From Candidatus Neomarinimicrobiota bacterium (GTDB lineage Bacteria; Fidelibacterota; Marinisomatia; Marinisomatales; TCS55), in the NCBI GenBank assembly GCA_018651745.1, contig JABIDL010000030.1, positions 1 through 64,000 of the forward strand: a DNA stretch of 64,000 nt. The letters run 5' to 3'. The position numbers were made by a program, and so were the translations under genes. The notes beneath the pieces were generated by a model. It made no database searches, was not told the origin of the DNA, and saw only the letters and a list, made by a program, of their open reading frames with translations. This document shows positions 1-64,000 of this stretch, one piece after another. The first letter of the stretch is position 1. Each line of letters starts with the position of its first letter.

Positions 1-1
1 T

Positions 2-2491
2 ACTATCTCTGCTCAAGATAGTTCAAATACGATAATCATGACCATTGCATATTTAGATAACAGAACGTATGATTCATTTAGGTTAGAATCACTTGGAACC
101 TTGGTTGCATGGTATGACGGTAACGATCCACATGGCACAGGAAGCGTAAGTGTAGGTGATGAGATTGAAACATGGGTAGATAAGAGTGAAAACAACATCC
201 ATGTAACGCAATCCGAATCAGACAAACGTCCTGTGGTTGTAGCAGAAGGAAATAACTACTCTTTACAATTTGATGGAAACGATATGCTTGGTGTAGATAA
301 CGCCACCATGGAAGAAGCTTTTTCAGAATACACGTTTATTTCAGTCGTTAAATCATCAGTGAGCGGATATAAAAACATCATGGGTAGAAATTATTCAGTT
401 TGGGAGTACCAATGGCATGGGGCTGCTAAAATAAATATGTACATTAATAATCGTGAGCAAGATGGCTCTTCAGACACATATCCGTTTGATGGGCAAGCAA
501 GAATTGGCCTTTTTAGATATCACGATGCGAATGATGCCTTAGATCAATGGATCGACGGAACATCAACATTTACGAATAATCACAATCAATCAATCCCCAG
601 TTCTACAAACGACTTTTACATCGGAGCGAGAATGGGTACAGGTGAATTTTTTAACGGAGAAATGTTGGAGTTGATTGTTTTTTCCGAGTATCTCACAAAC
701 ACAAACAGAGAAAGAGTCGAAAATTATTTGGCTAATAAGTGGGGACTGAATGGTGATGATTTAGAACCTGAAGATGGAGAAGAGTTTGAAGTGGTAAATG
801 TTGCACCGTCTCTTGCTGCACTAGCAGATGCAAGTACGGATGAAGAAACAGCCAGTGTACGTGTTCTTTCTGCTACAGATGCAGATGGAGATGCATTAAC
901 CTATTCTGCATCATCAGATACGTCGGCAGTGACTGCAACGGTCAGTAATGATACACTGACATTGACACCTGCGGTGAACTGGAATGGAATAGCTGATGTT
1001 ATGGTTACTGTAAGTGATGGCGCTTTCTTAGATACAACATCATTTACATTAACGGTGAATGCAGTGAATGATGCCCCGTTTGTAAGTACACCTGTTCCGG
1101 ATGTTACCATAGATGAAGATGATTTTGGTGCTGTAATAATAACAGCATTGGAAGCCCATTTTAATGATGTTGATCTAGATGATGATCTTTCTTTTAATGC
1201 TACTGCTTTAGGAACTGGTTTGGATTCCTTATCATTGAGTGATGATGGTATGCCACCCATGGGGCGATTTGCACATTATGGCTCTGCAAAGATCATGACC
1301 ATAAAACGATCTGTAAAAAAGAATGCACAGGCGAAAGTGTTTACATTGGGTCAGGCTGAAGATAAATCAGCTCTTATGGATATTGTATCAATCAACAATC
1401 CTGTTGGACAAGGAAGATTCTCAAGCAGAACTGATTCCACATCTTTAATCGTATATCCGACGGAAGATTTTTTCGGTAATGTAGACATTGTTATTACAGC
1501 CACAGATTCGTCGGGTGAGTTTGCAACGGATACATTAAATCTAACCATTGAGAATCTCAATGATGCACCGTCTCTTGCCGCGATATCAGATGCAAGTACG
1601 GATGAAGAAATGGCAAGTGTACATGTTCTTTCTGCAACAGATGCTGATGGAGATACATTAACGTATTCTGCTACATCGGATACAACGGCAGTTACTGCAA
1701 CGGTCAGCAATGATACACTTACTTTAACACCTGCAGTTAATTGGAATGGAACAGCCAATGTTACGGTATCTGTAAGTGATGGCGCTTTATTAGATACAAC
1801 ATCATTTACATTAACAGTTAATGCTGTTAACGATGCTCCGAGCAGTTTTGATTTAGTGGAAACAGATGCCGTCATTACTATTACTGAATCTGAACTTTCT
1901 ACCGGCTCACTTGATTTGGAATGGGAAGGTGCAGAAGATGTGGATGGTGATTCGATTACTTATCATTTTACGGCGACTTTGACAGTGGGGACCTATACTG
2001 AACAAATGGATTCATCTTTAGCTGATACGAATTTTTCCCTCATGTCATACCAAGAGTTATATGATAAACTCTTTGCAATGGAATCGACAACAGCAGAATT
2101 AGAATGGAATGTAACGGCTGATGATGCTCAAATAAGTACGCCTGCTGGTAACGGTCCACTTACATTGACCATTGATGTAAGCAGTTTATCTATAGATGAC
2201 GAGTTGATGCCTGACGTTTTTGCCTTACATCAAAACTATCCAAACCCATTCAATCCTGTAACGAATATTCGTTTTGATGTACCAGAGAACTCAATGGTCA
2301 CAATGGTTATTTATGATCTTTTGGGACAAAAAGTAAAAACATTGGTCAATTATGAAATGAATGCAGGTTTTCATTCAATACAATGGAATGGAACCAATGA
2401 TCACGGGAAACCGCTTGCCAGCGGTATGTATATCTACCGGATCAATGCAGGTGGATTTCATGCAGTGAAGAAATTGGTTTTCATGAAATAA
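2..2491 (+). CDS. Secreted lectin-like/cadherin-like repeat protein with T9SS-type C-terminal domain (5' truncated)
   Basis: The reading frame is open to the left edge of the window, so the true start and signal peptide are probably upstream; the first ATG in view is at 38. Counting from that ATG (817 aa), residues ~20-240 look like a LamG/concanavalin-A-like beta-sandwich. Residues 256-347 and 510-601 are two very similar cadherin-like/tandem-95 repeats, with a related, more divergent unit between them. Residues ~729-817 form a FlgD-like sorting domain with the NYPNPFNPVTNIRF motif, the GQKVKTL strand and a final KKLVFMK. In T9SS bacteria such a domain sends proteins across the outer membrane to the surface. 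The role is inferred to be adhesion or glycan binding; no catalytic residues are evident. Confidence 0.8.
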   Translation, partial: TISAQDSSNTIIMTIAYLDNRTYDSFRLESLGTLVAWYDGNDPHGTGSVSVGDEIETWVDKSENNIHVTQSESDKRPVVVAEGNNYSLQFDGNDMLGVDNATMEEAFSEYTFISVVKSSVSGYKNIMGRNYSVWEYQWHGAAKINMYINNREQDGSSDTYPFDGQARIGLFRYHDANDALDQWIDGTSTFTNNHNQSIPSSTNDFYIGARMGTGEFFNGEMLELIVFSEYLTNTNRERVENYLANKWGLNGDDLEPEDGEEFEVVNVAPSLAALADASTDEETASVRVLSATDADGDALTYSASSDTSAVTATVSNDTLTLTPAVNWNGIADVMVTVSDGAFLDTTSFTLTVNAVNDAPFVSTPVPDVTIDEDDFGAVIITALEAHFNDVDLDDDLSFNATALGTGLDSLSLSDDGMPPMGRFAHYGSAKIMTIKRSVKKNAQAKVFTLGQAEDKSALMDIVSINNPVGQGRFSSRTDSTSLIVYPTEDFFGNVDIVITATDSSGEFATDTLNLTIENLNDAPSLAAISDASTDEEMASVHVLSATDADGDTLTYSATSDTTAVTATVSNDTLTLTPAVNWNGTANVTVSVSDGALLDTTSFTLTVNAVNDAPSSFDLVETDAVITITESELSTGSLDLEWEGAEDVDGDSITYHFTATLTVGTYTEQMDSSLADTNFSLMSYQELYDKLFAMESTTAELEWNVTADDAQISTPAGNGPLTLTIDVSSLSIDDELMPDVFALHQNYPNPFNPVTNIRFDVPENSMVTMVIYDLLGQKVKTLVNYEMNAGFHSIQWNGTNDHGKPLASGMYIYRINAGGFHAVKKLVFMK
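803..1078 (+). repeat. Cadherin-like repeat unit, copy 1
   Basis: A 276-nt unit (92 codons) beginning GCACCGTCTCTTGC and ending GATGCCCCG. It is closely matched, with no length change, by the unit at 1565-1840. Most differences are at third codon positions, which points to duplication under purifying selection. Confidence 0.85.
1565..1840 (+). repeat. Cadherin-like repeat unit, copy 2
   Basis: The second 276-nt copy of the unit at 803-1078. Shared blocks include GATGCAAGTACGGATGAAGA and GATACAACATCATTTACATT. The encoded DADGD motif is typical of calcium-binding loops in tandem-95/cadherin-like domains. Confidence 0.85.
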
Positions 2492-2511
2492 GTTTAAGAA
2501 CAATCAATACG

Positions 2512-2543
2512 AAAAGGGATGGCTTTTGGCTGTCCCTTTTTTT
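2512..2543 (+). terminator. Rho-independent terminator
   Basis: AAAAGGGA (2512-2519) pairs perfectly with TCCCTTTT (2533-2540), and the 3' arm runs into a T tract to 2543. It lies 20 bases after the stop codon of the lectin-like gene and is the clearest intrinsic terminator in the window. Confidence 0.8.
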
Positions 2544-2626
2544 ATTGGTTCTTCAGGGAAATGTGTGGAAGGTGTTAACAAGAATTTCAAACTTTATGGT
2601 AAATGAATAATCAAAACAACGTAGCG

Positions 2627-2640
2627 TGGGCTTTAGCCCA
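2627..2640. repeat. REP-like palindrome TGGGCTTTAGCCCA
   Basis: Perfect arms TGGGCT and AGCCCA separated by TT, preceded by GTAGCG. It has the size and GC-rich character of small intergenic palindromic repeats and stands out from its AT-rich surroundings. Only one copy was noticed here, so assignment to a repeat family is inference. Confidence 0.4.
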
Positions 2641-2838
2641 ATAGATTGGGTAAGTGAGGTGATATTATCAACATCCATCCTAAAGCAGGAAGAGTCTAGT
2701 AATTTAGATTATTTTTAGCTTATCAATATTTTTTGACTAAATCTTTTAATCTTCTAAAACGATAGATATAGGAGTTAAATTTCAACAAATAGATTCGGAA
2801 GAATTATTTTGAAAGTTTTTTTCAAGTTTCCTTCAATA

Positions 2839-2886
2839 TTTCACCAATAGGTGAAACAGCATATAGTAAAACGCTAAATGGTGAAA
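2839..2886. promoter_or_regulatory. Candidate operator: GGTGAAA inverted repeat plus third half-site
   Basis: TTTCACC (2839-2845), AATA, GGTGAAA (2850-2856) is a perfect 7+4+7 inverted repeat. A third half-site GGTGAAA lies at 2880-2886, 30 bases downstream in the same orientation, about three helical turns away. The sites sit 39-86 bases before the first gene of the probable metal locus, a typical position for a metal-responsive repressor or activator. The regulator is unknown. Confidence 0.45.
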
Positions 2887-2924
2887 TACTTATTTATGAA
2901 AAATGGACATTGGGAAATAATCAC

Positions 2925-3575
2925 ATGAAGTCAAAAGAATATTACTTAAAGTTCGCCATCTTTCTGGCAGCTGTTACCGTTTTTTATAACATTTTTGAAG
3001 GGATTGCGGCTATCTATTTCGGTTTAGAGGATGAAACATTGGCACTGTTCGGATTTGGTTTAGATTCTTTTGTGGAAGTGATTTCCGGTATTGGAATATG
3101 GCACATGGTTTTGCGGATCCGGAAGAGTGAAGATGAACATCAAGGACATTTTGAGAAAACGGCTCTCAAAATCACCGGATCGGCATTTTATATATTATCC
3201 GCAGGATTAATAATTTCATCAATATATAATTTGATAACTGGTGCTCAACCCCAAACTACATTTTGGGGAGTTATCATAGCTGGCTTGTCTCTTGGTGGGA
3301 TGTGGTGGCTCATCCGGGAAAAATTAAAAGTGGGCAAAGCACTGCAATCGGATGCCATCATTGCCGATGCGAATTGCACCAAAGCTTGTATGCAATTGTC
3401 CTTTGTTTTATTGGTTTCCAGTTTGGGCTATGAATTATTTGGAATCGGAAGCATTGATGCTGTGGGCTCTCTAATTATTGCAGGGTTTGCATTTCGAGAG
3501 GGAAAAGAATCTCTTGAAAAAGCAGATGGTAAAGGAGAATGCAGTGATTGTGAACAATCTTCAAAACCAATGTGA
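2925..3575 (+). CDS. CDF-like (cation efflux family) membrane protein
   Basis: A 216-aa polytopic protein with about six membrane segments, resembling the transmembrane part of cation diffusion facilitators (PF01545) but without the usual cytoplasmic metal-binding domain. The segment LALFGFGLDSFVEVISG matches the position of the CDF helix-2 metal site, with a D-x-x-x-E arrangement. SDAIIADANCTKACMQLS matches helix 5, with Cys residues where CDFs usually have His/Asp, and the tail ends with CSDC. Divalent or soft-metal transport is inferred. I chose ATG 2925; an in-frame TTG at 2910 is less likely. It begins a co-directional cluster running to 6721 and follows a possible operator. Confidence 0.65.
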   Translation: MKSKEYYLKFAIFLAAVTVFYNIFEGIAAIYFGLEDETLALFGFGLDSFVEVISGIGIWHMVLRIRKSEDEHQGHFEKTALKITGSAFYILSAGLIISSIYNLITGAQPQTTFWGVIIAGLSLGGMWWLIREKLKVGKALQSDAIIADANCTKACMQLSFVLLVSSLGYELFGIGSIDAVGSLIIAGFAFREGKESLEKADGKGECSDCEQSSKPM

Positions 3576-3634
3576 CTAAACCAGAGAATATAGAAATTAG
3601 TCAGGTCTATCTCTGTTGGGCATTATATTAAGCC

Positions 3635-4168
3635 ATGTTTCTTCCGTCACATATTGCATCAGGATACATTTTGGGGAACGCTTTGAGCTGCAAAAATCCC
3701 ACTTGGACAGATGGTCCGTTTTTGTCGGTTTTACTCTTTTCTTCCATCCTTCCGGATGTGGATGGAATTTGGTCAAATACCGTGGCGGGGCATCATTCGT
3801 TTCTTCATACACCCATTTTTTGGATATTCCTTTTTATAGGAATGACGGGCTTGGGGTCGATTTCAAACATCCGCTGGATGAAACCCGTTTCTCTTGGAAT
3901 TGTTCTGGGTGCGATGCTGCATCTTTTCACAGATTGGATTACGGCGCGAACGGTTGGGATTCAGTGGTTATATCCGTTTAATATGACCAATTTTGATGTT
4001 TATTCTGTTCAGCCCGAAAAAGGACAAATCCCGGTTTGGGATATGATTCGCGATCCGTATTTTTCGTTTTACATTGAGAACAAAGTATTGCTTTGGTTTG
4101 AAATTGGCATGAATGGACTTGCCTTAATCTTATTTGGGAAAAATAAATTACAGGGAAATCGAGTATGA
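3635..4168 (+). CDS. YdjM/DUF457-like membrane-bound metal-dependent hydrolase
   Basis: A 177-aa membrane protein with the family's typical polar residues between hydrophobic segments: H6 in PSHIASG, D41/D43 in LPDVDG, H53/H54/H58 in GHHSFLHTP, and H96/D100 in LHLFTDW. These are the presumed metal ligands of the YdjM/LexA-regulated hydrolase family (PF04307). The physiological substrate is unknown; some relatives are linked to membrane stress or lipid metabolism. The stop codon overlaps the next ATG as ATGA (4165-4168), so it is probably translationally coupled to the barrel gene that follows. Confidence 0.8.
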   Translation: MFLPSHIASGYILGNALSCKNPTWTDGPFLSVLLFSSILPDVDGIWSNTVAGHHSFLHTPIFWIFLFIGMTGLGSISNIRWMKPVSLGIVLGAMLHLFTDWITARTVGIQWLYPFNMTNFDVYSVQPEKGQIPVWDMIRDPYFSFYIENKVLLWFEIGMNGLALILFGKNKLQGNRV

Positions 4169-5154
4169 AATCTATTCTGCAAATTCTGACACCGATATTT
4201 TTGTCAACTTTGTTGTGGGGTCAATGACCTCTCTGAACGAATCCAAGCCTCCCGGTCGGGACGGCCAATTCTGGTGTTGGATTAGATAAAGGTGATCTTA
4301 TCGTGGGGGCGAATATGATGGTTCAAAATATCGAGTGGTGGCATAGTGAGTTAATAGAATCCGGTGGAGACCACGAAGGGAATCTGAAATCAAGCTTGGC
4401 AGAAGTAAATGCAACCTATGGGATTTCTGATAACTGGAACCTGAGTGTGGATGTTATGACGGGAAACAGATCCATGGATTTTTATCCTGACGCGAATATT
4501 CATCACCGCGATGAAAACAAAATGGGCATCGGTGATACGAGAATTACGCTTCGCTATTTGATAGAAAATACAACATTTGGCCCCGGTCAGCGGGTTTTTA
4601 TTGGAGGCGGATTAGTTATTCCTTCAAAGAATTCATTGACTGAAAATCCATTTAAACTTGGGGAATCCGGAGAGACACACACACATTTTGATTTGAGCGA
4701 AGGCGTGGTTAAAGCGCATACAGAATTCCAATATTTCAGGCGATCAGAAGGATCCATTTTTCCGGGAGGCGTTTTGAAAGTGGAAATACCGTTAGAAACG
4801 AATCAATACGGTTTCAAAGCGGGAATCCAATTATCCGGTGCGATTCTGGTTTATTTTCACACCCAATCTTTTTGGAGTGGGATTCCATTTTTACATATGC
4901 TGGGTCAGTATCGAAACCCAGATATTTGGGATGGAGAAGAAGCACCGAATTCAGGGGGAAGTGTACTGCAAATTGGCGGAGGCTTAACCTTTTCGAAGAA
5001 CGGATATCTATTAACTGGATCGGCTCGTGTACCGATATATTTTAATGCAAGTGTGGCAGGCCAAGAAGAAAAAGATGTATCAAATAGAACGGATGTTTGG
5101 GGAGGATCCTTAAGTATTAGAAAAACAATTAATCTGTTTAAATTTGAGGACTAA
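4165..5154 (+). CDS. Outer-membrane barrel-like protein with two in-frame UGA codons (candidate selenoprotein, otherwise disrupted gene)
   Basis: ATG 4165 overlaps the preceding stop (ATGA) and opens a clean signal peptide, MKSILQILTP...LLWGQ. The same frame then meets TGA at 4225-4227 and 4234-4236. After that it stays open to 5154 and encodes an amphipathic, Gly/aromatic-rich protein resembling a transporter-type outer-membrane barrel. Read through, it gives a 329-aa protein with Q-U21-P-L-U24-T, where a CxxC would be unremarkable in a secreted metal-linked protein. A 7-bp hairpin with a GGUC loop follows the second UGA (4247-4265). Selenocysteine insertion explains an intact frame, intact coupling and two UGAs spaced like CxxC. 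Alternatives are two nonsense mutations, or sequencing errors with internal initiation at GTG 4303. UGA is an ordinary stop elsewhere in the window. Confidence 0.55.
4247..4265 (+). promoter_or_regulatory. SECIS-like hairpin
   Basis: GCCTCCC (4247-4253), loop GGTC (4254-4257), and GGGA-C-GGC (4258-4265) form a 7-bp stem with one bulged C (4262). The stem base is 10 nt after the second UGA and the loop 17 nt after it; the loop is 26 nt after the first UGA. Bacterial SECIS elements are short hairpins just downstream of UGA with a G, usually GU, early in a small loop, and the E. coli fdhF element has a GGUCU loop and a bulged base. The match is by eye only. Confidence 0.45.
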
Positions 5155-5182
5155 AACCATGAATATAATGAAAGGAAACAAC

Positions 5183-5518
5183 ATGAAAAAATCACTCATT
5201 CTAATCGCCGGAGCAGCAATGATTATTGCAGCATGTGGCGGAGAAAATAAAACAGCAGATGTGGCACTTAGCACAATTCAATGCGGAATGTGCACATCTA
5301 CAATCGAGAATGCTTTATCTGATGTCAAAGGTGTAGTAAGTATCAAAATCGATGAAGAAAAGAAAGTTGGGAAAGTTGTGTATCAGGCAGGAGTTGTTGA
5401 TTTGGCAGCAATTGAAAATGCGATAGCAGCTGTTGGTTACAATGCCAACGATACCAAAGCCGACCCAAAAGCATATTCCGAACTTGCAATGTGCTGTAAA
5501 GTCCCTGGCAAGGAGTAA
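5183..5518 (+). CDS. HMA-domain lipoprotein (periplasmic metal-binding, MerP-like)
   Basis: A 111-aa precursor. MKKSLILIAGAAMIIAAC is a lipoprotein signal with the lipobox Cys at 18, so the mature protein should be membrane-anchored in the periplasm. Residues ~26-92 form a heavy-metal-associated fold with the metal site C34-G-M-C37, in the family's usual place at the first loop. The tail has an extra vicinal pair C104-C105, a possible second thiol site. ATG 5183 is chosen over upstream in-frame ATGs because AAGGAAACAAC precedes it as a ribosome site and it restores the lipobox. It lies 28 bases after the barrel gene; soft-metal capture or transfer to the barrel or CDF-like protein is inferred. 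Confidence 0.8.
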   Translation: MKKSLILIAGAAMIIAACGGENKTADVALSTIQCGMCTSTIENALSDVKGVVSIKIDEEKKVGKVVYQAGVVDLAAIENAIAAVGYNANDTKADPKAYSELAMCCKVPGKE

Positions 5519-5554
5519 ACCATTTTAAGAACAATGAATCGGGGTTGACGCTTT

Positions 5555-6721
5555 ATGCTAATCCCGTTTTTGTTTACTTTTTTATTTGCAGGACGCTTTA
5601 CGGATCCACCTGTTGGCGTTGGTAGCCGCTACCCCAATATCACCGAAACTGATCGCGGATTTACCCTTTGTTGGTTTGAACCGGTAGGAAAAAAATTCAG
5701 CCTAAAAATGTCTGAATTTGACGGAAACTATTGGACTAATCCGGTTACAATTACTATGGGCGAGAACTATTTTATAAACTGGGCAGATTTCCCCTCAATT
5801 TATTATTTAAATGATAATCGGTTTGCCGCACACTGGCCCCAAAAGAGCGGAACCGGTCCGTATGATTATGATGTGAAAGTTTCGCAGTCATTCGACCGCG
5901 GAAAAACATGGACAACCTCTGTGACGCCGCACCGCGATAAGAAATCCGGCGAACATGGTTTCGTTTCGTTCTTCACCAATTCCAAAGGTGGCCTTGCGTT
6001 GGCTTGGCTGGATGGCCGGAATATGTCCGATGGACATGGCGGAGGAGATTACGGAGCTATGAATTTGTTCACAACCACTCTGGATCTGGATGGGAATCTT
6101 GGACCCGAAATAATGCTGGATGATAAAGTTTGTGAATGCTGCCCGACATCGGCGGTTAATACCGAAGATGGTGTATTGGTGGCATACAGAGATCGTTCCG
6201 AAACTGAAATCCGCAACATAAATGTGGTAAGATTAACCGAATCATCTTGGACAGAACCCGAGCCACTTCACAATGATAATTGGAAAATTTCCGGTTGCCC
6301 GGTGAACGGACCGAAGCTTGCGGCTAACAGTAAAAATATTGCAGCTATATGGTTCACGTCACCCAATGAAACACCACAAGTTCTGTTTTCTTTATCCAAA
6401 GATTTGGGGGAATCCTTTAATGATCCTGTAAGATTAGACAGCGGAATGCCGATTGGCAGGACCGACCTCATTTGGCTAGACGGACGAAAGGTTCTGGCAA
6501 GCTGGATGGAATACGGGGAAGACAATACACACATTATTTTTAGGACAATATCCATTGATGGGCGGTTAGGGAAACCGTTTATTGCAGCAGAAATTGACGC
6601 CGGTAGGGCCAGCGGTTACCCGGTGATTACTCGTATCGGAAGAAAGATTTTCTTGGCATGGACGAGCAGCGGCGAATCCGGGAAAGTGGAATCGAAATGG
6701 GTTCCGGTTTCAAAATTTTGA
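5555..6721 (+). CDS. Secreted sialidase-fold (BNR) beta-propeller with CxCC motif
   Basis: A 388-aa protein with an N-terminal hydrophobic export signal and sialidase/BNR-like repeats, including Asp-box-like SFDRGKTW (residues 112-119) and SKDLGESF. I see no Arg triad proving sialidase activity. It carries C193-E-C195-C196-PTS and GC248PVNGP, signatures of a widespread exo-alpha-sialidase-like family whose true function is not established. The clustered Cys, together with the HMA lipoprotein 36 bases upstream, make a periplasmic metal-binding or metal-sensing role a reasonable inference. It is the last gene of the metal-handling cluster. Confidence 0.65.
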   Translation: MLIPFLFTFLFAGRFTDPPVGVGSRYPNITETDRGFTLCWFEPVGKKFSLKMSEFDGNYWTNPVTITMGENYFINWADFPSIYYLNDNRFAAHWPQKSGTGPYDYDVKVSQSFDRGKTWTTSVTPHRDKKSGEHGFVSFFTNSKGGLALAWLDGRNMSDGHGGGDYGAMNLFTTTLDLDGNLGPEIMLDDKVCECCPTSAVNTEDGVLVAYRDRSETEIRNINVVRLTESSWTEPEPLHNDNWKISGCPVNGPKLAANSKNIAAIWFTSPNETPQVLFSLSKDLGESFNDPVRLDSGMPIGRTDLIWLDGRKVLASWMEYGEDNTHIIFRTISIDGRLGKPFIAAEIDAGRASGYPVITRIGRKIFLAWTSSGESGKVESKWVPVSKF

Positions 6722-6796
6722 TCTATTCAATTCTAATTTTTCCATTTAAAAACCCCTTTTTCTAATTTGATGATTGTGTAAATTCATTTTCATATT

Positions 6797-8398
6797 ATGA
6801 AGCAACTCATCACAGTCTGGCTCATCCGAATCTTAACCGCAACCATTTTCATCGGAGGCGTTTTACCGGTTTTAACTACACCGGTTTCTGCCCAAGAATC
6901 CAATAAGAAGAAAAAGAAAAAAAGCCGAAAAAAACCTTCTAAGAAAAAATCATCTAAGAAGAAAAAGAAATCCTCTAAAAAAAAGAAGCGAGGAAAGGCT
7001 AAAAAGAAACGTAAAAAAAGACCCACAAAAAAGAATAAAGCAAAACGTAAAACCAAAAAATCGAGTAGTTCAAAATCAACCGTGGCAGACCGGTCACGTC
7101 CACCTAAGATGAATGTGACAGAATTTGCCGATGAGTTATACACCATTACTGAGGCACTGAATGTCAGTTCAGATCAATTATCCCGAGCAACGTCTTATCT
7201 TAAAGAGCCGGATCAAAAGCGCCTTGTTAGGCTGGATTCGAGGGAAGCATTTACGACAACGGACTATGAAAAAGCAGCAGATAATGCACCTCAAAATATC
7301 CGCCTTCAAAGACAACTCGGTTTGCATTATGAATCGGTTCAGGAATTCGAAAAGGCAAAAGATGTGTATTTCCGGCTTTTGACTAAAGAACCCCAGAATT
7401 CGGATTATCATTACTTTTTAGGTTCCCTTTATGCTAAAGTTGGCGCTATTGGGAAGGCACAGCATTCATTCGAAGAAGCCTTAGATCTCCAACCTGATCA
7501 TTATCAAACGTTAAATGCGATGGCATCTTTTTTAGGTTCGCCCCGTGAAAAAAATATGAGCAATGAAGTATTATCTCGATCTGCAGTAAAAAACCCGGAT
7601 GGTCCGGCTCAGCAAATGACATCCATCCAAAATAAATTGAACTCGGGAGAAGCCCAAAAGGCAATTATGTTGGCAAAATCTGCTTCTGAAGAGCATCCTA
7701 ACCACAGTGGATTTATATTTCTGCAAGGCAAGGGATATGAAGATCTTGGCGAAATTGATCAATCTAAAGCGTCTTACCAAAAAGCAATCCACATGGATCC
7801 AAAAAATAAGGAATCCCATATGGCACTTGCGAACTTGTACTACAACCAAGGAAAATATGTGTATTCTGCATTGGGTTATAGTGATGTAGTCTATCTCGAT
7901 CCGTATAATGTTGATGCCCGATACATGCAAGGGCTCAGTTATTACAACGCATCCGAATGGGGAAGAGCCGCCAATGCTTGGGAAGATCTTTTGCATTATG
8001 ATCCACAGCATCCGTTGGTCCGCATGTTGTTGCCCCAAGCATATTATGTATTGGCAGTGGAATACAACCGAATCGGAAAATCGGCACAAGGACGCTCGGC
8101 ATTTGAAAAAGCAATGAGCATTAATTCTAACACGAGATCTTGGCTTTCGGGTGCGATGCGAACCTTGGGGAAAACGTATCGGGAGCGAGGAATGTATAAA
8201 GAATCGCTGGCCGCTTTTCAGGAAGTGATCGAACTAAAACCAGCCGATTCAAATGCATACCTTGGCATGGGTGTAACCTATTGGAAAATGCAAGAAACTC
8301 AACTAGCAAAAGCTGCATGGAATCGCAGTCTGGAATTAAGCCCGGATGACAATGAAGCAAAGGGTTGGTTGTTCATTGCACATCAAGCTGGTTCTTGA
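6797..8398 (+). CDS. Periplasmic TPR protein with a lysine-rich segment
   Basis: A 533-aa protein. A signal peptide (to about residue 33, ...TPVSAQ) is followed by an extremely basic low-complexity stretch (residues ~36-92, mostly Lys with Ser/Arg). About nine tetratricopeptide repeats fill residues ~150-525, for example the units around KAQHSFEEALDLQPDH and ESLAAFQEVIELKPAD. TPR arrays mediate protein-protein interaction. The Lys tract could bind anionic surface polymers, nucleic acid or lipid head groups, but its role is unknown. It is followed 38 bases later by a second exported TPR-like protein, suggesting a joint assembly or envelope function. Confidence 0.75.
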   Translation: MKQLITVWLIRILTATIFIGGVLPVLTTPVSAQESNKKKKKKSRKKPSKKKSSKKKKKSSKKKKRGKAKKKRKKRPTKKNKAKRKTKKSSSSKSTVADRSRPPKMNVTEFADELYTITEALNVSSDQLSRATSYLKEPDQKRLVRLDSREAFTTTDYEKAADNAPQNIRLQRQLGLHYESVQEFEKAKDVYFRLLTKEPQNSDYHYFLGSLYAKVGAIGKAQHSFEEALDLQPDHYQTLNAMASFLGSPREKNMSNEVLSRSAVKNPDGPAQQMTSIQNKLNSGEAQKAIMLAKSASEEHPNHSGFIFLQGKGYEDLGEIDQSKASYQKAIHMDPKNKESHMALANLYYNQGKYVYSALGYSDVVYLDPYNVDARYMQGLSYYNASEWGRAANAWEDLLHYDPQHPLVRMLLPQAYYVLAVEYNRIGKSAQGRSAFEKAMSINSNTRSWLSGAMRTLGKTYRERGMYKESLAAFQEVIELKPADSNAYLGMGVTYWKMQETQLAKAAWNRSLELSPDDNEAKGWLFIAHQAGS

Positions 8399-8436
8399 GC
8401 ACTCGTTTATTTCGTAATATTCCCTTTCTTAATTCT

Positions 8437-9555
8437 ATGAGAATGAAACCCATCTTATGTTTGGTTTCGTTTTCTATTCTTTTCTCATCACATCCTGCCG
8501 ATGATAAAGTCCATGAAGGCGTTCGAGCTTTTTATAATTATGAATATGATCAAGCTGTATCGATATTAACTGATGTAAGTTTTGAACATCCTGATCATCC
8601 CGGAATTTTTCTTATTTTGCCTGCTGCAAGATGGGTGCTGGCGCAGGCGCATAGTAGTGTTGAAGTTTCCTATACCGTATTAGAGCATGACTTAAATGAA
8701 GCGTTGTTTATCTATAAAGATCTGATAAAGGATAATCCGGACAATCAGGAATATCGTCTTTACTATGGTTCTGCTCTGGGCTTAAAGGCAAGGGTAAATC
8801 TTGGGAAAAAGGAATGGGTCAAAACGCTTTCAAATGCTTACAAAGGCTTCCGCATCATTCAAGATGTGGCGGAGAAAGATTCCTCCCTTGTTGACGCCAA
8901 TCTCCCAATCGGTATTGTGGAATATTATGCCGGCATGAGCAATGGACTGATTCAGTTTGCCGCCGGATTGTTTGGGCTGGATGCCTCACGCGAAGTTGGA
9001 CTCTTGAAAATTCGTAAGGCGGTCGAAGCAGGTTCTTGGTCATGGACTGAAGCAAGTGCGATTCTTTCTTTTATCTATTTATGGTCTGACAGAAATCCGG
9101 ACGAGGCTGAAAATTTCAGCCGAAAACTGGTGGAAACATATCCGCAAAATTTTTATTACCGAATTTTGTTAACCGAAAGTTTAACTCGCAATGGGAAATT
9201 GGAAGATGCTAAAAAATCGCTGCTAATTTTGGATAATTCGATTGGAAGTCTAACGGAAATTCAGCAAAAATGGTTTTATGGATATCTTCAATTCGAATGG
9301 GCACTGTATCATTTCTATTCCGAGAATCAGGAAGTCTCAATGCGCTATGTGAAACAAACCATTTCCTCTTACGGAGCGGAATTGGATATCATTCTGGGCG
9401 AAGCGTTTTTATTGAATGGAAAATTACTCGACTTAAAAGGAGAGCGAAATGAAGCGGTGTTATCCTACCGGCGATGCAAAGAATTGGATAACATGTCGCA
9501 AGCAATGCGTGATGCAAAAGAGTTTCTTAAAAAACCATTTTCTCTACCGAAGTGA
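8437..9555 (+). CDS. Exported TPR-like protein
   Basis: A 372-aa protein starting MRMKPILCLVSFSILFSS, a plausible signal peptide. The start at ATG 8437 (or 8443) is preferred because the longer frame from 8365 would overlap the upstream gene and lacks an export signal. The helical body has TPR-type spacing, as in HEGVRAFYNYEYDQAVSIL and EDAKKSLLILDN. The Gly-rich segment GIVEYYAGMSNGLIQFAAGLFGLD may be a family signature. No enzymatic motif is seen. It probably acts with the preceding TPR protein; the specific function is unknown. Confidence 0.65.
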   Translation: MRMKPILCLVSFSILFSSHPADDKVHEGVRAFYNYEYDQAVSILTDVSFEHPDHPGIFLILPAARWVLAQAHSSVEVSYTVLEHDLNEALFIYKDLIKDNPDNQEYRLYYGSALGLKARVNLGKKEWVKTLSNAYKGFRIIQDVAEKDSSLVDANLPIGIVEYYAGMSNGLIQFAAGLFGLDASREVGLLKIRKAVEAGSWSWTEASAILSFIYLWSDRNPDEAENFSRKLVETYPQNFYYRILLTESLTRNGKLEDAKKSLLILDNSIGSLTEIQQKWFYGYLQFEWALYHFYSENQEVSMRYVKQTISSYGAELDIILGEAFLLNGKLLDLKGERNEAVLSYRRCKELDNMSQAMRDAKEFLKKPFSLPK

Positions 9556-9593
9556 TTGGATGTTGTGTTTCCTCACCGGTAAATTTGTAGTCT

Positions 9594-10679
9594 ATGATTG
9601 AACGGCATGAAACACGAAAAGTAATGGTTGGCGATGTTGCAATCGGAGGCGGCGCGGCAATTCCGGTGCAATCCATGACCACTACCAAAACGCATGACAT
9701 CAAGGCGACGCTAAAGGAAGTGGAACGCTTGGAAGAAGCGGACTGCCAAATTATCCGTATCACAGTTCCCGATGAAAAAGCAGCCAAGGCGCTACCGGAA
9801 ATCAAAAAACACATGACGGTTCCGTTGGTGGCAGACATTCATTTCAATTATCGCATGGCGCTCGAAGCCGTGGATGCAGGCGCTGATAAGATCCGCATCA
9901 ATCCCGGAAATATCGGCGGAAAGGCGCGCGTGAAGGAAGTGCTGGAAAAAGTGAAAGGCGCGAACCTACCAATCCGCATCGGCGTAAATGCCGGAAGTTT
10001 GGAACGGGATTTAATAAAAAAATACGGATTTCCAACCGCGGAGGCGATGGTGGAAAGTGCACGCCGGCACATTAACATTTGTAAAGAGCACGATTTTGAG
10101 GAGATTATTGTTTCCCTAAAAGCATCGGACGTAAATCTCATGATTGATTCCTACCGCCTGTTCGCCGAAGAATTTGATTTTCCCACGCATCTCGGCGTTA
10201 CCGAAGCAGGGCCGACCAAGGCAGGCAGCATCAAATCCGCTGTTGGCCTCGGAACACTCTTAAAGGAAGGCATCGGAGACACGATCCGGGTGAGCCTTAC
10301 GGACGATCCGGTGGAAGAAGTGCACTGCGGTTACGAGATTTTGAAATCGCTTGGGCTCGCAACCAAAGGCGTAACGGTTGTTGCCTGCCCAACCTGCGGA
10401 CGTTTGGAAGTGGACCTGTTCAAGATCGCCGGTGACATGGAAGAGCGGTTGAAAAATGTGAAAACGCCGATGTCAATCGCGCTGATGGGTTGCGCGGTGA
10501 ATGGCCCCGGTGAGGCGGAACATACAGATCTCGGAATTGCCTTTGGGAAAGGCGCCGGGCATTTGTATTATAAGGGCGAAAACATTGGAAAGGTTAGCGA
10601 AGATGCGGCAATGGGAAAATTGGAAGAGCTAATTTCTGATTACGAAAAAGAGGTATCTACAAAAGGAGACGAATCATGA
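9594..10679 (+). CDS. ispG: 4-hydroxy-3-methylbut-2-en-1-yl diphosphate synthase (IspG/GcpE)
   Basis: A 361-aa enzyme of the MEP isoprenoid pathway that converts methylerythritol cyclodiphosphate to HMBPP using a [4Fe-4S] cluster. The N-terminal TIM-barrel half is clear (IPVQSMTTTKTHDI, PLVADIHFNYRMAL, KIRINPGNIG). The C-terminal reductase half supplies cluster ligands C265 and C268 (CPTCGR), C300 (MGCAVNGPGEAE) and E307. The length matches the short bacterial form without the plant-type insert. The stop overlaps the next gene as ATGA. The gene is visibly richer in GC than its neighbours. Confidence 0.97.
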   Translation: MIERHETRKVMVGDVAIGGGAAIPVQSMTTTKTHDIKATLKEVERLEEADCQIIRITVPDEKAAKALPEIKKHMTVPLVADIHFNYRMALEAVDAGADKIRINPGNIGGKARVKEVLEKVKGANLPIRIGVNAGSLERDLIKKYGFPTAEAMVESARRHINICKEHDFEEIIVSLKASDVNLMIDSYRLFAEEFDFPTHLGVTEAGPTKAGSIKSAVGLGTLLKEGIGDTIRVSLTDDPVEEVHCGYEILKSLGLATKGVTVVACPTCGRLEVDLFKIAGDMEERLKNVKTPMSIALMGCAVNGPGEAEHTDLGIAFGKGAGHLYYKGENIGKVSEDAAMGKLEELISDYEKEVSTKGDES

Positions 10680-11119
10680 AAATATTACTCTCATTATTAT
10701 TCATCACATCGTTTGCATTCCCTCAGGATGAAGCAAATCCGAATACCATTTCCCCGGCAGTGGCTTACTGGAAAACACTGACACCGGGCGAAAAGGAACT
10801 GTATTTATTTTCGTACCTCACGCAGGTGTATGAAACGCACCAGGACTTGATCAAAAAACGTGGCTACGATGAAATAACAACCTGGTATTACGAGAACCGT
10901 GCAGAATTAATTTATGGCATTTTTGACAAACTCGAAGAGGAGGAAATCAGTCGATTTGTAACTTGGATTGACGAATATTACAGCCATGAAGAATATATAA
11001 ATCGTCCATTCTATGAAGCGATGTCCTTTGCTTTTCGGTTTCAAAAAGCATCAGGAGAGACCCTTTGGGATAAGTACGAAAATATGAAATTTGATACAAT
11101 AAAACCGGATAACGACTGA
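10676..11119 (+). CDS. Small exported protein of unknown function
   Basis: A 147-aa protein with a signal peptide (MKILLSLLFITSFAFPQ) and a mature helical, acidic, Tyr/Glu-rich chain without recognised domains or Cys residues. It overlaps ispG by ATGA and the following small membrane gene by TGATG, so all three are probably co-translated. A periplasmic location is predicted. I do not recognise the family. Confidence 0.65.
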   Translation: MKILLSLLFITSFAFPQDEANPNTISPAVAYWKTLTPGEKELYLFSYLTQVYETHQDLIKKRGYDEITTWYYENRAELIYGIFDKLEEEEISRFVTWIDEYYSHEEYINRPFYEAMSFAFRFQKASGETLWDKYENMKFDTIKPDND

Positions 11120-11310
11120 TGTCATTTTACCGGCCGCGTTTCCTCAAGGAATGGAATTTCATTCGGCAGGAAGGCGGATATAGACTTCTTTTCAAGAAAA
11201 AGGGTTGGGTGGTTTTTTTTGCCTTTTGCACATTTTATCTTATTCGAGATTCAATTTTATATTTGCTGATTCCTTATCTTGCTTTCAAAGGAATTATTAC
11301 CTGTAATTAA
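11119..11310 (+). CDS. Small membrane protein of unknown function
   Basis: A 63-aa protein with a basic N-terminus (MSFYRPRFLKEWNFIRQEGG) and one or two membrane segments (WVVFFAFCTFYLIRDSILYLLIPYL). Its ATG overlaps the preceding stop (TGATG at 11117-11121), and its TAA (11308-11310) directly abuts the ATG of comM. The tight junctions on both sides support it as real despite its size. Confidence 0.6.
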   Translation: MSFYRPRFLKEWNFIRQEGGYRLLFKKKGWVVFFAFCTFYLIRDSILYLLIPYLAFKGIITCN

Positions 11311-12852
11311 ATGGTTTCCAAAGTTCTTAGTAGCGCTGTCCTTGGGATTGATGCCTACATTGTTGAGGTTGAGGCAAACCTTTCCGGTGCTCAGTTACCC
11401 AAATTTATAACCGTTGGCCTCCCGGAAGGTGCCGTAAAGGAAAGCAAAGAACGAGTCACAGCTGCGATTCGCAACAGCGATTTTATTTTACCATATAAAC
11501 ATATTACAATCAACCTTGCTCCGGCGGATATTCGCAAAGAAGGATCTGCATTTGATCTTCCGATTGCCGTTGGAATCCTTGCAGCCACCGGTGCGGTAAA
11601 ACAAAATTTTCTCAACAATTTGCTTTTGTTGGGTGAACTTGCTTTGGATGGCTCGCTCAGACCAATCAAGGGAGCGCTCCCGATCGCCATTAACGCTGCC
11701 AAAAAAGGAATTAAGGGAATCATTCTTCCAAACGAAAATGCGCAAGAAGCCGGAATTGTGGACGGTATAAAAGTAGCCGGTGTGGATTCACTGGCAGAAG
11801 TGGCGGCTCTGCTAAATGGAAAAATGTCCATGGATCCTATCAAAGTAGATAGACAGAAACTCTTTAATGAACAAAAAAATTATGATTTGGATTTTGCCGA
11901 TGTGAAAGGTCAGGAACATGTAAAGCGTGCAATTGAAGTGGCAGCAGCCGGAGGGCATAACGCCATTATGATCGGTCCTCCCGGAAGCGGGAAGACGATG
12001 CTGGCAAAACGTCTTCCGACCATTCTTCCGGACCTCGTATTGGAAGAAGCACTACAGACTACCAAAATTCATTCCGTTGCCGGATTGCTTCCAGATGGAA
12101 AGGGGCTGATTGCTACACGTCCGTACCGTTCGCCGCATCATACTATTTCGGATGCAGGACTGATTGGCGGCGGAACGGTTCCGAAACCGGGTGAAGTCAG
12201 TCTTGCGCACAACGGTGTATTGTTTTTAGATGAACTTCCGGAGTTCAAGAAAAATGTTTTGGAGGTCATGCGTCAACCGCTGGAGGATGGTTCTGTTACC
12301 ATCGCGCGCGCAACAATGTCGCTAAGTTACCCATCCAATTTTATGTTGGTGGCGGCTATGAATCCATGTCCTTGTGGTTATGCGACAGATCCGAAAAATG
12401 AATGCACCTGTAATCCGCAATTGATTCAAAAATATATGAGTCGAATTTCAGGTCCACTCATGGATCGAATTGATATTCACATCGAAGTCCCGTCAATCTC
12501 ATTTGATGAATTATCCGAGAAGGAAAGTGGGGAAGCATCCAAATTTGTGCAAAAAAGAGTGCAGAATACCCGCAATGTTCAATTAACAAGGTTTGAAGGA
12601 AGAGATTCCATTTTTTGCAATGCACAAATGGAATCCAAAAATATTGCTGATTATTGTAAAATTGACAAAGAAGCATCTGATTTGCTGAAGACAGCCATGG
12701 AAAAATTGGGCCTATCAGCTCGAGCGTACGATCGGATTTTAAAAGTATCACGGACGATTGCAGATTTAGAATCTTTAAAAGAAATCAGTTCTCAACATGT
12801 GAGCGAAGCAATTCAATATCGTAGCCTGGATCGTAAGTTATGGCTTCAATGA
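11311..12852 (+). CDS. comM: ComM/YifB family Mg-chelatase-like AAA+ ATPase
   Basis: A 513-aa protein matching the ComM/YifB family in length and layout. The N-terminal ChlI-type domain (residues 1-~170) has the characteristic GLPEGAVKESKERV and NLAPADIRKEGSAFDLPIA. An AAA+ core follows, with Walker A GPPGSGKT (222-229), Walker B VLFLDELPEF and a zinc-like CPCGY...CTC insertion. The C-terminal Mg_chelatase_C helical region includes LGLSARAYDRILKVSRTIADL. ComM is a branch-migration helicase aiding recombination of transforming DNA in natural competence, which fits the T4P cluster downstream. Its stop overlaps the RAYT start as ATGA. Confidence 0.95.
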   Translation: MVSKVLSSAVLGIDAYIVEVEANLSGAQLPKFITVGLPEGAVKESKERVTAAIRNSDFILPYKHITINLAPADIRKEGSAFDLPIAVGILAATGAVKQNFLNNLLLLGELALDGSLRPIKGALPIAINAAKKGIKGIILPNENAQEAGIVDGIKVAGVDSLAEVAALLNGKMSMDPIKVDRQKLFNEQKNYDLDFADVKGQEHVKRAIEVAAAGGHNAIMIGPPGSGKTMLAKRLPTILPDLVLEEALQTTKIHSVAGLLPDGKGLIATRPYRSPHHTISDAGLIGGGTVPKPGEVSLAHNGVLFLDELPEFKKNVLEVMRQPLEDGSVTIARATMSLSYPSNFMLVAAMNPCPCGYATDPKNECTCNPQLIQKYMSRISGPLMDRIDIHIEVPSISFDELSEKESGEASKFVQKRVQNTRNVQLTRFEGRDSIFCNAQMESKNIADYCKIDKEASDLLKTAMEKLGLSARAYDRILKVSRTIADLESLKEISSQHVSEAIQYRSLDRKLWLQ

Positions 12853-13382
12853 AAGGAAAAAGAAAACATATTCGATTAGCTGATTATGATTATTCTCAAT
12901 CAGGTATTTATTTTGTCACAATTTGCTCTCAGATACGGGAATGTATTTTTGGTGAAATAACGAATGGAAACATGAAATTAAATCTAATCGGGAATATTGC
13001 TTACCGTTGCTGGGAGGGAATCGAAAAGCATTATACGTCTGTAAATCTGTTTGATTTTGTAGTGATGCCAAATCATGTGCATGGAATGGTAGGATTGAAT
13101 TCAACTCAATTCAAAAATCCGGTATTAGGTGATATTGTTGGCAAATATAAAGCAGCAGTAACAAGGGAAATAAACAAACGTAGGGGCGAGATATATCGCG
13201 CCCCTACAAAGGTTTGGCAAAGAAATTATTATGAACACATCATTCGGAACGAAACTGCATTCGAGAGAATTACAGAATACATTCGATCCAATCCATCCAA
13301 TTGGAAACAGGATAAAGAAAACCGAGATCGAAACAAATTGAATAATTTTTATGGATGGGTAGATACCTACTGGAAAAATTAA
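12849..13382 (+). CDS. REP-associated tyrosine transposase (RAYT, Y1/IS200-like)
   Basis: A 177-aa single-strand-DNA nuclease of the Y1 transposase family. The HUH-type motif is MPNHVHG (H76, H78), and the catalytic Tyr is expected in QRNYYEHIIR (Y127/Y128). Conserved surrounding blocks are IYFVTICSQ and IRSNPSNW. RAYTs recognise and process REP palindromes and are usually single-copy, domesticated elements. ATG 12849 overlaps the comM stop as ATGA; an in-frame ATG at 12840 is possible. A REP palindrome lies inside the gene (13180-13207) and encodes about residues 111-120. Catalytic residues are intact, so it may be active. Confidence 0.9.
   Translation: MKGKRKHIRLADYDYSQSGIYFVTICSQIRECIFGEITNGNMKLNLIGNIAYRCWEGIEKHYTSVNLFDFVVMPNHVHGMVGLNSTQFKNPVLGDIVGKYKAAVTREINKRRGEIYRAPTKVWQRNYYEHIIRNETAFERITEYIRSNPSNWKQDKENRDRNKLNNFYGWVDTYWKN
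13180..13207. repeat. REP palindrome inside the RAYT gene
   Basis: Arms GTAGGGGCGAG and CGCCCCTAC around ATATATC make a 28-nt near-perfect palindrome. It differs at a single base from the perfect copy at 47883-47910. It is read in frame, encoding approximately RRGEIYRAPT, and has not disrupted the gene. Confidence 0.85.
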
Positions 13383-13390
13383 AGAAAAAT

Positions 13391-13900
13391 ATGATACTCA
13401 TTATCAGTTCAAGTTTGAATCCCAACAGCCTGAGCAGGGTCATGGCTCAACAGGTCAAGATTAGACTTGAGGAAAATAATGCGGAAGCTGAATTTATTGA
13501 TATGCGTAATTACGATCTTCCTTTTTGCGATGGAGACTCATGTTACAATCATCCGAAAGTAAAGGAAGTAAAGGAAAAAATACAGTCAGCTCGTGCGATT
13601 TTATGTGCATCGCCTGTTTATAATTACGATGTGAATGCTGTTTTGAAAAATCTGGTCGAACTTACAGGAAAAGCATGGGAAAATAAAACTGTTGGACTTG
13701 TATGTTCGGCCGGTGGACAGGGTAGTTATATGAGTCCGATGCCATTTTTAAACAGTTTGATGCTGGATTTCAGGTGCCACATAATTCCACGCTTTGTTTA
13801 CACTACAAAATTCGCATTTACAGATGGCGCCATATCTGACGAAAATTTGAAGAACAGAATTAAAGAATTATCAGCTGAATTAAAAAATACAAGAAGATAA
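13391..13900 (+). CDS. NADPH-dependent FMN reductase family flavoprotein
   Basis: A 169-aa flavodoxin-fold protein (PF03358). The phosphate-binding SSSLNPNSLSR at the N-terminus and CASPVYNYDVNAVLKNLVE in mid-protein correspond to the FMN-binding loops of this family. CSAGGQGSY is the third flavin loop. The family reduces flavins, quinones, azo compounds or metals such as chromate; the substrate here is open. ATG 13391 gives a start at the first beta-strand (MILIISSS), whereas a longer frame overlapping RAYT has no support. It is followed 4 bases later by the iminopeptidase gene. Confidence 0.85.
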   Translation: MILIISSSLNPNSLSRVMAQQVKIRLEENNAEAEFIDMRNYDLPFCDGDSCYNHPKVKEVKEKIQSARAILCASPVYNYDVNAVLKNLVELTGKAWENKTVGLVCSAGGQGSYMSPMPFLNSLMLDFRCHIIPRFVYTTKFAFTDGAISDENLKNRIKELSAELKNTRR

Positions 13901-13904
13901 TGAG

Positions 13905-14870
13905 ATGGAAAAAGATTTAACATTAAAAGACGTTTTCCCACCCATTGATCCGTATAATGGATTTATGTTAGATGTTTCTAGTCTGCATTCAATTCATGTA
14001 GAAGAGTCTGGGAATCCGAATGGTAAACCGGCTCTCTTCCTACATGGTGGGCCCGGAGGCGGAATTGAACCAATCTATCGCCAGTATTTCGACCCCGAGA
14101 AATGGCGACTGATTCTAATAGACCAGCGCGGCTGCGGAAAGAGTTTGCCGTTTGCCGAACTCGAAGAAAATACTACCTGGGAACTTGTAGAAGATATTGA
14201 GAAAGTCCGCGAATATTTGGGAATAAAGAACTGGGTAGTTTTCGGTGGAAGTTGGGGAAGCACCCTTTCTCTAGCCTATGCAGAAACGTATCCCGATCGT
14301 GTGATAGGGTTAATCCTGAGAGGTATATTTATGCTCAGAAAAAAGGAACTGCAATGGTTCTATCAGGAAGGCGCTAGTGAAATTTATCCGGACGCTTTCG
14401 AGCATTATGTAAAACCTATCCTTGAAGAGGATCGAGATGATTTTCTGCATGCTTTTTATAAACGCTTGACCTCTAAAGACAGGATGACTCGATTGGAAGC
14501 TGCCAAAGCCTGGTCAATTTGGGAAGGCGCAACCAGCAAACTGTATGCAGACTCAAATTTGGTTGAACGGTTCGGAAAGGACAAATTTGCGGAAGCCTTC
14601 GCGCGCATAGAATGCCATTATTTTGTGAATGGAGGATGGTTTAACCCGGAAGACCAGCTCCTGCGGGACATCAATAAAATTCGGCACATACCGGCCGTAA
14701 TCATTCAAGGGCGGTATGATGTTGTATGTCCAGCAACTTCTGCTTGGGAGTTGCACAAAGCCTGGCCCGAAGCAGACTTTCATATTGTTCAGGATGCCGG
14801 TCATTCCATGTCTGAACCGGGAATTCGCTCAAAATTGATAGAAGCAACGGAGAAGTTTGCTACTTTGTAA
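13905..14870 (+). CDS. pip: Proline iminopeptidase (alpha/beta hydrolase, family S33)
   Basis: A 321-aa cytosolic peptidase that removes N-terminal proline from peptides. Family hallmarks are the oxyanion block HGGPGGG (47-53), DQRGCGKS, the nucleophile elbow GGSWGS with S116, and the acid and base D272 (GRYDVVCP) and H300 (DAGHS). The order and spacing match Xanthomonas/Neisseria-type Pip enzymes. It probably completes the breakdown of peptides released by the secreted peptidases elsewhere in the window. A 120-base gap follows. Confidence 0.92.
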   Translation: MEKDLTLKDVFPPIDPYNGFMLDVSSLHSIHVEESGNPNGKPALFLHGGPGGGIEPIYRQYFDPEKWRLILIDQRGCGKSLPFAELEENTTWELVEDIEKVREYLGIKNWVVFGGSWGSTLSLAYAETYPDRVIGLILRGIFMLRKKELQWFYQEGASEIYPDAFEHYVKPILEEDRDDFLHAFYKRLTSKDRMTRLEAAKAWSIWEGATSKLYADSNLVERFGKDKFAEAFARIECHYFVNGGWFNPEDQLLRDINKIRHIPAVIIQGRYDVVCPATSAWELHKAWPEADFHIVQDAGHSMSEPGIRSKLIEATEKFATL

Positions 14871-14990
14871 AAATGTCAGAATCTTGATAAAATGGATTAT
14901 GAACGTATGCTTTGATCAACAGATTGGCGTTATTTCCGTGAATTCAATCCACTGTTTTGCGTTGCTGAGTTTTTTAACTAAATTGTAACC

Positions 14991-15860
14991 ATGGCTGGCC
15001 AATCCCGAAAGAAAACTAAAACCCTTGAAGTCATGGTTGCGGATGTAATTCGTGAGACTCCCGATACTTCAACGATAATCTTTTTTACCGGCAATGACCA
15101 TCTTGATTACGCGCCGGGGCATTTTCTAACAATTGAACCCCACCAGTTTCCAGCACTCGAACGGTGGACTGCATATCTTGAGGATCAAAAGGGTAGAAGA
15201 GAACCTCCTCGGGCGTATTCTATGGCAAGTTCACCGGATGAACATCACCTTGCGATCACAGTCAAGGAAGAACGTTATGTTACCGATGTCACTAAATATC
15301 CTCCACTTTTATCCCCGATCTTGGCCTACCGCACTGTCCGGGGAACCAAAATGAAAATCACCGGATTTGCCGGTCCGTATACACTCCCGAAGGATGGGGT
15401 TCCTGAGAGTATTCTGCATATTTGTGCCGGTAGTGGAATCGTCCCAAACTGGAGTATTTTGAAGTATTGTCTTCGTAACCATCCCGATATGAAACACCGC
15501 CTCATTTATAGTAATAAAACGTGGGCAGACACTATTTTTGGCGAAGGATTACTTGATTTGCAGAGACAATTTCCTGAAAACCTAGAAATAGTATTTACCA
15601 TAACCCGTGAAGACACTTTCCTGAAAAATGGCGCAACCTTACAAAAAGGTAGGATTACGAGAGATTTAATAGAAAAAACGATTGAAGAGCTTGATAACCC
15701 GATGCTGTATGTTTGCGGTCCGGCTTTGTCTAAATGGGATAAATTGTTAGCCAAAAAGAATGGAACTACCCCACCGCCTAGATTTATGGAATCTGCCTTG
15801 GGATTGTTGGAAGATCTGGGGGTAGATAAAAAAAGCATTACAAAGGAATCCTACGGTTAA
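14991..15860 (+). CDS. FNR-like flavin oxidoreductase
   Basis: A 289-aa protein of the ferredoxin-NADP reductase superfamily. The FAD-binding half has the RxYS motif R74-AYSMASS. The NAD(P)-binding half has CAGSGIVPNWSILKY and the YVCGPA motif. No [2Fe-2S] ferredoxin domain is attached, so it needs a separate electron partner, for example ferredoxin or an oxygenase component. It resembles reductases that use several acceptors, so physiological pairing cannot be read from this window. It stands as a single gene between two gaps. Confidence 0.82.
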   Translation: MAGQSRKKTKTLEVMVADVIRETPDTSTIIFFTGNDHLDYAPGHFLTIEPHQFPALERWTAYLEDQKGRREPPRAYSMASSPDEHHLAITVKEERYVTDVTKYPPLLSPILAYRTVRGTKMKITGFAGPYTLPKDGVPESILHICAGSGIVPNWSILKYCLRNHPDMKHRLIYSNKTWADTIFGEGLLDLQRQFPENLEIVFTITREDTFLKNGATLQKGRITRDLIEKTIEELDNPMLYVCGPALSKWDKLLAKKNGTTPPPRFMESALGLLEDLGVDKKSITKESYG

Positions 15861-15997
15861 ACGGAAGTTTTAATTATTTCATTGTCTTAATCTTTTAACT
15901 ATTTTTGGATAAAGCCCCAAAATCTTCAAAAAATAGGTTTCCATTCACTCATGAATTGTAACTGAAATTCATCTTACGTTTATTAGAAATAATCCCA

Positions 15998-16026
15998 TTG
16001 ACAAATCATTGGTTTAGGGTTTAAAA
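15998..16026 (+). promoter_or_regulatory. Candidate promoter for the type IV pilus cluster
   Basis: A perfect -35 box TTGACA (15998-16003), a 17-base spacer, and a weak -10-like TTAAAA (16021-16026). It lies about 125 bases before the pilin ATG, in the 289-base gap separating the FNR-like gene from the pilus genes. Nothing else in this gap looks like a gene or stable hairpin. A primary sigma-70-like consensus is assumed for this organism. Confidence 0.35.
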
Positions 16027-16149
16027 TCTCAAAAACTAGGAATATGATGATCGTCAATACGCTCGTTAGTAGAAATCATTAAAATTTTGTACATTACTTG
16101 GCTTTATTTGAACCCAATAAAACATCTTTACAAAGGAACAGGAAAAAAC

Positions 16150-16557
16150 ATGAATAAAATAATAGAATCCCTAAAGAAGGGTTTCACAATGATCGAGATT
16201 ATGGTTGTGGTTGTAATTGTCGCGATTTTAGCGGCGGTAGCTGTGCCTATTTATATTGATTATGTTGAAAGTGCCCGTGCGTCTGAGGCGAAATCGGTAA
16301 TTGGAAGTATCACAAATGGTGCAAAGATGTATCGGCAAACGTACGGCGAATGGCCGTCAGATGTTGAAGAAATTGAAAGTGCAGGACAAATAAGTGTCGA
16401 TCGAGCAACCAAACGTCAATGGATTTTCGAAATCCAAATGCCCGAACGTGTTCTTGCTACCAGCACCAGTGAAATGGAAGGTGGCGAAGGAAAGGTTGTT
16501 GAATACAATGCCGAAACGGGACAATACACAGGGTACGGAACCAAAAAACGTAATTAG
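16150..16557 (+). CDS. Type IV pilin (major pilin-like)
   Basis: A 135-aa prepilin. The short basic leader MNKIIESLKKG ends at G11, and cleavage before F12 exposes FTMIEIMVVVVIVAILAAVAVP with Glu at mature position 5, as needed for pilin assembly. The globular part (residues ~45-135) is short with no Cys pair. ATG 16150 is preceded by AGGAAAAAAC as a ribosome site, which decides the start against upstream in-frame codons. As the first gene of the cluster, with its own upstream gap, it is the best candidate for the major subunit; a role as pseudopilin of a T2SS-like machine is possible. Confidence 0.88.
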   Translation: MNKIIESLKKGFTMIEIMVVVVIVAILAAVAVPIYIDYVESARASEAKSVIGSITNGAKMYRQTYGEWPSDVEEIESAGQISVDRATKRQWIFEIQMPERVLATSTSEMEGGEGKVVEYNAETGQYTGYGTKKRN

Positions 16558-16563
16558 AATTGT

Positions 16564-17616
16564 ATGAACATTGATAAACTTCTATCCTACGCTCTCGAAA
16601 GCGGTGCTTCGGATTTACATTTAAGTACCGGATCTATTCCGATGGTTCGCATTAACGGAACCATGAAGCCGTTGAATCGTCCTGAAATGGAAGATTCTGA
16701 TATGGAGACTATTCTTCCTCAAATCATGGACGAAGATCAAATTTCTCGGTACCGAAAAGATAAGGAAATTGATTTATCTTACAAATTAGATGGTCAGGGA
16801 AGATTCCGCGTGAATTTCTTTCACCAAATCAGCGGGCTTGCAGGAGTATTTAGAACTATTTCTGAAGTTCCGAAAGGGTTTGAAGAACTTGGATTGCCGC
16901 CTGTTTTATCGAATTTAGCAATGCTCGAAAATGGTTTGGTTTTGCTTACCGGTCCTACGGGATCGGGGAAAAGTACCACGCTTGCCGCTATGATTGATTA
17001 TGTGAATCAAAATAAGTCGAAGCATATAATCACGATCGAAGATCCTGTTGAATATTTCCATAGTTCTAGCCAATGTCTCATCAATCAGAGAGAATTGGGT
17101 CTTACGACCCATAGTTTTGCAAATGCGTTGAGAGCAGCTCTTAGAGAAGACCCTGATGTGATTTTGGTTGGTGAAATGCGGGACCTTGATACGATTTCAC
17201 TTGCACTCACCGCGGCGGAAACGGGACACTTGGTTTTGTCAACTCTTCATACTTCGAGTTCCGTAAAAGCAGTGGACAGAATTATTGATATTTTCCCCGC
17301 CAGCCAAAAAAGTCAAATCCGATCGATGCTTTCGGAAAGTTTGGAAGCAGTCATTTCCCAAAAATTATTACCAACCAAAGATGATAAAGGTCGAGTCCCG
17401 GCATTGGAAATTCTTATGGCGACAACGGCTATTCGGAATCTTATCCGAGAAGACCGAATTTACCAAATTCCTTCCGTGATGCAGTCCGGAGGAGTGGATG
17501 GAATGCAAACGCTTGACCAAGACCTTCAAAGACTTGTTTCTCAGGCAATTATCGAACGATCGCAAGCAGTTGCATTAGCAGATAATCCGAAACTATTTGA
17601 ATCAAAAGTCCTGTAG
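16564..17616 (+). CDS. pilT: Type IV pilus retraction ATPase PilT
   Basis: A 350-aa hexameric secretion-type ATPase that powers pilus retraction. The N-terminal PAS-like domain contains SGASDLHLSTG. Walker A is GPTGSGKST (130-138), followed by the Asp box (HIITIEDPVEY), Walker B (DPDVILVGEMRD) and His box (GHLVLSTLHT). The C-terminal AIRNLIRE signature is diagnostic of PilT against PilB. Its presence favours a true retractable T4P over a type II secretion system. It sits 6 bases after the pilin gene and directly abuts the next minor pilin gene. Confidence 0.96.
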   Translation: MNIDKLLSYALESGASDLHLSTGSIPMVRINGTMKPLNRPEMEDSDMETILPQIMDEDQISRYRKDKEIDLSYKLDGQGRFRVNFFHQISGLAGVFRTISEVPKGFEELGLPPVLSNLAMLENGLVLLTGPTGSGKSTTLAAMIDYVNQNKSKHIITIEDPVEYFHSSSQCLINQRELGLTTHSFANALRAALREDPDVILVGEMRDLDTISLALTAAETGHLVLSTLHTSSSVKAVDRIIDIFPASQKSQIRSMLSESLEAVISQKLLPTKDDKGRVPALEILMATTAIRNLIREDRIYQIPSVMQSGGVDGMQTLDQDLQRLVSQAIIERSQAVALADNPKLFESKVL

Positions 17617-18069
17617 ATGAAACTGCACAATTCAAATGGATTTACGTTTATCGAAGTGTTGATTGCTGTGGTAATTGTGAGTGTGGCAGCATTTGGCTTA
17701 ATGCTCGGCGCTGTACATGCAAGAGGAGAATTGCAGGCGCTTGAAATCCGCGAACGTGCGACAGAAGAATTATTAAGTTTTGTAGAAACCATGAAAGGTC
17801 GCGTTGCAGATGGACGATTAACTGGAATTGAGCGTAGTGGAGATTTAGAAGGGAAACAAGTTTTTCTTTTGGGGAACAATGAAAACCCCGATAAAATCGA
17901 AGCAAAAATTTACTACGATCCGATTTATGAAGAACCTTCAGATTCTTCCGGTGGAATGGATCGCTATAGGTTTAAAACATGGATCACATGGAAGGATTAT
18001 ACGTCTGCAAGAAACGATGTAAAGAAAACCCGTGTATTAGAAATGGTAATGCTGGAGTATCCGCTGTGA
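17617..18069 (+). CDS. Minor pilin/pseudopilin (PilV/GspI-like)
   Basis: A 150-aa prepilin-like protein. G8 precedes F9-T-F-I-E13, the class III cleavage site and Glu5, and the hydrophobic helix VLIAVVIVSVAAFGLMLGA follows. The remainder is a small globular domain. It probably primes or caps pilus assembly. Its ATG starts right after the pilT stop, and its own stop overlaps the next gene (GTGA at 18066-18069). Confidence 0.82.
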   Translation: MKLHNSNGFTFIEVLIAVVIVSVAAFGLMLGAVHARGELQALEIRERATEELLSFVETMKGRVADGRLTGIERSGDLEGKQVFLLGNNENPDKIEAKIYYDPIYEEPSDSSGGMDRYRFKTWITWKDYTSARNDVKKTRVLEMVMLEYPL

Positions 18070-18686
18070 AGATTTCTTTCACTGAAAAATCATCTCCGGG
18101 ACTTACTCTCATTGAGTTGGTTACATCTATGACGGTGATTGGCATTATGGTTGTCGGACTCTCAATGGGTGTACAAGGAATTCTTTTTCATTATCAAAAC
18201 GACTCAGTCTTGTTGGAAGTTCGGCAATATGGTCAGGCTGTTATGCGGGAAATTATGTATGAAATTAATTCTTCAAGATTTATAGAAAGAGATTTTGCAA
18301 ACGGATATGCACGTCTTAGTCTTTATAAGTATGATAAAAATGGGAACGAATCTACTTTGTTCATATCCGGGCATGCGCTGGATGGAATTCAATTTGATGG
18401 AAGAAATCCGGTAGGCGGAACACTCGGGTTTCCCAGAAAGGGTCGCTTTCGTGATAACCGTCAGCGGATTGTTCGGCTCGAAACATTCAAGGCAGACCAG
18501 AGGATTGAAGAACGACCAAGTCTCCAAAAATTTGCAGAAGCCACATGGGATATCGAATTGATTTTTTCAATTGAATCAGATGTAAACGATCAGAATCCGT
18601 TGAATACAAATATCCGGGTAAAGCGAACCGTATTTATGCCGAATAAATATATTTCTCTCTACGAAAAATCCAGCGAACAAGGGTAA
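18066..18686 (+). CDS. Minor pilin/pseudopilin (PilW/GspJ-like)
   Basis: A 206-aa prepilin-like protein starting at GTG 18066, which overlaps the upstream stop as GTGA. Cleavage is expected after G12 in SSPG|LTLIELVTSMTVIG, with Glu at mature position 5. The larger globular domain, with repeated beta-strands, resembles PilW/GspJ minor pilins. The longer frame from 17979 would overlap the preceding gene by 90 bases and bury the leader, so the GTG start is preferred. Confidence 0.8.
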   Translation: MKISFTEKSSPGLTLIELVTSMTVIGIMVVGLSMGVQGILFHYQNDSVLLEVRQYGQAVMREIMYEINSSRFIERDFANGYARLSLYKYDKNGNESTLFISGHALDGIQFDGRNPVGGTLGFPRKGRFRDNRQRIVRLETFKADQRIEERPSLQKFAEATWDIELIFSIESDVNDQNPLNTNIRVKRTVFMPNKYISLYEKSSEQG

Positions 18687-18688
18687 TT

Positions 18689-20809
18689 ATGGGACATTTT
18701 CAAAAAGGTACTGCAACAATTACGGCTGTTATTTTTACCATGATTAGCCTACTGCTAACCATTGCCTATTTACGATATTCCTTGTCGGCTGCAGTCGTTG
18801 AAAAATATAGGTTTGCTGAATCGACCGCCATATTGCTTGCGGAAACAGGAATTAATAAAGAAGGGATGCCGAAATTGCCCTATTTATCCGATGAAGCTTT
18901 AGTGTTGGCAACCGAAAAAGTAAAATTCAGCGAAACGCCTGAATTTGATGGGTATTATCACGACGTTGTTTGTTCATCATATGTGAATGAATACGGGAAA
19001 ACTTTCTTTTACGCTAGCGCCTGGGGAACGGTTGAATTTGAAAGTACGGAGGGGCAAACGGTAGAAATTAAACGGAAGGCCGAAGTCAACCTTGTTGCGG
19101 AAGATTTTTCAAAATTTATGTATTTCACAAATTCAGAAGAACCGGGTGGTGGTCCGCAGGTGAGTGGAACAGTTACGTTTGGTGCATCTGATTCCCTTGA
19201 AGGGATTGTTCATACTAATGGCGAAATAACAATGAGCAATTGGGGTTGCCCTGTGTTTTCGGGAAAGGTGAACGCTAGCGACGGGATTAATATGGCGAAT
19301 TGTGAGGGAACATCTTTTGCGAATGCTACTTACGACGACTCCGCGGACGTTATAAGTTATCCACCAACAAATACGGTTCAATTAGTTAAAAATGCAGCAG
19401 ATTACGTGTTTACAGCTGATGATTTACTTGGGCGAGGTTCCATTAAAGATTCTTTGATTATGACAGAAATTGAATTTGTAACAGGGGGATTTAAAGTTGC
19501 ACAATGGGCGTATGTTGTTCCTCCGATTACCTTAGATGGCCAACCTGTTCTTTCATTTACTTGGGATGAAGATAACTCAATTGCCGAGTTAGATAATGGA
19601 AAAATAGGTTTGGAACTTCCCTTTAATGATATATCCGGATATGCCGGTGCAGATTCAGTTTTCATAAGCAGTTACGATTCTGAGGGTGAAGATGTTGATA
19701 ACGTTTTGTCTGATTATGCTATTGGTGATACTATTGTTATTTCTTCTGTGGATACAAGTTATAAATATTGGGCTGCGGTCATTACCTCTAAATCAACCAC
19801 AGGAGGCAATCATATCTACAAAGTAAGTTACCAAGAACAAGGCGCTTTTATTTTCGGTGGATTTGTAGATGGGGAGTCTGTTCAATTATCACACCGAACA
19901 GGATTAGAATCTGGAAGATTTAATCAATATGGTTTTTACCATAATCATAATGATAATGGTTCAATGTGTGCATCATCCGGTTTTCACCATTTTGATTTTG
20001 ACCCACCAAGTAGTGGGGCTCAATATGTAATGAATTGGACGATGTTTCATAGAGACAGAGCTGTGATTTATGTGAAGAAAGGTCAAGTTCGAGTTTACGG
20101 GGAGGTGGATGGACAGTTTACGATTGTGACGGATGATAACGTTGAATACAGGCGCCACGATGATTTACAAATATGGGATAGAGTATGGGGGAATATTTGG
20201 CTGATTGATGATGTTATTTATGCCGATTCAAACCCGACTACCGGCGAGGTTGTATATGGCACATCCAATCGCTTAGGACTCGTATCCGGAGGAAATGTAA
20301 TTATTGCGAATACTGCAGAAAACGGTGCAAGAAACAAAGCAAATGGTGCGGATATCATTGTCAATGCAGGCATTATTGCTATGCATGATTCTTTCGTAGC
20401 ACATTATTGGCAGAATTCAGTTACCGGTGATGCGGAAAATGGTTGGAACCCTTTTACAAATGCGCCATATTATGCTTCAAATCCTACAAATTCTAGAGCA
20501 GATGGACGCGGTACTTTTAGGAATCCAAATTCAATTTTGCAACAGGATACAGGAAATGATTTGCGTGGTACGGTAAAATTGTGGGGGTCGATTACTCAAA
20601 ATTTGCGTGGATATTTGAAAAGGAATCCATACGGTCCTTATGGTAATTACAAAATTGAATATGAAAAGAGTTATCATTACGATTATAATTTCAGCGATTT
20701 TTATGCGCCTCCCAATTTTCCCAATACAACGGGTGCTGACGGTGGTTTAAAATTAATTCTGAAAAGTTACAACGAAGTTCAAACTCGGAACGGAGGATCT
20801 GAAGGATGA
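18689..20809 (+). CDS. Large PilX-like pilus-associated protein (DUF4900-like)
   Basis: A 706-aa protein with an N-terminal hydrophobic helix (GTATITAVIFTMISLLLTIAYL) of the PilX_N kind, lacking the Glu5 of classical pilins. A long beta-rich exported region follows. SLEGIVHTNGEITMSNWGCPVFSGKV and GRLGLVSGGNVIIANT resemble the beta-helix-like DUF4900 region seen in PilX-type proteins of other phyla. It is far larger than proteobacterial PilX (about 170-200 aa), suggesting a tip adhesin or a scaffold carried by the minor-pilin complex. The stop overlaps pilM (ATGA). Confidence 0.7.
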   Translation: MGHFQKGTATITAVIFTMISLLLTIAYLRYSLSAAVVEKYRFAESTAILLAETGINKEGMPKLPYLSDEALVLATEKVKFSETPEFDGYYHDVVCSSYVNEYGKTFFYASAWGTVEFESTEGQTVEIKRKAEVNLVAEDFSKFMYFTNSEEPGGGPQVSGTVTFGASDSLEGIVHTNGEITMSNWGCPVFSGKVNASDGINMANCEGTSFANATYDDSADVISYPPTNTVQLVKNAADYVFTADDLLGRGSIKDSLIMTEIEFVTGGFKVAQWAYVVPPITLDGQPVLSFTWDEDNSIAELDNGKIGLELPFNDISGYAGADSVFISSYDSEGEDVDNVLSDYAIGDTIVISSVDTSYKYWAAVITSKSTTGGNHIYKVSYQEQGAFIFGGFVDGESVQLSHRTGLESGRFNQYGFYHNHNDNGSMCASSGFHHFDFDPPSSGAQYVMNWTMFHRDRAVIYVKKGQVRVYGEVDGQFTIVTDDNVEYRRHDDLQIWDRVWGNIWLIDDVIYADSNPTTGEVVYGTSNRLGLVSGGNVIIANTAENGARNKANGADIIVNAGIIAMHDSFVAHYWQNSVTGDAENGWNPFTNAPYYASNPTNSRADGRGTFRNPNSILQQDTGNDLRGTVKLWGSITQNLRGYLKRNPYGPYGNYKIEYEKSYHYDYNFSDFYAPPNFPNTTGADGGLKLILKSYNEVQTRNGGSEG

Positions 20810-21861
20810 TTCTTGGATTGGATGTAGGAAGGCAGGTTATCAAAACTGTTACTGTGGAAAAACAGCGATCCGGAGGATATAAACTTCTCCATGTAGCTCA
20901 ACGGCTTATTCCGGAACAGCATAAAGCGTATGACCCGGAAGCTGTAAGTCGTCCCATTGTTGTGATGGCAATAAAAGAAATCCTGAAACAGCAAAAAATA
21001 AATCCGAAACGTGTGCGAAATCTTGTAAGCAATATCAACGGCACCAATGTCAGTGTTCGTCAAATCATGACAATGGATATGGCGACGGAAGAATTGCAAT
21101 CAGCGCTCACTTTTGAGGCAAGAAAGCATATTCCGATGGATGGCACAGATGCGGTCATTGATTTTCAAATCTTCGGCCAAAATCCCAATGAAGTGGATAA
21201 AATTGATGTTGGTATGGTCGCTTGTACGAAGCGCGTTTTGAATGGACATTTGGATTTATTAAAAGAATCCGGGTTTAAACCGGGAATCGTTGATACAGAT
21301 CCCATTGCACTTTCTAATGCGTTTGTGTTACACCACGATTTCCCTGAAGAGGGTGTGATTGTGTTATTAGACATCGGTGCTGTATCCAGTTCCTTGGTGG
21401 TTTGGGGACAAAAAGACCAATTTTTTACACGAGACATTCCGGTAGGTGGACACTTGTTTGTAAAAGGATTATCAGATGTACGAAAAATGGATTATATAAC
21501 GGCGCAAGATGAATTGTACAAAGATGGCGTGAATGCTTTTCAAGAAACAAACGGTACGCAGGAAATCGGTCTAGCCGAAACTCAGCGAACGGTTTTTGAT
21601 AATTTAGTTGAGGATGTTCGAAGGTCACTTCGGTATTACGCTAAAACAACCAACCAAAGTTTCTTTCAAAAGATTTACCTTACAGGTGGCTGTGCAGGTA
21701 CTCCCGGTCTTTGTGATTTTATTCAAAGTAATTTGAATATTGATGTAGAAATATTTAATCCGTTCGCAACTCTAGATGGAACGGATGGGTTGGATATTTC
21801 TAATCCCGGCCAATACGGTGTAGCCGTTGGGCTTGCCATTCGCGGAGGGGTGGAAGCGTGA
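20806..21861 (+). CDS. pilM: Type IV pilus assembly protein PilM (actin-like ATPase)
   Basis: A 351-aa cytoplasmic protein of the actin/FtsA/PilM superfamily. The phosphate-1 motif is MILGLDVGRQVIKTVTV, the SHS2-like and phosphate-2 regions include VIVLLDIGAVSSSLVV, and the adenosine motif is IYLTGGCAGTPGL. PilM anchors the N-terminus of PilN at the inner face of the membrane. It is translationally coupled to its neighbours on both sides (ATGA at 20806, GTGA at 21858). Confidence 0.93.
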   Translation: MILGLDVGRQVIKTVTVEKQRSGGYKLLHVAQRLIPEQHKAYDPEAVSRPIVVMAIKEILKQQKINPKRVRNLVSNINGTNVSVRQIMTMDMATEELQSALTFEARKHIPMDGTDAVIDFQIFGQNPNEVDKIDVGMVACTKRVLNGHLDLLKESGFKPGIVDTDPIALSNAFVLHHDFPEEGVIVLLDIGAVSSSLVVWGQKDQFFTRDIPVGGHLFVKGLSDVRKMDYITAQDELYKDGVNAFQETNGTQEIGLAETQRTVFDNLVEDVRRSLRYYAKTTNQSFFQKIYLTGGCAGTPGLCDFIQSNLNIDVEIFNPFATLDGTDGLDISNPGQYGVAVGLAIRGGVEA

Positions 21862-22454
21862 AAAAATTTATCACAATTAACCTGAATCAATCCGAAACAA
21901 AGGAAGCACGGATTGAAATCTGGCGTGATCGCGTTAGATGGGGAATTTTTGGAATGATCATTTTGTTTTTACTGGGTGCAAACATCGGGGTGTGGATGAT
22001 TGGGCAGGGATATCGCACACTAATTGAACAAAAACAATCTGAAATAACTCAAGTTAAAGAAGACATAAATAATCTTCGGAAAAAAGGAAAAAACCTATCT
22101 AAAGATGACATCATTTCCTTGGCAGATTTAGAGGGTAACAGATATCTGTGGGCGCGCTATCTTGAATTGCTGGGTGAAATGACTCCCGAAGATATGGCTT
22201 TGACAGGGCTAAAATACCGTAATAAGAAAATGATTATTGAAGGGATTGGTGTTATTTATCAAGATGAGGAACAAAAATTTGAAATTGTGTACAATTTTAT
22301 AAATACACTGAAACAAAATCGCGATTTTTCGGATAATTTTAGCAGAATCAAATTTGATCAAGGTTCGCGAAAAAAAGTTCGCGGGCAGGACATTTATGAG
22401 TTTAGAATTGAAGCAACGCTGAAGCCTGGCGGAAGGACACTGAAGTCATCATGA
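21858..22454 (+). CDS. pilN: PilN-like inner-membrane alignment protein
   Basis: A 198-aa bitopic protein starting at GTG 21858 inside the pilM stop. The short cytoplasmic N-terminus MKKFITINLNQSE contains the INLN-type motif by which PilN binds PilM. One membrane helix (WGIFGMIILFLLGANIGVWMI), a coiled coil, and a ferredoxin-like periplasmic domain follow. Identity rests on this layout and on gene order after pilM. Confidence 0.85.
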   Translation: MKKFITINLNQSETKEARIEIWRDRVRWGIFGMIILFLLGANIGVWMIGQGYRTLIEQKQSEITQVKEDINNLRKKGKNLSKDDIISLADLEGNRYLWARYLELLGEMTPEDMALTGLKYRNKKMIIEGIGVIYQDEEQKFEIVYNFINTLKQNRDFSDNFSRIKFDQGSRKKVRGQDIYEFRIEATLKPGGRTLKSS

Positions 22455-23020
22455 AACAACGAAATACAATGTTATTCTTTGTGCTAATCGGGTTATCGGC
22501 TGTTTTTTGGCTTAACCTGAAATTTTCAATTTCTGATCATCCTGTAACAATGCTGGATTTGGAAGATGAACAGGAAGAATTAAATGAGCAGCTGATTAGT
22601 GCACAAATTTTAGCCAGTAAGCTAGATAGAGTCTATACCCTGTTTGATGAAAATTTAGCGATAGGAATTGCAGACTCAATTGCGGAAGATGCATCTATGC
22701 CCTTCTTACAGAATTTGACTGAAATGATGAATGATTTAGGTGTAACTCTGATGAATATCAAACCCAAACCGCGTGAAAAAAGAGAAAACTATTTCAGTGC
22801 TCCATACGAATTACTGTTAAAATGTAATTTTGATCAGTTGGGAAAATTTGTTGCTGAAATTGAACGATCACCGAGATTAATTACAATTGATGAATTTCTA
22901 GTAAAAAATGGGATTGAACGTGTGAAAACAACAACCTCAGAAGCAGATTTAAAAGAGCAAATTGTTGAGCTTCATCTATCCACTTTAACTTTGGTTAAAT
23001 CTAAAGGATCATCGTCATGA
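22451..23020 (+). CDS. pilO: PilO-like inner-membrane alignment protein
   Basis: A 189-aa bitopic protein. Near the N-terminus is one membrane helix (TMLFFVLIGLSAVFWLNL), then a heptad-like coiled coil (LEDEQEELNEQLISAQILASKL), then a periplasmic domain of PilO type. It overlaps pilN (ATGA 22451) and the next gene (ATGA 23017). In T4P systems PilN and PilO form periplasmic heterodimers linking PilM to the secretin through PilP. Confidence 0.82.
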   Translation: MKQRNTMLFFVLIGLSAVFWLNLKFSISDHPVTMLDLEDEQEELNEQLISAQILASKLDRVYTLFDENLAIGIADSIAEDASMPFLQNLTEMMNDLGVTLMNIKPKPREKRENYFSAPYELLLKCNFDQLGKFVAEIERSPRLITIDEFLVKNGIERVKTTTSEADLKEQIVELHLSTLTLVKSKGSSS

Positions 23021-23547
23021 GTAGAGAAAGAACCGTTTGGGCTTTACTGCTGATCTTGAGTACCCTTTCAATCGGGATAATGGCGTACAAAGTGGCCCCG
23101 CTCAATACCAAATGGTCCGGGGCAAAAGAAAGAGCAGAACAGATTCAGTTCGGTACAGATGAGGAACTTGAAAAAGTGATTGAATTTTTAGAAACAAGAC
23201 TATTAAATCGCAGTCAATACCAGTTTGCCTTGGATGAAGAACCGATGCGTCTTACCAATGTATTGTACCTCACAGACGCATACGGTCGTCCCATGCGATA
23301 TCGAAAAACTGGGAAACTTCGTGTTACAGCAATCATCGATGGATCTACCCAAAGAGCCATTGTTAATTATCGTGATAGGAATTTTGTAGTGACTGTAGGC
23401 GACTCTGTTGCCAAGGGTGAAGTAGTATGGATTGATGCCGAAGAAGTGGTTATTATTTCAGAGAATAAAGAAATCCATTATAGGGTATCTGGACTAAGTG
23501 TAGAAGAGGATGTATCCTCAAAAAACGGACAGAGGAGAGAATATTGA
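23017..23547 (+). CDS. PilP-like periplasmic linker protein
   Basis: A 176-aa protein with an N-terminal membrane anchor (TVWALLLILSTLSIGIMAY), no lipobox, and a C-terminal beta domain. The segment ending GDSVAKGEVVWIDAEEVVII resembles the homology region shared by PilP and GspC, which docks onto the secretin N-domain. The position between pilO and pilQ supports this role. Lacking the lipobox of classical PilP, it is closer in architecture to GspC. Confidence 0.68.
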   Translation: MSRERTVWALLLILSTLSIGIMAYKVAPLNTKWSGAKERAEQIQFGTDEELEKVIEFLETRLLNRSQYQFALDEEPMRLTNVLYLTDAYGRPMRYRKTGKLRVTAIIDGSTQRAIVNYRDRNFVVTVGDSVAKGEVVWIDAEEVVIISENKEIHYRVSGLSVEEDVSSKNGQRREY

Positions 23548-23548
23548 T

Positions 23549-25045
23549 ATGAAACGGCTGATTGCAATCATGTGTATCGGGATACTGGGTTCCATATTAC
23601 CCGCACAGAAAAATACAGAGAAAAATATTGGAACTGTTTCTGCAAAGGAGGCTATGGAACCGACACTGGTAACCATTCATGCCGAAGATGCATTTTTACC
23701 GAGTATTCTTGCTATTCTTGCCAGCGAAAGCGGATATAATATCGTTACAGATCCCAATGTGAACCGGCAGGATAAAATTACAATTCATCTTGATGCTGTC
23801 CCTATTGAACAGGCAATAAATCTTGTAGTTCGAGCTGTGGGCTTGAGTTATGAAGTTGTCGGAAATTCTTTTTTGATTGCAGAACCAAAAAAATTAGCCG
23901 AAGAGGTTGGTATTACATCTCATGTGGTGGAATTAAAGTATTCCGATGCGCTTGAAGTCAAAGAATTATTGAAAGATTTGACAGAACAAATTCAAGTGGA
24001 TGTTTCCGGGAATAAATTATTGGTGAATGCATCGCCGAAAAAAATCGCTGAAATTGAAGAAGTGATTCGCGAAATTGATATTCCGGCAATTCAGATTATG
24101 CTAGAAACCAGGTTGATTGAAGTAGCAATGGACGAGGAACAGAAAAACGGAATTGATTGGTCAAGACTCGCGAAATATACCACAATCCTTGCTGAAAGCG
24201 GCACACCTCCACACGGCGTAACCGGGGCCGGAAGCATCATTCCTGGATTGGGCCAAACCCCAAACGATGCCGGTACGGGAGTTGTGGAAGAATACGGCGA
24301 TATGCCTTTTGAACAACTTCCAGCTGATATGCCATTCAACCGCCTCTACTACACCGATGCCAATGACCAAAGTATTCTGCCCACAAAATTCAGCCGCCAA
24401 TTAACGGCATTTGATGTGACCCTTGATTTATTAATGAAAGAGAACAAAGCAGAAGTATTGGCAAATTCAAAATTGGTTACGCTTAACGGGAGAGAAGCCT
24501 ATATAAAAATGATTGACATTGTACCGTATATTTTAAGTTCGGGCGGTGTGGGCGGACAGGTTCAGGTTCAGCGTGAGGAAGTTGGAATAAAACTGACGAT
24601 TAAACCCAAAATAAACACAGATGGATACATTACAGTAAAGGTAGAACCTGAGGTTTCGTCTATTTTTGAATTTATTGGACCGGACAACAACATCCCGCGG
24701 GTTAAAAGCAGGCTTTCTTCAACCACAATTCGGGTGCGAGATGGAGAATCTATCATTATTGGTGGACTGATTAGTAAAGATAAAACAGTTACGGAATATA
24801 AAGTCCCTTACTTAAATAAAATCCCGCTGCTGGGTAAAAAGCTGTTTACCAGTTCTTCTATGACAGACAGAACAACCGACCTTATTATTCAAATAACTCC
24901 AACGGTTGTTAAAGATAACTATACAGGAATACTAAAGCGCCAAGACATGATTGAACTTGAAGAAACTGTTATTCAATTGAAAGAAATAGATTCAGATGAA
25001 GCTGAAACTGAATCGCAAGAAGAGGAAAAATCTAATGAAGAATAA
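23549..25045 (+). CDS. pilQ: Secretin PilQ
   Basis: A 498-aa outer-membrane channel protein. A signal peptide (MKRLIAIMCIGILGSILPAQ) leads to an STN/N0 domain (PSILAILASESGYNIVTDP), then N1-type domains (VVELKYSDALEVKELLKDLT) and the C-terminal secretin core. The core includes VLANSKLVTLNGREAYIK, the signature VRDGESIIIGGLISKDKT, and VPYLNKIPLLGKKLF. The AMIN domains of proteobacterial PilQ are absent, so it is short for PilQ. ATG 23549 has AGAGGAGAG upstream as a ribosome site. The C-terminal tail is strongly acidic. It overlaps the next gene by 11 bases. Confidence 0.93.
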   Translation: MKRLIAIMCIGILGSILPAQKNTEKNIGTVSAKEAMEPTLVTIHAEDAFLPSILAILASESGYNIVTDPNVNRQDKITIHLDAVPIEQAINLVVRAVGLSYEVVGNSFLIAEPKKLAEEVGITSHVVELKYSDALEVKELLKDLTEQIQVDVSGNKLLVNASPKKIAEIEEVIREIDIPAIQIMLETRLIEVAMDEEQKNGIDWSRLAKYTTILAESGTPPHGVTGAGSIIPGLGQTPNDAGTGVVEEYGDMPFEQLPADMPFNRLYYTDANDQSILPTKFSRQLTAFDVTLDLLMKENKAEVLANSKLVTLNGREAYIKMIDIVPYILSSGGVGGQVQVQREEVGIKLTIKPKINTDGYITVKVEPEVSSIFEFIGPDNNIPRVKSRLSSTTIRVRDGESIIIGGLISKDKTVTEYKVPYLNKIPLLGKKLFTSSSMTDRTTDLIIQITPTVVKDNYTGILKRQDMIELEETVIQLKEIDSDEAETESQEEEKSNEE

Positions 25046-27236
25046 TTATAAAATTCTCACTCCATTGTTGTCAGGATTTTTACTATTTGTTACGTGCGAT
25101 GAACAAAATCCTGTGGATTCGAGTGGAAGCGGATCCGGCGCAGAAGGGGCAAAATATACGCTTACACTTTCTATGCAACCCATGGCAACCGATTCCCTAG
25201 GGAATTTTGTAAGTGTTGGGGAAGATTTTGCCGGAACTCAAGCAAGTTCTCCGTTCACGTATTTAACTGCTGCGCTAACAGATACTGCAGGTTTGGCTGT
25301 GTCGGAAAAACTTATCAGTTTCAAAGCAGAAGTTGGTGGATCTGAATTTGGTAGTTTTGATTTATCTTCTGATTATACCAATGCTACAGGAATTGTAAAT
25401 GTCAAATTTTATGATGGAAGTAGTAGTGCATATGATAATTCAGCAACCCAGGTTTATGAAGGTGTGAAAGTGACAGCATCCTTTATTGCAACAGAAGGTA
25501 GCACGGATGATATTGTTACAGCTTCATCACAATTTAGCGTATTTGATACATCTGCAGTTACCTTATGGCCATACAGTTTACTCTTTAACTCAGATAAAGA
25601 ATCTATTAATCTTGGGGGAGACGCTAAAGCGACGTTGGAAGCGAAAGTTTTAGCCAAGAGAAACAATACGCCGGTTCAGGGCGCTGATATCTTCTTTTAT
25701 TCCAAGGATGATAAAGGACTTTTTGCAGATAACTATAAAGCAACAGACTCGTCCGGAACGGCTTCCACAACATTCGAAGATACAGGGAATCCTGAAGAAG
25801 TTGGAGTCATTACATTAAGAGTTGCATTTGATCACCCCAATTTTGGAACAGTTTGGGATTCAATCAGCATTACCATTGTCGATACAACGTATAGTGGAGT
25901 GCCTGCATATATTGAAATCCCGCCTGTGAATCCAGGTGAATTAATTATTGTTGGTGGGGGTGGAATTGAATCAACCAATTTGAAGGCAAATGTTTATGAT
26001 GAAAATGGTATTTTAGTAAATGAGCCAACTTTGGTTACTTTTACACTTGGCCCGAATATACCTGAAGGTGCGAACCTTAATAACGCAGGAACAACCGATA
26101 CAGCTTATACTATTAATGGAGTTGCTACTGTATCTTTAAACAGCGGGACCGGCCCCGGCCCTGTTCGGGTCACAGCAACGGTTTCTTATGACACTTCTTT
26201 TATTTCATCAAATGCTGTTCCGGTTATTATCGCTACCGGCCCTGCAATGAGTATTTTTCCGGATTATGATTTAAATGATGTTACACCAATTGGCGCTGGC
26301 TTTTATGAAATGCAGGTTGCTGCAATGGTGTATGATCTGTGGAACAACCCTGTAGCGGATAGCACCTATGTGTATTGGTCCATGGCTATTTCCGGCGAAG
26401 ACCTTGATGGAGTTCTTGCAGCACAAATTGAAGGTGTAAGTTTTACAGGAAATATGAATAAAGATGAAAATGCGTTCCCGGGAATGGCGTTCTCAACAAT
26501 TATTTTCCCAAGCGGAGATATGCTTAGCAATGCGGTGGTTACCTCATTGTGTTTTGGTGGGGATTTAAATAATGATGGTGTGTATGGAGATACTGTTATG
26601 GCCAGCGTTGACGATGGTGTAGTGTTGCCGTTTTATGAAGGTTCGAATGGATCGCTGACCATATTCGTGAGCGCAACGTATTTTGATTTTACTGTAAGTG
26701 GTACCCCTGCAACTATCACTGCGACCGCAAGATTGTTAGATCATTATGCAAATCCGATTAAAGATGCGAGAATTTTATTTTCAGCATCAGCGGCAACTTC
26801 ATACTCTGAATATGGGGAAACGCATTCAGATGATGGGTGGGGCCCAACAAGCACAGGTGGCGGCGATGGCTGTTTTAGTTGGTTTGATGTAAATGAAAAT
26901 TCGTGGCCAGATACAGGTGAAACATGGACAGAAACGTACACCGATTCGGATGGAAATGGTTTCTGGACTGGTTACCCCCATATTGTACAATGTGGAAATC
27001 CAATTGTGCGTACCGATGCAGATGGATATACTAGTGTTGTCATTACTTACGATCAATCTATTTGCACACCGATTCCAAATAGCGATCCACAGCAGTACGA
27101 AGATTATACTTCATCAGTTACTGCCACTTTATTAGATCCTGTTGGAATTACCACAGAAACGCCCGCTCAAATTGAATTCCTTCGATCTTGGGCCGGCAAA
27201 TCCAAGCCGAATTCAGAAACATTAGGGTCGAAATAA
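25035..27236 (+). CDS. Large lipoprotein with bacterial Ig-like (invasin-type) domains
   Basis: A 733-aa protein with lipobox Cys at residue 21 (SGFLLFVTC) and a Ser/Gly-rich linker. At least four Big_1/invasin-like beta domains follow, for example DTAGLAVSEKLISFKAEV, KDDKGLFADNYKATDSSG and VYDENGILVNEPTLVTF. Near the C-terminus are Asp-rich, calcium-loop-like segments (DSDGNGFW). ATG 25035 lies inside the end of pilQ; the longer upstream frame is rejected because it hides the lipobox. Its place between pilQ and pilB is unusual and suggests a pilus-channel partner or surface adhesin. Confidence 0.75.
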   Translation: MKNNYKILTPLLSGFLLFVTCDEQNPVDSSGSGSGAEGAKYTLTLSMQPMATDSLGNFVSVGEDFAGTQASSPFTYLTAALTDTAGLAVSEKLISFKAEVGGSEFGSFDLSSDYTNATGIVNVKFYDGSSSAYDNSATQVYEGVKVTASFIATEGSTDDIVTASSQFSVFDTSAVTLWPYSLLFNSDKESINLGGDAKATLEAKVLAKRNNTPVQGADIFFYSKDDKGLFADNYKATDSSGTASTTFEDTGNPEEVGVITLRVAFDHPNFGTVWDSISITIVDTTYSGVPAYIEIPPVNPGELIIVGGGGIESTNLKANVYDENGILVNEPTLVTFTLGPNIPEGANLNNAGTTDTAYTINGVATVSLNSGTGPGPVRVTATVSYDTSFISSNAVPVIIATGPAMSIFPDYDLNDVTPIGAGFYEMQVAAMVYDLWNNPVADSTYVYWSMAISGEDLDGVLAAQIEGVSFTGNMNKDENAFPGMAFSTIIFPSGDMLSNAVVTSLCFGGDLNNDGVYGDTVMASVDDGVVLPFYEGSNGSLTIFVSATYFDFTVSGTPATITATARLLDHYANPIKDARILFSASAATSYSEYGETHSDDGWGPTSTGGGDGCFSWFDVNENSWPDTGETWTETYTDSDGNGFWTGYPHIVQCGNPIVRTDADGYTSVVITYDQSICTPIPNSDPQQYEDYTSSVTATLLDPVGITTETPAQIEFLRSWAGKSKPNSETLGSK

Positions 27237-27239
27237 ACA

Positions 27240-28964
27240 ATGACAACTGAATTTAATCCGCAATTTAAAAAGATTGGTGAAATCCTCATCCATGAGAGGA
27301 AAATATCTGAAGCTGATCTAGAAAAAACGTTGTCATCTCAAAGAAACAGTAATGACAAATTGGGGACTTTATTAATAAAAGCCGGATATATCACAGAAGA
27401 TGAATTGATACAAGTGTACTCCATGCAATTGGGTTATAAATCAGTATCGGAAGATGAATTATTCAAAGCAGATCCGGAAGCAGTAAGATTGATCCCCGAA
27501 GATTTTGCAATACAAAATCGCATGCTTGCTATCCGAAAAAATGAGAGTTCTTTGGTAGTCGCCATGGAAGACCCCGAAAACTTGATTGGCATTGATGCCC
27601 TAAAGCGCCATACAGACTTAAACCCGGAAATATACGTTGCCCCGCCATCTGCCCTTGCGAAAGCTTTGAAAGAAATTTATGGAAAAATTCAAAAATCGGG
27701 CGAGGTAGAAGAAGCGATTGAAGGAATCAGAGTTATTTCTGGAGATGAAGATCATCAGGAAGAAGTTGACCTTTCTCCGGATAAAGCATCTAGCGAAGAT
27801 GCACCTATTGTCAGATTAGTAAACCTGATTATACAGGAAGCGATCAAAGAACGTGCCACAGATATTCATATTGAACCTCAACAAAATTCCGTTGAAGTCA
27901 GGATTCGAATTGACGGTGTGTTACAAATGATTATGACTCCGCCAAAATCTTCGCTCAGTGGATTGGTTACGCGAATAAAAATTCTTTCGAAGCTCAATAT
28001 AGCTGAACGGCGTTTATCTCAAGATGGACGGTTCGGAATTAAAACATCGTCTAAAGATATTGATGTTCGCGTGTCTATTCTCCCAACTGTGCATGGAGAG
28101 AAGGTAGTTATGCGTCTTCTAGACAAGTCCGGATTTGATTTTAACCTAAGTAGTTTAGGATTTGATAAGGATATGTACCACATTTTCAGAAAAGTGATCG
28201 CCCAGCCGTATGGAATGGTTATGGTTTCCGGGCCAACCGGTAGCGGAAAATCAACATCGCTCTACGCATCTTTGAAGGAAATCAAAAATGTGAATACTAA
28301 CATTACAACGGTTGAAGATCCGGTTGAATATCAATTAGATGGAATTAATCAAGTTCAGGTTAATGATAATATCGGTCTTACGTTTGCTTCTACACTACGA
28401 TCTATCCTTCGTCAAGATCCTGATATTTTGCTGATTGGTGAAATTCGAGATGCAGAAACAGCCGATATTGCAGTAAAATTTTCACTTACAGGACATTTAG
28501 TTTTTTCAACAGTTCACGCAAACGACGCCGCTTCAACAATAACTCGACTATTGGATATTGGATTAAAACCCTTTTTGGTTGGTTCTTGCGTGAATCTTGT
28601 GATGGCTCAGAGATTGGTCAGGCGTATATGTGAAAATTGTAAAGAAGAATACATACCGGATAAAGAAACCTTGGATCTGCTTGGCAAGGATGTGGAAGCC
28701 CTGAAAGGAAAAAAGTTTATCCATGGAAAAGGCTGTAATCACTGTAGAGATACCGGGTACCTTGGACGGATTGGAATTTTTGAATTAATTGCGATGTCGA
28801 GAGACTTAAGGCAAATGGTTTTTGAGAATGCGAGTGAAGATGATATTCGAGCGAAAGCAATTGAAGAAGGAATGGTATCACTGCGCGACAGCGGTATTCG
28901 AAAAGTTGGGGATGGAATTACCACAGTGGAAGAAGTATTGAGGTCAACAGTAGCGGATTCCTAA
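27240..28964 (+). CDS. pilB: Type IV pilus extension ATPase PilB
   Basis: A 574-aa assembly ATPase. The N-terminal MshEN-type domain (residues ~1-150) could sense cyclic-di-GMP or bind PilM. Then come the N1D region (ERATDIHIEPQ), Walker A GPTGSGKST, the Asp box (NITTVEDPVEY), Walker B (DPDILLIGEIRDAET), the His box (GHLVFSTVHANDA), and a tetracysteine zinc motif (CENC...CNHC) typical of PilB/GspE. It is separated by 3 bases from the Ig-like lipoprotein gene and overlaps pilC as TAATG. Confidence 0.96.
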   Translation: MTTEFNPQFKKIGEILIHERKISEADLEKTLSSQRNSNDKLGTLLIKAGYITEDELIQVYSMQLGYKSVSEDELFKADPEAVRLIPEDFAIQNRMLAIRKNESSLVVAMEDPENLIGIDALKRHTDLNPEIYVAPPSALAKALKEIYGKIQKSGEVEEAIEGIRVISGDEDHQEEVDLSPDKASSEDAPIVRLVNLIIQEAIKERATDIHIEPQQNSVEVRIRIDGVLQMIMTPPKSSLSGLVTRIKILSKLNIAERRLSQDGRFGIKTSSKDIDVRVSILPTVHGEKVVMRLLDKSGFDFNLSSLGFDKDMYHIFRKVIAQPYGMVMVSGPTGSGKSTSLYASLKEIKNVNTNITTVEDPVEYQLDGINQVQVNDNIGLTFASTLRSILRQDPDILLIGEIRDAETADIAVKFSLTGHLVFSTVHANDAASTITRLLDIGLKPFLVGSCVNLVMAQRLVRRICENCKEEYIPDKETLDLLGKDVEALKGKKFIHGKGCNHCRDTGYLGRIGIFELIAMSRDLRQMVFENASEDDIRAKAIEEGMVSLRDSGIRKVGDGITTVEEVLRSTVADS

Positions 28965-30211
28965 TGCCTACATTTGCATATCTCATCAAAGATCCTGAGG
29001 GAAACCGACAAGAGGGAGAAATCAGAGCTGACTCAATTGATAAAGCAACGCAAAAATTATCCTCTAATAGTCAAATGGTTATCAGTCTCAAAGAGCAAGA
29101 TACATCATGGGATTTTCTTGGCCCGTTTCTGGATGAAATAAATTTATCAATCGAGCGGATTAAAAATCGTGTTCCGCTAAGCAATCTCGTTTTTTTCACT
29201 CGCCAGCTTTCTACCATGTTTTCTGCGGGTCTCACATTAGAGCGTGCTATTCATGGCCTTGCAGCTGAAGAAAAACACTCGAAATTAAAACAGGTGCTCA
29301 CTAATGTAGCCGAAAACATCCGAAAGGGACTTTCTCTTTCAGAAGCACTTGCCCGTCATCCGGGAGTATTCACAAACCTCTACGTTGCACTTACTAAAGC
29401 AGGAGAAGTTAGTGGAAACTTAAACGAAATTTTGGATGACCTTGCCACCTATCTTGAAAATTTGGATGATACACGGCGAAAGGTGCGATCGGCTATGACC
29501 TACCCAATTTTTATGGTTTTGTTTTTAGGTGCGATGATGTCAGCGATGTTTTTGTGGATTATTCCAATGTTTTCGGGAGTCTACGCACAACTCGGAGCCA
29601 ACTTACCTCCGGCAACACAAACACTTGTCGGAATGAGTGAGTGGATGAGTGGGCACTTCGGCCAGATTATCTTTATGACCTTTTTTATATTAACGTCAAT
29701 TTGGTTGGTTTCAAAAACACAGCAAGGTGGGTTCGTTGTGGATTCTATTAAAAGACGAACTCCTATTTTTGGAAATTTGCTTGATCAGTCTATTTTGAAT
29801 AAATTTTCTAAAACACTCGGAATTTTACTCGGGGCCGGTGTACCTGTTATCGAATCAATGAATCTTATGCAAAAGATTGTTGGCAATCGTGTGTATGAGC
29901 GTGCCATCCAGGATGCGACAAATTTTATTCGAGATGGATTTAACATTAGTACAGCGCTCCGGCGGACAGAAATATTTCCCGCTATTCTTCTTCAATTGGC
30001 TTCAACGGGTGAAGAAACGGGAGAATTGGACTCACTTCTCGGGAGGGCGTCAGATTATTATTTTAAACAAGTGGATGCTTTGGTAGAACGCATGACTACG
30101 CTTATAGAACCTTTATTAATTTTAATGGTTGGCGTTGTGATCGCGGTCATGGTTATTGTTACCTATCTACCCGTATTTTACCTCGGCGCTGCACTTCAAT
30201 CGGGACTGTAA
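28964..30211 (+). CDS. pilC: Type IV pilus inner-membrane platform protein PilC
   Basis: A 415-aa polytopic protein with two T2SSF domains. The first begins near LVFFTRQLSTMFSAGLTLERAI and the second near LLDQSILNKFSKTLGILLGAGVPVIESM. Each is followed by hydrophobic segments, the last being LLILMVGVVIAVMVIVTYLPVF. PilC couples the motor ATPases to pilin polymerisation. It overlaps pilB by one base and is the last clear core T4P gene; no prepilin peptidase gene is present in the window. Confidence 0.95.
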   Translation: MPTFAYLIKDPEGNRQEGEIRADSIDKATQKLSSNSQMVISLKEQDTSWDFLGPFLDEINLSIERIKNRVPLSNLVFFTRQLSTMFSAGLTLERAIHGLAAEEKHSKLKQVLTNVAENIRKGLSLSEALARHPGVFTNLYVALTKAGEVSGNLNEILDDLATYLENLDDTRRKVRSAMTYPIFMVLFLGAMMSAMFLWIIPMFSGVYAQLGANLPPATQTLVGMSEWMSGHFGQIIFMTFFILTSIWLVSKTQQGGFVVDSIKRRTPIFGNLLDQSILNKFSKTLGILLGAGVPVIESMNLMQKIVGNRVYERAIQDATNFIRDGFNISTALRRTEIFPAILLQLASTGEETGELDSLLGRASDYYFKQVDALVERMTTLIEPLLILMVGVVIAVMVIVTYLPVFYLGAALQSGL

Positions 30212-30213
30212 TC

Positions 30214-33200
30214 ATGATAAATAAAAATAAACTCATTCCAATCTTTAGCCTTTGTATTTCCCTTGGGCTTCTATCCGCACGGTCTGGTTCAGGTTCTGTC
30301 GCCGTAAAAACCAATGCAGAATTTTCTGTAAATCGGTCAGAATTAGGGAATGTCCTTACCTTTAATTTGCCTGATTATGCTATTCAGGAATTAACTCATT
30401 TAGGATCCCAATTTCATCAAATAGCGGTGGATGGATCTGGATCTATCGCCACTACAGAAGAACCTGATTTTCCGTCATTCACAACTTTCTATGCAATTAA
30501 CCCCGAAAAAGAATACCATGTTACCGTAGATATTCTTGATTCTGAATTTCATTCAGGTGTGAATATGATTCCAAAAGGTACGTGGGAAGATTCTGATTTG
30601 GATCCGGTGATTCCCTTGGTTAAAAAATCTTCAGTTTATTTGTCATCACAATCGTATCCTGAAAAAATGGCAGTTATTTCTGAAAAAATGGTAATGAGAG
30701 ATGTTCATTTTGTTTCTGTAACTGTGACTCCATTTCAATATAATCCGGTAACGCAAGAACTTGAAGTAGTAACATCTGCACGGGTTGAATTAACGGAAAC
30801 AGGAAATACGAATGTTAATATGGAGGGAATCAGGAAACCATCTCGCGCGTTTGAAAATTTATACAATTCTTTTATTGTCAATTATGAGCGTAGATCCATG
30901 GATTACCAAAAACCGTCGATTTTATATATTTTATCAAATAATTCTTCGTCATATCAATCTATTTTAGATGTCTTATTGGATTGGCGCAAAGAACAGGGCT
31001 ACGTTGTAAATACGGCCAACATAGCGGATATTGGTTCGTCCACAGGTTTAATAAAAAATTATATTTCCACTGCTTATACTAATTGGACAAACCCTCCGGA
31101 ATTTGTTGTATTGGTTGGCGATGCAGGCGGTTCTTACAACGTTCCTACTTATTTTGAATCGTGGAGTGGATACTCCGGAGAAGGTGACCATCCCTATACT
31201 ACATTAGAAGGGAATGATCAATTGTCGGATGTTTTGATTGGTCGGCTATCTTTTTCTGGAACGACGGAACTGGCAACTATTGTCAATAAAATTATTAACT
31301 ACGAAAAAACACCATATATGGGAGAAAACTGGCTTTCAAGAGCAAGTCTTGTCGGTGATACAAATCCATCTGGAATATCTACAATCACGACGAATGAATA
31401 TATTCACGAAGTTTTAGACAGGAATGGATTTGAAGATGTTCGAACTATATATAGTGGAGATTTTGATGCGCAAATGGTGAGCGACATTAATGATGGGGTT
31501 GCCTTTACAAATTATCGTGGTTATATAGGTATGAGTAATTTCGGCGTAAATGACATCAATGGATTGAATAACGGATTTATGCTACCTTTTGCAACATTTA
31601 TTACGTGCGGTACTGGGTCGTTCTCAGGTTCAGGTTCCACTGTTATTGAAGCTATGATTCGCGCTGGTACACCGAGCCAACCCAAAGGAGGAGTTGCTGC
31701 TATTGGTACTGCGACCATTTATACGCATACCATGTTTAATAATGTGATGGATATGGGTTTTTATTCGGGGATTTTTATTGATCATATTCATTCTGCCGGC
31801 GGTGCGCTCATGGCAGGGAAATTAAATCTTTGGAAACAATACCCATCAAACCCATCTGATTTTACCAATATCTTTTCCCATTGGAATAATTTAATGGGAG
31901 ATCCTTCCTTAAGGCTATGGACAGGAACCCCCAAATCCATGGATGTAACATTGAAGACATCCATAAAAGTCGGCACAAACTTTTATGATATACTTGTTGA
32001 AGATGATGTTCATAATCCAATTCAAGATGCAAGAGTGGTGATATACCGCGCAAATCAATTGCAGGAAATCCAATATTCCAATGAAAATGGACTGGTCACT
32101 ATTCCATTAGGTGCTATTACAGCTGGTGAGGTTACCGTTACGGCTCTCAAAGACGGATTTATTCCTTTTCAGACGGATATTCTTGTTGAAGATCCTCCCG
32201 TAAATATCAATGTGGATTTGAATGATGTGATTATCACGGATAATGGGTCGGGCGCATCGATTGGGAATGGGAATGGATTGCTCAATGGCGGAGAGAGCAT
32301 CGAACTATCTATCCCCTTATCAAACCTTAATTCATCTGATGCAACCGGAGTGTATGGATTATTATCATCAGCAAATCCACGGGTTACCCTATCAATTGAT
32401 AGTGTGTTTTATGGGAACATATCCGGTTCGGGTGGACCATTTCCATCTGACCCATTTGTATTTCACCTTTCCGCTAATGTAAGGGAAGAAGAAAACCTTC
32501 AAATTCGGTTATTAATGGTGGATGATAACAACCGGGAATGGGAAACTGACTTACAATTGACTTCAACTGCGAGTGAAGTTGTTTTTAGTAATATGAATAT
32601 ATCAGATAATAATGATGGTATTTTAAATCCGGGTGAAACAGTAAACTTAAATGTAGTACTAAAAAATAGTGGATCTTCTACAGCCTTCAATGTTTTTGGC
32701 GTTTTAAGTACAAATTCATCGCTACTTACCGTAGAAGATGGAATTGGTTCATGGGGATCCATGAGCCCCTCAAACGCGAATGTAATGAATACAGATGGTT
32801 TTAGTGTTTCGGCAAATCCCTCCGCAATTCCGGGATCCATTGTAAATCTGGAATTAACTTTAACCATTGGCGGCGGACAGCAATCTACAATCATGTTTCC
32901 GGTTCAGATTGGAGAGGCAGAAGTAACCGACCCATTGGGACCGGATGAACACGGATATTATATTTATGATAGTGGCGATTGGCTTTACGCAAATGCACCC
33001 ACATTTGATTGGATTGAAATTGATTCCCGTTATGGAGGGGAGGGGACAACTGTTTCACTTAGTGACGGCGGGGATAATCAAGATGATGTCCAAGTGTTGA
33101 CTTTGCCATTTATGTTTCGAATGTATGGGCAATCGTATAATCAAATATCTGTTTGTAGCAATGGATGGATTTCTATGGGTACCACCACATTAAATTCATT

Positions 33201-33822
33201 TCGTAATTATCGTCTTCCCGGAACGGGGGGTCCATCTCCGATGATTGCCGCATTTTGGGACGATCTTGTACAAACAAACAGCGGGCGTATTTACAAATGG
33301 CATGACGCTATAAATCACCGATATATAGTTCAATGGTCTTCTGTAAGGACGTTTGATAAAAATGATACAGAAACATTTCAGGTTATTCTTAAAGATCCAA
33401 CATATTACTACACACCCACTGGCGACGGTGAAATTATTATTCAATACAAAGTTTTTAATAATACATCTTCCGGTCAATATTCTTGGAATCAGGTTCATGG
33501 CAATTACGTTACCATTGGAATTGAAGATCAAACAGGAACGGTTGGACTTGAATACACCTTTGACAATCAATATCCTGTGACGGCCATGCCGTTGGAGGAT
33601 TCTACGGCCATTTTAATTACCACACGCGGTTCAGATATTTTGTCCAAAGGTGATATCAACTTCGATAAAAAAATTGATCTTTTTGATTTATTAGCTCTCA
33701 TTGATTATATCCAATCTGATCAAAACGGGTCCATAAATCCTTATCTTGCTGATATTAACGGTGATGGAAATGTAAATTATATTGATATGATTAGTCTCAT
33801 CAAAGAAGTGATGAATTACTGA
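30214..33822 (+). CDS. C25 (gingipain)-like secreted protein with dockerin-like C-terminus
   Basis: A 1202-aa protein with a signal peptide, an N-terminal propeptide-like region, a C25 peptidase fold at ~225-590 (PSILYILSN, VVLVGDAGGSYNVPTY, GGVAAIGTATIYTHT), CARDB/Ig-like domains, and a NIDO-like beta region. The tail (~1144-1202) has two calcium loops, GDINFDKKIDLFDLLALIDY and DINGDGNVNYIDMISLI, characteristic of dockerin type I. The nucleophile position is occupied (C465 in FITCGTGSF). The catalytic His of the gingipain GHGS motif is replaced by Y437 (NYRGYIGM), so activity is uncertain. No T9SS sorting domain is present, unlike the related gene at 44892. It begins 2 bases after pilC. Confidence 0.78.
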   Translation: MINKNKLIPIFSLCISLGLLSARSGSGSVAVKTNAEFSVNRSELGNVLTFNLPDYAIQELTHLGSQFHQIAVDGSGSIATTEEPDFPSFTTFYAINPEKEYHVTVDILDSEFHSGVNMIPKGTWEDSDLDPVIPLVKKSSVYLSSQSYPEKMAVISEKMVMRDVHFVSVTVTPFQYNPVTQELEVVTSARVELTETGNTNVNMEGIRKPSRAFENLYNSFIVNYERRSMDYQKPSILYILSNNSSSYQSILDVLLDWRKEQGYVVNTANIADIGSSTGLIKNYISTAYTNWTNPPEFVVLVGDAGGSYNVPTYFESWSGYSGEGDHPYTTLEGNDQLSDVLIGRLSFSGTTELATIVNKIINYEKTPYMGENWLSRASLVGDTNPSGISTITTNEYIHEVLDRNGFEDVRTIYSGDFDAQMVSDINDGVAFTNYRGYIGMSNFGVNDINGLNNGFMLPFATFITCGTGSFSGSGSTVIEAMIRAGTPSQPKGGVAAIGTATIYTHTMFNNVMDMGFYSGIFIDHIHSAGGALMAGKLNLWKQYPSNPSDFTNIFSHWNNLMGDPSLRLWTGTPKSMDVTLKTSIKVGTNFYDILVEDDVHNPIQDARVVIYRANQLQEIQYSNENGLVTIPLGAITAGEVTVTALKDGFIPFQTDILVEDPPVNINVDLNDVIITDNGSGASIGNGNGLLNGGESIELSIPLSNLNSSDATGVYGLLSSANPRVTLSIDSVFYGNISGSGGPFPSDPFVFHLSANVREEENLQIRLLMVDDNNREWETDLQLTSTASEVVFSNMNISDNNDGILNPGETVNLNVVLKNSGSSTAFNVFGVLSTNSSLLTVEDGIGSWGSMSPSNANVMNTDGFSVSANPSAIPGSIVNLELTLTIGGGQQSTIMFPVQIGEAEVTDPLGPDEHGYYIYDSGDWLYANAPTFDWIEIDSRYGGEGTTVSLSDGGDNQDDVQVLTLPFMFRMYGQSYNQISVCSNGWISMGTTTLNSFRNYRLPGTGGPSPMIAAFWDDLVQTNSGRIYKWHDAINHRYIVQWSSVRTFDKNDTETFQVILKDPTYYYTPTGDGEIIIQYKVFNNTSSGQYSWNQVHGNYVTIGIEDQTGTVGLEYTFDNQYPVTAMPLEDSTAILITTRGSDILSKGDINFDKKIDLFDLLALIDYIQSDQNGSINPYLADINGDGNVNYIDMISLIKEVMNY

Positions 33823-33855
33823 TCGTATGAACTTGATCTGATAACCATCAGTAAT
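33815..33855. promoter_or_regulatory. Inverted repeat between the C25-like gene and pgsB
   Basis: ATTACTGAT (33815-33823) and ATCAGTAAT (33847-33855) are perfect 9-base complements flanking a 23-base loop. They span the stop codon region of the C25-like gene and end 6 bases before the pgsB ATG. There is no T tract, so it is not a standard terminator; RNA stabilisation or control of pgsB translation is possible. Confidence 0.4.
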
Positions 33856-33860
33856 CTATC

Positions 33861-35039
33861 ATGTTTTCCCCATTGATCATTTTATCTATTATAACGCTTA
33901 CTTTGATAATGATCGGGGGGGTCGAATATTTTCGCCACAAACAGGTCTTGGGGCTACTTCCACTTAGAATTCACATCAATGGAACACGAGGGAAATCAAG
34001 TGTAACGCGCCTTGTTGCTGCCGGGCTTCGGGCAGGTGGGTTAAAAACATACGCCAAAACTACCGGCACTGCCCCAAGAGTTATTGATCCCAAAGGAAGG
34101 GACAGGATTATTCATCGGTTAAGATCACCATCTATCGGAGAACAAGTTCGTTTGTTAAAGTATTTCGCCCAAGATAAACCTGATGCTGTGGTGCTTGAAT
34201 GCATGGCTGTCCAACCGCAATACCAGTGGATTTCCGAACAAGAAATGGTTCGCTCACATATTGGCGTTATTACAAACGTTCGCCCGGACCATGTGGACGA
34301 AATGGGACAAACACTTTCTGATATTGCATCTTCTTTGAGCAATACAATTCCAAGACAAGGAGTATTTATTTCAGGAGAAGAATCTGTAATAACCATATTT
34401 GACGAAGTAGCACAGAAAAGGCAAACAAGGGTAGTTAAAGTGAACGAATCTGAAATTGGTGACGATATTTTGGACCAATTTTCTTATATGGAACACCCTC
34501 AAAATATCGCGTTGGCTTTGGCAGTTTGTGAACAGGCAGGCATCGAACGAACCATTGCGCTTGATGGTATGGTAAATGTTAGCCCGGATTTAGGTGCATT
34601 GGTTGCATGGAAATTGGATTTTTCAGATAGATCTGTTTCCTTTATCAATGGAATGGCTGCCAACGATCCTGTGTCAACTCTAACAATATGGAACTACATT
34701 TCCGGACGGTTTTCATGGAATGGTGAATCCTGTGTATTCCTGAACACTCGAGAGGATCGTAGAACAAGATCCCGCCAATTATTGAGTTTGGTTATGGAAG
34801 AAATCAAACCGGATTACTTTATCATTCGTGGCGAAAACCTTGAAAAAATGGTGAGTCATCTGAAGCATTATTCACCGAATACACATGTAATCATGATTCA
34901 TTCTCAAGACACGGTCAAAGCTGTCTCAAACGCATTTTCTAATCTTTCCGATGATTCTCTGATTTACGCTATGGGAAATCAAGTGGGCTTTGGGCAGGAA
35001 TTGGTTGACCATATTAAAATATATCGACATCATGGTTGA
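33861..35039 (+). CDS. pgsB: Poly-gamma-glutamate synthase PgsB/CapB
   Basis: A 392-aa membrane-anchored Mur-ligase-like amide ligase. An N-terminal membrane helix is followed by the ATP-binding LRIHINGTRGKSSVTRLVAA (P-loop GTRGKSS, about 41-47) and the conserved TTGTAPRVIDP, VLECMAVQPQYQ, VITNVRPDHVDEMG and FLNTREDRRTRSRQ blocks of PgsB. It activates glutamate as the gamma-phosphate and adds it to the growing chain together with PgsC. It overlaps pgsC by 8 bases. The ribosome site is weak, and the gene is preceded by an inverted repeat. Confidence 0.94.
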   Translation: MFSPLIILSIITLTLIMIGGVEYFRHKQVLGLLPLRIHINGTRGKSSVTRLVAAGLRAGGLKTYAKTTGTAPRVIDPKGRDRIIHRLRSPSIGEQVRLLKYFAQDKPDAVVLECMAVQPQYQWISEQEMVRSHIGVITNVRPDHVDEMGQTLSDIASSLSNTIPRQGVFISGEESVITIFDEVAQKRQTRVVKVNESEIGDDILDQFSYMEHPQNIALALAVCEQAGIERTIALDGMVNVSPDLGALVAWKLDFSDRSVSFINGMAANDPVSTLTIWNYISGRFSWNGESCVFLNTREDRRTRSRQLLSLVMEEIKPDYFIIRGENLEKMVSHLKHYSPNTHVIMIHSQDTVKAVSNAFSNLSDDSLIYAMGNQVGFGQELVDHIKIYRHHG

Positions 35040-35475
35040 AATAACTATCGGGCTTGGAATCGTTTTAAGTTTGATTTTATCTGAGACACTCGGTGTTACA
35101 GCAGGTGGAATTATTGTCCCAGGCTATATCGCGCTGAATTTGCACCAGCCGCTTCAGGTAATTATAACTTTATTGGCTGCGGCACTGGTGTTGGGCATCA
35201 TTCGCGGTTTGGGAAGATTTATGTTTATCTATGGAAAGCGACGCCTTGTTTTAGCGCTTATCCTCGGATTTATGGTAGGATATGCTTCTCGTAATTATTT
35301 CTTTTCTCCGTTAGAAGATGTTTCTCTTGCTGTAATAGGGAATATCATTCCCGGCCTTATCGCAAGTTGGATGGATCGACAAGGAGTTATCCGAACTGTT
35401 TCAGTCATTTTAGTTACAGCCGTTTTGGTAAAACTGATAGTAATGCTTTTTTCAGGCGGAGTTCTGAATGCCTAA
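35032..35475 (+). CDS. pgsC: Poly-gamma-glutamate biosynthesis membrane protein PgsC/CapC
   Basis: A 147-aa very hydrophobic protein with four or five membrane helices. ETLGVTAGGIIVPGYIAL near the N-terminus and the spacing of the remaining helices match PgsC. It forms the membrane synthase with PgsB. ATG 35032 lies inside the end of pgsB and its stop overlaps pgsW by 8 bases, so all three proteins are likely made in balance. Confidence 0.92.
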   Translation: MVEITIGLGIVLSLILSETLGVTAGGIIVPGYIALNLHQPLQVIITLLAAALVLGIIRGLGRFMFIYGKRRLVLALILGFMVGYASRNYFFSPLEDVSLAVIGNIIPGLIASWMDRQGVIRTVSVILVTAVLVKLIVMLFSGGVLNA

Positions 35476-36622
35476 TCCATCTAAATCCGGAATGTTTCGC
35501 CCAATCATCCAAATGACACGAACATTGACTATAATGGCCGGAATAAGTGTCTTATGTTTTTGGTTTGCCTTCAATGCAAGAGTAGAAAAAGTGTCAGATA
35601 ATTTTGATAGTAAAGTTCAAGCAGCCACCCGTATGCAGGAGGCAATGAATATCTTAAAGTTATTTCGGATGGAAAAGGGTGTATTTGTTGACATCGAAAA
35701 TGATCCGAATGAAACCGGACTTGTAGGAGCTCAATTTAGTTTGATAACCACTGACGAAGGCGACCTTGATGCAAAGCTTACAACGCTTGATCCTAATTTT
35801 GCGGCGGCAATGATTGAATTATTATCCCGTGCCGGATTAACAACAGACGATACAGTGGCAGTTTTATTAACGGGGTCTATGCCCGGCGCCAACATGGCAG
35901 TTTTGATTGCGGCAGAAACCTTGGGAATTAACACGGTAGCAATAACCTCATTAGGAGCATCTCAGTGGGGTGCAAATTATCCCGATTTCACATGGCTGGA
36001 TATGGAAGCAATTCTCATTGAAAAAGGAATGTTAAAAAACCGTTCTATTGCAGCTTCCATTGGCGGCAGGAATGATCTCGGTCGGTTACTGAGTCCCAGA
36101 GGACGAAATCTAATTATTCAAAATATTGAAAAACATTCATTGCCACTTATTCGGGCAACGAGTTTGTCGGCCAATATCGATATGAGGATGGAAACACTTT
36201 TCAAATATGGTCCGAGCCGGGGATATGATTTAATGATAAATGTTGGAGGTGGCGTTGCGAGCTTGGGAACATCATTTAATTTAAAGCTTTTGAATCCGGG
36301 GTTAGTGACGCGTGCGAACATTGAACCAATCAGCCGACCAGACGGAATCGAAGGTGTAATGGTTCGATTCCTAAAATCTGGCGTGAATGCGCTTCATATA
36401 TTAAATATTTCAGCATTGACAGACATGCTTCAAATGCCTTACGCTCCAATACCCAATCCTGAAATCGGGAAAGGTCCATTATATGCAATTGAACAATTTA
36501 ATTTGACGATTACTTTTCTATGTTTTCTAATTGTTGCCGGAATGGTATTTGCAGTTGGACACCATAGCCACAATCAAATATCCCAACGGATGAAAGAACA
36601 TGAACCTGACAGCGTATTGTAA
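35468..36622 (+). CDS. pgsW: Poly-gamma-glutamate system protein PgsW
   Basis: A 384-aa protein with an N-terminal membrane anchor (TLTIMAGISVLCFWFAF) and a C-terminal membrane helix (LTITFLCFLIVAGMVFAVG) enclosing an extracytoplasmic domain. DTVAVLLTGSMPGANMAVLIAAETLGI and TSLGASQWGANYPDFTWLDME are conserved blocks of the poly-gamma-glutamate system protein that accompanies PgsB and PgsC in some bacteria in place of PgsA/CapA. The exact biochemical role is not established; export or chain handling is inferred. It overlaps the next gene by 23 bases. Confidence 0.85.
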   Translation: MPNPSKSGMFRPIIQMTRTLTIMAGISVLCFWFAFNARVEKVSDNFDSKVQAATRMQEAMNILKLFRMEKGVFVDIENDPNETGLVGAQFSLITTDEGDLDAKLTTLDPNFAAAMIELLSRAGLTTDDTVAVLLTGSMPGANMAVLIAAETLGINTVAITSLGASQWGANYPDFTWLDMEAILIEKGMLKNRSIAASIGGRNDLGRLLSPRGRNLIIQNIEKHSLPLIRATSLSANIDMRMETLFKYGPSRGYDLMINVGGGVASLGTSFNLKLLNPGLVTRANIEPISRPDGIEGVMVRFLKSGVNALHILNISALTDMLQMPYAPIPNPEIGKGPLYAIEQFNLTITFLCFLIVAGMVFAVGHHSHNQISQRMKEHEPDSVL

Positions 36623-37484
36623 ATTACTTCTTTTCTGCATTTTCTTCGGATCATTGGATGTCCTTTCTGCTGAACTATTGAAACCAGTCGAAGGGGGAGA
36701 AGAAAAAGAAATTTTAATTGTTAGCGGAAATCGGAGATTGTATTATGTCGTTCGCTCTAAAGAATTGATGTACGAAGTTAGCGGACCGGTGAGATTAAAA
36801 TTCATCACTCGCTTTCCTGCGATGCAACCAGGGAAAAGAACCCGCCATGCGTTTAAATATGATCTATTAATTGATGAAGCAGACACCATACATGTGAACC
36901 ATAAATATCTCCGACAAAAAGGAATTCGATCCATTCAACATCCGAATCATCATTATACACATTCAGGGCATTATACAATCAATATCCCTGAAGGACGTCA
37001 TTGGGTCAGAGTTTTGGTCCCTGAAAATCAAGATTATCCTGTTTTGATGCGAGCGGTTGCAAAAACATTTGAACTACCAAAAGGTGCGAAAAAAATTCTG
37101 ACACCAATGGTTCACCAACTCAGCAAAATTGTTCAAGTTGGTAGTAAGGAAATTGAGTATTTTGAGCTTAAATATGGTGCACCTCTTCAAGTTGCAGTTA
37201 AAGGTCCAAAAATACTTAGGGTGACTAGCAGACTATTATTTGAAAATTGGATGGGAGATGAAGAAGCTTACCGGCTTCAGTTGAAAGAGGGTAAAGACAT
37301 TTTTGGAACATATTATTTTAGTACGGATCGATCAGATAAATCATCGCTGAAATCGAATGATGAAATTGTTCCAGGAAAATGGCGTACTTGTGAAATCAAA
37401 CTTTCGGAAGGAGACCATATTATAACGGTCAAGGTATTAGAAAAAGACAAAACAGTATTATTGAGATTTTTGGAATTCAATTGA
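36600..37484 (+). CDS. Periplasmic protein of the poly-gamma-glutamate operon
   Basis: A 294-aa protein with a signal peptide (MNLTAYCKLLLFCIFFGSLDVLSA) and two similar beta-rich halves. Each half has a strand pair followed by a GRHWVRVLV- or GDHIITVKV-type segment, suggesting an internal duplication. The mature chain is rich in Lys, Arg and His, compatible with contact to an anionic polymer. I do not recognise a named family. It overlaps pgsW upstream and the barrel gene downstream (TGATG), so a role in polymer export or attachment is inferred from the operon. Confidence 0.65.
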   Translation: MNLTAYCKLLLFCIFFGSLDVLSAELLKPVEGGEEKEILIVSGNRRLYYVVRSKELMYEVSGPVRLKFITRFPAMQPGKRTRHAFKYDLLIDEADTIHVNHKYLRQKGIRSIQHPNHHYTHSGHYTINIPEGRHWVRVLVPENQDYPVLMRAVAKTFELPKGAKKILTPMVHQLSKIVQVGSKEIEYFELKYGAPLQVAVKGPKILRVTSRLLFENWMGDEEAYRLQLKEGKDIFGTYYFSTDRSDKSSLKSNDEIVPGKWRTCEIKLSEGDHIITVKVLEKDKTVLLRFLEFN

Positions 37485-38527
37485 TGCGTTTTAATTATAT
37501 CGGAATTATTTTTCTCGGTTTGGGATATCCTCAAGCACAAGCAACCATTTTAAACACACCGATATATTTCAACATCAAATTGACCAATGGATATGATTCC
37601 AATGTACTTCGTTTTTCTAGTGGAGAACAAGAATCTGCTGCGGTCGAACCGGACTTAATGGGTGGAATGTCCACATTTGATTCCCACTATTTACGTGGCG
37701 AATTGCTTGGAAAATCTATTTTCAATTTTAGCAGGAAACGCAATATAACTTTTTCGGGGAGAGCAGCATTAATCCGATATTCTCACAGTCAGGAAAAACA
37801 ATACACAAGTGGAAAAATAGAATTGAAGTACAGTTGGGGGCCGTATAGATCTTTTAAATATTCTATCCGTGATTTGTCTGATTATTATTTGCGGGACTAT
37901 GTGAATAAAGATGTGACGAATACTCAATTTATCGCCTGCATGTTTTCCGATAGAGATCAACAAATTGCTTTATCATATCCAATTGTTCGTCGAACTTGGA
38001 TTTCACTTGCTGGCGGATACTTGCAGCGATATTTTAATGGTGATTTTTCTGAATTTGATTTGGACATCCTATATCAGAAAGGTCGAATTTCATGGAAAAC
38101 TCCATGGAATTTGACGATGAGTATAGAAGGGGAAATTGGAAAAGCAGATAATATCACTTTTGGAGAAACCGCCCGCGCGAGCGATTTGGATAGATCTTAT
38201 CAATATTCCCAATTCTATTTTCCTCTTAAATCATCTACTTCCCTTTGGTTATTGGACGAATTAGGAGGCGCTTTTCGACAGGAAATTCGTCAATATGCTG
38301 CTGAATCATTAGATGATCCACTTCACAGCGGAAGGGCGCACACCGATCGTAAATTAGATATATGGATGAAAAAAAATATCTCAGAATCGTTATCTGTTAA
38401 ACTCATGGTAAGAAACCGCGAAAGAATTACACACTCCAATTATAGTTGGGTCCAAAAATTAAAGTCTTTCAGACAAGTTCAGGTGTGGGTTGAAATTGGA
38501 TGGAGGTCGGTGTATGACAAATATTAA
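37484..38527 (+). CDS. Predicted outer-membrane beta-barrel of the poly-gamma-glutamate operon
   Basis: A 347-aa protein with a signal peptide and a mature chain of alternating hydrophobic/polar strands rich in Tyr, Trp and Arg, e.g. YTSGKIELKYSWGPYRSFKY, ending in VQVWVEIGWRSVYDKY. No enzymatic motif is visible. ATG 37484 overlaps the preceding stop as TGATG; an in-frame TTG at 37481 is less likely. As the only barrel in this operon, it is a candidate channel for polymer secretion across the outer membrane. Confidence 0.65.
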   Translation: MRFNYIGIIFLGLGYPQAQATILNTPIYFNIKLTNGYDSNVLRFSSGEQESAAVEPDLMGGMSTFDSHYLRGELLGKSIFNFSRKRNITFSGRAALIRYSHSQEKQYTSGKIELKYSWGPYRSFKYSIRDLSDYYLRDYVNKDVTNTQFIACMFSDRDQQIALSYPIVRRTWISLAGGYLQRYFNGDFSEFDLDILYQKGRISWKTPWNLTMSIEGEIGKADNITFGETARASDLDRSYQYSQFYFPLKSSTSLWLLDELGGAFRQEIRQYAAESLDDPLHSGRAHTDRKLDIWMKKNISESLSVKLMVRNRERITHSNYSWVQKLKSFRQVQVWVEIGWRSVYDKY

Positions 38528-39560
38528 ACATTTCAAAATACTTGGTATTTTGGCAGTTTTCATGCTGCAGTCTTGTATGGAACCAGACTTAGACTCTGTT
38601 TGGGATATTGAGAGAATTACAACATTGAATACCATTGGATATTGCCGATCAGCGGTTGTGGTGAATGACACCGCTTATGTTGCTGCCGGTCAGAACGGAT
38701 TTCAAATTTGGGATATGTCCGCTTTTATAAATATGGGGACCGATCCAACTCTTGTTGCAGCTATGGATTCTTATGCTACAGAACAGGATTTTGATGATAT
38801 TACACAAGTAGAATATTCTCAAACTCACAGAGTTGTTTTTGCAGTTGAAAGCAACTCTCTTGTAAATATTATTGATAAAATTGGTAGTGATAGTTTGGAT
38901 TGGGACGGTGCAAAAATGAGCGAGAAAACTCGCGAAATTCGTGTCATAGATGATAGTAGCGGATTTACGATTTATGCTGCAGATAACGATGACGGTCTCA
39001 AATGGAATTATTTCGAATTACAGAGTTGGGGAGAATGGTTTCATACGTCCGGGGAAGAAATTTGGGAAAATGGCAAACCGACGGGAATTGATATTGTTGG
39101 CAATCAACTTGCACTTACAACTGACCAAACCGGAGTAAGTTTATATCAGTTGAGCGATTTAAAAACGAACCCAGAGTTCATCAATTCGGTTGATACCCAA
39201 GGTAGCGCCGATAAAGTAACATTAACCAATACCGGCTTATTTGTGGCGTCCGAAGAGGCTGGGGCTTATTTTATTCCATTTATGGATTTTCCCAGTAGTG
39301 CTAATAGAACACCGCCCGAACTGTTAAAAACAACTCGATTTGCTGAAGACTTGTATGTTAAACATATATCAGTTTCTGGGAATACAGCAGTTTTATCGCT
39401 CGGATCCGGAGGCATAGCATTATACGATATTTCAAATTTGTTTGTCCCAATTTCGCGAGGGATTTTTGAAATTGGGTATGTGTATAAAACAGTCTTTGAA
39501 TCTAGCTATATTCTTGCTTGCTCACGAGAAGGACTACAAGTTTTATCCATTAAGGAATAA
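38514..39560 (+). CDS. Beta-propeller-like lipoprotein (LVIVD-type repeats)
   Basis: A 348-aa protein with lipobox Cys at residue 21 (FMLQSC). A repeated motif of about 45-60 residues follows, such as AYVAAGQNGFQIWDMSAF, LALTTDQTGVSLYQLSDL and AVLSLGSGGIALYDISNL, the LVIVD type of beta-propeller found in surface proteins. A strong ribosome site GGAGG (38502-38506) precedes ATG 38514 by 7 bases, inside the end of the barrel gene, so the pair is coupled. A surface or periplasmic scaffold role is inferred. Confidence 0.72.
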   Translation: MTNIKHFKILGILAVFMLQSCMEPDLDSVWDIERITTLNTIGYCRSAVVVNDTAYVAAGQNGFQIWDMSAFINMGTDPTLVAAMDSYATEQDFDDITQVEYSQTHRVVFAVESNSLVNIIDKIGSDSLDWDGAKMSEKTREIRVIDDSSGFTIYAADNDDGLKWNYFELQSWGEWFHTSGEEIWENGKPTGIDIVGNQLALTTDQTGVSLYQLSDLKTNPEFINSVDTQGSADKVTLTNTGLFVASEEAGAYFIPFMDFPSSANRTPPELLKTTRFAEDLYVKHISVSGNTAVLSLGSGGIALYDISNLFVPISRGIFEIGYVYKTVFESSYILACSREGLQVLSIKE

Positions 39561-39561
39561 T

Positions 39562-42500
39562 ATGAACCACCCAATAAAACATACCAAAATTCTTGTTTCA
39601 TCCATATTTCTAATAGTGTTTCTCTTTGGACAAACTGATGCATGGCAAGCCAATGGAGTCGCAATTCGGCAAGGTGTTCATATTGAATGGCAAAAAACTA
39701 CGTGTCCGGGTTCAGTTGGATCGGCTATTATGATTTGGTCAGATACAAGAAATGGGAATCGAGATGTTTTTGCACAAAAAGTCAGTTTTACCGGTGATGT
39801 TTTTTGGGGAACAGGTGGCGTTCCGGTTACAGAATTGCCGGGAAGACAGGAAGATCCTGTTGCGATTGAGGACAATGCTGGCGGCGCGTTTATTGCATGG
39901 GTGGATTATCGTTTTGATAAAGAGGGAGACATATATTTACAACATATTAATTCAGACGGAAATAGCGTTTTAGATAATTTGGGTATTGCAATATGTAATG
40001 TGGCTGGAAAACAGGGTTCCATCAATATGTGCACAGACAGTTCCGGAGGTGTTTTTATTACATGGCAAGACGGACGTAACGGTTTAGATGAAGATATTTA
40101 TGGAACACATGTGGATTACAATAATAATGTTGGTCACCCGGGAATCGGTGTTGCAATTATAGAAGCATCCGGTACTCAAGGACCAAAAAGCATTGAATAT
40201 GCAGGGGACGGTGATGCTTTTGTAGTTTGGTCCGATGCAAGAATCAGCGCAGAAAATTTGGATATTTACGCTCAAAGAATTCACCAAGATTTGTCTCTTC
40301 AATTTGATGTCGGTGGTTTACCGATAGCAAATACGATGGAATTAGAAACACGCCCAAAAGTTACATTTATGTCAGGAGTAAAATCCTGCGTTGTTTGGCA
40401 GCAGGGATCAGGAATTACGGAAGTCGTTTACCAAGTAGTTGACACATCCGGTTTAGTTTTGTCCAATGAAAAACCATTAACAAAAGACCCGGCGTCAAAG
40501 GCAGGTCCCCGTGTGAAGCGTGGAACCGGTGGTACAGTTTTCGCATCATGGGAAGATTACAGGTTTGACTCCACAGATCCGACTTATTTTATCCAAAAAA
40601 TTAGCAACGATGGCTCTATTCTTTGGGATTCAGCAGGAGTGCCTCTGGATTCAATTTACAATACACAAGATGGCGCCAGATTTTCCGGTGATGAAAATGG
40701 TGGCGTAGTTTTCGTATGGGAACGAGGTACATTTCCAGATAAGGATATTGTAGCCCAACATTTTGATTCGTTTGGAAATCGTATTTTGCCGGATTCCGGT
40801 CTTGCTATTTCTAACGCAAATGGGAATCAAGATTCACCGATTATTACATCAGATGAAGTGGTTGGGCAATTTGTTATTTTTTCTGATGTAAGTGGCGGAA
40901 GTATTGATCTTAAAACTCAGTTAATTGATGATATGAATACTATTGGTTTTTCTGAAAATGGAATCACAGTCATCGAAGGATTGGATGGGGATATAAATTA
41001 TGTTCGAGCGGAAACTATGGAAAATGGACAAGTAGTGCTTGCTTGGGAGGATAATAGATATGGGAAAGTGTTGTTTGCGAACTATATTTTAGAGGAGGGC
41101 TCAGATTCTACCGAGCCAAATGGAAAACAAATCGGCTTTGCCTCTTTCCATTCAGATCCCCTAATAAATGAACCGGTGTTTACCAATTCATACGGAAGCT
41201 TTTATACAGGTATTTACGATAAAAGTAGCGGTGTAGCATTATCTCGCGTTAACCGTTTGGATATGAATTTGATAAACCAATGGGATTCTACCGGTATATA
41301 TCTTAATAATGGATCTGATCAGATTAACCTACATTTAACACCCCATATATCTGGTGTTGCGTGTGTTTGGTCAGAAATTCGCAATGTATGGGATTATGAT
41401 ATATATTTTACTGTACTGGGTGATGATGGCAATATCCTAGAAGCTGAAAACACCATTGCAAATGAATCAGTTAATGAATTTGTTGAGTTAGTTTTTCAGC
41501 TTCCTGATGGAGATTATATGGTTCTTTGGCAAGAGGGGCATTGGAATGCAGGCGTTCTAAAATATATTCGTCTAAATTCGTCCGGAACACCTGCGAGTGG
41601 GTGGGTATCGAGCGGAAAAGTATTATCACACTCGGGAGATGCCAGTAATCTAATTGGAACAATGAACCATGATTCAACAGAAATTATTTTGGTTTGGGAA
41701 AACAGATTTTCAGCGACAAAAAAAGACATTTATAGTCAAACCATTGATTTGGATGGGAATACACTTTTTGGTGAGGATCCCCTTATTTTGACAGAAGCTA
41801 TAAATGATCAGAGATCTCCGTCTATTGCTCTAGATGAAAACACCGCTGCATTTGTTTCATGGGCAGATTTTCGAAATGGTGATGCGTTCTCAATCTATGG
41901 CCAGCGGATTGATGTGGAAAATCGATCCTTAATTGATTCTAATATTCTTATTTGTTGTGACCAAGATACATTTTACCGAGACAATCCTGATGTGATAGCG
42001 TTTGGTGATGATTCATTTTTTATCACATGGGAGGATGAACGTGGTTCAGCGGTTGACGATCCTCTTCTTTCTGGTGGGTTGGATATTTATGGTGCAAAAG
42101 TAGTCAATGGTTTAGTTCAAAACCAAATTATCATTGCTGCAGAATACCATGATCAGAAATCCCCAAAAATAATTCCCATCGGTGGGATCGATTCTAATGC
42201 TTGGTTTTTATATTGGCAAGATTATAGAAGTTCGGGAAAAGCTGATTTAGTGAATTTATATGGACAAGTGTTGTTAATTGATCCAAATATGAATATCAAT
42301 TCACATACAGTTCCAATTGAGTTTAGAGTTGGTCCGGCATACCCTAACCCATTTAATGGGATAATTTCAATCCCGATCCAAACCCATTCTTCAGCACCAA
42401 TCCGGATTTCTATTTACAATGTGCTTGGCCGTCAGGTTTATGATGCAATACTCATCCCAAATCATCCGGGCGAAATGACGTTTAATTGGACGGGGGAAGA

Positions 42501-42594
42501 TATATTTGGTCGTGAAGTAGCAAGTGGAATTTATTTGTATCAGATTCAATCAAGAGATGCTGTTTTTAAAGGCAAGGTCTCTTTTTTAAAGTGA
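39562..42594 (+). CDS. Large secreted repeat protein with T9SS-type sorting domain
   Basis: A 1010-aa protein. A signal peptide (HTKILVSSIFLIVFLFGQ) leads to a long array of about 50-65-residue units with W-x-D-x-R/N-G and IYGQRID/VFAQKVS-type strands (VWSDTRNGNRDVFAQKV, FISWADFRNGDAFSIYGQRI), suggesting one or more beta-propellers. The C-terminal ~90 residues are a sorting domain (AYPNPFNGIISIPI, NVLGRQVYD, GIYLYQIQ). ATG 39562 follows AAGGAATAAT. A longer upstream frame overlaps the lipoprotein gene and lacks an export signal, so it is rejected. A surface-bound or released binding protein is inferred; no catalytic motif is seen. Confidence 0.78.
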   Translation: MNHPIKHTKILVSSIFLIVFLFGQTDAWQANGVAIRQGVHIEWQKTTCPGSVGSAIMIWSDTRNGNRDVFAQKVSFTGDVFWGTGGVPVTELPGRQEDPVAIEDNAGGAFIAWVDYRFDKEGDIYLQHINSDGNSVLDNLGIAICNVAGKQGSINMCTDSSGGVFITWQDGRNGLDEDIYGTHVDYNNNVGHPGIGVAIIEASGTQGPKSIEYAGDGDAFVVWSDARISAENLDIYAQRIHQDLSLQFDVGGLPIANTMELETRPKVTFMSGVKSCVVWQQGSGITEVVYQVVDTSGLVLSNEKPLTKDPASKAGPRVKRGTGGTVFASWEDYRFDSTDPTYFIQKISNDGSILWDSAGVPLDSIYNTQDGARFSGDENGGVVFVWERGTFPDKDIVAQHFDSFGNRILPDSGLAISNANGNQDSPIITSDEVVGQFVIFSDVSGGSIDLKTQLIDDMNTIGFSENGITVIEGLDGDINYVRAETMENGQVVLAWEDNRYGKVLFANYILEEGSDSTEPNGKQIGFASFHSDPLINEPVFTNSYGSFYTGIYDKSSGVALSRVNRLDMNLINQWDSTGIYLNNGSDQINLHLTPHISGVACVWSEIRNVWDYDIYFTVLGDDGNILEAENTIANESVNEFVELVFQLPDGDYMVLWQEGHWNAGVLKYIRLNSSGTPASGWVSSGKVLSHSGDASNLIGTMNHDSTEIILVWENRFSATKKDIYSQTIDLDGNTLFGEDPLILTEAINDQRSPSIALDENTAAFVSWADFRNGDAFSIYGQRIDVENRSLIDSNILICCDQDTFYRDNPDVIAFGDDSFFITWEDERGSAVDDPLLSGGLDIYGAKVVNGLVQNQIIIAAEYHDQKSPKIIPIGGIDSNAWFLYWQDYRSSGKADLVNLYGQVLLIDPNMNINSHTVPIEFRVGPAYPNPFNGIISIPIQTHSSAPIRISIYNVLGRQVYDAILIPNHPGEMTFNWTGEDIFGREVASGIYLYQIQSRDAVFKGKVSFLK

Positions 42595-42597
42595 TTT

Positions 42598-44913
42598 ATG
42601 GTAAACAAATTTATATTATGTCTGTTTGCCTTGAATTGTGGTCTTTTTGCCGAGCCGCTCGACCCGCGCTTTCACTCGTTTAATGAAATAAAATCCTTCC
42701 TCGATTCGCTCGATCAATTAGAACAATACGAGGATATATTTCGTGTGGATACGATTGGCTACTCCGGCGCCGAAACTTTGCCTATACTTGCGGTGAAAAT
42801 TTCCGATAATGTTCACATAAAAGAAGATGAACCAAGAGTATTATTTCTTGGACAATGCCATGCAGAAGAAATACTTGGTGTGGAGGCAGTATTGGAAATG
42901 ATTTTGACACTACTGAGTCCACCCCCCCCTATGGCAAGTCATGTTCAGATTTTGCGACAGGAAATTGAAACATGGATCATTCCCACCTACAATCCGGAAG
43001 GCTTAAATGTGGTTCATTCGGAAATGGATTTAAGCTATCGAAAAAACAAACGCGATTTCAGCCCGACCGGGCCGACTCCCAACGGTGTGTTTGATTTTGA
43101 TCCGAGTATCGGTAACGATGTGGATGGTGTGGATTTAAACAGGAATTACGATTTCAATTGGTTTTTTGGTGATTCGTTTTTAGTTAATGATCCAACGGAT
43201 TATGCTGCCCATTATGATTATTATCGTGGTCCTGAACCTTTTTCAGAACAGGAGACAAAGGCTATTCGTGATTTTGCATTGGAACAGGATTTTCTTTTTT
43301 CCATTGCGTGGCACAGTGCTAGATCGGGGCGTTATTCTGAATTGGTGATTTCATCTTGGAAATGGGCAGAAGGGAAAAATACCCCGGACAATAATGCTCA
43401 AAATACCATTGCCGATGCATTGGCTGGAAACCTTCAAAAAGAGTACAGTGAAGATTTTTACCAGTCTGAGCAGAGTGTGTCACGTCGGGGGAATGCTCAC
43501 GATTGGTTTTATACTGCAACGGGTTGTTTTCAATATCTTGTTGAGTGTGGGACTGCAAATCTGCAACCCGACAGCGCGTTGATTGAAGATACGATCCAGA
43601 GGTTAATCCCTGGAATGGTGTACTTAATGGATCGAACGATTGGTTATCAAGAAGATGCCGCCCAAATCACCGGAATTGTAACGGACGAATTGGGAAATCC
43701 TTTTGAGGATGTGGAAATTATCATCAATGAATTAAACGGTGGTGTTAACGATCCGCGCCTGACGGATGAATTTGGGCGGTATCGGCGTATTGTCACTGAA
43801 GGCACTTATCAGTTAACGGCGCAAAAATACGGGTATGAACCGGTAACAAATACGATCACCGCAAACAACAGTGGAACCACAATACTGGATTTTTCTTTGG
43901 ATCCGCTAACCGAGGTTAACATCAATTTATCGATCGGGTTTTACCAACAATTATGGCACGATGAACATTTCTCATGGATAATGACTAATGATTTTTTTAC
44001 AGATACAATCATTGTTGATGATGGTAGTAATACATTTGCGATGCCAAAGGGTAATTGGGACATTCAAACAGTTTATGACGACAGCTATTTTCCGTGGATA
44101 AGGAATCTTGAATTGGACTCAGACATGGAAATCAACGTGAGTTTTAGGCAGAATGTAATTGACACAGTTTTAGGCTTCGGCGATTCGACGATGTGGAACC
44201 AAATTGGAGGTGACTGGACAATTGATTCGGGATCTCTTAGATCTCAAGTTGGTTCTTTCTACAATAATGGAAACAGGGAAGATACCCTTGAAATTCGATC
44301 CCGATGGTTTGATATGACCGGAATGCAACAGATTGCTTGTGTAATCAATCACCGCTACGAACTTGAATGGGACGTGGATTCCCTGTTTCTTACACTGGTG
44401 AACGGACAGGACAGCGTTTTAACAGAATGGTCCGCGACCGACCAGAATTGGCATGCATTTCGTACGGACAGAATTGTTGCGCGGGATACGTCTGGATTTG
44501 ACTCAGTCCGAGTGCGGTTAAGGTTTTCACGGGATGCTTCTGTCAATTACCGCGGCTGGGAAATAGCATCATTGCGCATCTTGGGTTTGGATGACCCGTA
44601 TCTGAATGTTACAGAATCAGGCCCTCAAATCCGTTCTTCTTTCTCGGTTTCCGACCCGTATCCAAATCCGTCATCCGGTATGATTTCCATTGATATGGAG
44701 CACATTCAATTTCCGTTGCAAGTAACTATATTTAATCTGCTAGGACAGGAAATATTCAACCAATCGTTGAATCAGGGATTTAGGGAACAAATTACATGGC
44801 AATTGAATTTGTTTAATCAAATGGATGTACCAATAAGTTCAGGTGTATATTTCCTGCGCTTTTCTACCTCACACAAGGAGTTCATCAAAAAATGCGTTTA
44901 CTTGCGGCCGTAA
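42598..44913 (+). CDS. Secreted M14 zinc carboxypeptidase with T9SS-type sorting domain
   Basis: A 771-aa secreted protease. The signal peptide is followed by an M14 catalytic domain (~20-350) with zinc ligands H88-x-x-E91 and H239 (AWHSA). The substrate-binding DLNRNYDFNW (N181-R182) and a catalytic Glu, E317 (YLVECGT), are also present. Then come a CarboxypepD_reg/transthyretin-like domain (~355-440), a beta-sandwich resembling an immune-inhibitor-A/MAM-like module, and a C-terminal sorting domain (YPNPSSGMISIDM ... SGVYFLRFS). It should trim C-terminal residues of peptides outside the cell. It overlaps the next gene by 22 bases. Confidence 0.88.
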   Translation: MVNKFILCLFALNCGLFAEPLDPRFHSFNEIKSFLDSLDQLEQYEDIFRVDTIGYSGAETLPILAVKISDNVHIKEDEPRVLFLGQCHAEEILGVEAVLEMILTLLSPPPPMASHVQILRQEIETWIIPTYNPEGLNVVHSEMDLSYRKNKRDFSPTGPTPNGVFDFDPSIGNDVDGVDLNRNYDFNWFFGDSFLVNDPTDYAAHYDYYRGPEPFSEQETKAIRDFALEQDFLFSIAWHSARSGRYSELVISSWKWAEGKNTPDNNAQNTIADALAGNLQKEYSEDFYQSEQSVSRRGNAHDWFYTATGCFQYLVECGTANLQPDSALIEDTIQRLIPGMVYLMDRTIGYQEDAAQITGIVTDELGNPFEDVEIIINELNGGVNDPRLTDEFGRYRRIVTEGTYQLTAQKYGYEPVTNTITANNSGTTILDFSLDPLTEVNINLSIGFYQQLWHDEHFSWIMTNDFFTDTIIVDDGSNTFAMPKGNWDIQTVYDDSYFPWIRNLELDSDMEINVSFRQNVIDTVLGFGDSTMWNQIGGDWTIDSGSLRSQVGSFYNNGNREDTLEIRSRWFDMTGMQQIACVINHRYELEWDVDSLFLTLVNGQDSVLTEWSATDQNWHAFRTDRIVARDTSGFDSVRVRLRFSRDASVNYRGWEIASLRILGLDDPYLNVTESGPQIRSSFSVSDPYPNPSSGMISIDMEHIQFPLQVTIFNLLGQEIFNQSLNQGFREQITWQLNLFNQMDVPISSGVYFLRFSTSHKEFIKKCVYLRP

Positions 44914-47900
44914 TTATATCCATCAATGTTTTATTTTCTGCGGATGCAAATTTTCGCGGAAAATCAAAAGCAGATTTAACCGGTCAAGCAATTCCGATGG
45001 CATTTAAATCATTAGTACAAGCGGAATACGGCCTTGCTGGGAATGACATCAATCCGATGCGCGGGACGTATATGATTATTGTTCCGGATGCTTGGGAATC
45101 GTACATCAGTATGTTTGCCTCTTTCAAAATGTCTCAGGGATTTGATGTGATTGTCAAGAAACAATCTGATGCTGGTAGTTCGGCTGATGAAATAAAAGCG
45201 ACTATTTCCAATCATCTCGATCAAGATCCACTCTTGGAATATGTACTACTAATTGGTGAAGTGAATGAAGGCTCAGGAAGTGTTATTCCTACTTTTTATT
45301 ATGGTGATGCTAACGATGTTACGGATCAAAAATACTCGCACTTGGTTTCGGATGATTTCATTCCTGATATTTTTATCGGACGCATGTCGATTACATCTGT
45401 AACAGAATTGATGGTTATAACACAAAAGACGATCCAATACCATCGTGATCCCCTGGCGTTCAACCCAGATTGGTTGAACAAGGCGCTAGTTGTCGCCGGA
45501 AATTACAGCAATTCAATTCCGATTCCGACTACACCCAAATGGACTTCCTACTGGCTACGGGATGAACTTTTAAACAACGGCTATGCTTCTGTAGATACGG
45601 TCTATTATCCCCCGACACAGCAAGGTGCTTCTCAAATATCTGCTTCAATTGATGCCGGCGTAGGCATTGTAAACTACCGCGGTTGGGGTGATGCAAATGG
45701 ATGGCATTATCCCGAGTTTCATGTAAGCGATGTGGCAGGGCTTAACAATGGCTGGATGACCCCGGTCTTCACCAGCTTTGTTTGCAATGCGAATGATTTT
45801 GGGAACCCTACAGTGCCAACTTGTTTTGGTGAATCGTTAATTCGTGCTGGAACACCCACAGTTCCGCAGGGTGGCGTTGCCATTATCGGTCCGTCAGATT
45901 TACATACGAGCACAAAATTCAATAATGTGATAAATGCTTATATGTTTGATGCAATGTTTGACAACGGTGTTACGGAACTTGCTCCGGCAATGCTTGCAGG
46001 ACAGTTAGGATTACTAACCGAATTCCCGCATTTAGACGGACCGGGTGAAGGACAAGAATTTTATTTTCACGTGTACAATATCTTGGGCGATCCTTCGCTT
46101 TCCATGCACTTGGGTACGCCGGATGTATTTGCGATTGAAGCAGATTCTATCTGGTCGGCTGATGGATATATTTCATTAAACGTCACAAATGCCGCCGGGA
46201 ATCCGGTACGGGATGCAGTTGTCGCAATCATGGCGGATGATTCTCTATTAGCAAAAGGAATCACAAATTCCAGCGGACAATTTCAAGTTTCGGTGGATCC
46301 GGGAGATGCTGCAGCATTGGACATTTACGTGAATAAAAGTGGATTTATCCAGGGACATGAAGAAGTGTCGATTCATGAATCCGGACAGTCCATTGGATTT
46401 ATTGGATACGTCTTGAGTGACAATGGAAACGGGCTTGTAGATCCTGGAGAAAAGGTGGCACTTTACCCAATATTAAAAAATCATTTGGATATCATGATTT
46501 CAGGTGGGACCGGAACTGTTTCATCTTCATCCGATATTGAACTTTTGGATTCCACCTTTTCTTTTACAGATATTCCGGAAGGAAGTGAAGTGACTGCTAC
46601 AGATTCTATTGTTTTCCGTTATAAAGGAATGGGATCAATGACTGATCCATTGCTTTTATCATTTGAAGCAAATGGGGACGTTGGAAATACATTGGTTTCT
46701 GTAAGTGATCCAATTCTCAAAATTGACCTGATTAATACCCCATCACAATCAACGGACGGATCTTTATCCATTAGTCCTGATTTAATATTCCACAATTTCA
46801 GTAATGCACAACTTGATACAATAAATATCGTGTTGCTCTCTTTGACGGATTCAATTTCCATTGATGTTTTTACTACAGAAGTAAAACCACCATTTACTTT
46901 GAATTCTTGGGACACCGCTTTTGTGGATTTGGAATATTACAATTTAAATATTGGTGATGTTTCCATAAGCAGTGAGTTATCTCTTGCGATAATATTAACG
47001 GATGCAGTTTGGAATAAATTGGATTCTATACGCATTGATATTCCTATAAATCCATCAAATGAAAATCAGACAATGAACCCATCGGATTACGGTTATTGGT
47101 CCTACGATGATATTGATTCAGGTTATACACAGACACCTGAATTCAACTGGGTTGAGCTTGATCCTGCTCACGGGGGTTCCGGCGGAACGGAATATGTTTT
47201 GGACGACGACGATCACATCCGCGTGGACCTGCCGTTTGCATTCCAATATTTTGGGAATTCCTACGATCAGATTACCATCAGTTCCAACGGCTGGACATCC
47301 TTCGAAACAACGCCAGTGGATTATTTCTGGAATTTTTCGATTCCCATGGCGATGGGTCCGAATGCCATGCTTGCGCCGTTCTGGGATGACCTTGAAACCA
47401 TTGACACGGACGGAGACGACGCAATTGATGTGTGGATAAATGTTTTCACAAGATATGACGAATTGGAAGGCCGCTTCATCATTGAATGGTCTCGCGCACT
47501 GAACGGTTACGACGAGGCGACAGAAGAGACATTTGAAATTATTTTGTATTCCCAGTCCGCCATACCGACAGCAACCGGCGACGGCGTGATTGAATTTCAG
47601 TATTACAAGATAGACAATGTGGATGTGACTAAGAATTATTCCACGGTCGGGATCGAGTCGCCGGACAAGAATGACGGACTTCAAATCACTTTCAATAATA
47701 CATACGCCGCCGGCGCGGCAGCTTTGGACAGCGGGCGGGTGATTCGATTTACAACTGAGGCGCCGGAAAATTATGTGCCGTCCTTGAGCGTTGAGGATGA
47801 CATTATTCCAAGCGGATTCCAACTGCATCCCGTATTTCCCAATCCATTCAATCCTTCCACAACCATTCGTTTTCAAATCCCTGTAGGGGCGAGATATATC

Positions 47901-48086
47901 TCGCCCCTACAATTACGGGTTTACGATATAACCGGAAGATTGGTGGAAACATTGGTGGATGGAAACATGCAACCGGGAAGGCACGAAATTGTTTGGAATG
48001 CCAAACAACACAGCAGCGGAATGTATTTTGTAGAATTAGGGTCAGGGTCATTCCGCCAGACGCAAAAAATGATTCTCCTGAAATAG
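44892..48086 (+). CDS. C25 (gingipain)-like secreted protein with T9SS-type sorting domain
   Basis: A 1064-aa protein with a signal peptide (MRLLAAVIISINVLFS), a C25 fold at ~50-410 (YMIIVPDAWESYI, YVLLIGEVNEGSG, GGVAIIGPSDLHTST), carboxypeptidase-regulatory/Ig-like domains, a NIDO-like region (~735-955) and a sorting domain (FPNPFNPSTTIRF ... GMYFVELG). The nucleophile position has C298 (FVCNANDFG). The GHGS His is replaced by W265 (NYRGWGDANGWHY), although H272 nearby could substitute. It is a paralogue of the dockerin-tailed protein at 30214. A REP palindrome is inserted in frame in the sorting domain (residues 998-1007, VGARYISPLQ). Confidence 0.82.
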   Translation: MRLLAAVIISINVLFSADANFRGKSKADLTGQAIPMAFKSLVQAEYGLAGNDINPMRGTYMIIVPDAWESYISMFASFKMSQGFDVIVKKQSDAGSSADEIKATISNHLDQDPLLEYVLLIGEVNEGSGSVIPTFYYGDANDVTDQKYSHLVSDDFIPDIFIGRMSITSVTELMVITQKTIQYHRDPLAFNPDWLNKALVVAGNYSNSIPIPTTPKWTSYWLRDELLNNGYASVDTVYYPPTQQGASQISASIDAGVGIVNYRGWGDANGWHYPEFHVSDVAGLNNGWMTPVFTSFVCNANDFGNPTVPTCFGESLIRAGTPTVPQGGVAIIGPSDLHTSTKFNNVINAYMFDAMFDNGVTELAPAMLAGQLGLLTEFPHLDGPGEGQEFYFHVYNILGDPSLSMHLGTPDVFAIEADSIWSADGYISLNVTNAAGNPVRDAVVAIMADDSLLAKGITNSSGQFQVSVDPGDAAALDIYVNKSGFIQGHEEVSIHESGQSIGFIGYVLSDNGNGLVDPGEKVALYPILKNHLDIMISGGTGTVSSSSDIELLDSTFSFTDIPEGSEVTATDSIVFRYKGMGSMTDPLLLSFEANGDVGNTLVSVSDPILKIDLINTPSQSTDGSLSISPDLIFHNFSNAQLDTINIVLLSLTDSISIDVFTTEVKPPFTLNSWDTAFVDLEYYNLNIGDVSISSELSLAIILTDAVWNKLDSIRIDIPINPSNENQTMNPSDYGYWSYDDIDSGYTQTPEFNWVELDPAHGGSGGTEYVLDDDDHIRVDLPFAFQYFGNSYDQITISSNGWTSFETTPVDYFWNFSIPMAMGPNAMLAPFWDDLETIDTDGDDAIDVWINVFTRYDELEGRFIIEWSRALNGYDEATEETFEIILYSQSAIPTATGDGVIEFQYYKIDNVDVTKNYSTVGIESPDKNDGLQITFNNTYAAGAAALDSGRVIRFTTEAPENYVPSLSVEDDIIPSGFQLHPVFPNPFNPSTTIRFQIPVGARYISPLQLRVYDITGRLVETLVDGNMQPGRHEIVWNAKQHSSGMYFVELGSGSFRQTQKMILLK
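47882..47911. repeat. REP palindrome within the sorting-domain coding sequence
   Basis: A perfect 30-nt palindrome with arms TGTAGGGGCGAGATA and its complement. It is the same element as at 13180-13207 inside the RAYT gene (one base difference over the 28-nt core). Here it encodes in-frame residues between the FQIP and LRVYDITGR strands of the T9SS domain. Confidence 0.9.
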
Positions 48087-48141
48087 GAATTTTCCACCGA
48101 AATCTGTAATTTTTACCGATTAAAAAGAATGGAAAACTAAA

Positions 48142-48396
48142 ATGAACGTCACAATTTATACCACATCCCGTTGCCCGTACTGCTCCATGGCGAAACGCTT
48201 ATTTGATGAGCAGAACATTGAATATAATGAAATCGATATTGAAGCTGAAAAAATGAGCAGGGAAGAGATGTCTAAAATTGGTAAAGGGTCAACTGTTCCA
48301 CAAATTTTAATTGACGAAAAACCAATCGGTGGTTATGATGATCTTTTGGTTTTGTATCAATCCGGGAATCTTGGTTCCAATCAGGCGGGTGAATAA
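48142..48396 (+). CDS. Glutaredoxin
   Basis: An 84-aa thioredoxin-fold protein of the dithiol glutaredoxin class. The active site is C11-P-Y-C14, the cis-Pro motif is STVPQILID and the glutathione-binding motif is GGYDDL. Length and order match GrxC-type proteins. It reduces disulfides or deglutathionylates cytosolic proteins. It lies 55 bases after the C25-like gene and just before a REP-like inverted repeat, so it is probably the end of that transcript or a single-gene unit. Confidence 0.93.
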   Translation: MNVTIYTTSRCPYCSMAKRLFDEQNIEYNEIDIEAEKMSREEMSKIGKGSTVPQILIDEKPIGGYDDLLVLYQSGNLGSNQAGE

Positions 48397-48404
48397 AGAA
48401 ATTA

Positions 48405-48476
48405 TGTCACTCTGATCCTGACGAAGGGTAACATAATATCAATTCCTAATCATGCTTCGTCTAGCTCAGCATGACA
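48405..48476. repeat. Imperfect long inverted repeat, second REP-like family
   Basis: TGTCACTCTGATCCTGACGAAG (48405-48426) and CTTCGTCTAGCTCAGCATGACA (48455-48476) match as inverted repeats at 16 of 22 positions, separated by 28 bases. It lies entirely between the glutaredoxin gene and the coiled-coil lipoprotein gene. The TGTCA...CTGA...GACGAAG pattern is that of a dispersed intergenic repeat found in many environmental bacterial genomes (from memory). A shorter ATTATGT/ACATAAT pair overlaps it. Confidence 0.6.
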
Positions 48477-48487
48477 ATTATTCTTTC

Positions 48488-49333
48488 ATGAGGTTTTTCT
48501 CATTTTCATTGCTTCTCTTTGTCTTTATTTCCTGTGCTGGACATAAATCAACAATCCGGAAATATCAGGATGTCCAAGCCATGACCTCCCAAGTGTTGAA
48601 TTATCGGGAAAAGATTCGCGATAATGGAAATGATTTAATAGCGCTTAAAGGAGCATTGGAACCCACACTTACTTTTTCACTTCGTAAAGATTTTGAACTA
48701 TATGATGAACTTTCATCCGCTCTCACAGCTATGGATGAAACACACAACTTTATTCTTGGGAAAGTTCAGATTCAACGCAAAACAGTTTCGATGATTCGAA
48801 AAGACTCGAAAGTTTCTTTAGATACAGAAATCCCGGATACTGAAACGACATACGGCGATAATTTTTCAAAACTGGATTCTCTAATAAATGATGCTTTCAA
48901 TAAACTTAATCGGGACCGAGAAAGGCTCATTAAAGCGTTGAAAAAAAAGAATAAAAATCTCATCTTTATTTCGAATCAATTGCTCAAATGGAAGCCAACT
49001 ATTTTAAAACTTCAGGAAAAACGGAAAAATTTTCAACCACGTATTGATAAATTAACTGAGTCTATTGCGATTGAAATCACGTTTGATAAGGCAGGTGAAT
49101 CTGTTGAACTTATTTCTCAAAAGACGGCTAAAGTTGATGAAGTAACCCAACGCATGATAAAAATTGACAGATATTTTTCTGCAATGGAATCTATTGCAAA
49201 AAAGGAAGCTGGCGGGAATGTTTATCTCATTGGGATAGGTAGTAAGAAAATGAAATACGAACGAAGGTATCATCAATTTGTCGAAGAATACAGAGACCAC
49301 CTGAAATCTCTCAATATTTTGCTACCGGATTAA
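48488..49333 (+). CDS. Coiled-coil lipoprotein of unknown function
   Basis: A 281-aa protein with lipobox Cys at residue 16 (LLLFVFISC). The mature chain is almost entirely helical and charged, with heptad-like stretches such as LNRDRERLIKALKKKNKNLI and VDEVTQRMIKIDRYFSAM. No enzymatic motif is seen. ATG 48488 is preferred; the longer frame from 48452 only translates part of the adjacent inverted repeat. Its stop codon directly abuts the stop of the convergent minus-strand gene. Confidence 0.68.
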   Translation: MRFFSFSLLLFVFISCAGHKSTIRKYQDVQAMTSQVLNYREKIRDNGNDLIALKGALEPTLTFSLRKDFELYDELSSALTAMDETHNFILGKVQIQRKTVSMIRKDSKVSLDTEIPDTETTYGDNFSKLDSLINDAFNKLNRDRERLIKALKKKNKNLIFISNQLLKWKPTILKLQEKRKNFQPRIDKLTESIAIEITFDKAGESVELISQKTAKVDEVTQRMIKIDRYFSAMESIAKKEAGGNVYLIGIGSKKMKYERRYHQFVEEYRDHLKSLNILLPD

Positions 49334-51073
49334 TTATTTAAGATATAATATTTTTTCAGATGTCGTAGTTGATTGCCCAATTGCATTTACAAAATATAAA
49401 CCGGATGGAGCACGTTCACCGGTTTCCATTCTTCCGTCCCATGTTAAAGGTGTACCACCTGCTTCTACATTTCCTTCCAAAATCGTTCGAACTGTTTGTC
49501 CAATGGAATTAACAATTTCCACTTCCATTTGTTGTGTCTCGGCTATATTGATTTGAAATGATGTGGTTCCATTGAATGGATTTGGGTAATTGGATTCTAT
49601 TTTGATTTCACCCGGGAGTAATGGCTCGCCGATTACTGATGGAATTCCATCCGTAATCGAAATGGAATAGTCCCAGTCTCCGCCAACAGTATCTTGGCTA
49701 ACAATTGCAAGCGTCATAGCTATCATTCCGGTTGGATCAATATTGACTTCGTTTCCGCTGAAGATTGTAATCAAGCCGGTATTATTTTGTAAAATTGCAT
49801 TCATTTGAAAATCAGCGGTGTAGGTGGAGACTGAAGATAAAACAACTTTCATAGGATTATCAGATTCGAGTTTGATATACTGAGTTGCATATTTGTTGAG
49901 TGATGTACTTGTGACTGAGGATTCAAATCCTTTGATAAAACTCACTGTTCTATAAATGCCGGGCTCTGAAATTGGATAATCTTCTGCTTCGCTATAAGTG
50001 TAGTCACTTGTTTCTGAATCGGAAGTGAGGAGTAGGTTTGCAATTGCCATTCCATTGAGTGCCTCTATAAAAGAAAATCCTTGTTCCACCAACGCTTGGT
50101 CAATGTTTGATTGGCTAAAATCCGTTTCATCGCTTGGTTGACTTACACCAATCTCAAAAATCCGCTGCATCGCACTACTTCCACCCATGTGTTCCTCAAT
50201 ATATTGAAAGAAAATGAAAGAGCCGTACCAATGTGTTCCTCCCGCATTCAAGGAAGTTTGCGGGTACGCAAACCAAGACGGAAGATATTGATAGCAATCG
50301 TTAATAGAATCGTAAACCTGCTCTTCCATCCAAACGGCTGTAGCTTCCATCAGCCAAGGTTTTTCGTAGGCATTGTACCCAAATTGGATTGCATGAAAAA
50401 ACTCATGTGCTGCAGTAACCTGAATATTTTCGATCGGTGTGTTGGACGGGAATCCATCGTAATCATTTCTCATGGCCATATAACTTGTAACTGCCAGCAT
50501 TTCTGTTCCCTCGCTATTTTCATTATCGCCATTTCCACTGGCAAAATTTTCAGCTTGAACGTATCCATAATATCCTGCTTGTAGATTGCGGATATAGATA
50601 TCATAATGGTCAGACCCACCGCCGGAACCATCTGAAGGCGGTTGAACATAATTCATATCTAAAAGCTGATTCGTATGAACATTGCTAAAAATTGTTACCA
50701 TAGAATCAACGTAGTCAGGGATAGAATTTCCATTCAAATCTTCGCTGCCAACCGAATGGGTTCCATCGGTTGTGTAATGAAATCGAAACATTCCACTATC
50801 GGTAAATTGGTCCAGACCATCGGCCTCCCAACGTGTTATGGATGTATGGTTGACCAATTCTCCGGTAAATGAATATCCCAATTCTCTTAGAGATTCCTTT
50901 TGATTTTCGGAAAGTGAATGTCCATGAAGGGCGATATTAAGAAGGTGTGGAGTTGTATGAATCCATGGATCAGCTGTCGGATTTAAAATGAAATCAGCAG
51001 ATAATTCTACTGGTCTTTTCTCAGCAGTGACTACAGACAAAAGAGCCAAAATTAGTAGGAAATATCGTATCAA
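49334..51073 (-). CDS. Putative secreted zincin metalloprotease (MXAN_6640-like) with T9SS-type sorting domain
   Basis: A 579-aa protein with a signal peptide (MIRYFLLILALLSVVTA) and a catalytic region with the zincin motif AAHEFFHAIQFGYN (HExxH) followed by WLMEATAVWMEEQVYDS. There the downstream E-A-T...E is the likely third zinc ligand, as in the MXAN_6640 family of putative metalloproteases. The C-terminal ~90 residues form a sorting domain (NYPNPFNGTTSFQI ... GLYFVNAIG). It is the last gene of a three-gene minus-strand operon, starting 1 base after the small membrane gene, and is convergent with zero spacing to the coiled-coil lipoprotein gene. Confidence 0.82.
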   Translation of the reverse strand: MIRYFLLILALLSVVTAEKRPVELSADFILNPTADPWIHTTPHLLNIALHGHSLSENQKESLRELGYSFTGELVNHTSITRWEADGLDQFTDSGMFRFHYTTDGTHSVGSEDLNGNSIPDYVDSMVTIFSNVHTNQLLDMNYVQPPSDGSGGGSDHYDIYIRNLQAGYYGYVQAENFASGNGDNENSEGTEMLAVTSYMAMRNDYDGFPSNTPIENIQVTAAHEFFHAIQFGYNAYEKPWLMEATAVWMEEQVYDSINDCYQYLPSWFAYPQTSLNAGGTHWYGSFIFFQYIEEHMGGSSAMQRIFEIGVSQPSDETDFSQSNIDQALVEQGFSFIEALNGMAIANLLLTSDSETSDYTYSEAEDYPISEPGIYRTVSFIKGFESSVTSTSLNKYATQYIKLESDNPMKVVLSSVSTYTADFQMNAILQNNTGLITIFSGNEVNIDPTGMIAMTLAIVSQDTVGGDWDYSISITDGIPSVIGEPLLPGEIKIESNYPNPFNGTTSFQINIAETQQMEVEIVNSIGQTVRTILEGNVEAGGTPLTWDGRMETGERAPSGLYFVNAIGQSTTTSEKILYLK

Positions 51074-51074
51074 T

Positions 51075-51278
51075 TTAATCTCGATTTCTCCGGTGTTTCT
51101 CGGCGTCCTCTTTTATCTTTTTCGCCATTTCTTCTGCTACTTTTTCTCCACCACCTATTTTTAAGATTTTCTCATTTTCCCTAAGACGTTTTCGAGCAAG
51201 ATAAAACCGAATAAAAAGTCCAAAAGCTATAATGCCGATTCCATAAAATATTGCAAAGTATGGTAAAAATTCACCCAT
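51075..51278 (-). CDS. Small membrane protein
   Basis: A 67-aa protein, MGEFLPYFAIFYGIGIIAFGLFIRFYLARKR followed by a charged helix rich in Lys/Glu. It has one membrane segment with a cytoplasmic basic tail. The internal ATG at 51278 is chosen because it lies 5 bases after the stop of the upstream gene; the longer frame reads into that gene. The function is unknown. Confidence 0.6.
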   Translation of the reverse strand: MGEFLPYFAIFYGIGIIAFGLFIRFYLARKRLRENEKILKIGGGEKVAEEMAKKIKEDAEKHRRNRD

Positions 51279-51283
51279 GGTTT

Positions 51284-51907
51284 TTAGTATCCATATTTTT
51301 CCCAAAGCCACGTTCCAACAATCATTCCGGCTCCCGTAGGTAATTCCCAACCAAGATTTTCTCCGTGATCTTGGTCAATGATTCCGGCAACGAAAAGGGA
51401 TGCGCCAATAAAATAAAGCCCTTTCCTAATTAATAGAACATTCTTTGAAACGGGGTTCATATTTGAAGAAAGAAATTCGGCCTCATCTTCTTTTTTTGCT
51501 ATCAATTCTTCAATCGGGAACCGTAATGATGCTAGAATTTCCGGAGGATTTTCAGAAAAATAAAATTCGGATTGTTCAATATATCGAGCGGATTTAATTG
51601 CAATTTGTGCCGAGCTGTCTTCGGTTGAAGCCTGGATTTCCAAAATGGGGAATGTTGTTTTCTTAGTTGAAAGAGATGCGGAATCTACTTTTGCATGAAG
51701 GATGGAAATGTAAAACCAGCCTGTGGTGGGCGCGTACCACGATGTTAAATTATTTTGAAGTACAGGACGAGTACAGGACAAGGAAACCATGTATCCATTC
51801 TGTTTCGTTTCAATGGAAATTCCGGTGATTTCTGTTATTTCCTCAGAGAAAACAATCTGGATAGAAAATAGGATCAGAATAATTGACTTGGGTATGTTAT
51901 GCATCAT
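51284..51907 (-). CDS. Exported protein with an AMIN-like domain
   Basis: A 207-aa protein with a signal peptide (HNIPKSIILILFSIQIVFS). The beta-rich domain at ~22-130 (ITGISIETKQNGYMVSLS, GWFYISILHAKVDS, LEIQASTEDSSAQIAI) resembles AMIN-type modules that bind peptidoglycan or secretin-related partners. A C-terminal hydrophobic segment (GLYFIGASLFVAGII) may anchor it. It is the first gene of the minus-strand operon and is divergent from the TSP3 barrel gene; the ~95-base gap should hold both promoters, but I see no clear consensus there. The AMIN assignment is tentative. Confidence 0.6.
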   Translation of the reverse strand: MMHNIPKSIILILFSIQIVFSEEITEITGISIETKQNGYMVSLSCTRPVLQNNLTSWYAPTTGWFYISILHAKVDSASLSTKKTTFPILEIQASTEDSSAQIAIKSARYIEQSEFYFSENPPEILASLRFPIEELIAKKEDEAEFLSSNMNPVSKNVLLIRKGLYFIGASLFVAGIIDQDHGENLGWELPTGAGMIVGTWLWEKYGY

Positions 51908-52002
51908 ATCTTTGCAGGAAAATTAACAAAACACTCTTCATTTAGCGAAGGATTTAGACGTTGAACCATCCCTGCTCTCAACCCTAATTTTTGACCTTAC
52001 AC

Positions 52003-53568
52003 ATGAGCCACATATCCTTACATCGTTTTTTATGGATTTTAGTTCCATTAGGAATCATATCCCTGAAAGGTCAGCCTCAAGTCCAAGGTGCGTTTGGCGC
52101 GGTTACGATTGATGGAAAAATTTGGAATCAAATAGCACTGCGCCCGGTTATTCCAATTGGGAAATGGGGAGTTGCACTTGATTTAGTATTTTATATTGAC
52201 GAAGATGGAAATCTTCATAAAGATGAATGGGATTTTTCTTCCGGTGAAGCATCTAAAAATACGATTATCGATAAAATTTATTATATCAGGTATGGATTCC
52301 CAAATCAACCACTTTATTTTAAGGTTGGTGCGCTAGACCAAGTTGACATGGGATACGGTATTTTAGTTAGCCAATATTCAAATTCTATTCAATATCCATC
52401 TGTTCGAAAAGTTGGATTGGATTTCGGATTTAGACGATCTTCATTATTTATTGAAGGATTTTCTAATGATTTCAAAGAAAACCTTGGGTTGGTTGGATTC
52501 CGCGCAGGATCAACCAATATATTTTCGGTTCCGGTTGCAGCATCATTCGTAATAGACCGAAATCAATTTCTTGGTCTTAAAGATCGAGATGGTGATGGAA
52601 GACCGGATATTGTGGATGATTTCCCCGAAAATAATATGTACTGGCTTGATTCGGACGATGATGGGATTGCCGATGCTGATCCTGCCGAATGGGATATTGA
52701 CGGTGATGGCATTACGGATACACTTGATTCCGATATTCCCGGTTGGGATCAGGATACTATTCTTGTATTAGATACTGATATTTGGAGGAAAAATGAACCT
52801 CTGAACGTGAGAGAATCTCAAGATGATATTAGCGCTATTGCAGTTGATGTTGCCTACCCAATTATTCGGGAAGAAAAATTATCTGTGACACTATATGCTC
52901 AGGCAGCTAAAATGATTGGTGAAACCGATCACCCGAACCAGTTGGGAGAAAAACTGCAATTAGGAACAGGATTGGTCCCGGTTGCCATCAGTGCAAAATT
53001 TGGCCCAGCACGTTTTAATCTTGAATATCGGATGATCCCACAAGGACAGTTTGAATTCGGTTATTGGAATCGATCTTATGAAATTGAACGTGTTAGTTTC
53101 TCATCAACTTCGTCTGGGAATGTCACGATTCGTACCAAAGAATCCCAATTGGGTCGTTATGGAAAACAAAAGGGGTTTTATGCGCAATTAGGTGTCAGCC
53201 TCGGATCTTATTTGGCTTTTAGTTCGTCCTATCAGAATTTGAATGGCGATATTTGGGATGATGTTACTCAAGAATACGAAACACAAGAAAACAGCAGTTT
53301 TTTATCGATTTTGTCGTTAAGTAAATCCATTAGCAGAATCAAAAAGGCGCAAGGATTTTACCAACAAAGAAATGTTCCTAACCCTTTTAAATTTGAATAC
53401 TCAGAAAGCACCATCATGGGATACGAAGTCGGAATAGAACTCGGATCTGGAATGGTGCTGATGTACAAATTCCAACGATCTTTTCGAGATTTAAACGGCG
53501 ATGGTTCTGTTGATGGTCCAAATGAAACCGTGAACAATTCCACAGTTGAAACGTCTTTCATGTTCTAA
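52003..53568 (+). CDS. Outer-membrane beta-barrel protein with thrombospondin type-3 calcium repeats
   Basis: A 521-aa protein. A signal peptide and beta-barrel-like halves flank an Asp-rich insert at ~192-246 (DRDGDGRPDIVDDFP, DSDDDGIADADPAEWDIDGD). These are thrombospondin type-3 repeats, which bind calcium and are probably displayed at the surface. The remaining chain alternates polar and hydrophobic residues with many Tyr, Phe and Gly and ends ...STVETSFMF, with the terminal Phe common in outer-membrane barrels. ATG 52003 is preferred over an in-frame codon at 51991. Its stop overlaps the alaS ATG (TAATG). Confidence 0.7.
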   Translation: MSHISLHRFLWILVPLGIISLKGQPQVQGAFGAVTIDGKIWNQIALRPVIPIGKWGVALDLVFYIDEDGNLHKDEWDFSSGEASKNTIIDKIYYIRYGFPNQPLYFKVGALDQVDMGYGILVSQYSNSIQYPSVRKVGLDFGFRRSSLFIEGFSNDFKENLGLVGFRAGSTNIFSVPVAASFVIDRNQFLGLKDRDGDGRPDIVDDFPENNMYWLDSDDDGIADADPAEWDIDGDGITDTLDSDIPGWDQDTILVLDTDIWRKNEPLNVRESQDDISAIAVDVAYPIIREEKLSVTLYAQAAKMIGETDHPNQLGEKLQLGTGLVPVAISAKFGPARFNLEYRMIPQGQFEFGYWNRSYEIERVSFSSTSSGNVTIRTKESQLGRYGKQKGFYAQLGVSLGSYLAFSSSYQNLNGDIWDDVTQEYETQENSSFLSILSLSKSISRIKKAQGFYQQRNVPNPFKFEYSESTIMGYEVGIELGSGMVLMYKFQRSFRDLNGDGSVDGPNETVNNSTVETSFMF

Positions 53569-56159
53569 TGAAAAGTAAACAAATCAGATCTTCATTTATT
53601 GACTTTTTTGAAAAAAAGGATCACCATTTTGTTCGCAGTTCACCTGTGGTGCCAATTCAGGATAAAACACTTCTGTTTACCAATGCAGGAATGAATCAGT
53701 TTAAACCCATATTTTTGGGTGATGAATCTCCGGAACATCCACGAGCAGTCAACTCTCAAAAATGCATTCGAGTAAGCGGAAAACACAATGATCTTGAAGT
53801 AGTAGGATTGGATGGATTTCATCATACCTTTTTCGAAATGCTAGGAAATTGGTCCTTTGGGGATTATTACAAAGCAGAAGCTATTGAATGGGCTTGGGAA
53901 TTGTTAACAAACGTTTGGGGATTGGATAAAAACCGGTTGTGGGCAACGGTGTATAATGATGATGAGGAATCATTCAACCTTTGGCCTGATGTCACGGATA
54001 TTTCAAAGGACAGGGTGTTAAAGTTTGGTGATAAAGAGAACTATTGGGAAATGGGTGAAACCGGTCCCTGTGGACCGTGCTCAGAAATTCATTATTATGT
54101 CGGTGATGATCTAAATAACCAATCAGCAAAAGGTGTAAACCGATCTGATGATTACTGGGAATTATGGAATTTGGTGTTCATTCAATCCAACCGCGATGTA
54201 CATGGTAAACTGAACGATCTTGCGCAAATTCATATTGATACCGGCGCAGGGCTTGAGCGAATTGTGTCTGTTATTCAAGGGAAAACGAATAATTATGAAA
54301 CGGATTTATTTTCGCCAATCATTCAATCCATTGAAAAACTGACTAGCTTGAAGAGCGAAGATAACCCATCTCCGTTTCATGTGATTTCAGATCATATCCG
54401 TATGCTGTGTTTTTCAATTGCAGATGGTGCATTGCCATCTAATGATGGCCGCGGCTATGTCCTCCGTCGTATTCTAAGACGTGCATCACGATTCGGAAGA
54501 ATGTTGGATCAGCGAGAACCTTTTATGTTTGAACTTGTTGATTCCGTTGGAAAAATTATGGGTGATATCTATCCGGAAGTGGCGGAAAAATCCGCGCATA
54601 TTAAAAAAGTAATCCAAGCAGAAGAGTTGATGTTTAACAATACGCTGGATCGCGGTCTGGTTCATTTTGACAAATGCCTCCAAGCAACAACAGGAAAAAC
54701 CATTTCGGGAAATGACGCTTTTAAACTGTATGATACCTATGGATTTCCACTAGATTTGACAGTTTTAATGGCACGTGAAAAAGGATATTCCATTGATGAG
54801 AAAGGATTTGAAACTGAAATGGGAATTCAAAAGAAAAGGGCAAAATCTTCGGGGAAATTTAAAGCGGACAGTAGCTCATTGGATTGGGTGGATTTGTCGG
54901 ATGGGGCTGATTCACAATTCGTCGGTTACGAAACGCTCGAATTTGATTCTAAGGTCAGACGTTTTTCTGAGGCGAACCAAAACCTTCATCTCTTGTTGGA
55001 TAAAACACCGTTTTACGCAGAATCAGGTGGGCAAATTGGAGATACGGGCACCATTAATGGGGAAGGAATTTCACTGATTGTTGAAGATACGCTGAAAGAT
55101 GGGAATTCGCATATTCATGTGTGCTCAGGGAAATGGAACATTTCCGCATTAAAGTCAGTTTTGTCCTGCAGTGTGGATAAACCTCGCAGGCAAAATATCC
55201 GCAAGAACCACACAGCCACTCATTTATTAAATGCTACCCTGAAAGTTGTTCTCGGAGACCATTGCCAACAGGCCGGTTCGCTTGTTCACTCGGATTATTT
55301 AAGATTTGATTATACTCATTCCGAAAAAATGACGCTCGAACAAATTCAAAATGTTGAAACCATTGTCAATTCAGAAATCCAAAATAATACTGATTGCAAC
55401 CTTTCGATTAAGGATTTTAAGCAAGCTCAAAAAGATGGGGCTGTTGCAATGTTTGGGGAAAAATATGGTAAAAAAGTTCGGGTGCTAACCATTGGCGATT
55501 TTTCGATGGAACTTTGTGGCGGAACGCATTGCGATACAATTGGAGAAATCGGATTATTTAAAATCACCGAAGAATCATCCTTGGCTTCCGGCGTAAGGCG
55601 AATTGTTGCATTGACCGGCCCCGGTGCTGTTGCGTGGGCACAAAAACAGGCTGGAATTTTGGGGGTCTTGCAAGCGGAATTAAAATGTTCAGCGGATGAT
55701 TTACCAGAAAGAATTTCGCAATTAAAGACCCAACGAAAAGATCTTGAGAAAAAATTAAAACAAAAGAAAAGTTCTTCTGATTTTAATGCGAAAAGTCTAG
55801 TAGAAAAGGGAACAGAACAGGATGGATTCACCATCGTTGTTTCCCATGTGGATGCAGTTGGAATGAATGAATTAAAATCCTACGGCGATTCCCTCATTTT
55901 AGCATTAAAATCCGGTGTAGGCGTCCTTGGATCTTCTGATGGCGAAAAGCCCGGAATTGTTGTGGTAGTCACGGAAGATTTGATTGAAAAAGGATTAACA
56001 GCTAATGATTTAGCAAAAACTATTGGCACTGTGATGGATGGCGGCGGCGGCGGAAGTGCCCGCTTGGCAACTGCAGGAGGAAAAGATAAAAAGTTGTTAC
56101 AAAAAGCAATGAAAAAAAGTAAATCAATTATTTATAAAGCACTTAAGGAAAAAACCTAA
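53568..56159 (+). CDS. alaS: Alanyl-tRNA synthetase
   Basis: An 863-aa class II synthetase charging tRNA-Ala. The N-terminal catalytic core has VVPIQDKTLLFTNAGMNQFK, HHTFFEMLGNWSFGDYYK and TGAGLERI. The tRNA-recognition region is followed by the editing domain, with zinc-site histidines in HTATHLLNA and the downstream ELCGGTHC. The C-terminal C-Ala domain ends in a Gly-rich DGGGGGSARLATAGG. Length and order match bacterial AlaRS. It overlaps the outer-membrane gene by one base, an unusual coupling partner. Confidence 0.97.
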   Translation: MKSKQIRSSFIDFFEKKDHHFVRSSPVVPIQDKTLLFTNAGMNQFKPIFLGDESPEHPRAVNSQKCIRVSGKHNDLEVVGLDGFHHTFFEMLGNWSFGDYYKAEAIEWAWELLTNVWGLDKNRLWATVYNDDEESFNLWPDVTDISKDRVLKFGDKENYWEMGETGPCGPCSEIHYYVGDDLNNQSAKGVNRSDDYWELWNLVFIQSNRDVHGKLNDLAQIHIDTGAGLERIVSVIQGKTNNYETDLFSPIIQSIEKLTSLKSEDNPSPFHVISDHIRMLCFSIADGALPSNDGRGYVLRRILRRASRFGRMLDQREPFMFELVDSVGKIMGDIYPEVAEKSAHIKKVIQAEELMFNNTLDRGLVHFDKCLQATTGKTISGNDAFKLYDTYGFPLDLTVLMAREKGYSIDEKGFETEMGIQKKRAKSSGKFKADSSSLDWVDLSDGADSQFVGYETLEFDSKVRRFSEANQNLHLLLDKTPFYAESGGQIGDTGTINGEGISLIVEDTLKDGNSHIHVCSGKWNISALKSVLSCSVDKPRRQNIRKNHTATHLLNATLKVVLGDHCQQAGSLVHSDYLRFDYTHSEKMTLEQIQNVETIVNSEIQNNTDCNLSIKDFKQAQKDGAVAMFGEKYGKKVRVLTIGDFSMELCGGTHCDTIGEIGLFKITEESSLASGVRRIVALTGPGAVAWAQKQAGILGVLQAELKCSADDLPERISQLKTQRKDLEKKLKQKKSSSDFNAKSLVEKGTEQDGFTIVVSHVDAVGMNELKSYGDSLILALKSGVGVLGSSDGEKPGIVVVVTEDLIEKGLTANDLAKTIGTVMDGGGGGSARLATAGGKDKKLLQKAMKKSKSIIYKALKEKT

Positions 56160-56161
56160 TT

Positions 56162-56584
56162 ATGAAATCATCGCAGCGGAACCAAAACCATATTATTTTC
56201 GTCGAAAAGGGCGAAAATGTAATGGAAACATTAACTGAGTATTGCGTAACCCATGGAATCCGGAATGGGAAAGTTTCTGGAATTGGTGCCGTCGAAAAAA
56301 TTAATATGGGTGCCTTTGATATAACCAGTAAACAATATGTGCAATCAACTATTCTTGATGTAAGAGAACTTGTTTCTTTTCAGGGAAATGTTACGTTGAA
56401 AGATGGACAACCGTTCATTCATGCGCATGCAATTGTTGGTACCCACGATTTGGATATTAAAGGAGGGCATATGTTTGAATGTACTGTAGCAGTGGTCGGC
56501 GAATTTATTATCACGGAAATAGACACCAACATTTCTCGAAAGATTGATGAAACAATTGGTCTTGCCACCATGTGCCCCCAATGA
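56162..56584 (+). CDS. PCC/DUF296 domain protein
   Basis: A 140-aa protein of the plants-and-prokaryotes-conserved domain (DUF296). The conserved GKVSGIGAVEKINMGAF, the metal-like HAHAIVGTHD and GGHMFECTVAVVGE blocks are all present. Bacterial members are small trimeric proteins, some binding DNA or metal; the role is not established. It starts 2 bases after alaS and overlaps ridA as ATGA. Confidence 0.88.
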   Translation: MKSSQRNQNHIIFVEKGENVMETLTEYCVTHGIRNGKVSGIGAVEKINMGAFDITSKQYVQSTILDVRELVSFQGNVTLKDGQPFIHAHAIVGTHDLDIKGGHMFECTVAVVGEFIITEIDTNISRKIDETIGLATMCPQ

Positions 56585-56967
56585 GCGAACCAACCGTAAT
56601 TACTACCTCAAATGCACCGGCGGCAATTGGACCATATAGTCAGGCAAAAGTTGTCAATGGGTTTATATTTACTGCCGGGCAAATTCCATTGGTGCCGGAT
56701 ACCGGAAAACTAGTGGATGGTGGTTTTACCCAACAGGTTACCCAGGTATTAACCAATCTGGATGCGATTTTAAACGTAGCCGGATCTAATTTGGGTAAAG
56801 CGGTAAAATTAACGGTATTTTTAAAGGATTTTTCCAACTATGCAGAACTAAATGACGTATTTGCAGATTTTTTCTCTGAGTCGGAACCACCCGCAAGATC
56901 GGCATTGCAAGTCACCAAATTGCCTATGGATGCAGAAGTAGAAATTGAGTGTATTGCTGTTCTTTAA
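56581..56967 (+). CDS. ridA: RidA family enamine/imine deaminase
   Basis: A 128-aa trimeric protein of the YjgF/RidA family, which hydrolyses reactive 2-aminoacrylate-type enamines formed by PLP enzymes. Family blocks are SNAPAAIGPYSQA, FIFTAGQIPLVPDTG and PPARSALQVTKLPMDAEVEIECIAV, including the conserved active-site Arg in ARSA and the Glu near the C-terminus. ATG 56581 overlaps the upstream stop (ATGA). A GTG nine bases earlier is possible but less likely. Confidence 0.94.
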   Translation: MSEPTVITTSNAPAAIGPYSQAKVVNGFIFTAGQIPLVPDTGKLVDGGFTQQVTQVLTNLDAILNVAGSNLGKAVKLTVFLKDFSNYAELNDVFADFFSESEPPARSALQVTKLPMDAEVEIECIAVL

Positions 56968-56981
56968 ACTTTGGTGATTGA

Positions 56982-57377
56982 TTGGTCCGCTTATCATTTT
57001 TAATCGTATTTGCAACCTTGAGTTTTGCCCAGCAGCCGGACAGCCTTATCTATCCTTCTCCCAAAAAAGCAGGGATGTATGCTTTACTTTTTCCGGGTGC
57101 AGGTCAATTATATAATGGGCGATATTTGAAGGCAGCTTTCATACTGTCTTTGGAAGGGATATCAATCTGGAGATATTCTGAAAATGCCAACTCTTATGCT
57201 AATTTTGATGAATCAATTCATACACTTGGGAAACATCGTTATCTAGAGAAACGGAACAAATATATTTGGTGGGCAGCATTTTTGTATCTTTATGGTTTTT
57301 TAGATGCCGTAGTTGACGCACATTTATACCCCTTCGATCAGGTGATGGAAGAGGATTTGGAAGTAAACAACCAATAA
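56982..57377 (+). CDS. DUF5683-like small membrane protein
   Basis: A 131-aa protein with a signal-like N-terminus (MVRLSFLIVFATLSFAQQ) and KKAGMYALLFPGAGQLYNGRYLKAAF, the block seen in DUF5683 and TM2-like families. A second hydrophobic region (WWAAFLYLYGFLDAVVDAHLY) follows. The start must be TTG 56982: the codon immediately upstream is an in-frame TGA (56979-56981), and later ATGs would remove the export signal. It is probably an envelope protein of unknown function. Confidence 0.68.
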   Translation: MVRLSFLIVFATLSFAQQPDSLIYPSPKKAGMYALLFPGAGQLYNGRYLKAAFILSLEGISIWRYSENANSYANFDESIHTLGKHRYLEKRNKYIWWAAFLYLYGFLDAVVDAHLYPFDQVMEEDLEVNNQ

Positions 57378-57402
57378 AGTAAAAACACATTTAGGGAGTT
57401 AC

Positions 57403-58848
57403 ATGGAAAAAAGAGAGCATTGGGGATCTAAATTTGGATTTATTCTAGCCGCCGCAGGCTCAGCGATTGGTTTAGGAAATATTTGGAAATTTCCATACAT
57501 CGCCGGTGAAAATGGTGGAGCTGCTTTTGTTTTTATTTATCTTATTTGTATTGCATTAATTGGATTACCAGTGCTCATGGCAGAAGTGCTAATGGGACGA
57601 ACAACGCAGCGAAATCCTGTAGGTGCTTTTAAAAAACTATCGGGTAAACCATTTTGGGTTGCGGTTGGAAGCTTGGGCGTTATCGCCGGATTTGTGATTC
57701 TTTCATTTTATACGGTTATCGCCGGTTGGTCTATTGGTTACATTGTTGAAGCATTAAAAGGATCTTTTTCACAATTCTCGGATCCCGCCGTTTCGTCCGC
57801 ATATTTTGAAGCGCGAGTCGGTGACGTCAATTGGATTGTCGGTTATCATACTTTATTTTCAATTTTAACAATGTGGGTGGTTTATGCCGGAATCAATAAG
57901 GGCATTGAACAGGGAAGCAAAATCATGATGCCCATTCTCTTTTTTCTATTAATTATTTTAGTAATTCGAGGTATAACGCTTCCCGGTGCAGAAAAAGGTT
58001 TGAATTTTTTATGGTCACCTGATTGGTCCAAAATTACTGGTCAGTCCGTGTTAATTGCACTAGGGCATGCATTCTTCACCATTAGTCTGGGGATGGGTGC
58101 GATGATGACGTATGGGTCATATTTATCAGAGAAAGATCATATTCCGAGTGCAGCGCTTCAAATTGTTTTCTTAGATACATTAATCGCTTTATTAGCAGGT
58201 ATTGCTATTTTTTCATCCGTTTTCGCGATGGGACAAGATCCAGCGGCGGGACCGGGACTCATATTTCATACGTTACCGGTTGTCTTTGCAAAAATGCCCG
58301 GAGGTGCAATCTGGGCTGTTTTATTTTTCTTACTACTAACGCTTGCCGCGCTGACTTCTGCCATATCTTTGTTAGAAGTTGTCGTAGCTTATTTTGTGGA
58401 TGAACGGCGATGGAAACGCCATAATGCTGTGTTGGTATTTGGGTGTATTGTATTGCTGATTGGAATTCCAAGTGCCCTATCTTTTAATGTCATGAAAGAG
58501 GTTCACTTTTTTGGAAAAACATGGTTTGACAATGCAGATTATTTAGCTTCTAATATCTTGCTTCCGGGAGGCGGACTTTTTATTGCCATTTTTGTAGGGT
58601 GGATTTGGGAATTCGATAAAGTTTTGATCGAGCTGAAAAAAGGATCTGAATCATTATTTGACACCTATCCAATTATCATAAAAGGATGGAGGATATTTTT
58701 ACGGTATCTATCGCCGGTAATGATCCTCATTGTTTTTCTGCATTCTGTAAACTTGTTAGAAAGCGCCTGGCAGCAGGTTCAATCGTCATGGGTTATAATC
58801 CTGATGTTGGTTTCAGTTTTGATAAAGGTATTTCAAAATAAGAAATGA
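57403..58848 (+). CDS. Neurotransmitter:sodium symporter family transporter
   Basis: A 481-aa inner-membrane transporter with 11-12 helices. The diagnostic first helix is WGSKFGFILAAAGSAIGLGNIWKFPYIAGENGGAAF, whose unwound GSAIGLGN segment holds the sodium and substrate sites in LeuT-type carriers. Bacterial members mostly import amino acids such as Leu, Trp or Tyr; the substrate cannot be read here. A good ribosome site, AGGGAG, precedes the ATG. It overlaps the next membrane-protein gene as ATGA. Confidence 0.94.
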   Translation: MEKREHWGSKFGFILAAAGSAIGLGNIWKFPYIAGENGGAAFVFIYLICIALIGLPVLMAEVLMGRTTQRNPVGAFKKLSGKPFWVAVGSLGVIAGFVILSFYTVIAGWSIGYIVEALKGSFSQFSDPAVSSAYFEARVGDVNWIVGYHTLFSILTMWVVYAGINKGIEQGSKIMMPILFFLLIILVIRGITLPGAEKGLNFLWSPDWSKITGQSVLIALGHAFFTISLGMGAMMTYGSYLSEKDHIPSAALQIVFLDTLIALLAGIAIFSSVFAMGQDPAAGPGLIFHTLPVVFAKMPGGAIWAVLFFLLLTLAALTSAISLLEVVVAYFVDERRWKRHNAVLVFGCIVLLIGIPSALSFNVMKEVHFFGKTWFDNADYLASNILLPGGGLFIAIFVGWIWEFDKVLIELKKGSESLFDTYPIIIKGWRIFLRYLSPVMILIVFLHSVNLLESAWQQVQSSWVIILMLVSVLIKVFQNKK

Positions 58849-59648
58849 TTCTCGAAAGATTATTCCCTAAAAACACTTCCCGTTATGCACAAGCACGGGA
58901 CGCTATGGCCTTTTTGAAGCCGATACTACAGTGGAATCCTGAACGGTGGATTTCCGGATGGCTAATGGTTCTGAGCGGTGCGAATGTTGTGTTTGCCGCT
59001 GATGATAGATATTTCTACTGGGACATGTCCACTTTTTCAATTCCACTTTTAATATTTTTAATTGGAGGTGGAATAGGGACGGCAATGCTTTCAAAGTTTC
59101 CGAAATTTCCCCAATCCATTGTATCGGCAAGGGGGATATTGTTTTATGCCCTTACCGGTTCAATTCTGTTTATTTCGGGATTTGCTACATTTGAATTCAA
59201 TATCAAGTACCTATTTTCTGGAGGGGCTTATTTGGCATACTTTTTGGCAGCGTGGTTAGTGTATTCCATTGAAATCAAACTCGAATCGGATAAAAAAACA
59301 GTTCCGCCAAAAATAGATCAGGTTGGGATATTGATTTCGGTTCTAATACTTTTGTCTTTTTCATGCTTTGCCGGGTTTAGTCAAAATGATCCTATGATTA
59401 GCACCGTTTCGGCGATTTTCATTCCATTCATTTTGGTTGCACTGATTTTTCCGGCTCACGTAAGGCACATTCAACGTGCACGGATGTATGGTGTATTTGT
59501 ACCGGCTATGTTTCTTTCAATTCGGTTTCCATGGTTTTTAATTCCGTTGGCAGTTGTTTTTTACGGATTGAGAAAAATAACCTATTTCCAGACCGATGAA
59601 GTGTATCCTTCATTTCGGGTAGATTTTGACGAATTAGAATCGGACTAA
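58845..59648 (+). CDS. Multi-pass membrane protein of unknown function
   Basis: A 267-aa protein with about seven or eight hydrophobic segments (e.g. FSIPLLIFLIGGGIGTAML, ILISVLILLSFSCFAGF, FVPAMFLSIRFPWFLIPLAVVFYGL) and a cytoplasmic-type acidic tail. No family is recognised. It is coupled to the NSS transporter (ATGA 58845) and followed 3 bases later by a geranylgeranyl-reductase-like gene. A link to lipid or prenyl metabolism is possible but not shown by any motif. Confidence 0.65.
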   Translation: MILERLFPKNTSRYAQARDAMAFLKPILQWNPERWISGWLMVLSGANVVFAADDRYFYWDMSTFSIPLLIFLIGGGIGTAMLSKFPKFPQSIVSARGILFYALTGSILFISGFATFEFNIKYLFSGGAYLAYFLAAWLVYSIEIKLESDKKTVPPKIDQVGILISVLILLSFSCFAGFSQNDPMISTVSAIFIPFILVALIFPAHVRHIQRARMYGVFVPAMFLSIRFPWFLIPLAVVFYGLRKITYFQTDEVYPSFRVDFDELESD

Positions 59649-59651
59649 TTC

Positions 59652-60866
59652 ATGTTTGATGTCATTATTGTTGGAAGTGGTCCTGCAGGCGCCACAGCAG
59701 CTTTGTATTGTCACAAAGCCGGATTAAAAACCATTGTTCTAGATAAAGCCACTTTCCCACGAGATAAAGTTTGTGGCGATGCGTTATCAGGAAAAGCTAT
59801 CCGAATTCTAAGAGAACTTGACTTATTAGAATCTCTGCAAAACCTAGAAGGCGCACCGATCCGACGGATCACGTTTGGGAGTCCAAATCACAAACAGTTT
59901 GATCTCGAATTAAAGGACTCTCCGAACACAAATCACATTAGGCAAGGATTTGTAATTCCTCGAAAAATATTCGATCACTTTTTGTTTCAGGAAGCACAAA
60001 ATGTAACAGAAATACGGGAAAATTTTTCAGTAAAGGATGTTCTGGTTGAAAATGGAAATGTTACTGGAATAATTGGGTGTCAAAACGACGGTTCGGATGA
60101 AGAGATTCGGGCAAATATAGTTTTTGGCGCTGACGGATTTAACTCGATTCTTTCGAGGAAATTAGGATTGTATAATATGGATATGGAACATACATCTGTA
60201 GCAATTCGGTGTTATTACGAAGGAGTGAAAAACCTGACAGACCAAATCGAATTACATTATGTTGACGAGGTGAATCCGGGTTATTTTTGGATTTTTCCTG
60301 CCGGCGGAAATAAAGCGAATATCGGGCTTGGATTATCAAAAGATGATGTGAAGAAGAAAAAAAAGAATTTGGCGAATCTTTTGGATGATGTAACGGCTTC
60401 TCCGTATTTCAAAGAACGGTTCGCCGATGCAAAGCCATTGGAAAAACCGGTCGGGTGGAATCTACCGCTGGGTAGCATTCGCAGGCCAAATCATGGGGAT
60501 GGATTTATGCTCCTTGGCGATGCGGCCGGATTGGTCGATCCCTTTACGGGAGAGGGAATCGGCAATGCGCTTGTAAGTGCAAAATTTGCGGCAGAAACGG
60601 CACAAAAGGCCAAAGCCAGTAACAATTTCAGTTCAGCGGTTTTACAAGAATATGATACCCAACTTTGGGATGAAATAGGTTCTGAGTTAAGGGTGAGTTA
60701 TAAACTTCAAAAACTTGCAAAATCGCGCTTTCTGTTAAACTTTGTTATGAATCGTGCCACGCGAAATGTAAAAGTTCGGAATATCATTTCCGGTATGCTT
60801 GCGAATGAGATTCCACGTAAGGATCTTGCTAACCCTCTTTTTTATCTTAAAATACTTTTTGCATAA
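59652..60866 (+). CDS. Geranylgeranyl reductase family FAD-dependent oxidoreductase
   Basis: A 404-aa flavoprotein. The N-terminal Rossmann fold is DVIIVGSGPAGATAALYCHKAG. PRDKVCGDALSGKAI is the family PxxKxCGG-like motif, and the second FAD motif is GDGFMLLGDAAGLVDPFTGEGIGNAL. These define the geranylgeranyl-reductase/digeranylgeranylglycerophospholipid-reductase family, which saturates isoprenoid double bonds of quinones, carotenoids or lipids. With ispG in the same window, isoprenoid tailoring is plausible. Confidence 0.88.
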   Translation: MFDVIIVGSGPAGATAALYCHKAGLKTIVLDKATFPRDKVCGDALSGKAIRILRELDLLESLQNLEGAPIRRITFGSPNHKQFDLELKDSPNTNHIRQGFVIPRKIFDHFLFQEAQNVTEIRENFSVKDVLVENGNVTGIIGCQNDGSDEEIRANIVFGADGFNSILSRKLGLYNMDMEHTSVAIRCYYEGVKNLTDQIELHYVDEVNPGYFWIFPAGGNKANIGLGLSKDDVKKKKKNLANLLDDVTASPYFKERFADAKPLEKPVGWNLPLGSIRRPNHGDGFMLLGDAAGLVDPFTGEGIGNALVSAKFAAETAQKAKASNNFSSAVLQEYDTQLWDEIGSELRVSYKLQKLAKSRFLLNFVMNRATRNVKVRNIISGMLANEIPRKDLANPLFYLKILFA

Positions 60867-60874
60867 GGAATTCT

Positions 60875-63682
60875 GTGGATACATCTACCCTATTAGAAAA
60901 GCTTGATTTATCAAATTACGTTGCCTTCGATTTTGAAACCACCGGGCTAAGTTCCGAAGATGATAGAATCATTGAAGTTGCTGCAGTCTTGTTTGAAAAT
61001 GGCGAAGTGAAAGATTCGTATGTAACCTTAATCAACCCCAAGCGACCGATTCCACATTTCATCACTCGAATTACGGGAATTTCGGATGAAATGCTTATTG
61101 ACGCTCCTTACGAAAAAGATATGGTGTCTGATTTATTTAAATTCATTGGGAATCATCCATTGGTTGCGCACAATATTCATTTTGATATTGATTTTTTGGG
61201 TGTGCTCGCTAACAGGTACGATCTTCCTGAGCCGGAAAATGACTTATATGATACGCTTCAACTGAGCCGAACTTTTCTCTATTTTCAGCCTACGCATAAC
61301 TTGAGTGCTCTCGCGGAATATTTTAATCGATCATCCGCAGGTGCACACCGCGCAGAATCTGATACCATGAATACCGGGTTTGCATTTCAGGATTTGGTGC
61401 AAGAAGCGGCAAGTTATCCGCTGGATGTAGTGTCTAAGCTTAATGCCGTGTTGGATTCGGGTCTTCCCAATAGCCGTTTATTTGCATCTCTTGCATCCGC
61501 ACTTACAAAGGCAGGTGATTTAAAAAATGGATTGATGAAATCCAATGTAGATCGCCCTCGTCTAACCAATATATTTCATTATGACGGTGAAACTAACTTA
61601 GATACTGTTTCTGTAGAGGATGTATTTGCAGAAAATGGGAGTTTGAGTGGAGTCGTTGAAGCATTCGAAAACCGGCCGACTCAGGTAAGTTACAGCCAAT
61701 TTATAGGTGAAACGTTCCAAAAAGGCGGGATCGGAATCGCTGAAGCCGGAACCGGACTCGGCAAATCTTTTGCCTACTTGTTTTCTGCGTTGAAATCAGC
61801 CAAGGCAGATCCGGACCATAAACCGGTCATTATTTCCTGCTATACGCGACATCTGCAGGGACAGCTTTTTCAAAAAGATCTTCCTATGCTGGCCAATGCG
61901 CTGGATACGGAGGTTCTTGCTGTTGTGCTAAAGGGGAGAGGAAATTATTTATGTAAAACGCGACTCAGCTGGCTTTTGTCTGAACCGTCCCGATTTTTGA
62001 AAAAAAGAGAGGCAGAAGGATTGCTGCCTTTGATTGTATGGTTGCACTGGACTTCGACCGGCGATATGGACGAATGTTCAGGATTTTGGAATTCCTTTGC
62101 TTCCTCTAGAATATATTCACTTGTGCAAAGCGAAGCGGGTTTTTGCACCGGACGATTGTGTGTCAGACATCAAGGATGTTTTTTCGGTCCGATCCGACAG
62201 GCAGTTCACGATGCCCAACTTATTGTTGTCAACCATGCATTGCTTTTGGCTGAAGTTGAATCTCCCGGGTTTTTACCAGCTTACGATACAGTTTTAATTG
62301 ATGAAGGACATAATCTTGTAAATGTTGCCTACGGGCAATTCACTGTTAAATTGGGTGAATATGAATTAAGAAGTGCGCTGGATAAAATGGATCCCGGTCG
62401 TCCTGGAAGTCTTCGCTGGAGTAGTAAACTAAAGTTGTTGGGGCAAATGCATCACAACCTTGGCACGTTAATATCGGATCTTGGCGAAACTCTCTCAGAT
62501 GTTAGGGAAGCAGTAAAACAGTTTTTTGAAGCAATTCAATCAGAAGTTTCTCCTAAAATGAATCCGGAAGCGCGATATTCTCAATCATTTATTATTCAAA
62601 ACCCTGTGGAAGAATTTACCAATTACCATCAGGAATTGAGTTTTATTCAAAGGTCATTCAAGGAATTGCTGGATATTTTGGCTAGAATTAAAGGTGAATT
62701 GAATGAAATTGATCCAGAAAAAGCTGATTATCTTGAGATTCACCAAGTCATGGACATGGCGATTGAAAAAGCAACGGACGGTCTCACTAGATTTATTCTA
62801 TTAACCCAATCTCAAAAAGATGATTGGGTGTATTGGTATGAAGGAATTATACGAGGGCAAAATACACAGCAAATTATTATTTCGGTCAAAGGTGCACCGG
62901 TAGATGTGGCTGAAGATATAAGCGAGGGGTTTTTTAAACAAATTCGGGCGTCTGTTTTAACATCCGCTTCGTTTCAGGTTGAAGAATCGTTTGAGTATTT
63001 ACTACACCGCACCGGTTTAGACCGACCCGGAATCAATTCAGTAGAAACACGGGTGTTTCCAAGTCCATTCCATTATAGCGATCAGGTGAAATATTATCAA
63101 TATAGCGGAGCGCAAGGTTCATCTGCAGAGGCAATTGCATCCATCATTTATGAATGCCATAAAACATATAATAAAAGGATGTTAGTTCTATTTACCTCAA
63201 GGAAAAGATTAAATGATACAACGGATCTTTTAAAGGGTTTCGAAGGTGGGAGAGACATGCCGATTTTAGCTCAAACAGCGCGGAGCTCACATGCAGGATT
63301 GGTTCGTGGACTCAGACAAACTCCCAATGGAATTCTACTAGGAACCGATGCCATGTGGGAGGGGTTAGACTTGCCAGGCGATTTACTGGAAATTTTAATC
63401 ATTACCAAGCTTCCGTTTGATGTACCGAGCGAGCCATTGGTAAAAGCCTATTCACAACTGTTGGGCTCTGAAGGAAAAAATTCTTTTATGCAATATTCTG
63501 TTCCCGAAGCGGTGATTCGCTTTCGGCAAGGATTCGGGAGATTGATTCGTACCATTTCAGATTCAGGTATTTTTATCGTCACAGATGAACGGATTGTTCA
63601 AAAAAGGTACGGCTCTTATTTTAGTGATTCAATTCCGGTACAAATGACGGTGTTTACGGATCCAAAAGAAATTCAAATGTAG
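60875..63682 (+). CDS. dinG: Fused DnaQ-type exonuclease and Fe-S DinG-like helicase
   Basis: A 935-aa protein starting at GTG 60875, with AAGGA seven bases upstream. The N-terminal DEDDh exonuclease (~10-180) has FDFETTG (Exo I), HNIHFDIDFL (Exo II) and AHRAESDT (Exo III). The C-terminal superfamily-2 XPD/DinG helicase has Walker A EAGTGLGKS, a DEGH box (IDEGHNLV) and QGFGRLIRTISDSG (motif VI). Four Cys, C360, C424, C429 and C435, have the spacing expected for a [4Fe-4S] cluster in E. coli DinG (the last three 5 and 6 apart). It probably acts on displaced strands, R-loops or damaged forks. The 5 nt before the start include the end of the upstream gene's spacer. Confidence 0.9.
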   Translation: MDTSTLLEKLDLSNYVAFDFETTGLSSEDDRIIEVAAVLFENGEVKDSYVTLINPKRPIPHFITRITGISDEMLIDAPYEKDMVSDLFKFIGNHPLVAHNIHFDIDFLGVLANRYDLPEPENDLYDTLQLSRTFLYFQPTHNLSALAEYFNRSSAGAHRAESDTMNTGFAFQDLVQEAASYPLDVVSKLNAVLDSGLPNSRLFASLASALTKAGDLKNGLMKSNVDRPRLTNIFHYDGETNLDTVSVEDVFAENGSLSGVVEAFENRPTQVSYSQFIGETFQKGGIGIAEAGTGLGKSFAYLFSALKSAKADPDHKPVIISCYTRHLQGQLFQKDLPMLANALDTEVLAVVLKGRGNYLCKTRLSWLLSEPSRFLKKREAEGLLPLIVWLHWTSTGDMDECSGFWNSFASSRIYSLVQSEAGFCTGRLCVRHQGCFFGPIRQAVHDAQLIVVNHALLLAEVESPGFLPAYDTVLIDEGHNLVNVAYGQFTVKLGEYELRSALDKMDPGRPGSLRWSSKLKLLGQMHHNLGTLISDLGETLSDVREAVKQFFEAIQSEVSPKMNPEARYSQSFIIQNPVEEFTNYHQELSFIQRSFKELLDILARIKGELNEIDPEKADYLEIHQVMDMAIEKATDGLTRFILLTQSQKDDWVYWYEGIIRGQNTQQIIISVKGAPVDVAEDISEGFFKQIRASVLTSASFQVEESFEYLLHRTGLDRPGINSVETRVFPSPFHYSDQVKYYQYSGAQGSSAEAIASIIYECHKTYNKRMLVLFTSRKRLNDTTDLLKGFEGGRDMPILAQTARSSHAGLVRGLRQTPNGILLGTDAMWEGLDLPGDLLEILIITKLPFDVPSEPLVKAYSQLLGSEGKNSFMQYSVPEAVIRFRQGFGRLIRTISDSGIFIVTDERIVQKRYGSYFSDSIPVQMTVFTDPKEIQM

Positions 63683-63762
63683 CAAATTGAAGTGTTAGTT
63701 ATTTCCCAATCCTGATCCTTCTCTGTCTTTGCGATGAAGAAAATTTCTCGGTAAATTAGCCG

Positions 63763-64000
63763 ATGGCGAACCTATCGATTTCAGACCGTTCCTTCGCGTA
63801 TGCGGATTTTGAATCATTTTTATGCGCTCCCCGAAAATGTTCTCTTGCGGGTTCTGCTCGATCAACCATTCGCAATTCCCATAAAACACTTTCGAATATT
63901 ATTGCCTCCGGGAAACCGGTGTATGGAGTCAATACCGGATTTGGAAAATTGAGCGATATTCCCATTAAGCTCGAGGACCAGCAACAGCTTCAATTGAATT
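63763..64000 (+). CDS. hutH: Histidine ammonia-lyase, N-terminal part (runs off the window)
   Basis: 79 codons are visible from ATG 63763. The segment GKPVYGVNTGFGKLSDIPI is the conserved N-terminal block of the histidine/phenylalanine ammonia-lyase family, including the catalytic-loop Tyr. The MIO prosthetic-group ASG motif lies beyond the window, so HutH versus another aromatic lyase is not fully settled. An earlier ATG at 63734 meets a stop after six codons. HutH catalyses the first step of histidine breakdown to urocanate, fitting a peptide-using lifestyle. It is separated from dinG by 80 bases with no obvious hairpin. Confidence 0.85.
   Translation, partial: MANLSISDRSFAYADFESFLCAPRKCSLAGSARSTIRNSHKTLSNIIASGKPVYGVNTGFGKLSDIPIKLEDQQQLQLN

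Follow-up and report, generated by a model that had tools for sequence, protein, structure and literature searches.

The window, by which we mean the whole 64,000-nucleotide stretch of DNA analysed, carries a gene for a predicted outer-membrane β-barrel in which two in-frame UGA codons follow directly on the signal peptide. Both UGAs are almost certainly decoded as selenocysteine (Sec), as judged from comparison of genes and genomes, with no experiment showing Sec insertion. The complete reading, a true selenoprotein combining a COG4313/FapF-fold barrel with a soft-metal site, is considered probable. Metal handling as the function is favoured with rather less assurance, being an inference without a metal-binding experiment behind it.

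The gene occupies a single frame from ATG 4165 to TAA 5152–5154, interrupted only by the two TGAs (Table 1), and its ATG overlaps the stop of the preceding gene, TGA 4166–4168. The signal peptide, the two TGAs, the open frame to 5154 and the intact ATGA coupling claimed in the preliminary description were all borne out on re-reading. The encoded N-terminal region is MKSILQILTPIFLSTLLWGQ-U-PL-U-TNPSLPVG... (in longer notation, MKSILQILTPIFLSTLLWGQ-U-PL-U-TNPSLPVGTANSG...), with a Gln-Sec-x-x-Sec motif directly after the signal peptide. Cleavage before Gln20 was inferred, with no prediction tool behind the site; if it occurs there, the Sec residues are residues 2 and 5 of the mature protein. Since TGA is the ordinary stop in most neighbouring genes, the genetic code is not changed. 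Standard annotation truncates the gene: the product is called from GTG 4303, the only start downstream of the second UGA (UGA2), and the signal peptide is lost. Between UGA2 and GTG 4303, comparison of the window with genome G050 gave 17 identical codons, 4 synonymous and 1 nonsynonymous.

Table 1. Features of the double-Sec barrel gene and its immediate neighbours (positions in the window).
Feature	Position	Strand	Evidence
YdjM-family membrane protein, coupled upstream (ATGA overlap)	3635..4168	+	PF04307, 4e-17
Double-Sec outer-membrane β-barrel gene (predicted)	4165..5154	+	329 codons and stop TAA; open with TGA read as Sec
Signal peptide, residues 1–19 (inferred)	4165..4221	+	Hydrophobic N-terminus ending in a small residue and Gln in nearly all homologues
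UGA1, putative Sec21	4225..4227	+	UGA in 74/75 distinct homologues, TGT in one (locus L164)
UGA2, putative Sec24	4234..4236	+	UGA in 74/75 distinct homologues, TGT in one (locus L043)
SECIS-like hairpin, 7 bp, one bulge, GGUC loop at 4254–4257	4247..4265	+	MFE structure, covariation, leave-clade-out covariance model
His60 and His70 codons, first outer-loop region (predicted)	4342..4374	+	His70 in 73/76 and His60 in 57/76 homologues
His113-His114-Arg115-x-Glu117, second outer loop (predicted)	4501..4515	+	H113 and H114 75/76, R115 72/76, E117 75/76
His172-x-His174-Phe175, third outer loop (predicted)	4678..4689	+	76/76, 75/76 and 75/76
Lipoprotein with heavy-metal-associated (HMA, MerP-like) domain, CGMC motif	5183..5518	+	PF00403, 7e-9; TIGR02052 MerP, 4.5e-9, below cut-off

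A profile search found the barrel in 83 of the 245 genomes of the phylum Neomarinimicrobiota, whose present NCBI name is Fidelibacterota; a further 45 loci, almost all under the title Candidatus Neomarinimicrobiota/Marinimicrobia, were obtained from the genome collection. UGA stands at both positions in 73 of 75 distinct genes, and the two exceptions are UGA/UGU (U..C; G119) and UGU/UGA (C..U; G061). The UGAs had been said to fall where a CxxC would be natural, and the alignment agrees: both positions hold UGA or Cys and nothing else, with Cys once at each. Such exchange with Cys alone, once per position, is what classically identifies Sec. Tandem paralogues were also found, with CxxU in G002 and G016 (QCALUNAPPPPVGG), where a hairpin with the GGUC loop is kept, and with CxxC in G035 (QCAMCNSPPPPAGG). 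Dozens of MAGs and single-cell genomes of independent origin have both in-frame TGAs at the same places; this recurrence rules out assembly error and takes the place of a check against reads.

Some records stand apart. One barrel copy (L162, G074 C11:11786-12778) has an additional TAA after the motif in a genome where neither selB nor tRNA-Sec was detected, and it looks as if it had decayed after loss of the Sec trait or contained a sequencing error. Barrels in records labelled Methylococcales, Rhodobiaceae and Flammeovirgaceae (L089, L108, L112) were set aside as probably misbinned, the gene order around them being that of Marinimicrobia. L122, titled Dehalococcoidia, also bears the barrel and is not among the three with that gene order. 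No relative of the barrel was found in the plasmid collection.

The family is also present in a second phylum, in 66 of 84 genomes, including complete single-contig genomes. In G283, a genome outside Fidelibacterota, two relatives 18% identical to the window protein have the motif QESUGAUSNP, with both Sec and the HHR and HxH histidine motifs invariant. The genes of the second phylum are mostly of the UxxU type, reading QESUGAUSNP[AT]IP, and are accompanied by paralogues with one UGA (QESCPAUSNPVLPP, CxxU); G417 has two paralogues, UGAU and CSAU.

Downstream of the motif, the sequence GCCTCCC-GGTC-GGGACGGC, in which the bulged base is C, folds into the hairpin of Table 1, and the earlier drawing of it (7 bp, one bulge, GGUC loop, 10 nt spacing) matches the MFE fold. 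Measured from UGA2 and UGA1, the stem begins 10 and 19 nt downstream and the loop lies 18 and 27 nt away, respectively. Both loop distances are within the range for bacterial SECIS elements, a range that was untested here. Single-sequence folding energy was rejected as proof of a SECIS, because it is not significant: of 200 dinucleotide shuffles, 78 were as stable or more so (z −0.24); against codon-preserving shuffles, z was −3.8. The significance of the hairpin is thus comparative, not a matter of the window's energy alone.

Across the 75 distinct genes, the position of the hairpin after UGA2 is fixed and four variable pairs covary (0 of 2000 permutations each); stem pairs 24–39, 25–38 and 27–36 each exceeded all 2000 permutations. 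The loop is GGUC in 52 of 75 genes and AGUU or AGGU in the remainder, and the third bases of its Pro and Val codons change jointly (G..C or A..U) in 75/75. A small apical loop with a G is a feature of the bacterial SECIS consensus (PMC1088965). Loop position 31 is G in all 75 genes, so that a stem-loop just downstream with a G in the loop, as expected of a bacterial selenoprotein, is present, and its stem covaries.

The pairing test and the covariance model were based on a 49-gene alignment that leaves out the window's own clade. In this alignment, 94.9% of cells are paired, compared with 76.9% in shuffled and 31–62% in slid versions, and both sides have changed in 67 cells versus 21.7 in shuffles, which amounts to covariation at synonymous positions. 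The leave-clade-out model matches window positions 4225–4275 at 39.1 bits (E 1.1e-8), the next match in the window having an E of 0.88; genome-wide, it gives one strong match only (E 3.2e-7; next 0.04). Rfam at its gathering score returned nothing in the window. By its pattern of substitution, the hairpin is under selection as RNA.

A single hairpin so placed raises the question of whether only one UGA is decoded as Sec, the other being read by a near-cognate tRNA or mostly stopping translation. There is only one hairpin and UGA1 lies farther from its stem than UGA2; against this, each position is exchanged for Cys, and nothing else, in separate relatives, and G119 keeps UGA1 and the hairpin with Cys at position 24. 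Decoding of one UGA alone is accordingly regarded as very improbable. The retention in G119 suggests that one hairpin can serve UGA1, and the conservation of just one hairpin agrees with the proposal that both UGAs could share a single SECIS.

The assembly searched comprises 1.86 Mb in 43 contigs and is 95.8% complete. Together with the barrel, it encodes selA (502 bits) and selB (355 bits), adjacent on contig C40, a tRNA-Sec with anticodon TCA in the tRNA gene (UCA in RNA; 68.7 bits) and a selD over cut-off that has its own in-frame TGA, that is, a Sec-containing selD. All four genes that the preliminary description had named for checking, selA, selB, selC and selD, are therefore present. The barrel occurs in 46 of 121 genomes of the order; 38 of these 46 have selB and 3 more have tRNA-Sec, while neither was detected in the other 5, all of which are 60–86% complete. 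Comparison of selB or selC in barrel holders with selB in the rest gave p = 4e-4 (Fisher test), a value that is slightly generous because tRNA-Sec was sought only among barrel holders; with selB alone, p was 0.009.

If the TGAs were real stops or sequencing errors, the gene would be a pseudogene. TGA is formally a stop, and the G074 copy, with its additional TAA and no detected selB or tRNA-Sec, would fit such a reading; however, both TGAs recur in two phyla, the hairpin covaries, change is synonymous across the frame and the Sec machinery is encoded. The chance that the gene is a pseudogene is negligible, and comparative evidence may be taken to have refuted it in practice.

An AlphaFold2 model built with 42 homologues is a 12-strand barrel (pLDDT 85.6, pTM 0.81), and the protein is very probably an outer-membrane barrel. 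The best solved fold matches were FapF (PDB 5o65, Z 23.2) and the COG4313 channel 4rl8 (Z 23.1–23.2; rmsd 2.8 over 250 residues), followed by autotransporter barrels with Z near 17. Since residues 14–32, motif included, have pLDDT under 50 and the motif region is of low confidence in both models, there is no modelled contact between Sec and histidine. According to PMC4493636, the first 14 residues of 4rl8 fold into the lumen; by analogy, the Sec pair at mature residues 2 and 5 would lie in a matching plug. His70, His113, His114, Glu117, His172 and His174 are placed in the first three outer-side loops, an inference from DSSP strand order. The HHR and HxH motifs are invariant in the second phylum too, alongside both Sec.

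By sequence, no Pfam or NCBIfam model was above cut-off for the barrel. A scan of 20 members against Pfam (matches with E ≤ 1 listed) gave no family over cut-off, and the barrel is not placed in COG4313 by sequence. There were no meaningful sequence relatives in the PDB, and the viral structure library returned generic barrels only. The COG4313 channel Pput2725 (4rl8) resembles the window barrel in having 12 strands, and an N-terminal segment fills its lumen (PMC4493636); the two differ in sequence, with 10% identity and no family match. For COG4313, no Cys/Sec motif is described in that article, and the substrate is thought to be hydrophobic. FapF belongs to the same fold class; it has an added plug region and secretes amyloid, and no motif shared with the window barrel was found. 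PcoB, the copper-resistance outer-membrane protein (7pge), is a barrel tied to copper with a weaker fold match (Z 12.8), a sequence unlike that of the window barrel and no Sec.

The COG4313 match also admits an outer-membrane uptake channel for a small solute, such as a selenium compound or a hydrophobic molecule, with the Sec plug as a gate that makes intake responsive to selenium or redox state. The best fold match is indeed to an uptake channel with an N-terminal plug, but COG4313 membership by sequence is absent, and no selenium-uptake gene was noticed beside the barrel, whereas metal genes are found there. The same selenoprotein acting as such a channel is considered improbable.

These metal genes vary between clades. 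In 6 loci, the HMA lipoprotein gene directly follows the barrel gene and in each case lies on its strand. Genes near the barrel in the most distant Marinimicrobia clades include ArsR (12 loci), MerT or MerTP (9 loci, the best match being to NF033556 at E 7e-37) and an Fe-S CopZ-type chaperone over cut-off (12 loci); at other barrel loci, a CopA-like multicopper oxidase is nearby. Of the 245 genomes, 6 have true MerA (over cut-off); the barrel is also present in 5 of the 6, and the two genes are adjacent in G237 and G035. In the window's genome there is no MerA over cut-off, and the only mer link in the window is the MerP-like HMA lipoprotein. Encoding with MerT, MerP or MerA holds in part of the family only. 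In open-ocean clades, the neighbours of the barrel are gyrA/gyrB and other housekeeping genes; resistance can thus not be its role throughout the family, and a metal-resistance operon was rejected as the general explanation. Just 4 loci (cluster c23) have the YdjM-family gene next to the barrel, so this gene is probably not functionally essential.

Other genes of these loci were recorded separately. In the window, positions 5555–6721 encode a BNR/sialidase-like repeat protein (PF13088 below cut-off), found near the barrel in 6 loci (cluster c15), and positions 38–2491 a large protein with long repeated stretches, whose C-terminal segment (FALHQNYPNPFNPVTNIRF...) resembles a secretion sorting domain, judging by sequence only. 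A MerA/dihydrolipoyl-dehydrogenase-like flavoprotein in which UGA takes the place of the first Cys codon in the redox motif (GGTUVNEGCIPTK) occurs at L130 (G190 C48:3410-4768), L131 and L135 (G192 C7:65678-67039) and also in G193, G191 and G189. A hairpin, GACCTTGTTAAGGTC, follows the motif in L130, L131 and L135, and in G190, G192 and G193 the flavoprotein gene shares a contig with the selenobarrel, at a distance of a few kb; it is a candidate second selenoprotein of the locus. In another barrel family (L221, G155 C58; L222, G167 C210), which is probably related and has one Sec, only one UGA follows the signal peptide (QVSURRPVLPVG) and there is a hairpin with a GGUC loop. Further barrels at L138, L139, L141 and L223, near the selenobarrel or in the same genomes, bear two Cys in the N-terminal region (GQACCTIQGFNG, AQLCCTSG) and point to a wider superfamily of Cys/Sec-tipped barrels.

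In the mechanism proposed for the double-Sec barrel, both UGAs are decoded as Sec by the genome's own SelA, SelB and tRNA-Sec through one SECIS hairpin, the step for which the comparative evidence speaks directly. After signal-peptide cleavage, the protein would form a 12-strand COG4313/FapF-fold outer-membrane barrel with its N-terminus in the lumen as a plug. The diselenolate pair and the HHR/HxH outer-loop histidines may then make up a soft-metal site for Hg(II)/organomercury or Cu(I); this site would capture or gate metal at the outer membrane and pass it on to periplasmic HMA/MerP-type carriers, such as the product of the next-door gene, or shield these carriers. Since the window's genome has no MerA over cut-off and barrels elsewhere adjoin gyrA/gyrB, the metal function is an inference from motif chemistry, the histidines and part of the neighbourhoods, and is not demonstrated. 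The secreted diselenide/selenolate metal site of the preliminary description remains an inference, supported by the co-conserved histidines and the mer/copper neighbourhoods, with a redox role not excluded.

Such a role would make UxxU an outer-membrane redox centre, a selenol/diselenide couple that might, for instance, reduce oxidants outside the cell or sulfur/metal compounds, with metal binding not the main role. UxxU resembles the CxxC redox motif, the operon in distant clades includes the MerA-like flavoprotein whose redox motif has a candidate Sec of its own, and redox proteins are held to make up most of the prokaryotic selenoproteins (PMC13188914). However, the protein is a predicted barrel only, without a thioredoxin-like or other catalytic domain, there is no obvious electron source on the outer face, and the invariant histidines and metal-carrier neighbours favour metal. 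The same selenoprotein with a redox centre is therefore held to be unlikely, although a serious possibility.

Several known families share part of the metal-site reading. NF041115, the UxxU metal-binding (seleno)protein (HMA/MerP-like), also has two Sec in UxxU and a heavy-metal context; it is a small soluble HMA domain, whereas the window protein is a predicted 12-strand outer-membrane barrel without an HMA domain. Its model (cut-off 95 bits) gave no match to the barrel and matched only the HMA neighbour, at 33.8 bits and with Cys (CGMC) instead of Sec. NF045683, a MerT/CopZ fusion-like heavy-metal transport selenoprotein, places Sec in mercury/copper transport and weakly matches the MerT-like neighbours; it is an inner-membrane transporter, unlike the barrel. 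In a 2026 catalogue of 119 prokaryotic selenoprotein families (PMC13188914), the outer-membrane barrels are the GSU2204-family MtrB/PioB-like barrel (NF041027) and the FCYXU TonB-dependent receptor (NF049945), and the UxxU proteins are NF041115, FmdB-type and Prx-like. The two catalogued barrels have one Sec each and belong to other motifs and families, and the window barrel has no NCBIfam match.

The combination of barrel and UxxU is absent from the 119 families. NCBIfam 20.0 gave no relevant match to the barrel at E ≤ 0.5–1, and a keyword search of the Sargasso, GOS and deep-Sep papers showed nothing fitting the family. Since it is absent from the 2026 catalogue and nothing fitting came up in those papers, it is called a new selenoprotein family. 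It is common to two bacterial phyla, and none of the catalogues consulted lists it.

Proteins with two Sec are mostly rare or sporadic, and within a family the Cys forms usually prevail. In the present family, two close Sec at the tip of a predicted outer-membrane barrel are kept nearly without Cys forms across two phyla, one of which is an abundant ocean lineage (SAR406/Marinimicrobia). An ancient outer-membrane metal capture, with a permanent diselenolate site in the plug of the barrel lumen, Sec-Sec kept across two phyla and one hairpin recoding two UGAs nine bases apart, is put forward only tentatively and may easily prove wrong. If true, it would mean a selenium-dependent outer-membrane defence against, or scavenging of, mercury/copper, working in some clades alongside an enzyme that resembles mercuric reductase and is a selenoprotein too. 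To the short list of outer-membrane selenoproteins the family adds one candidate, and it is a clean natural case in which to test whether a single SECIS serves two UGAs. It also makes the role of selenium at the cell surface testable, as mercury/copper handling versus redox.
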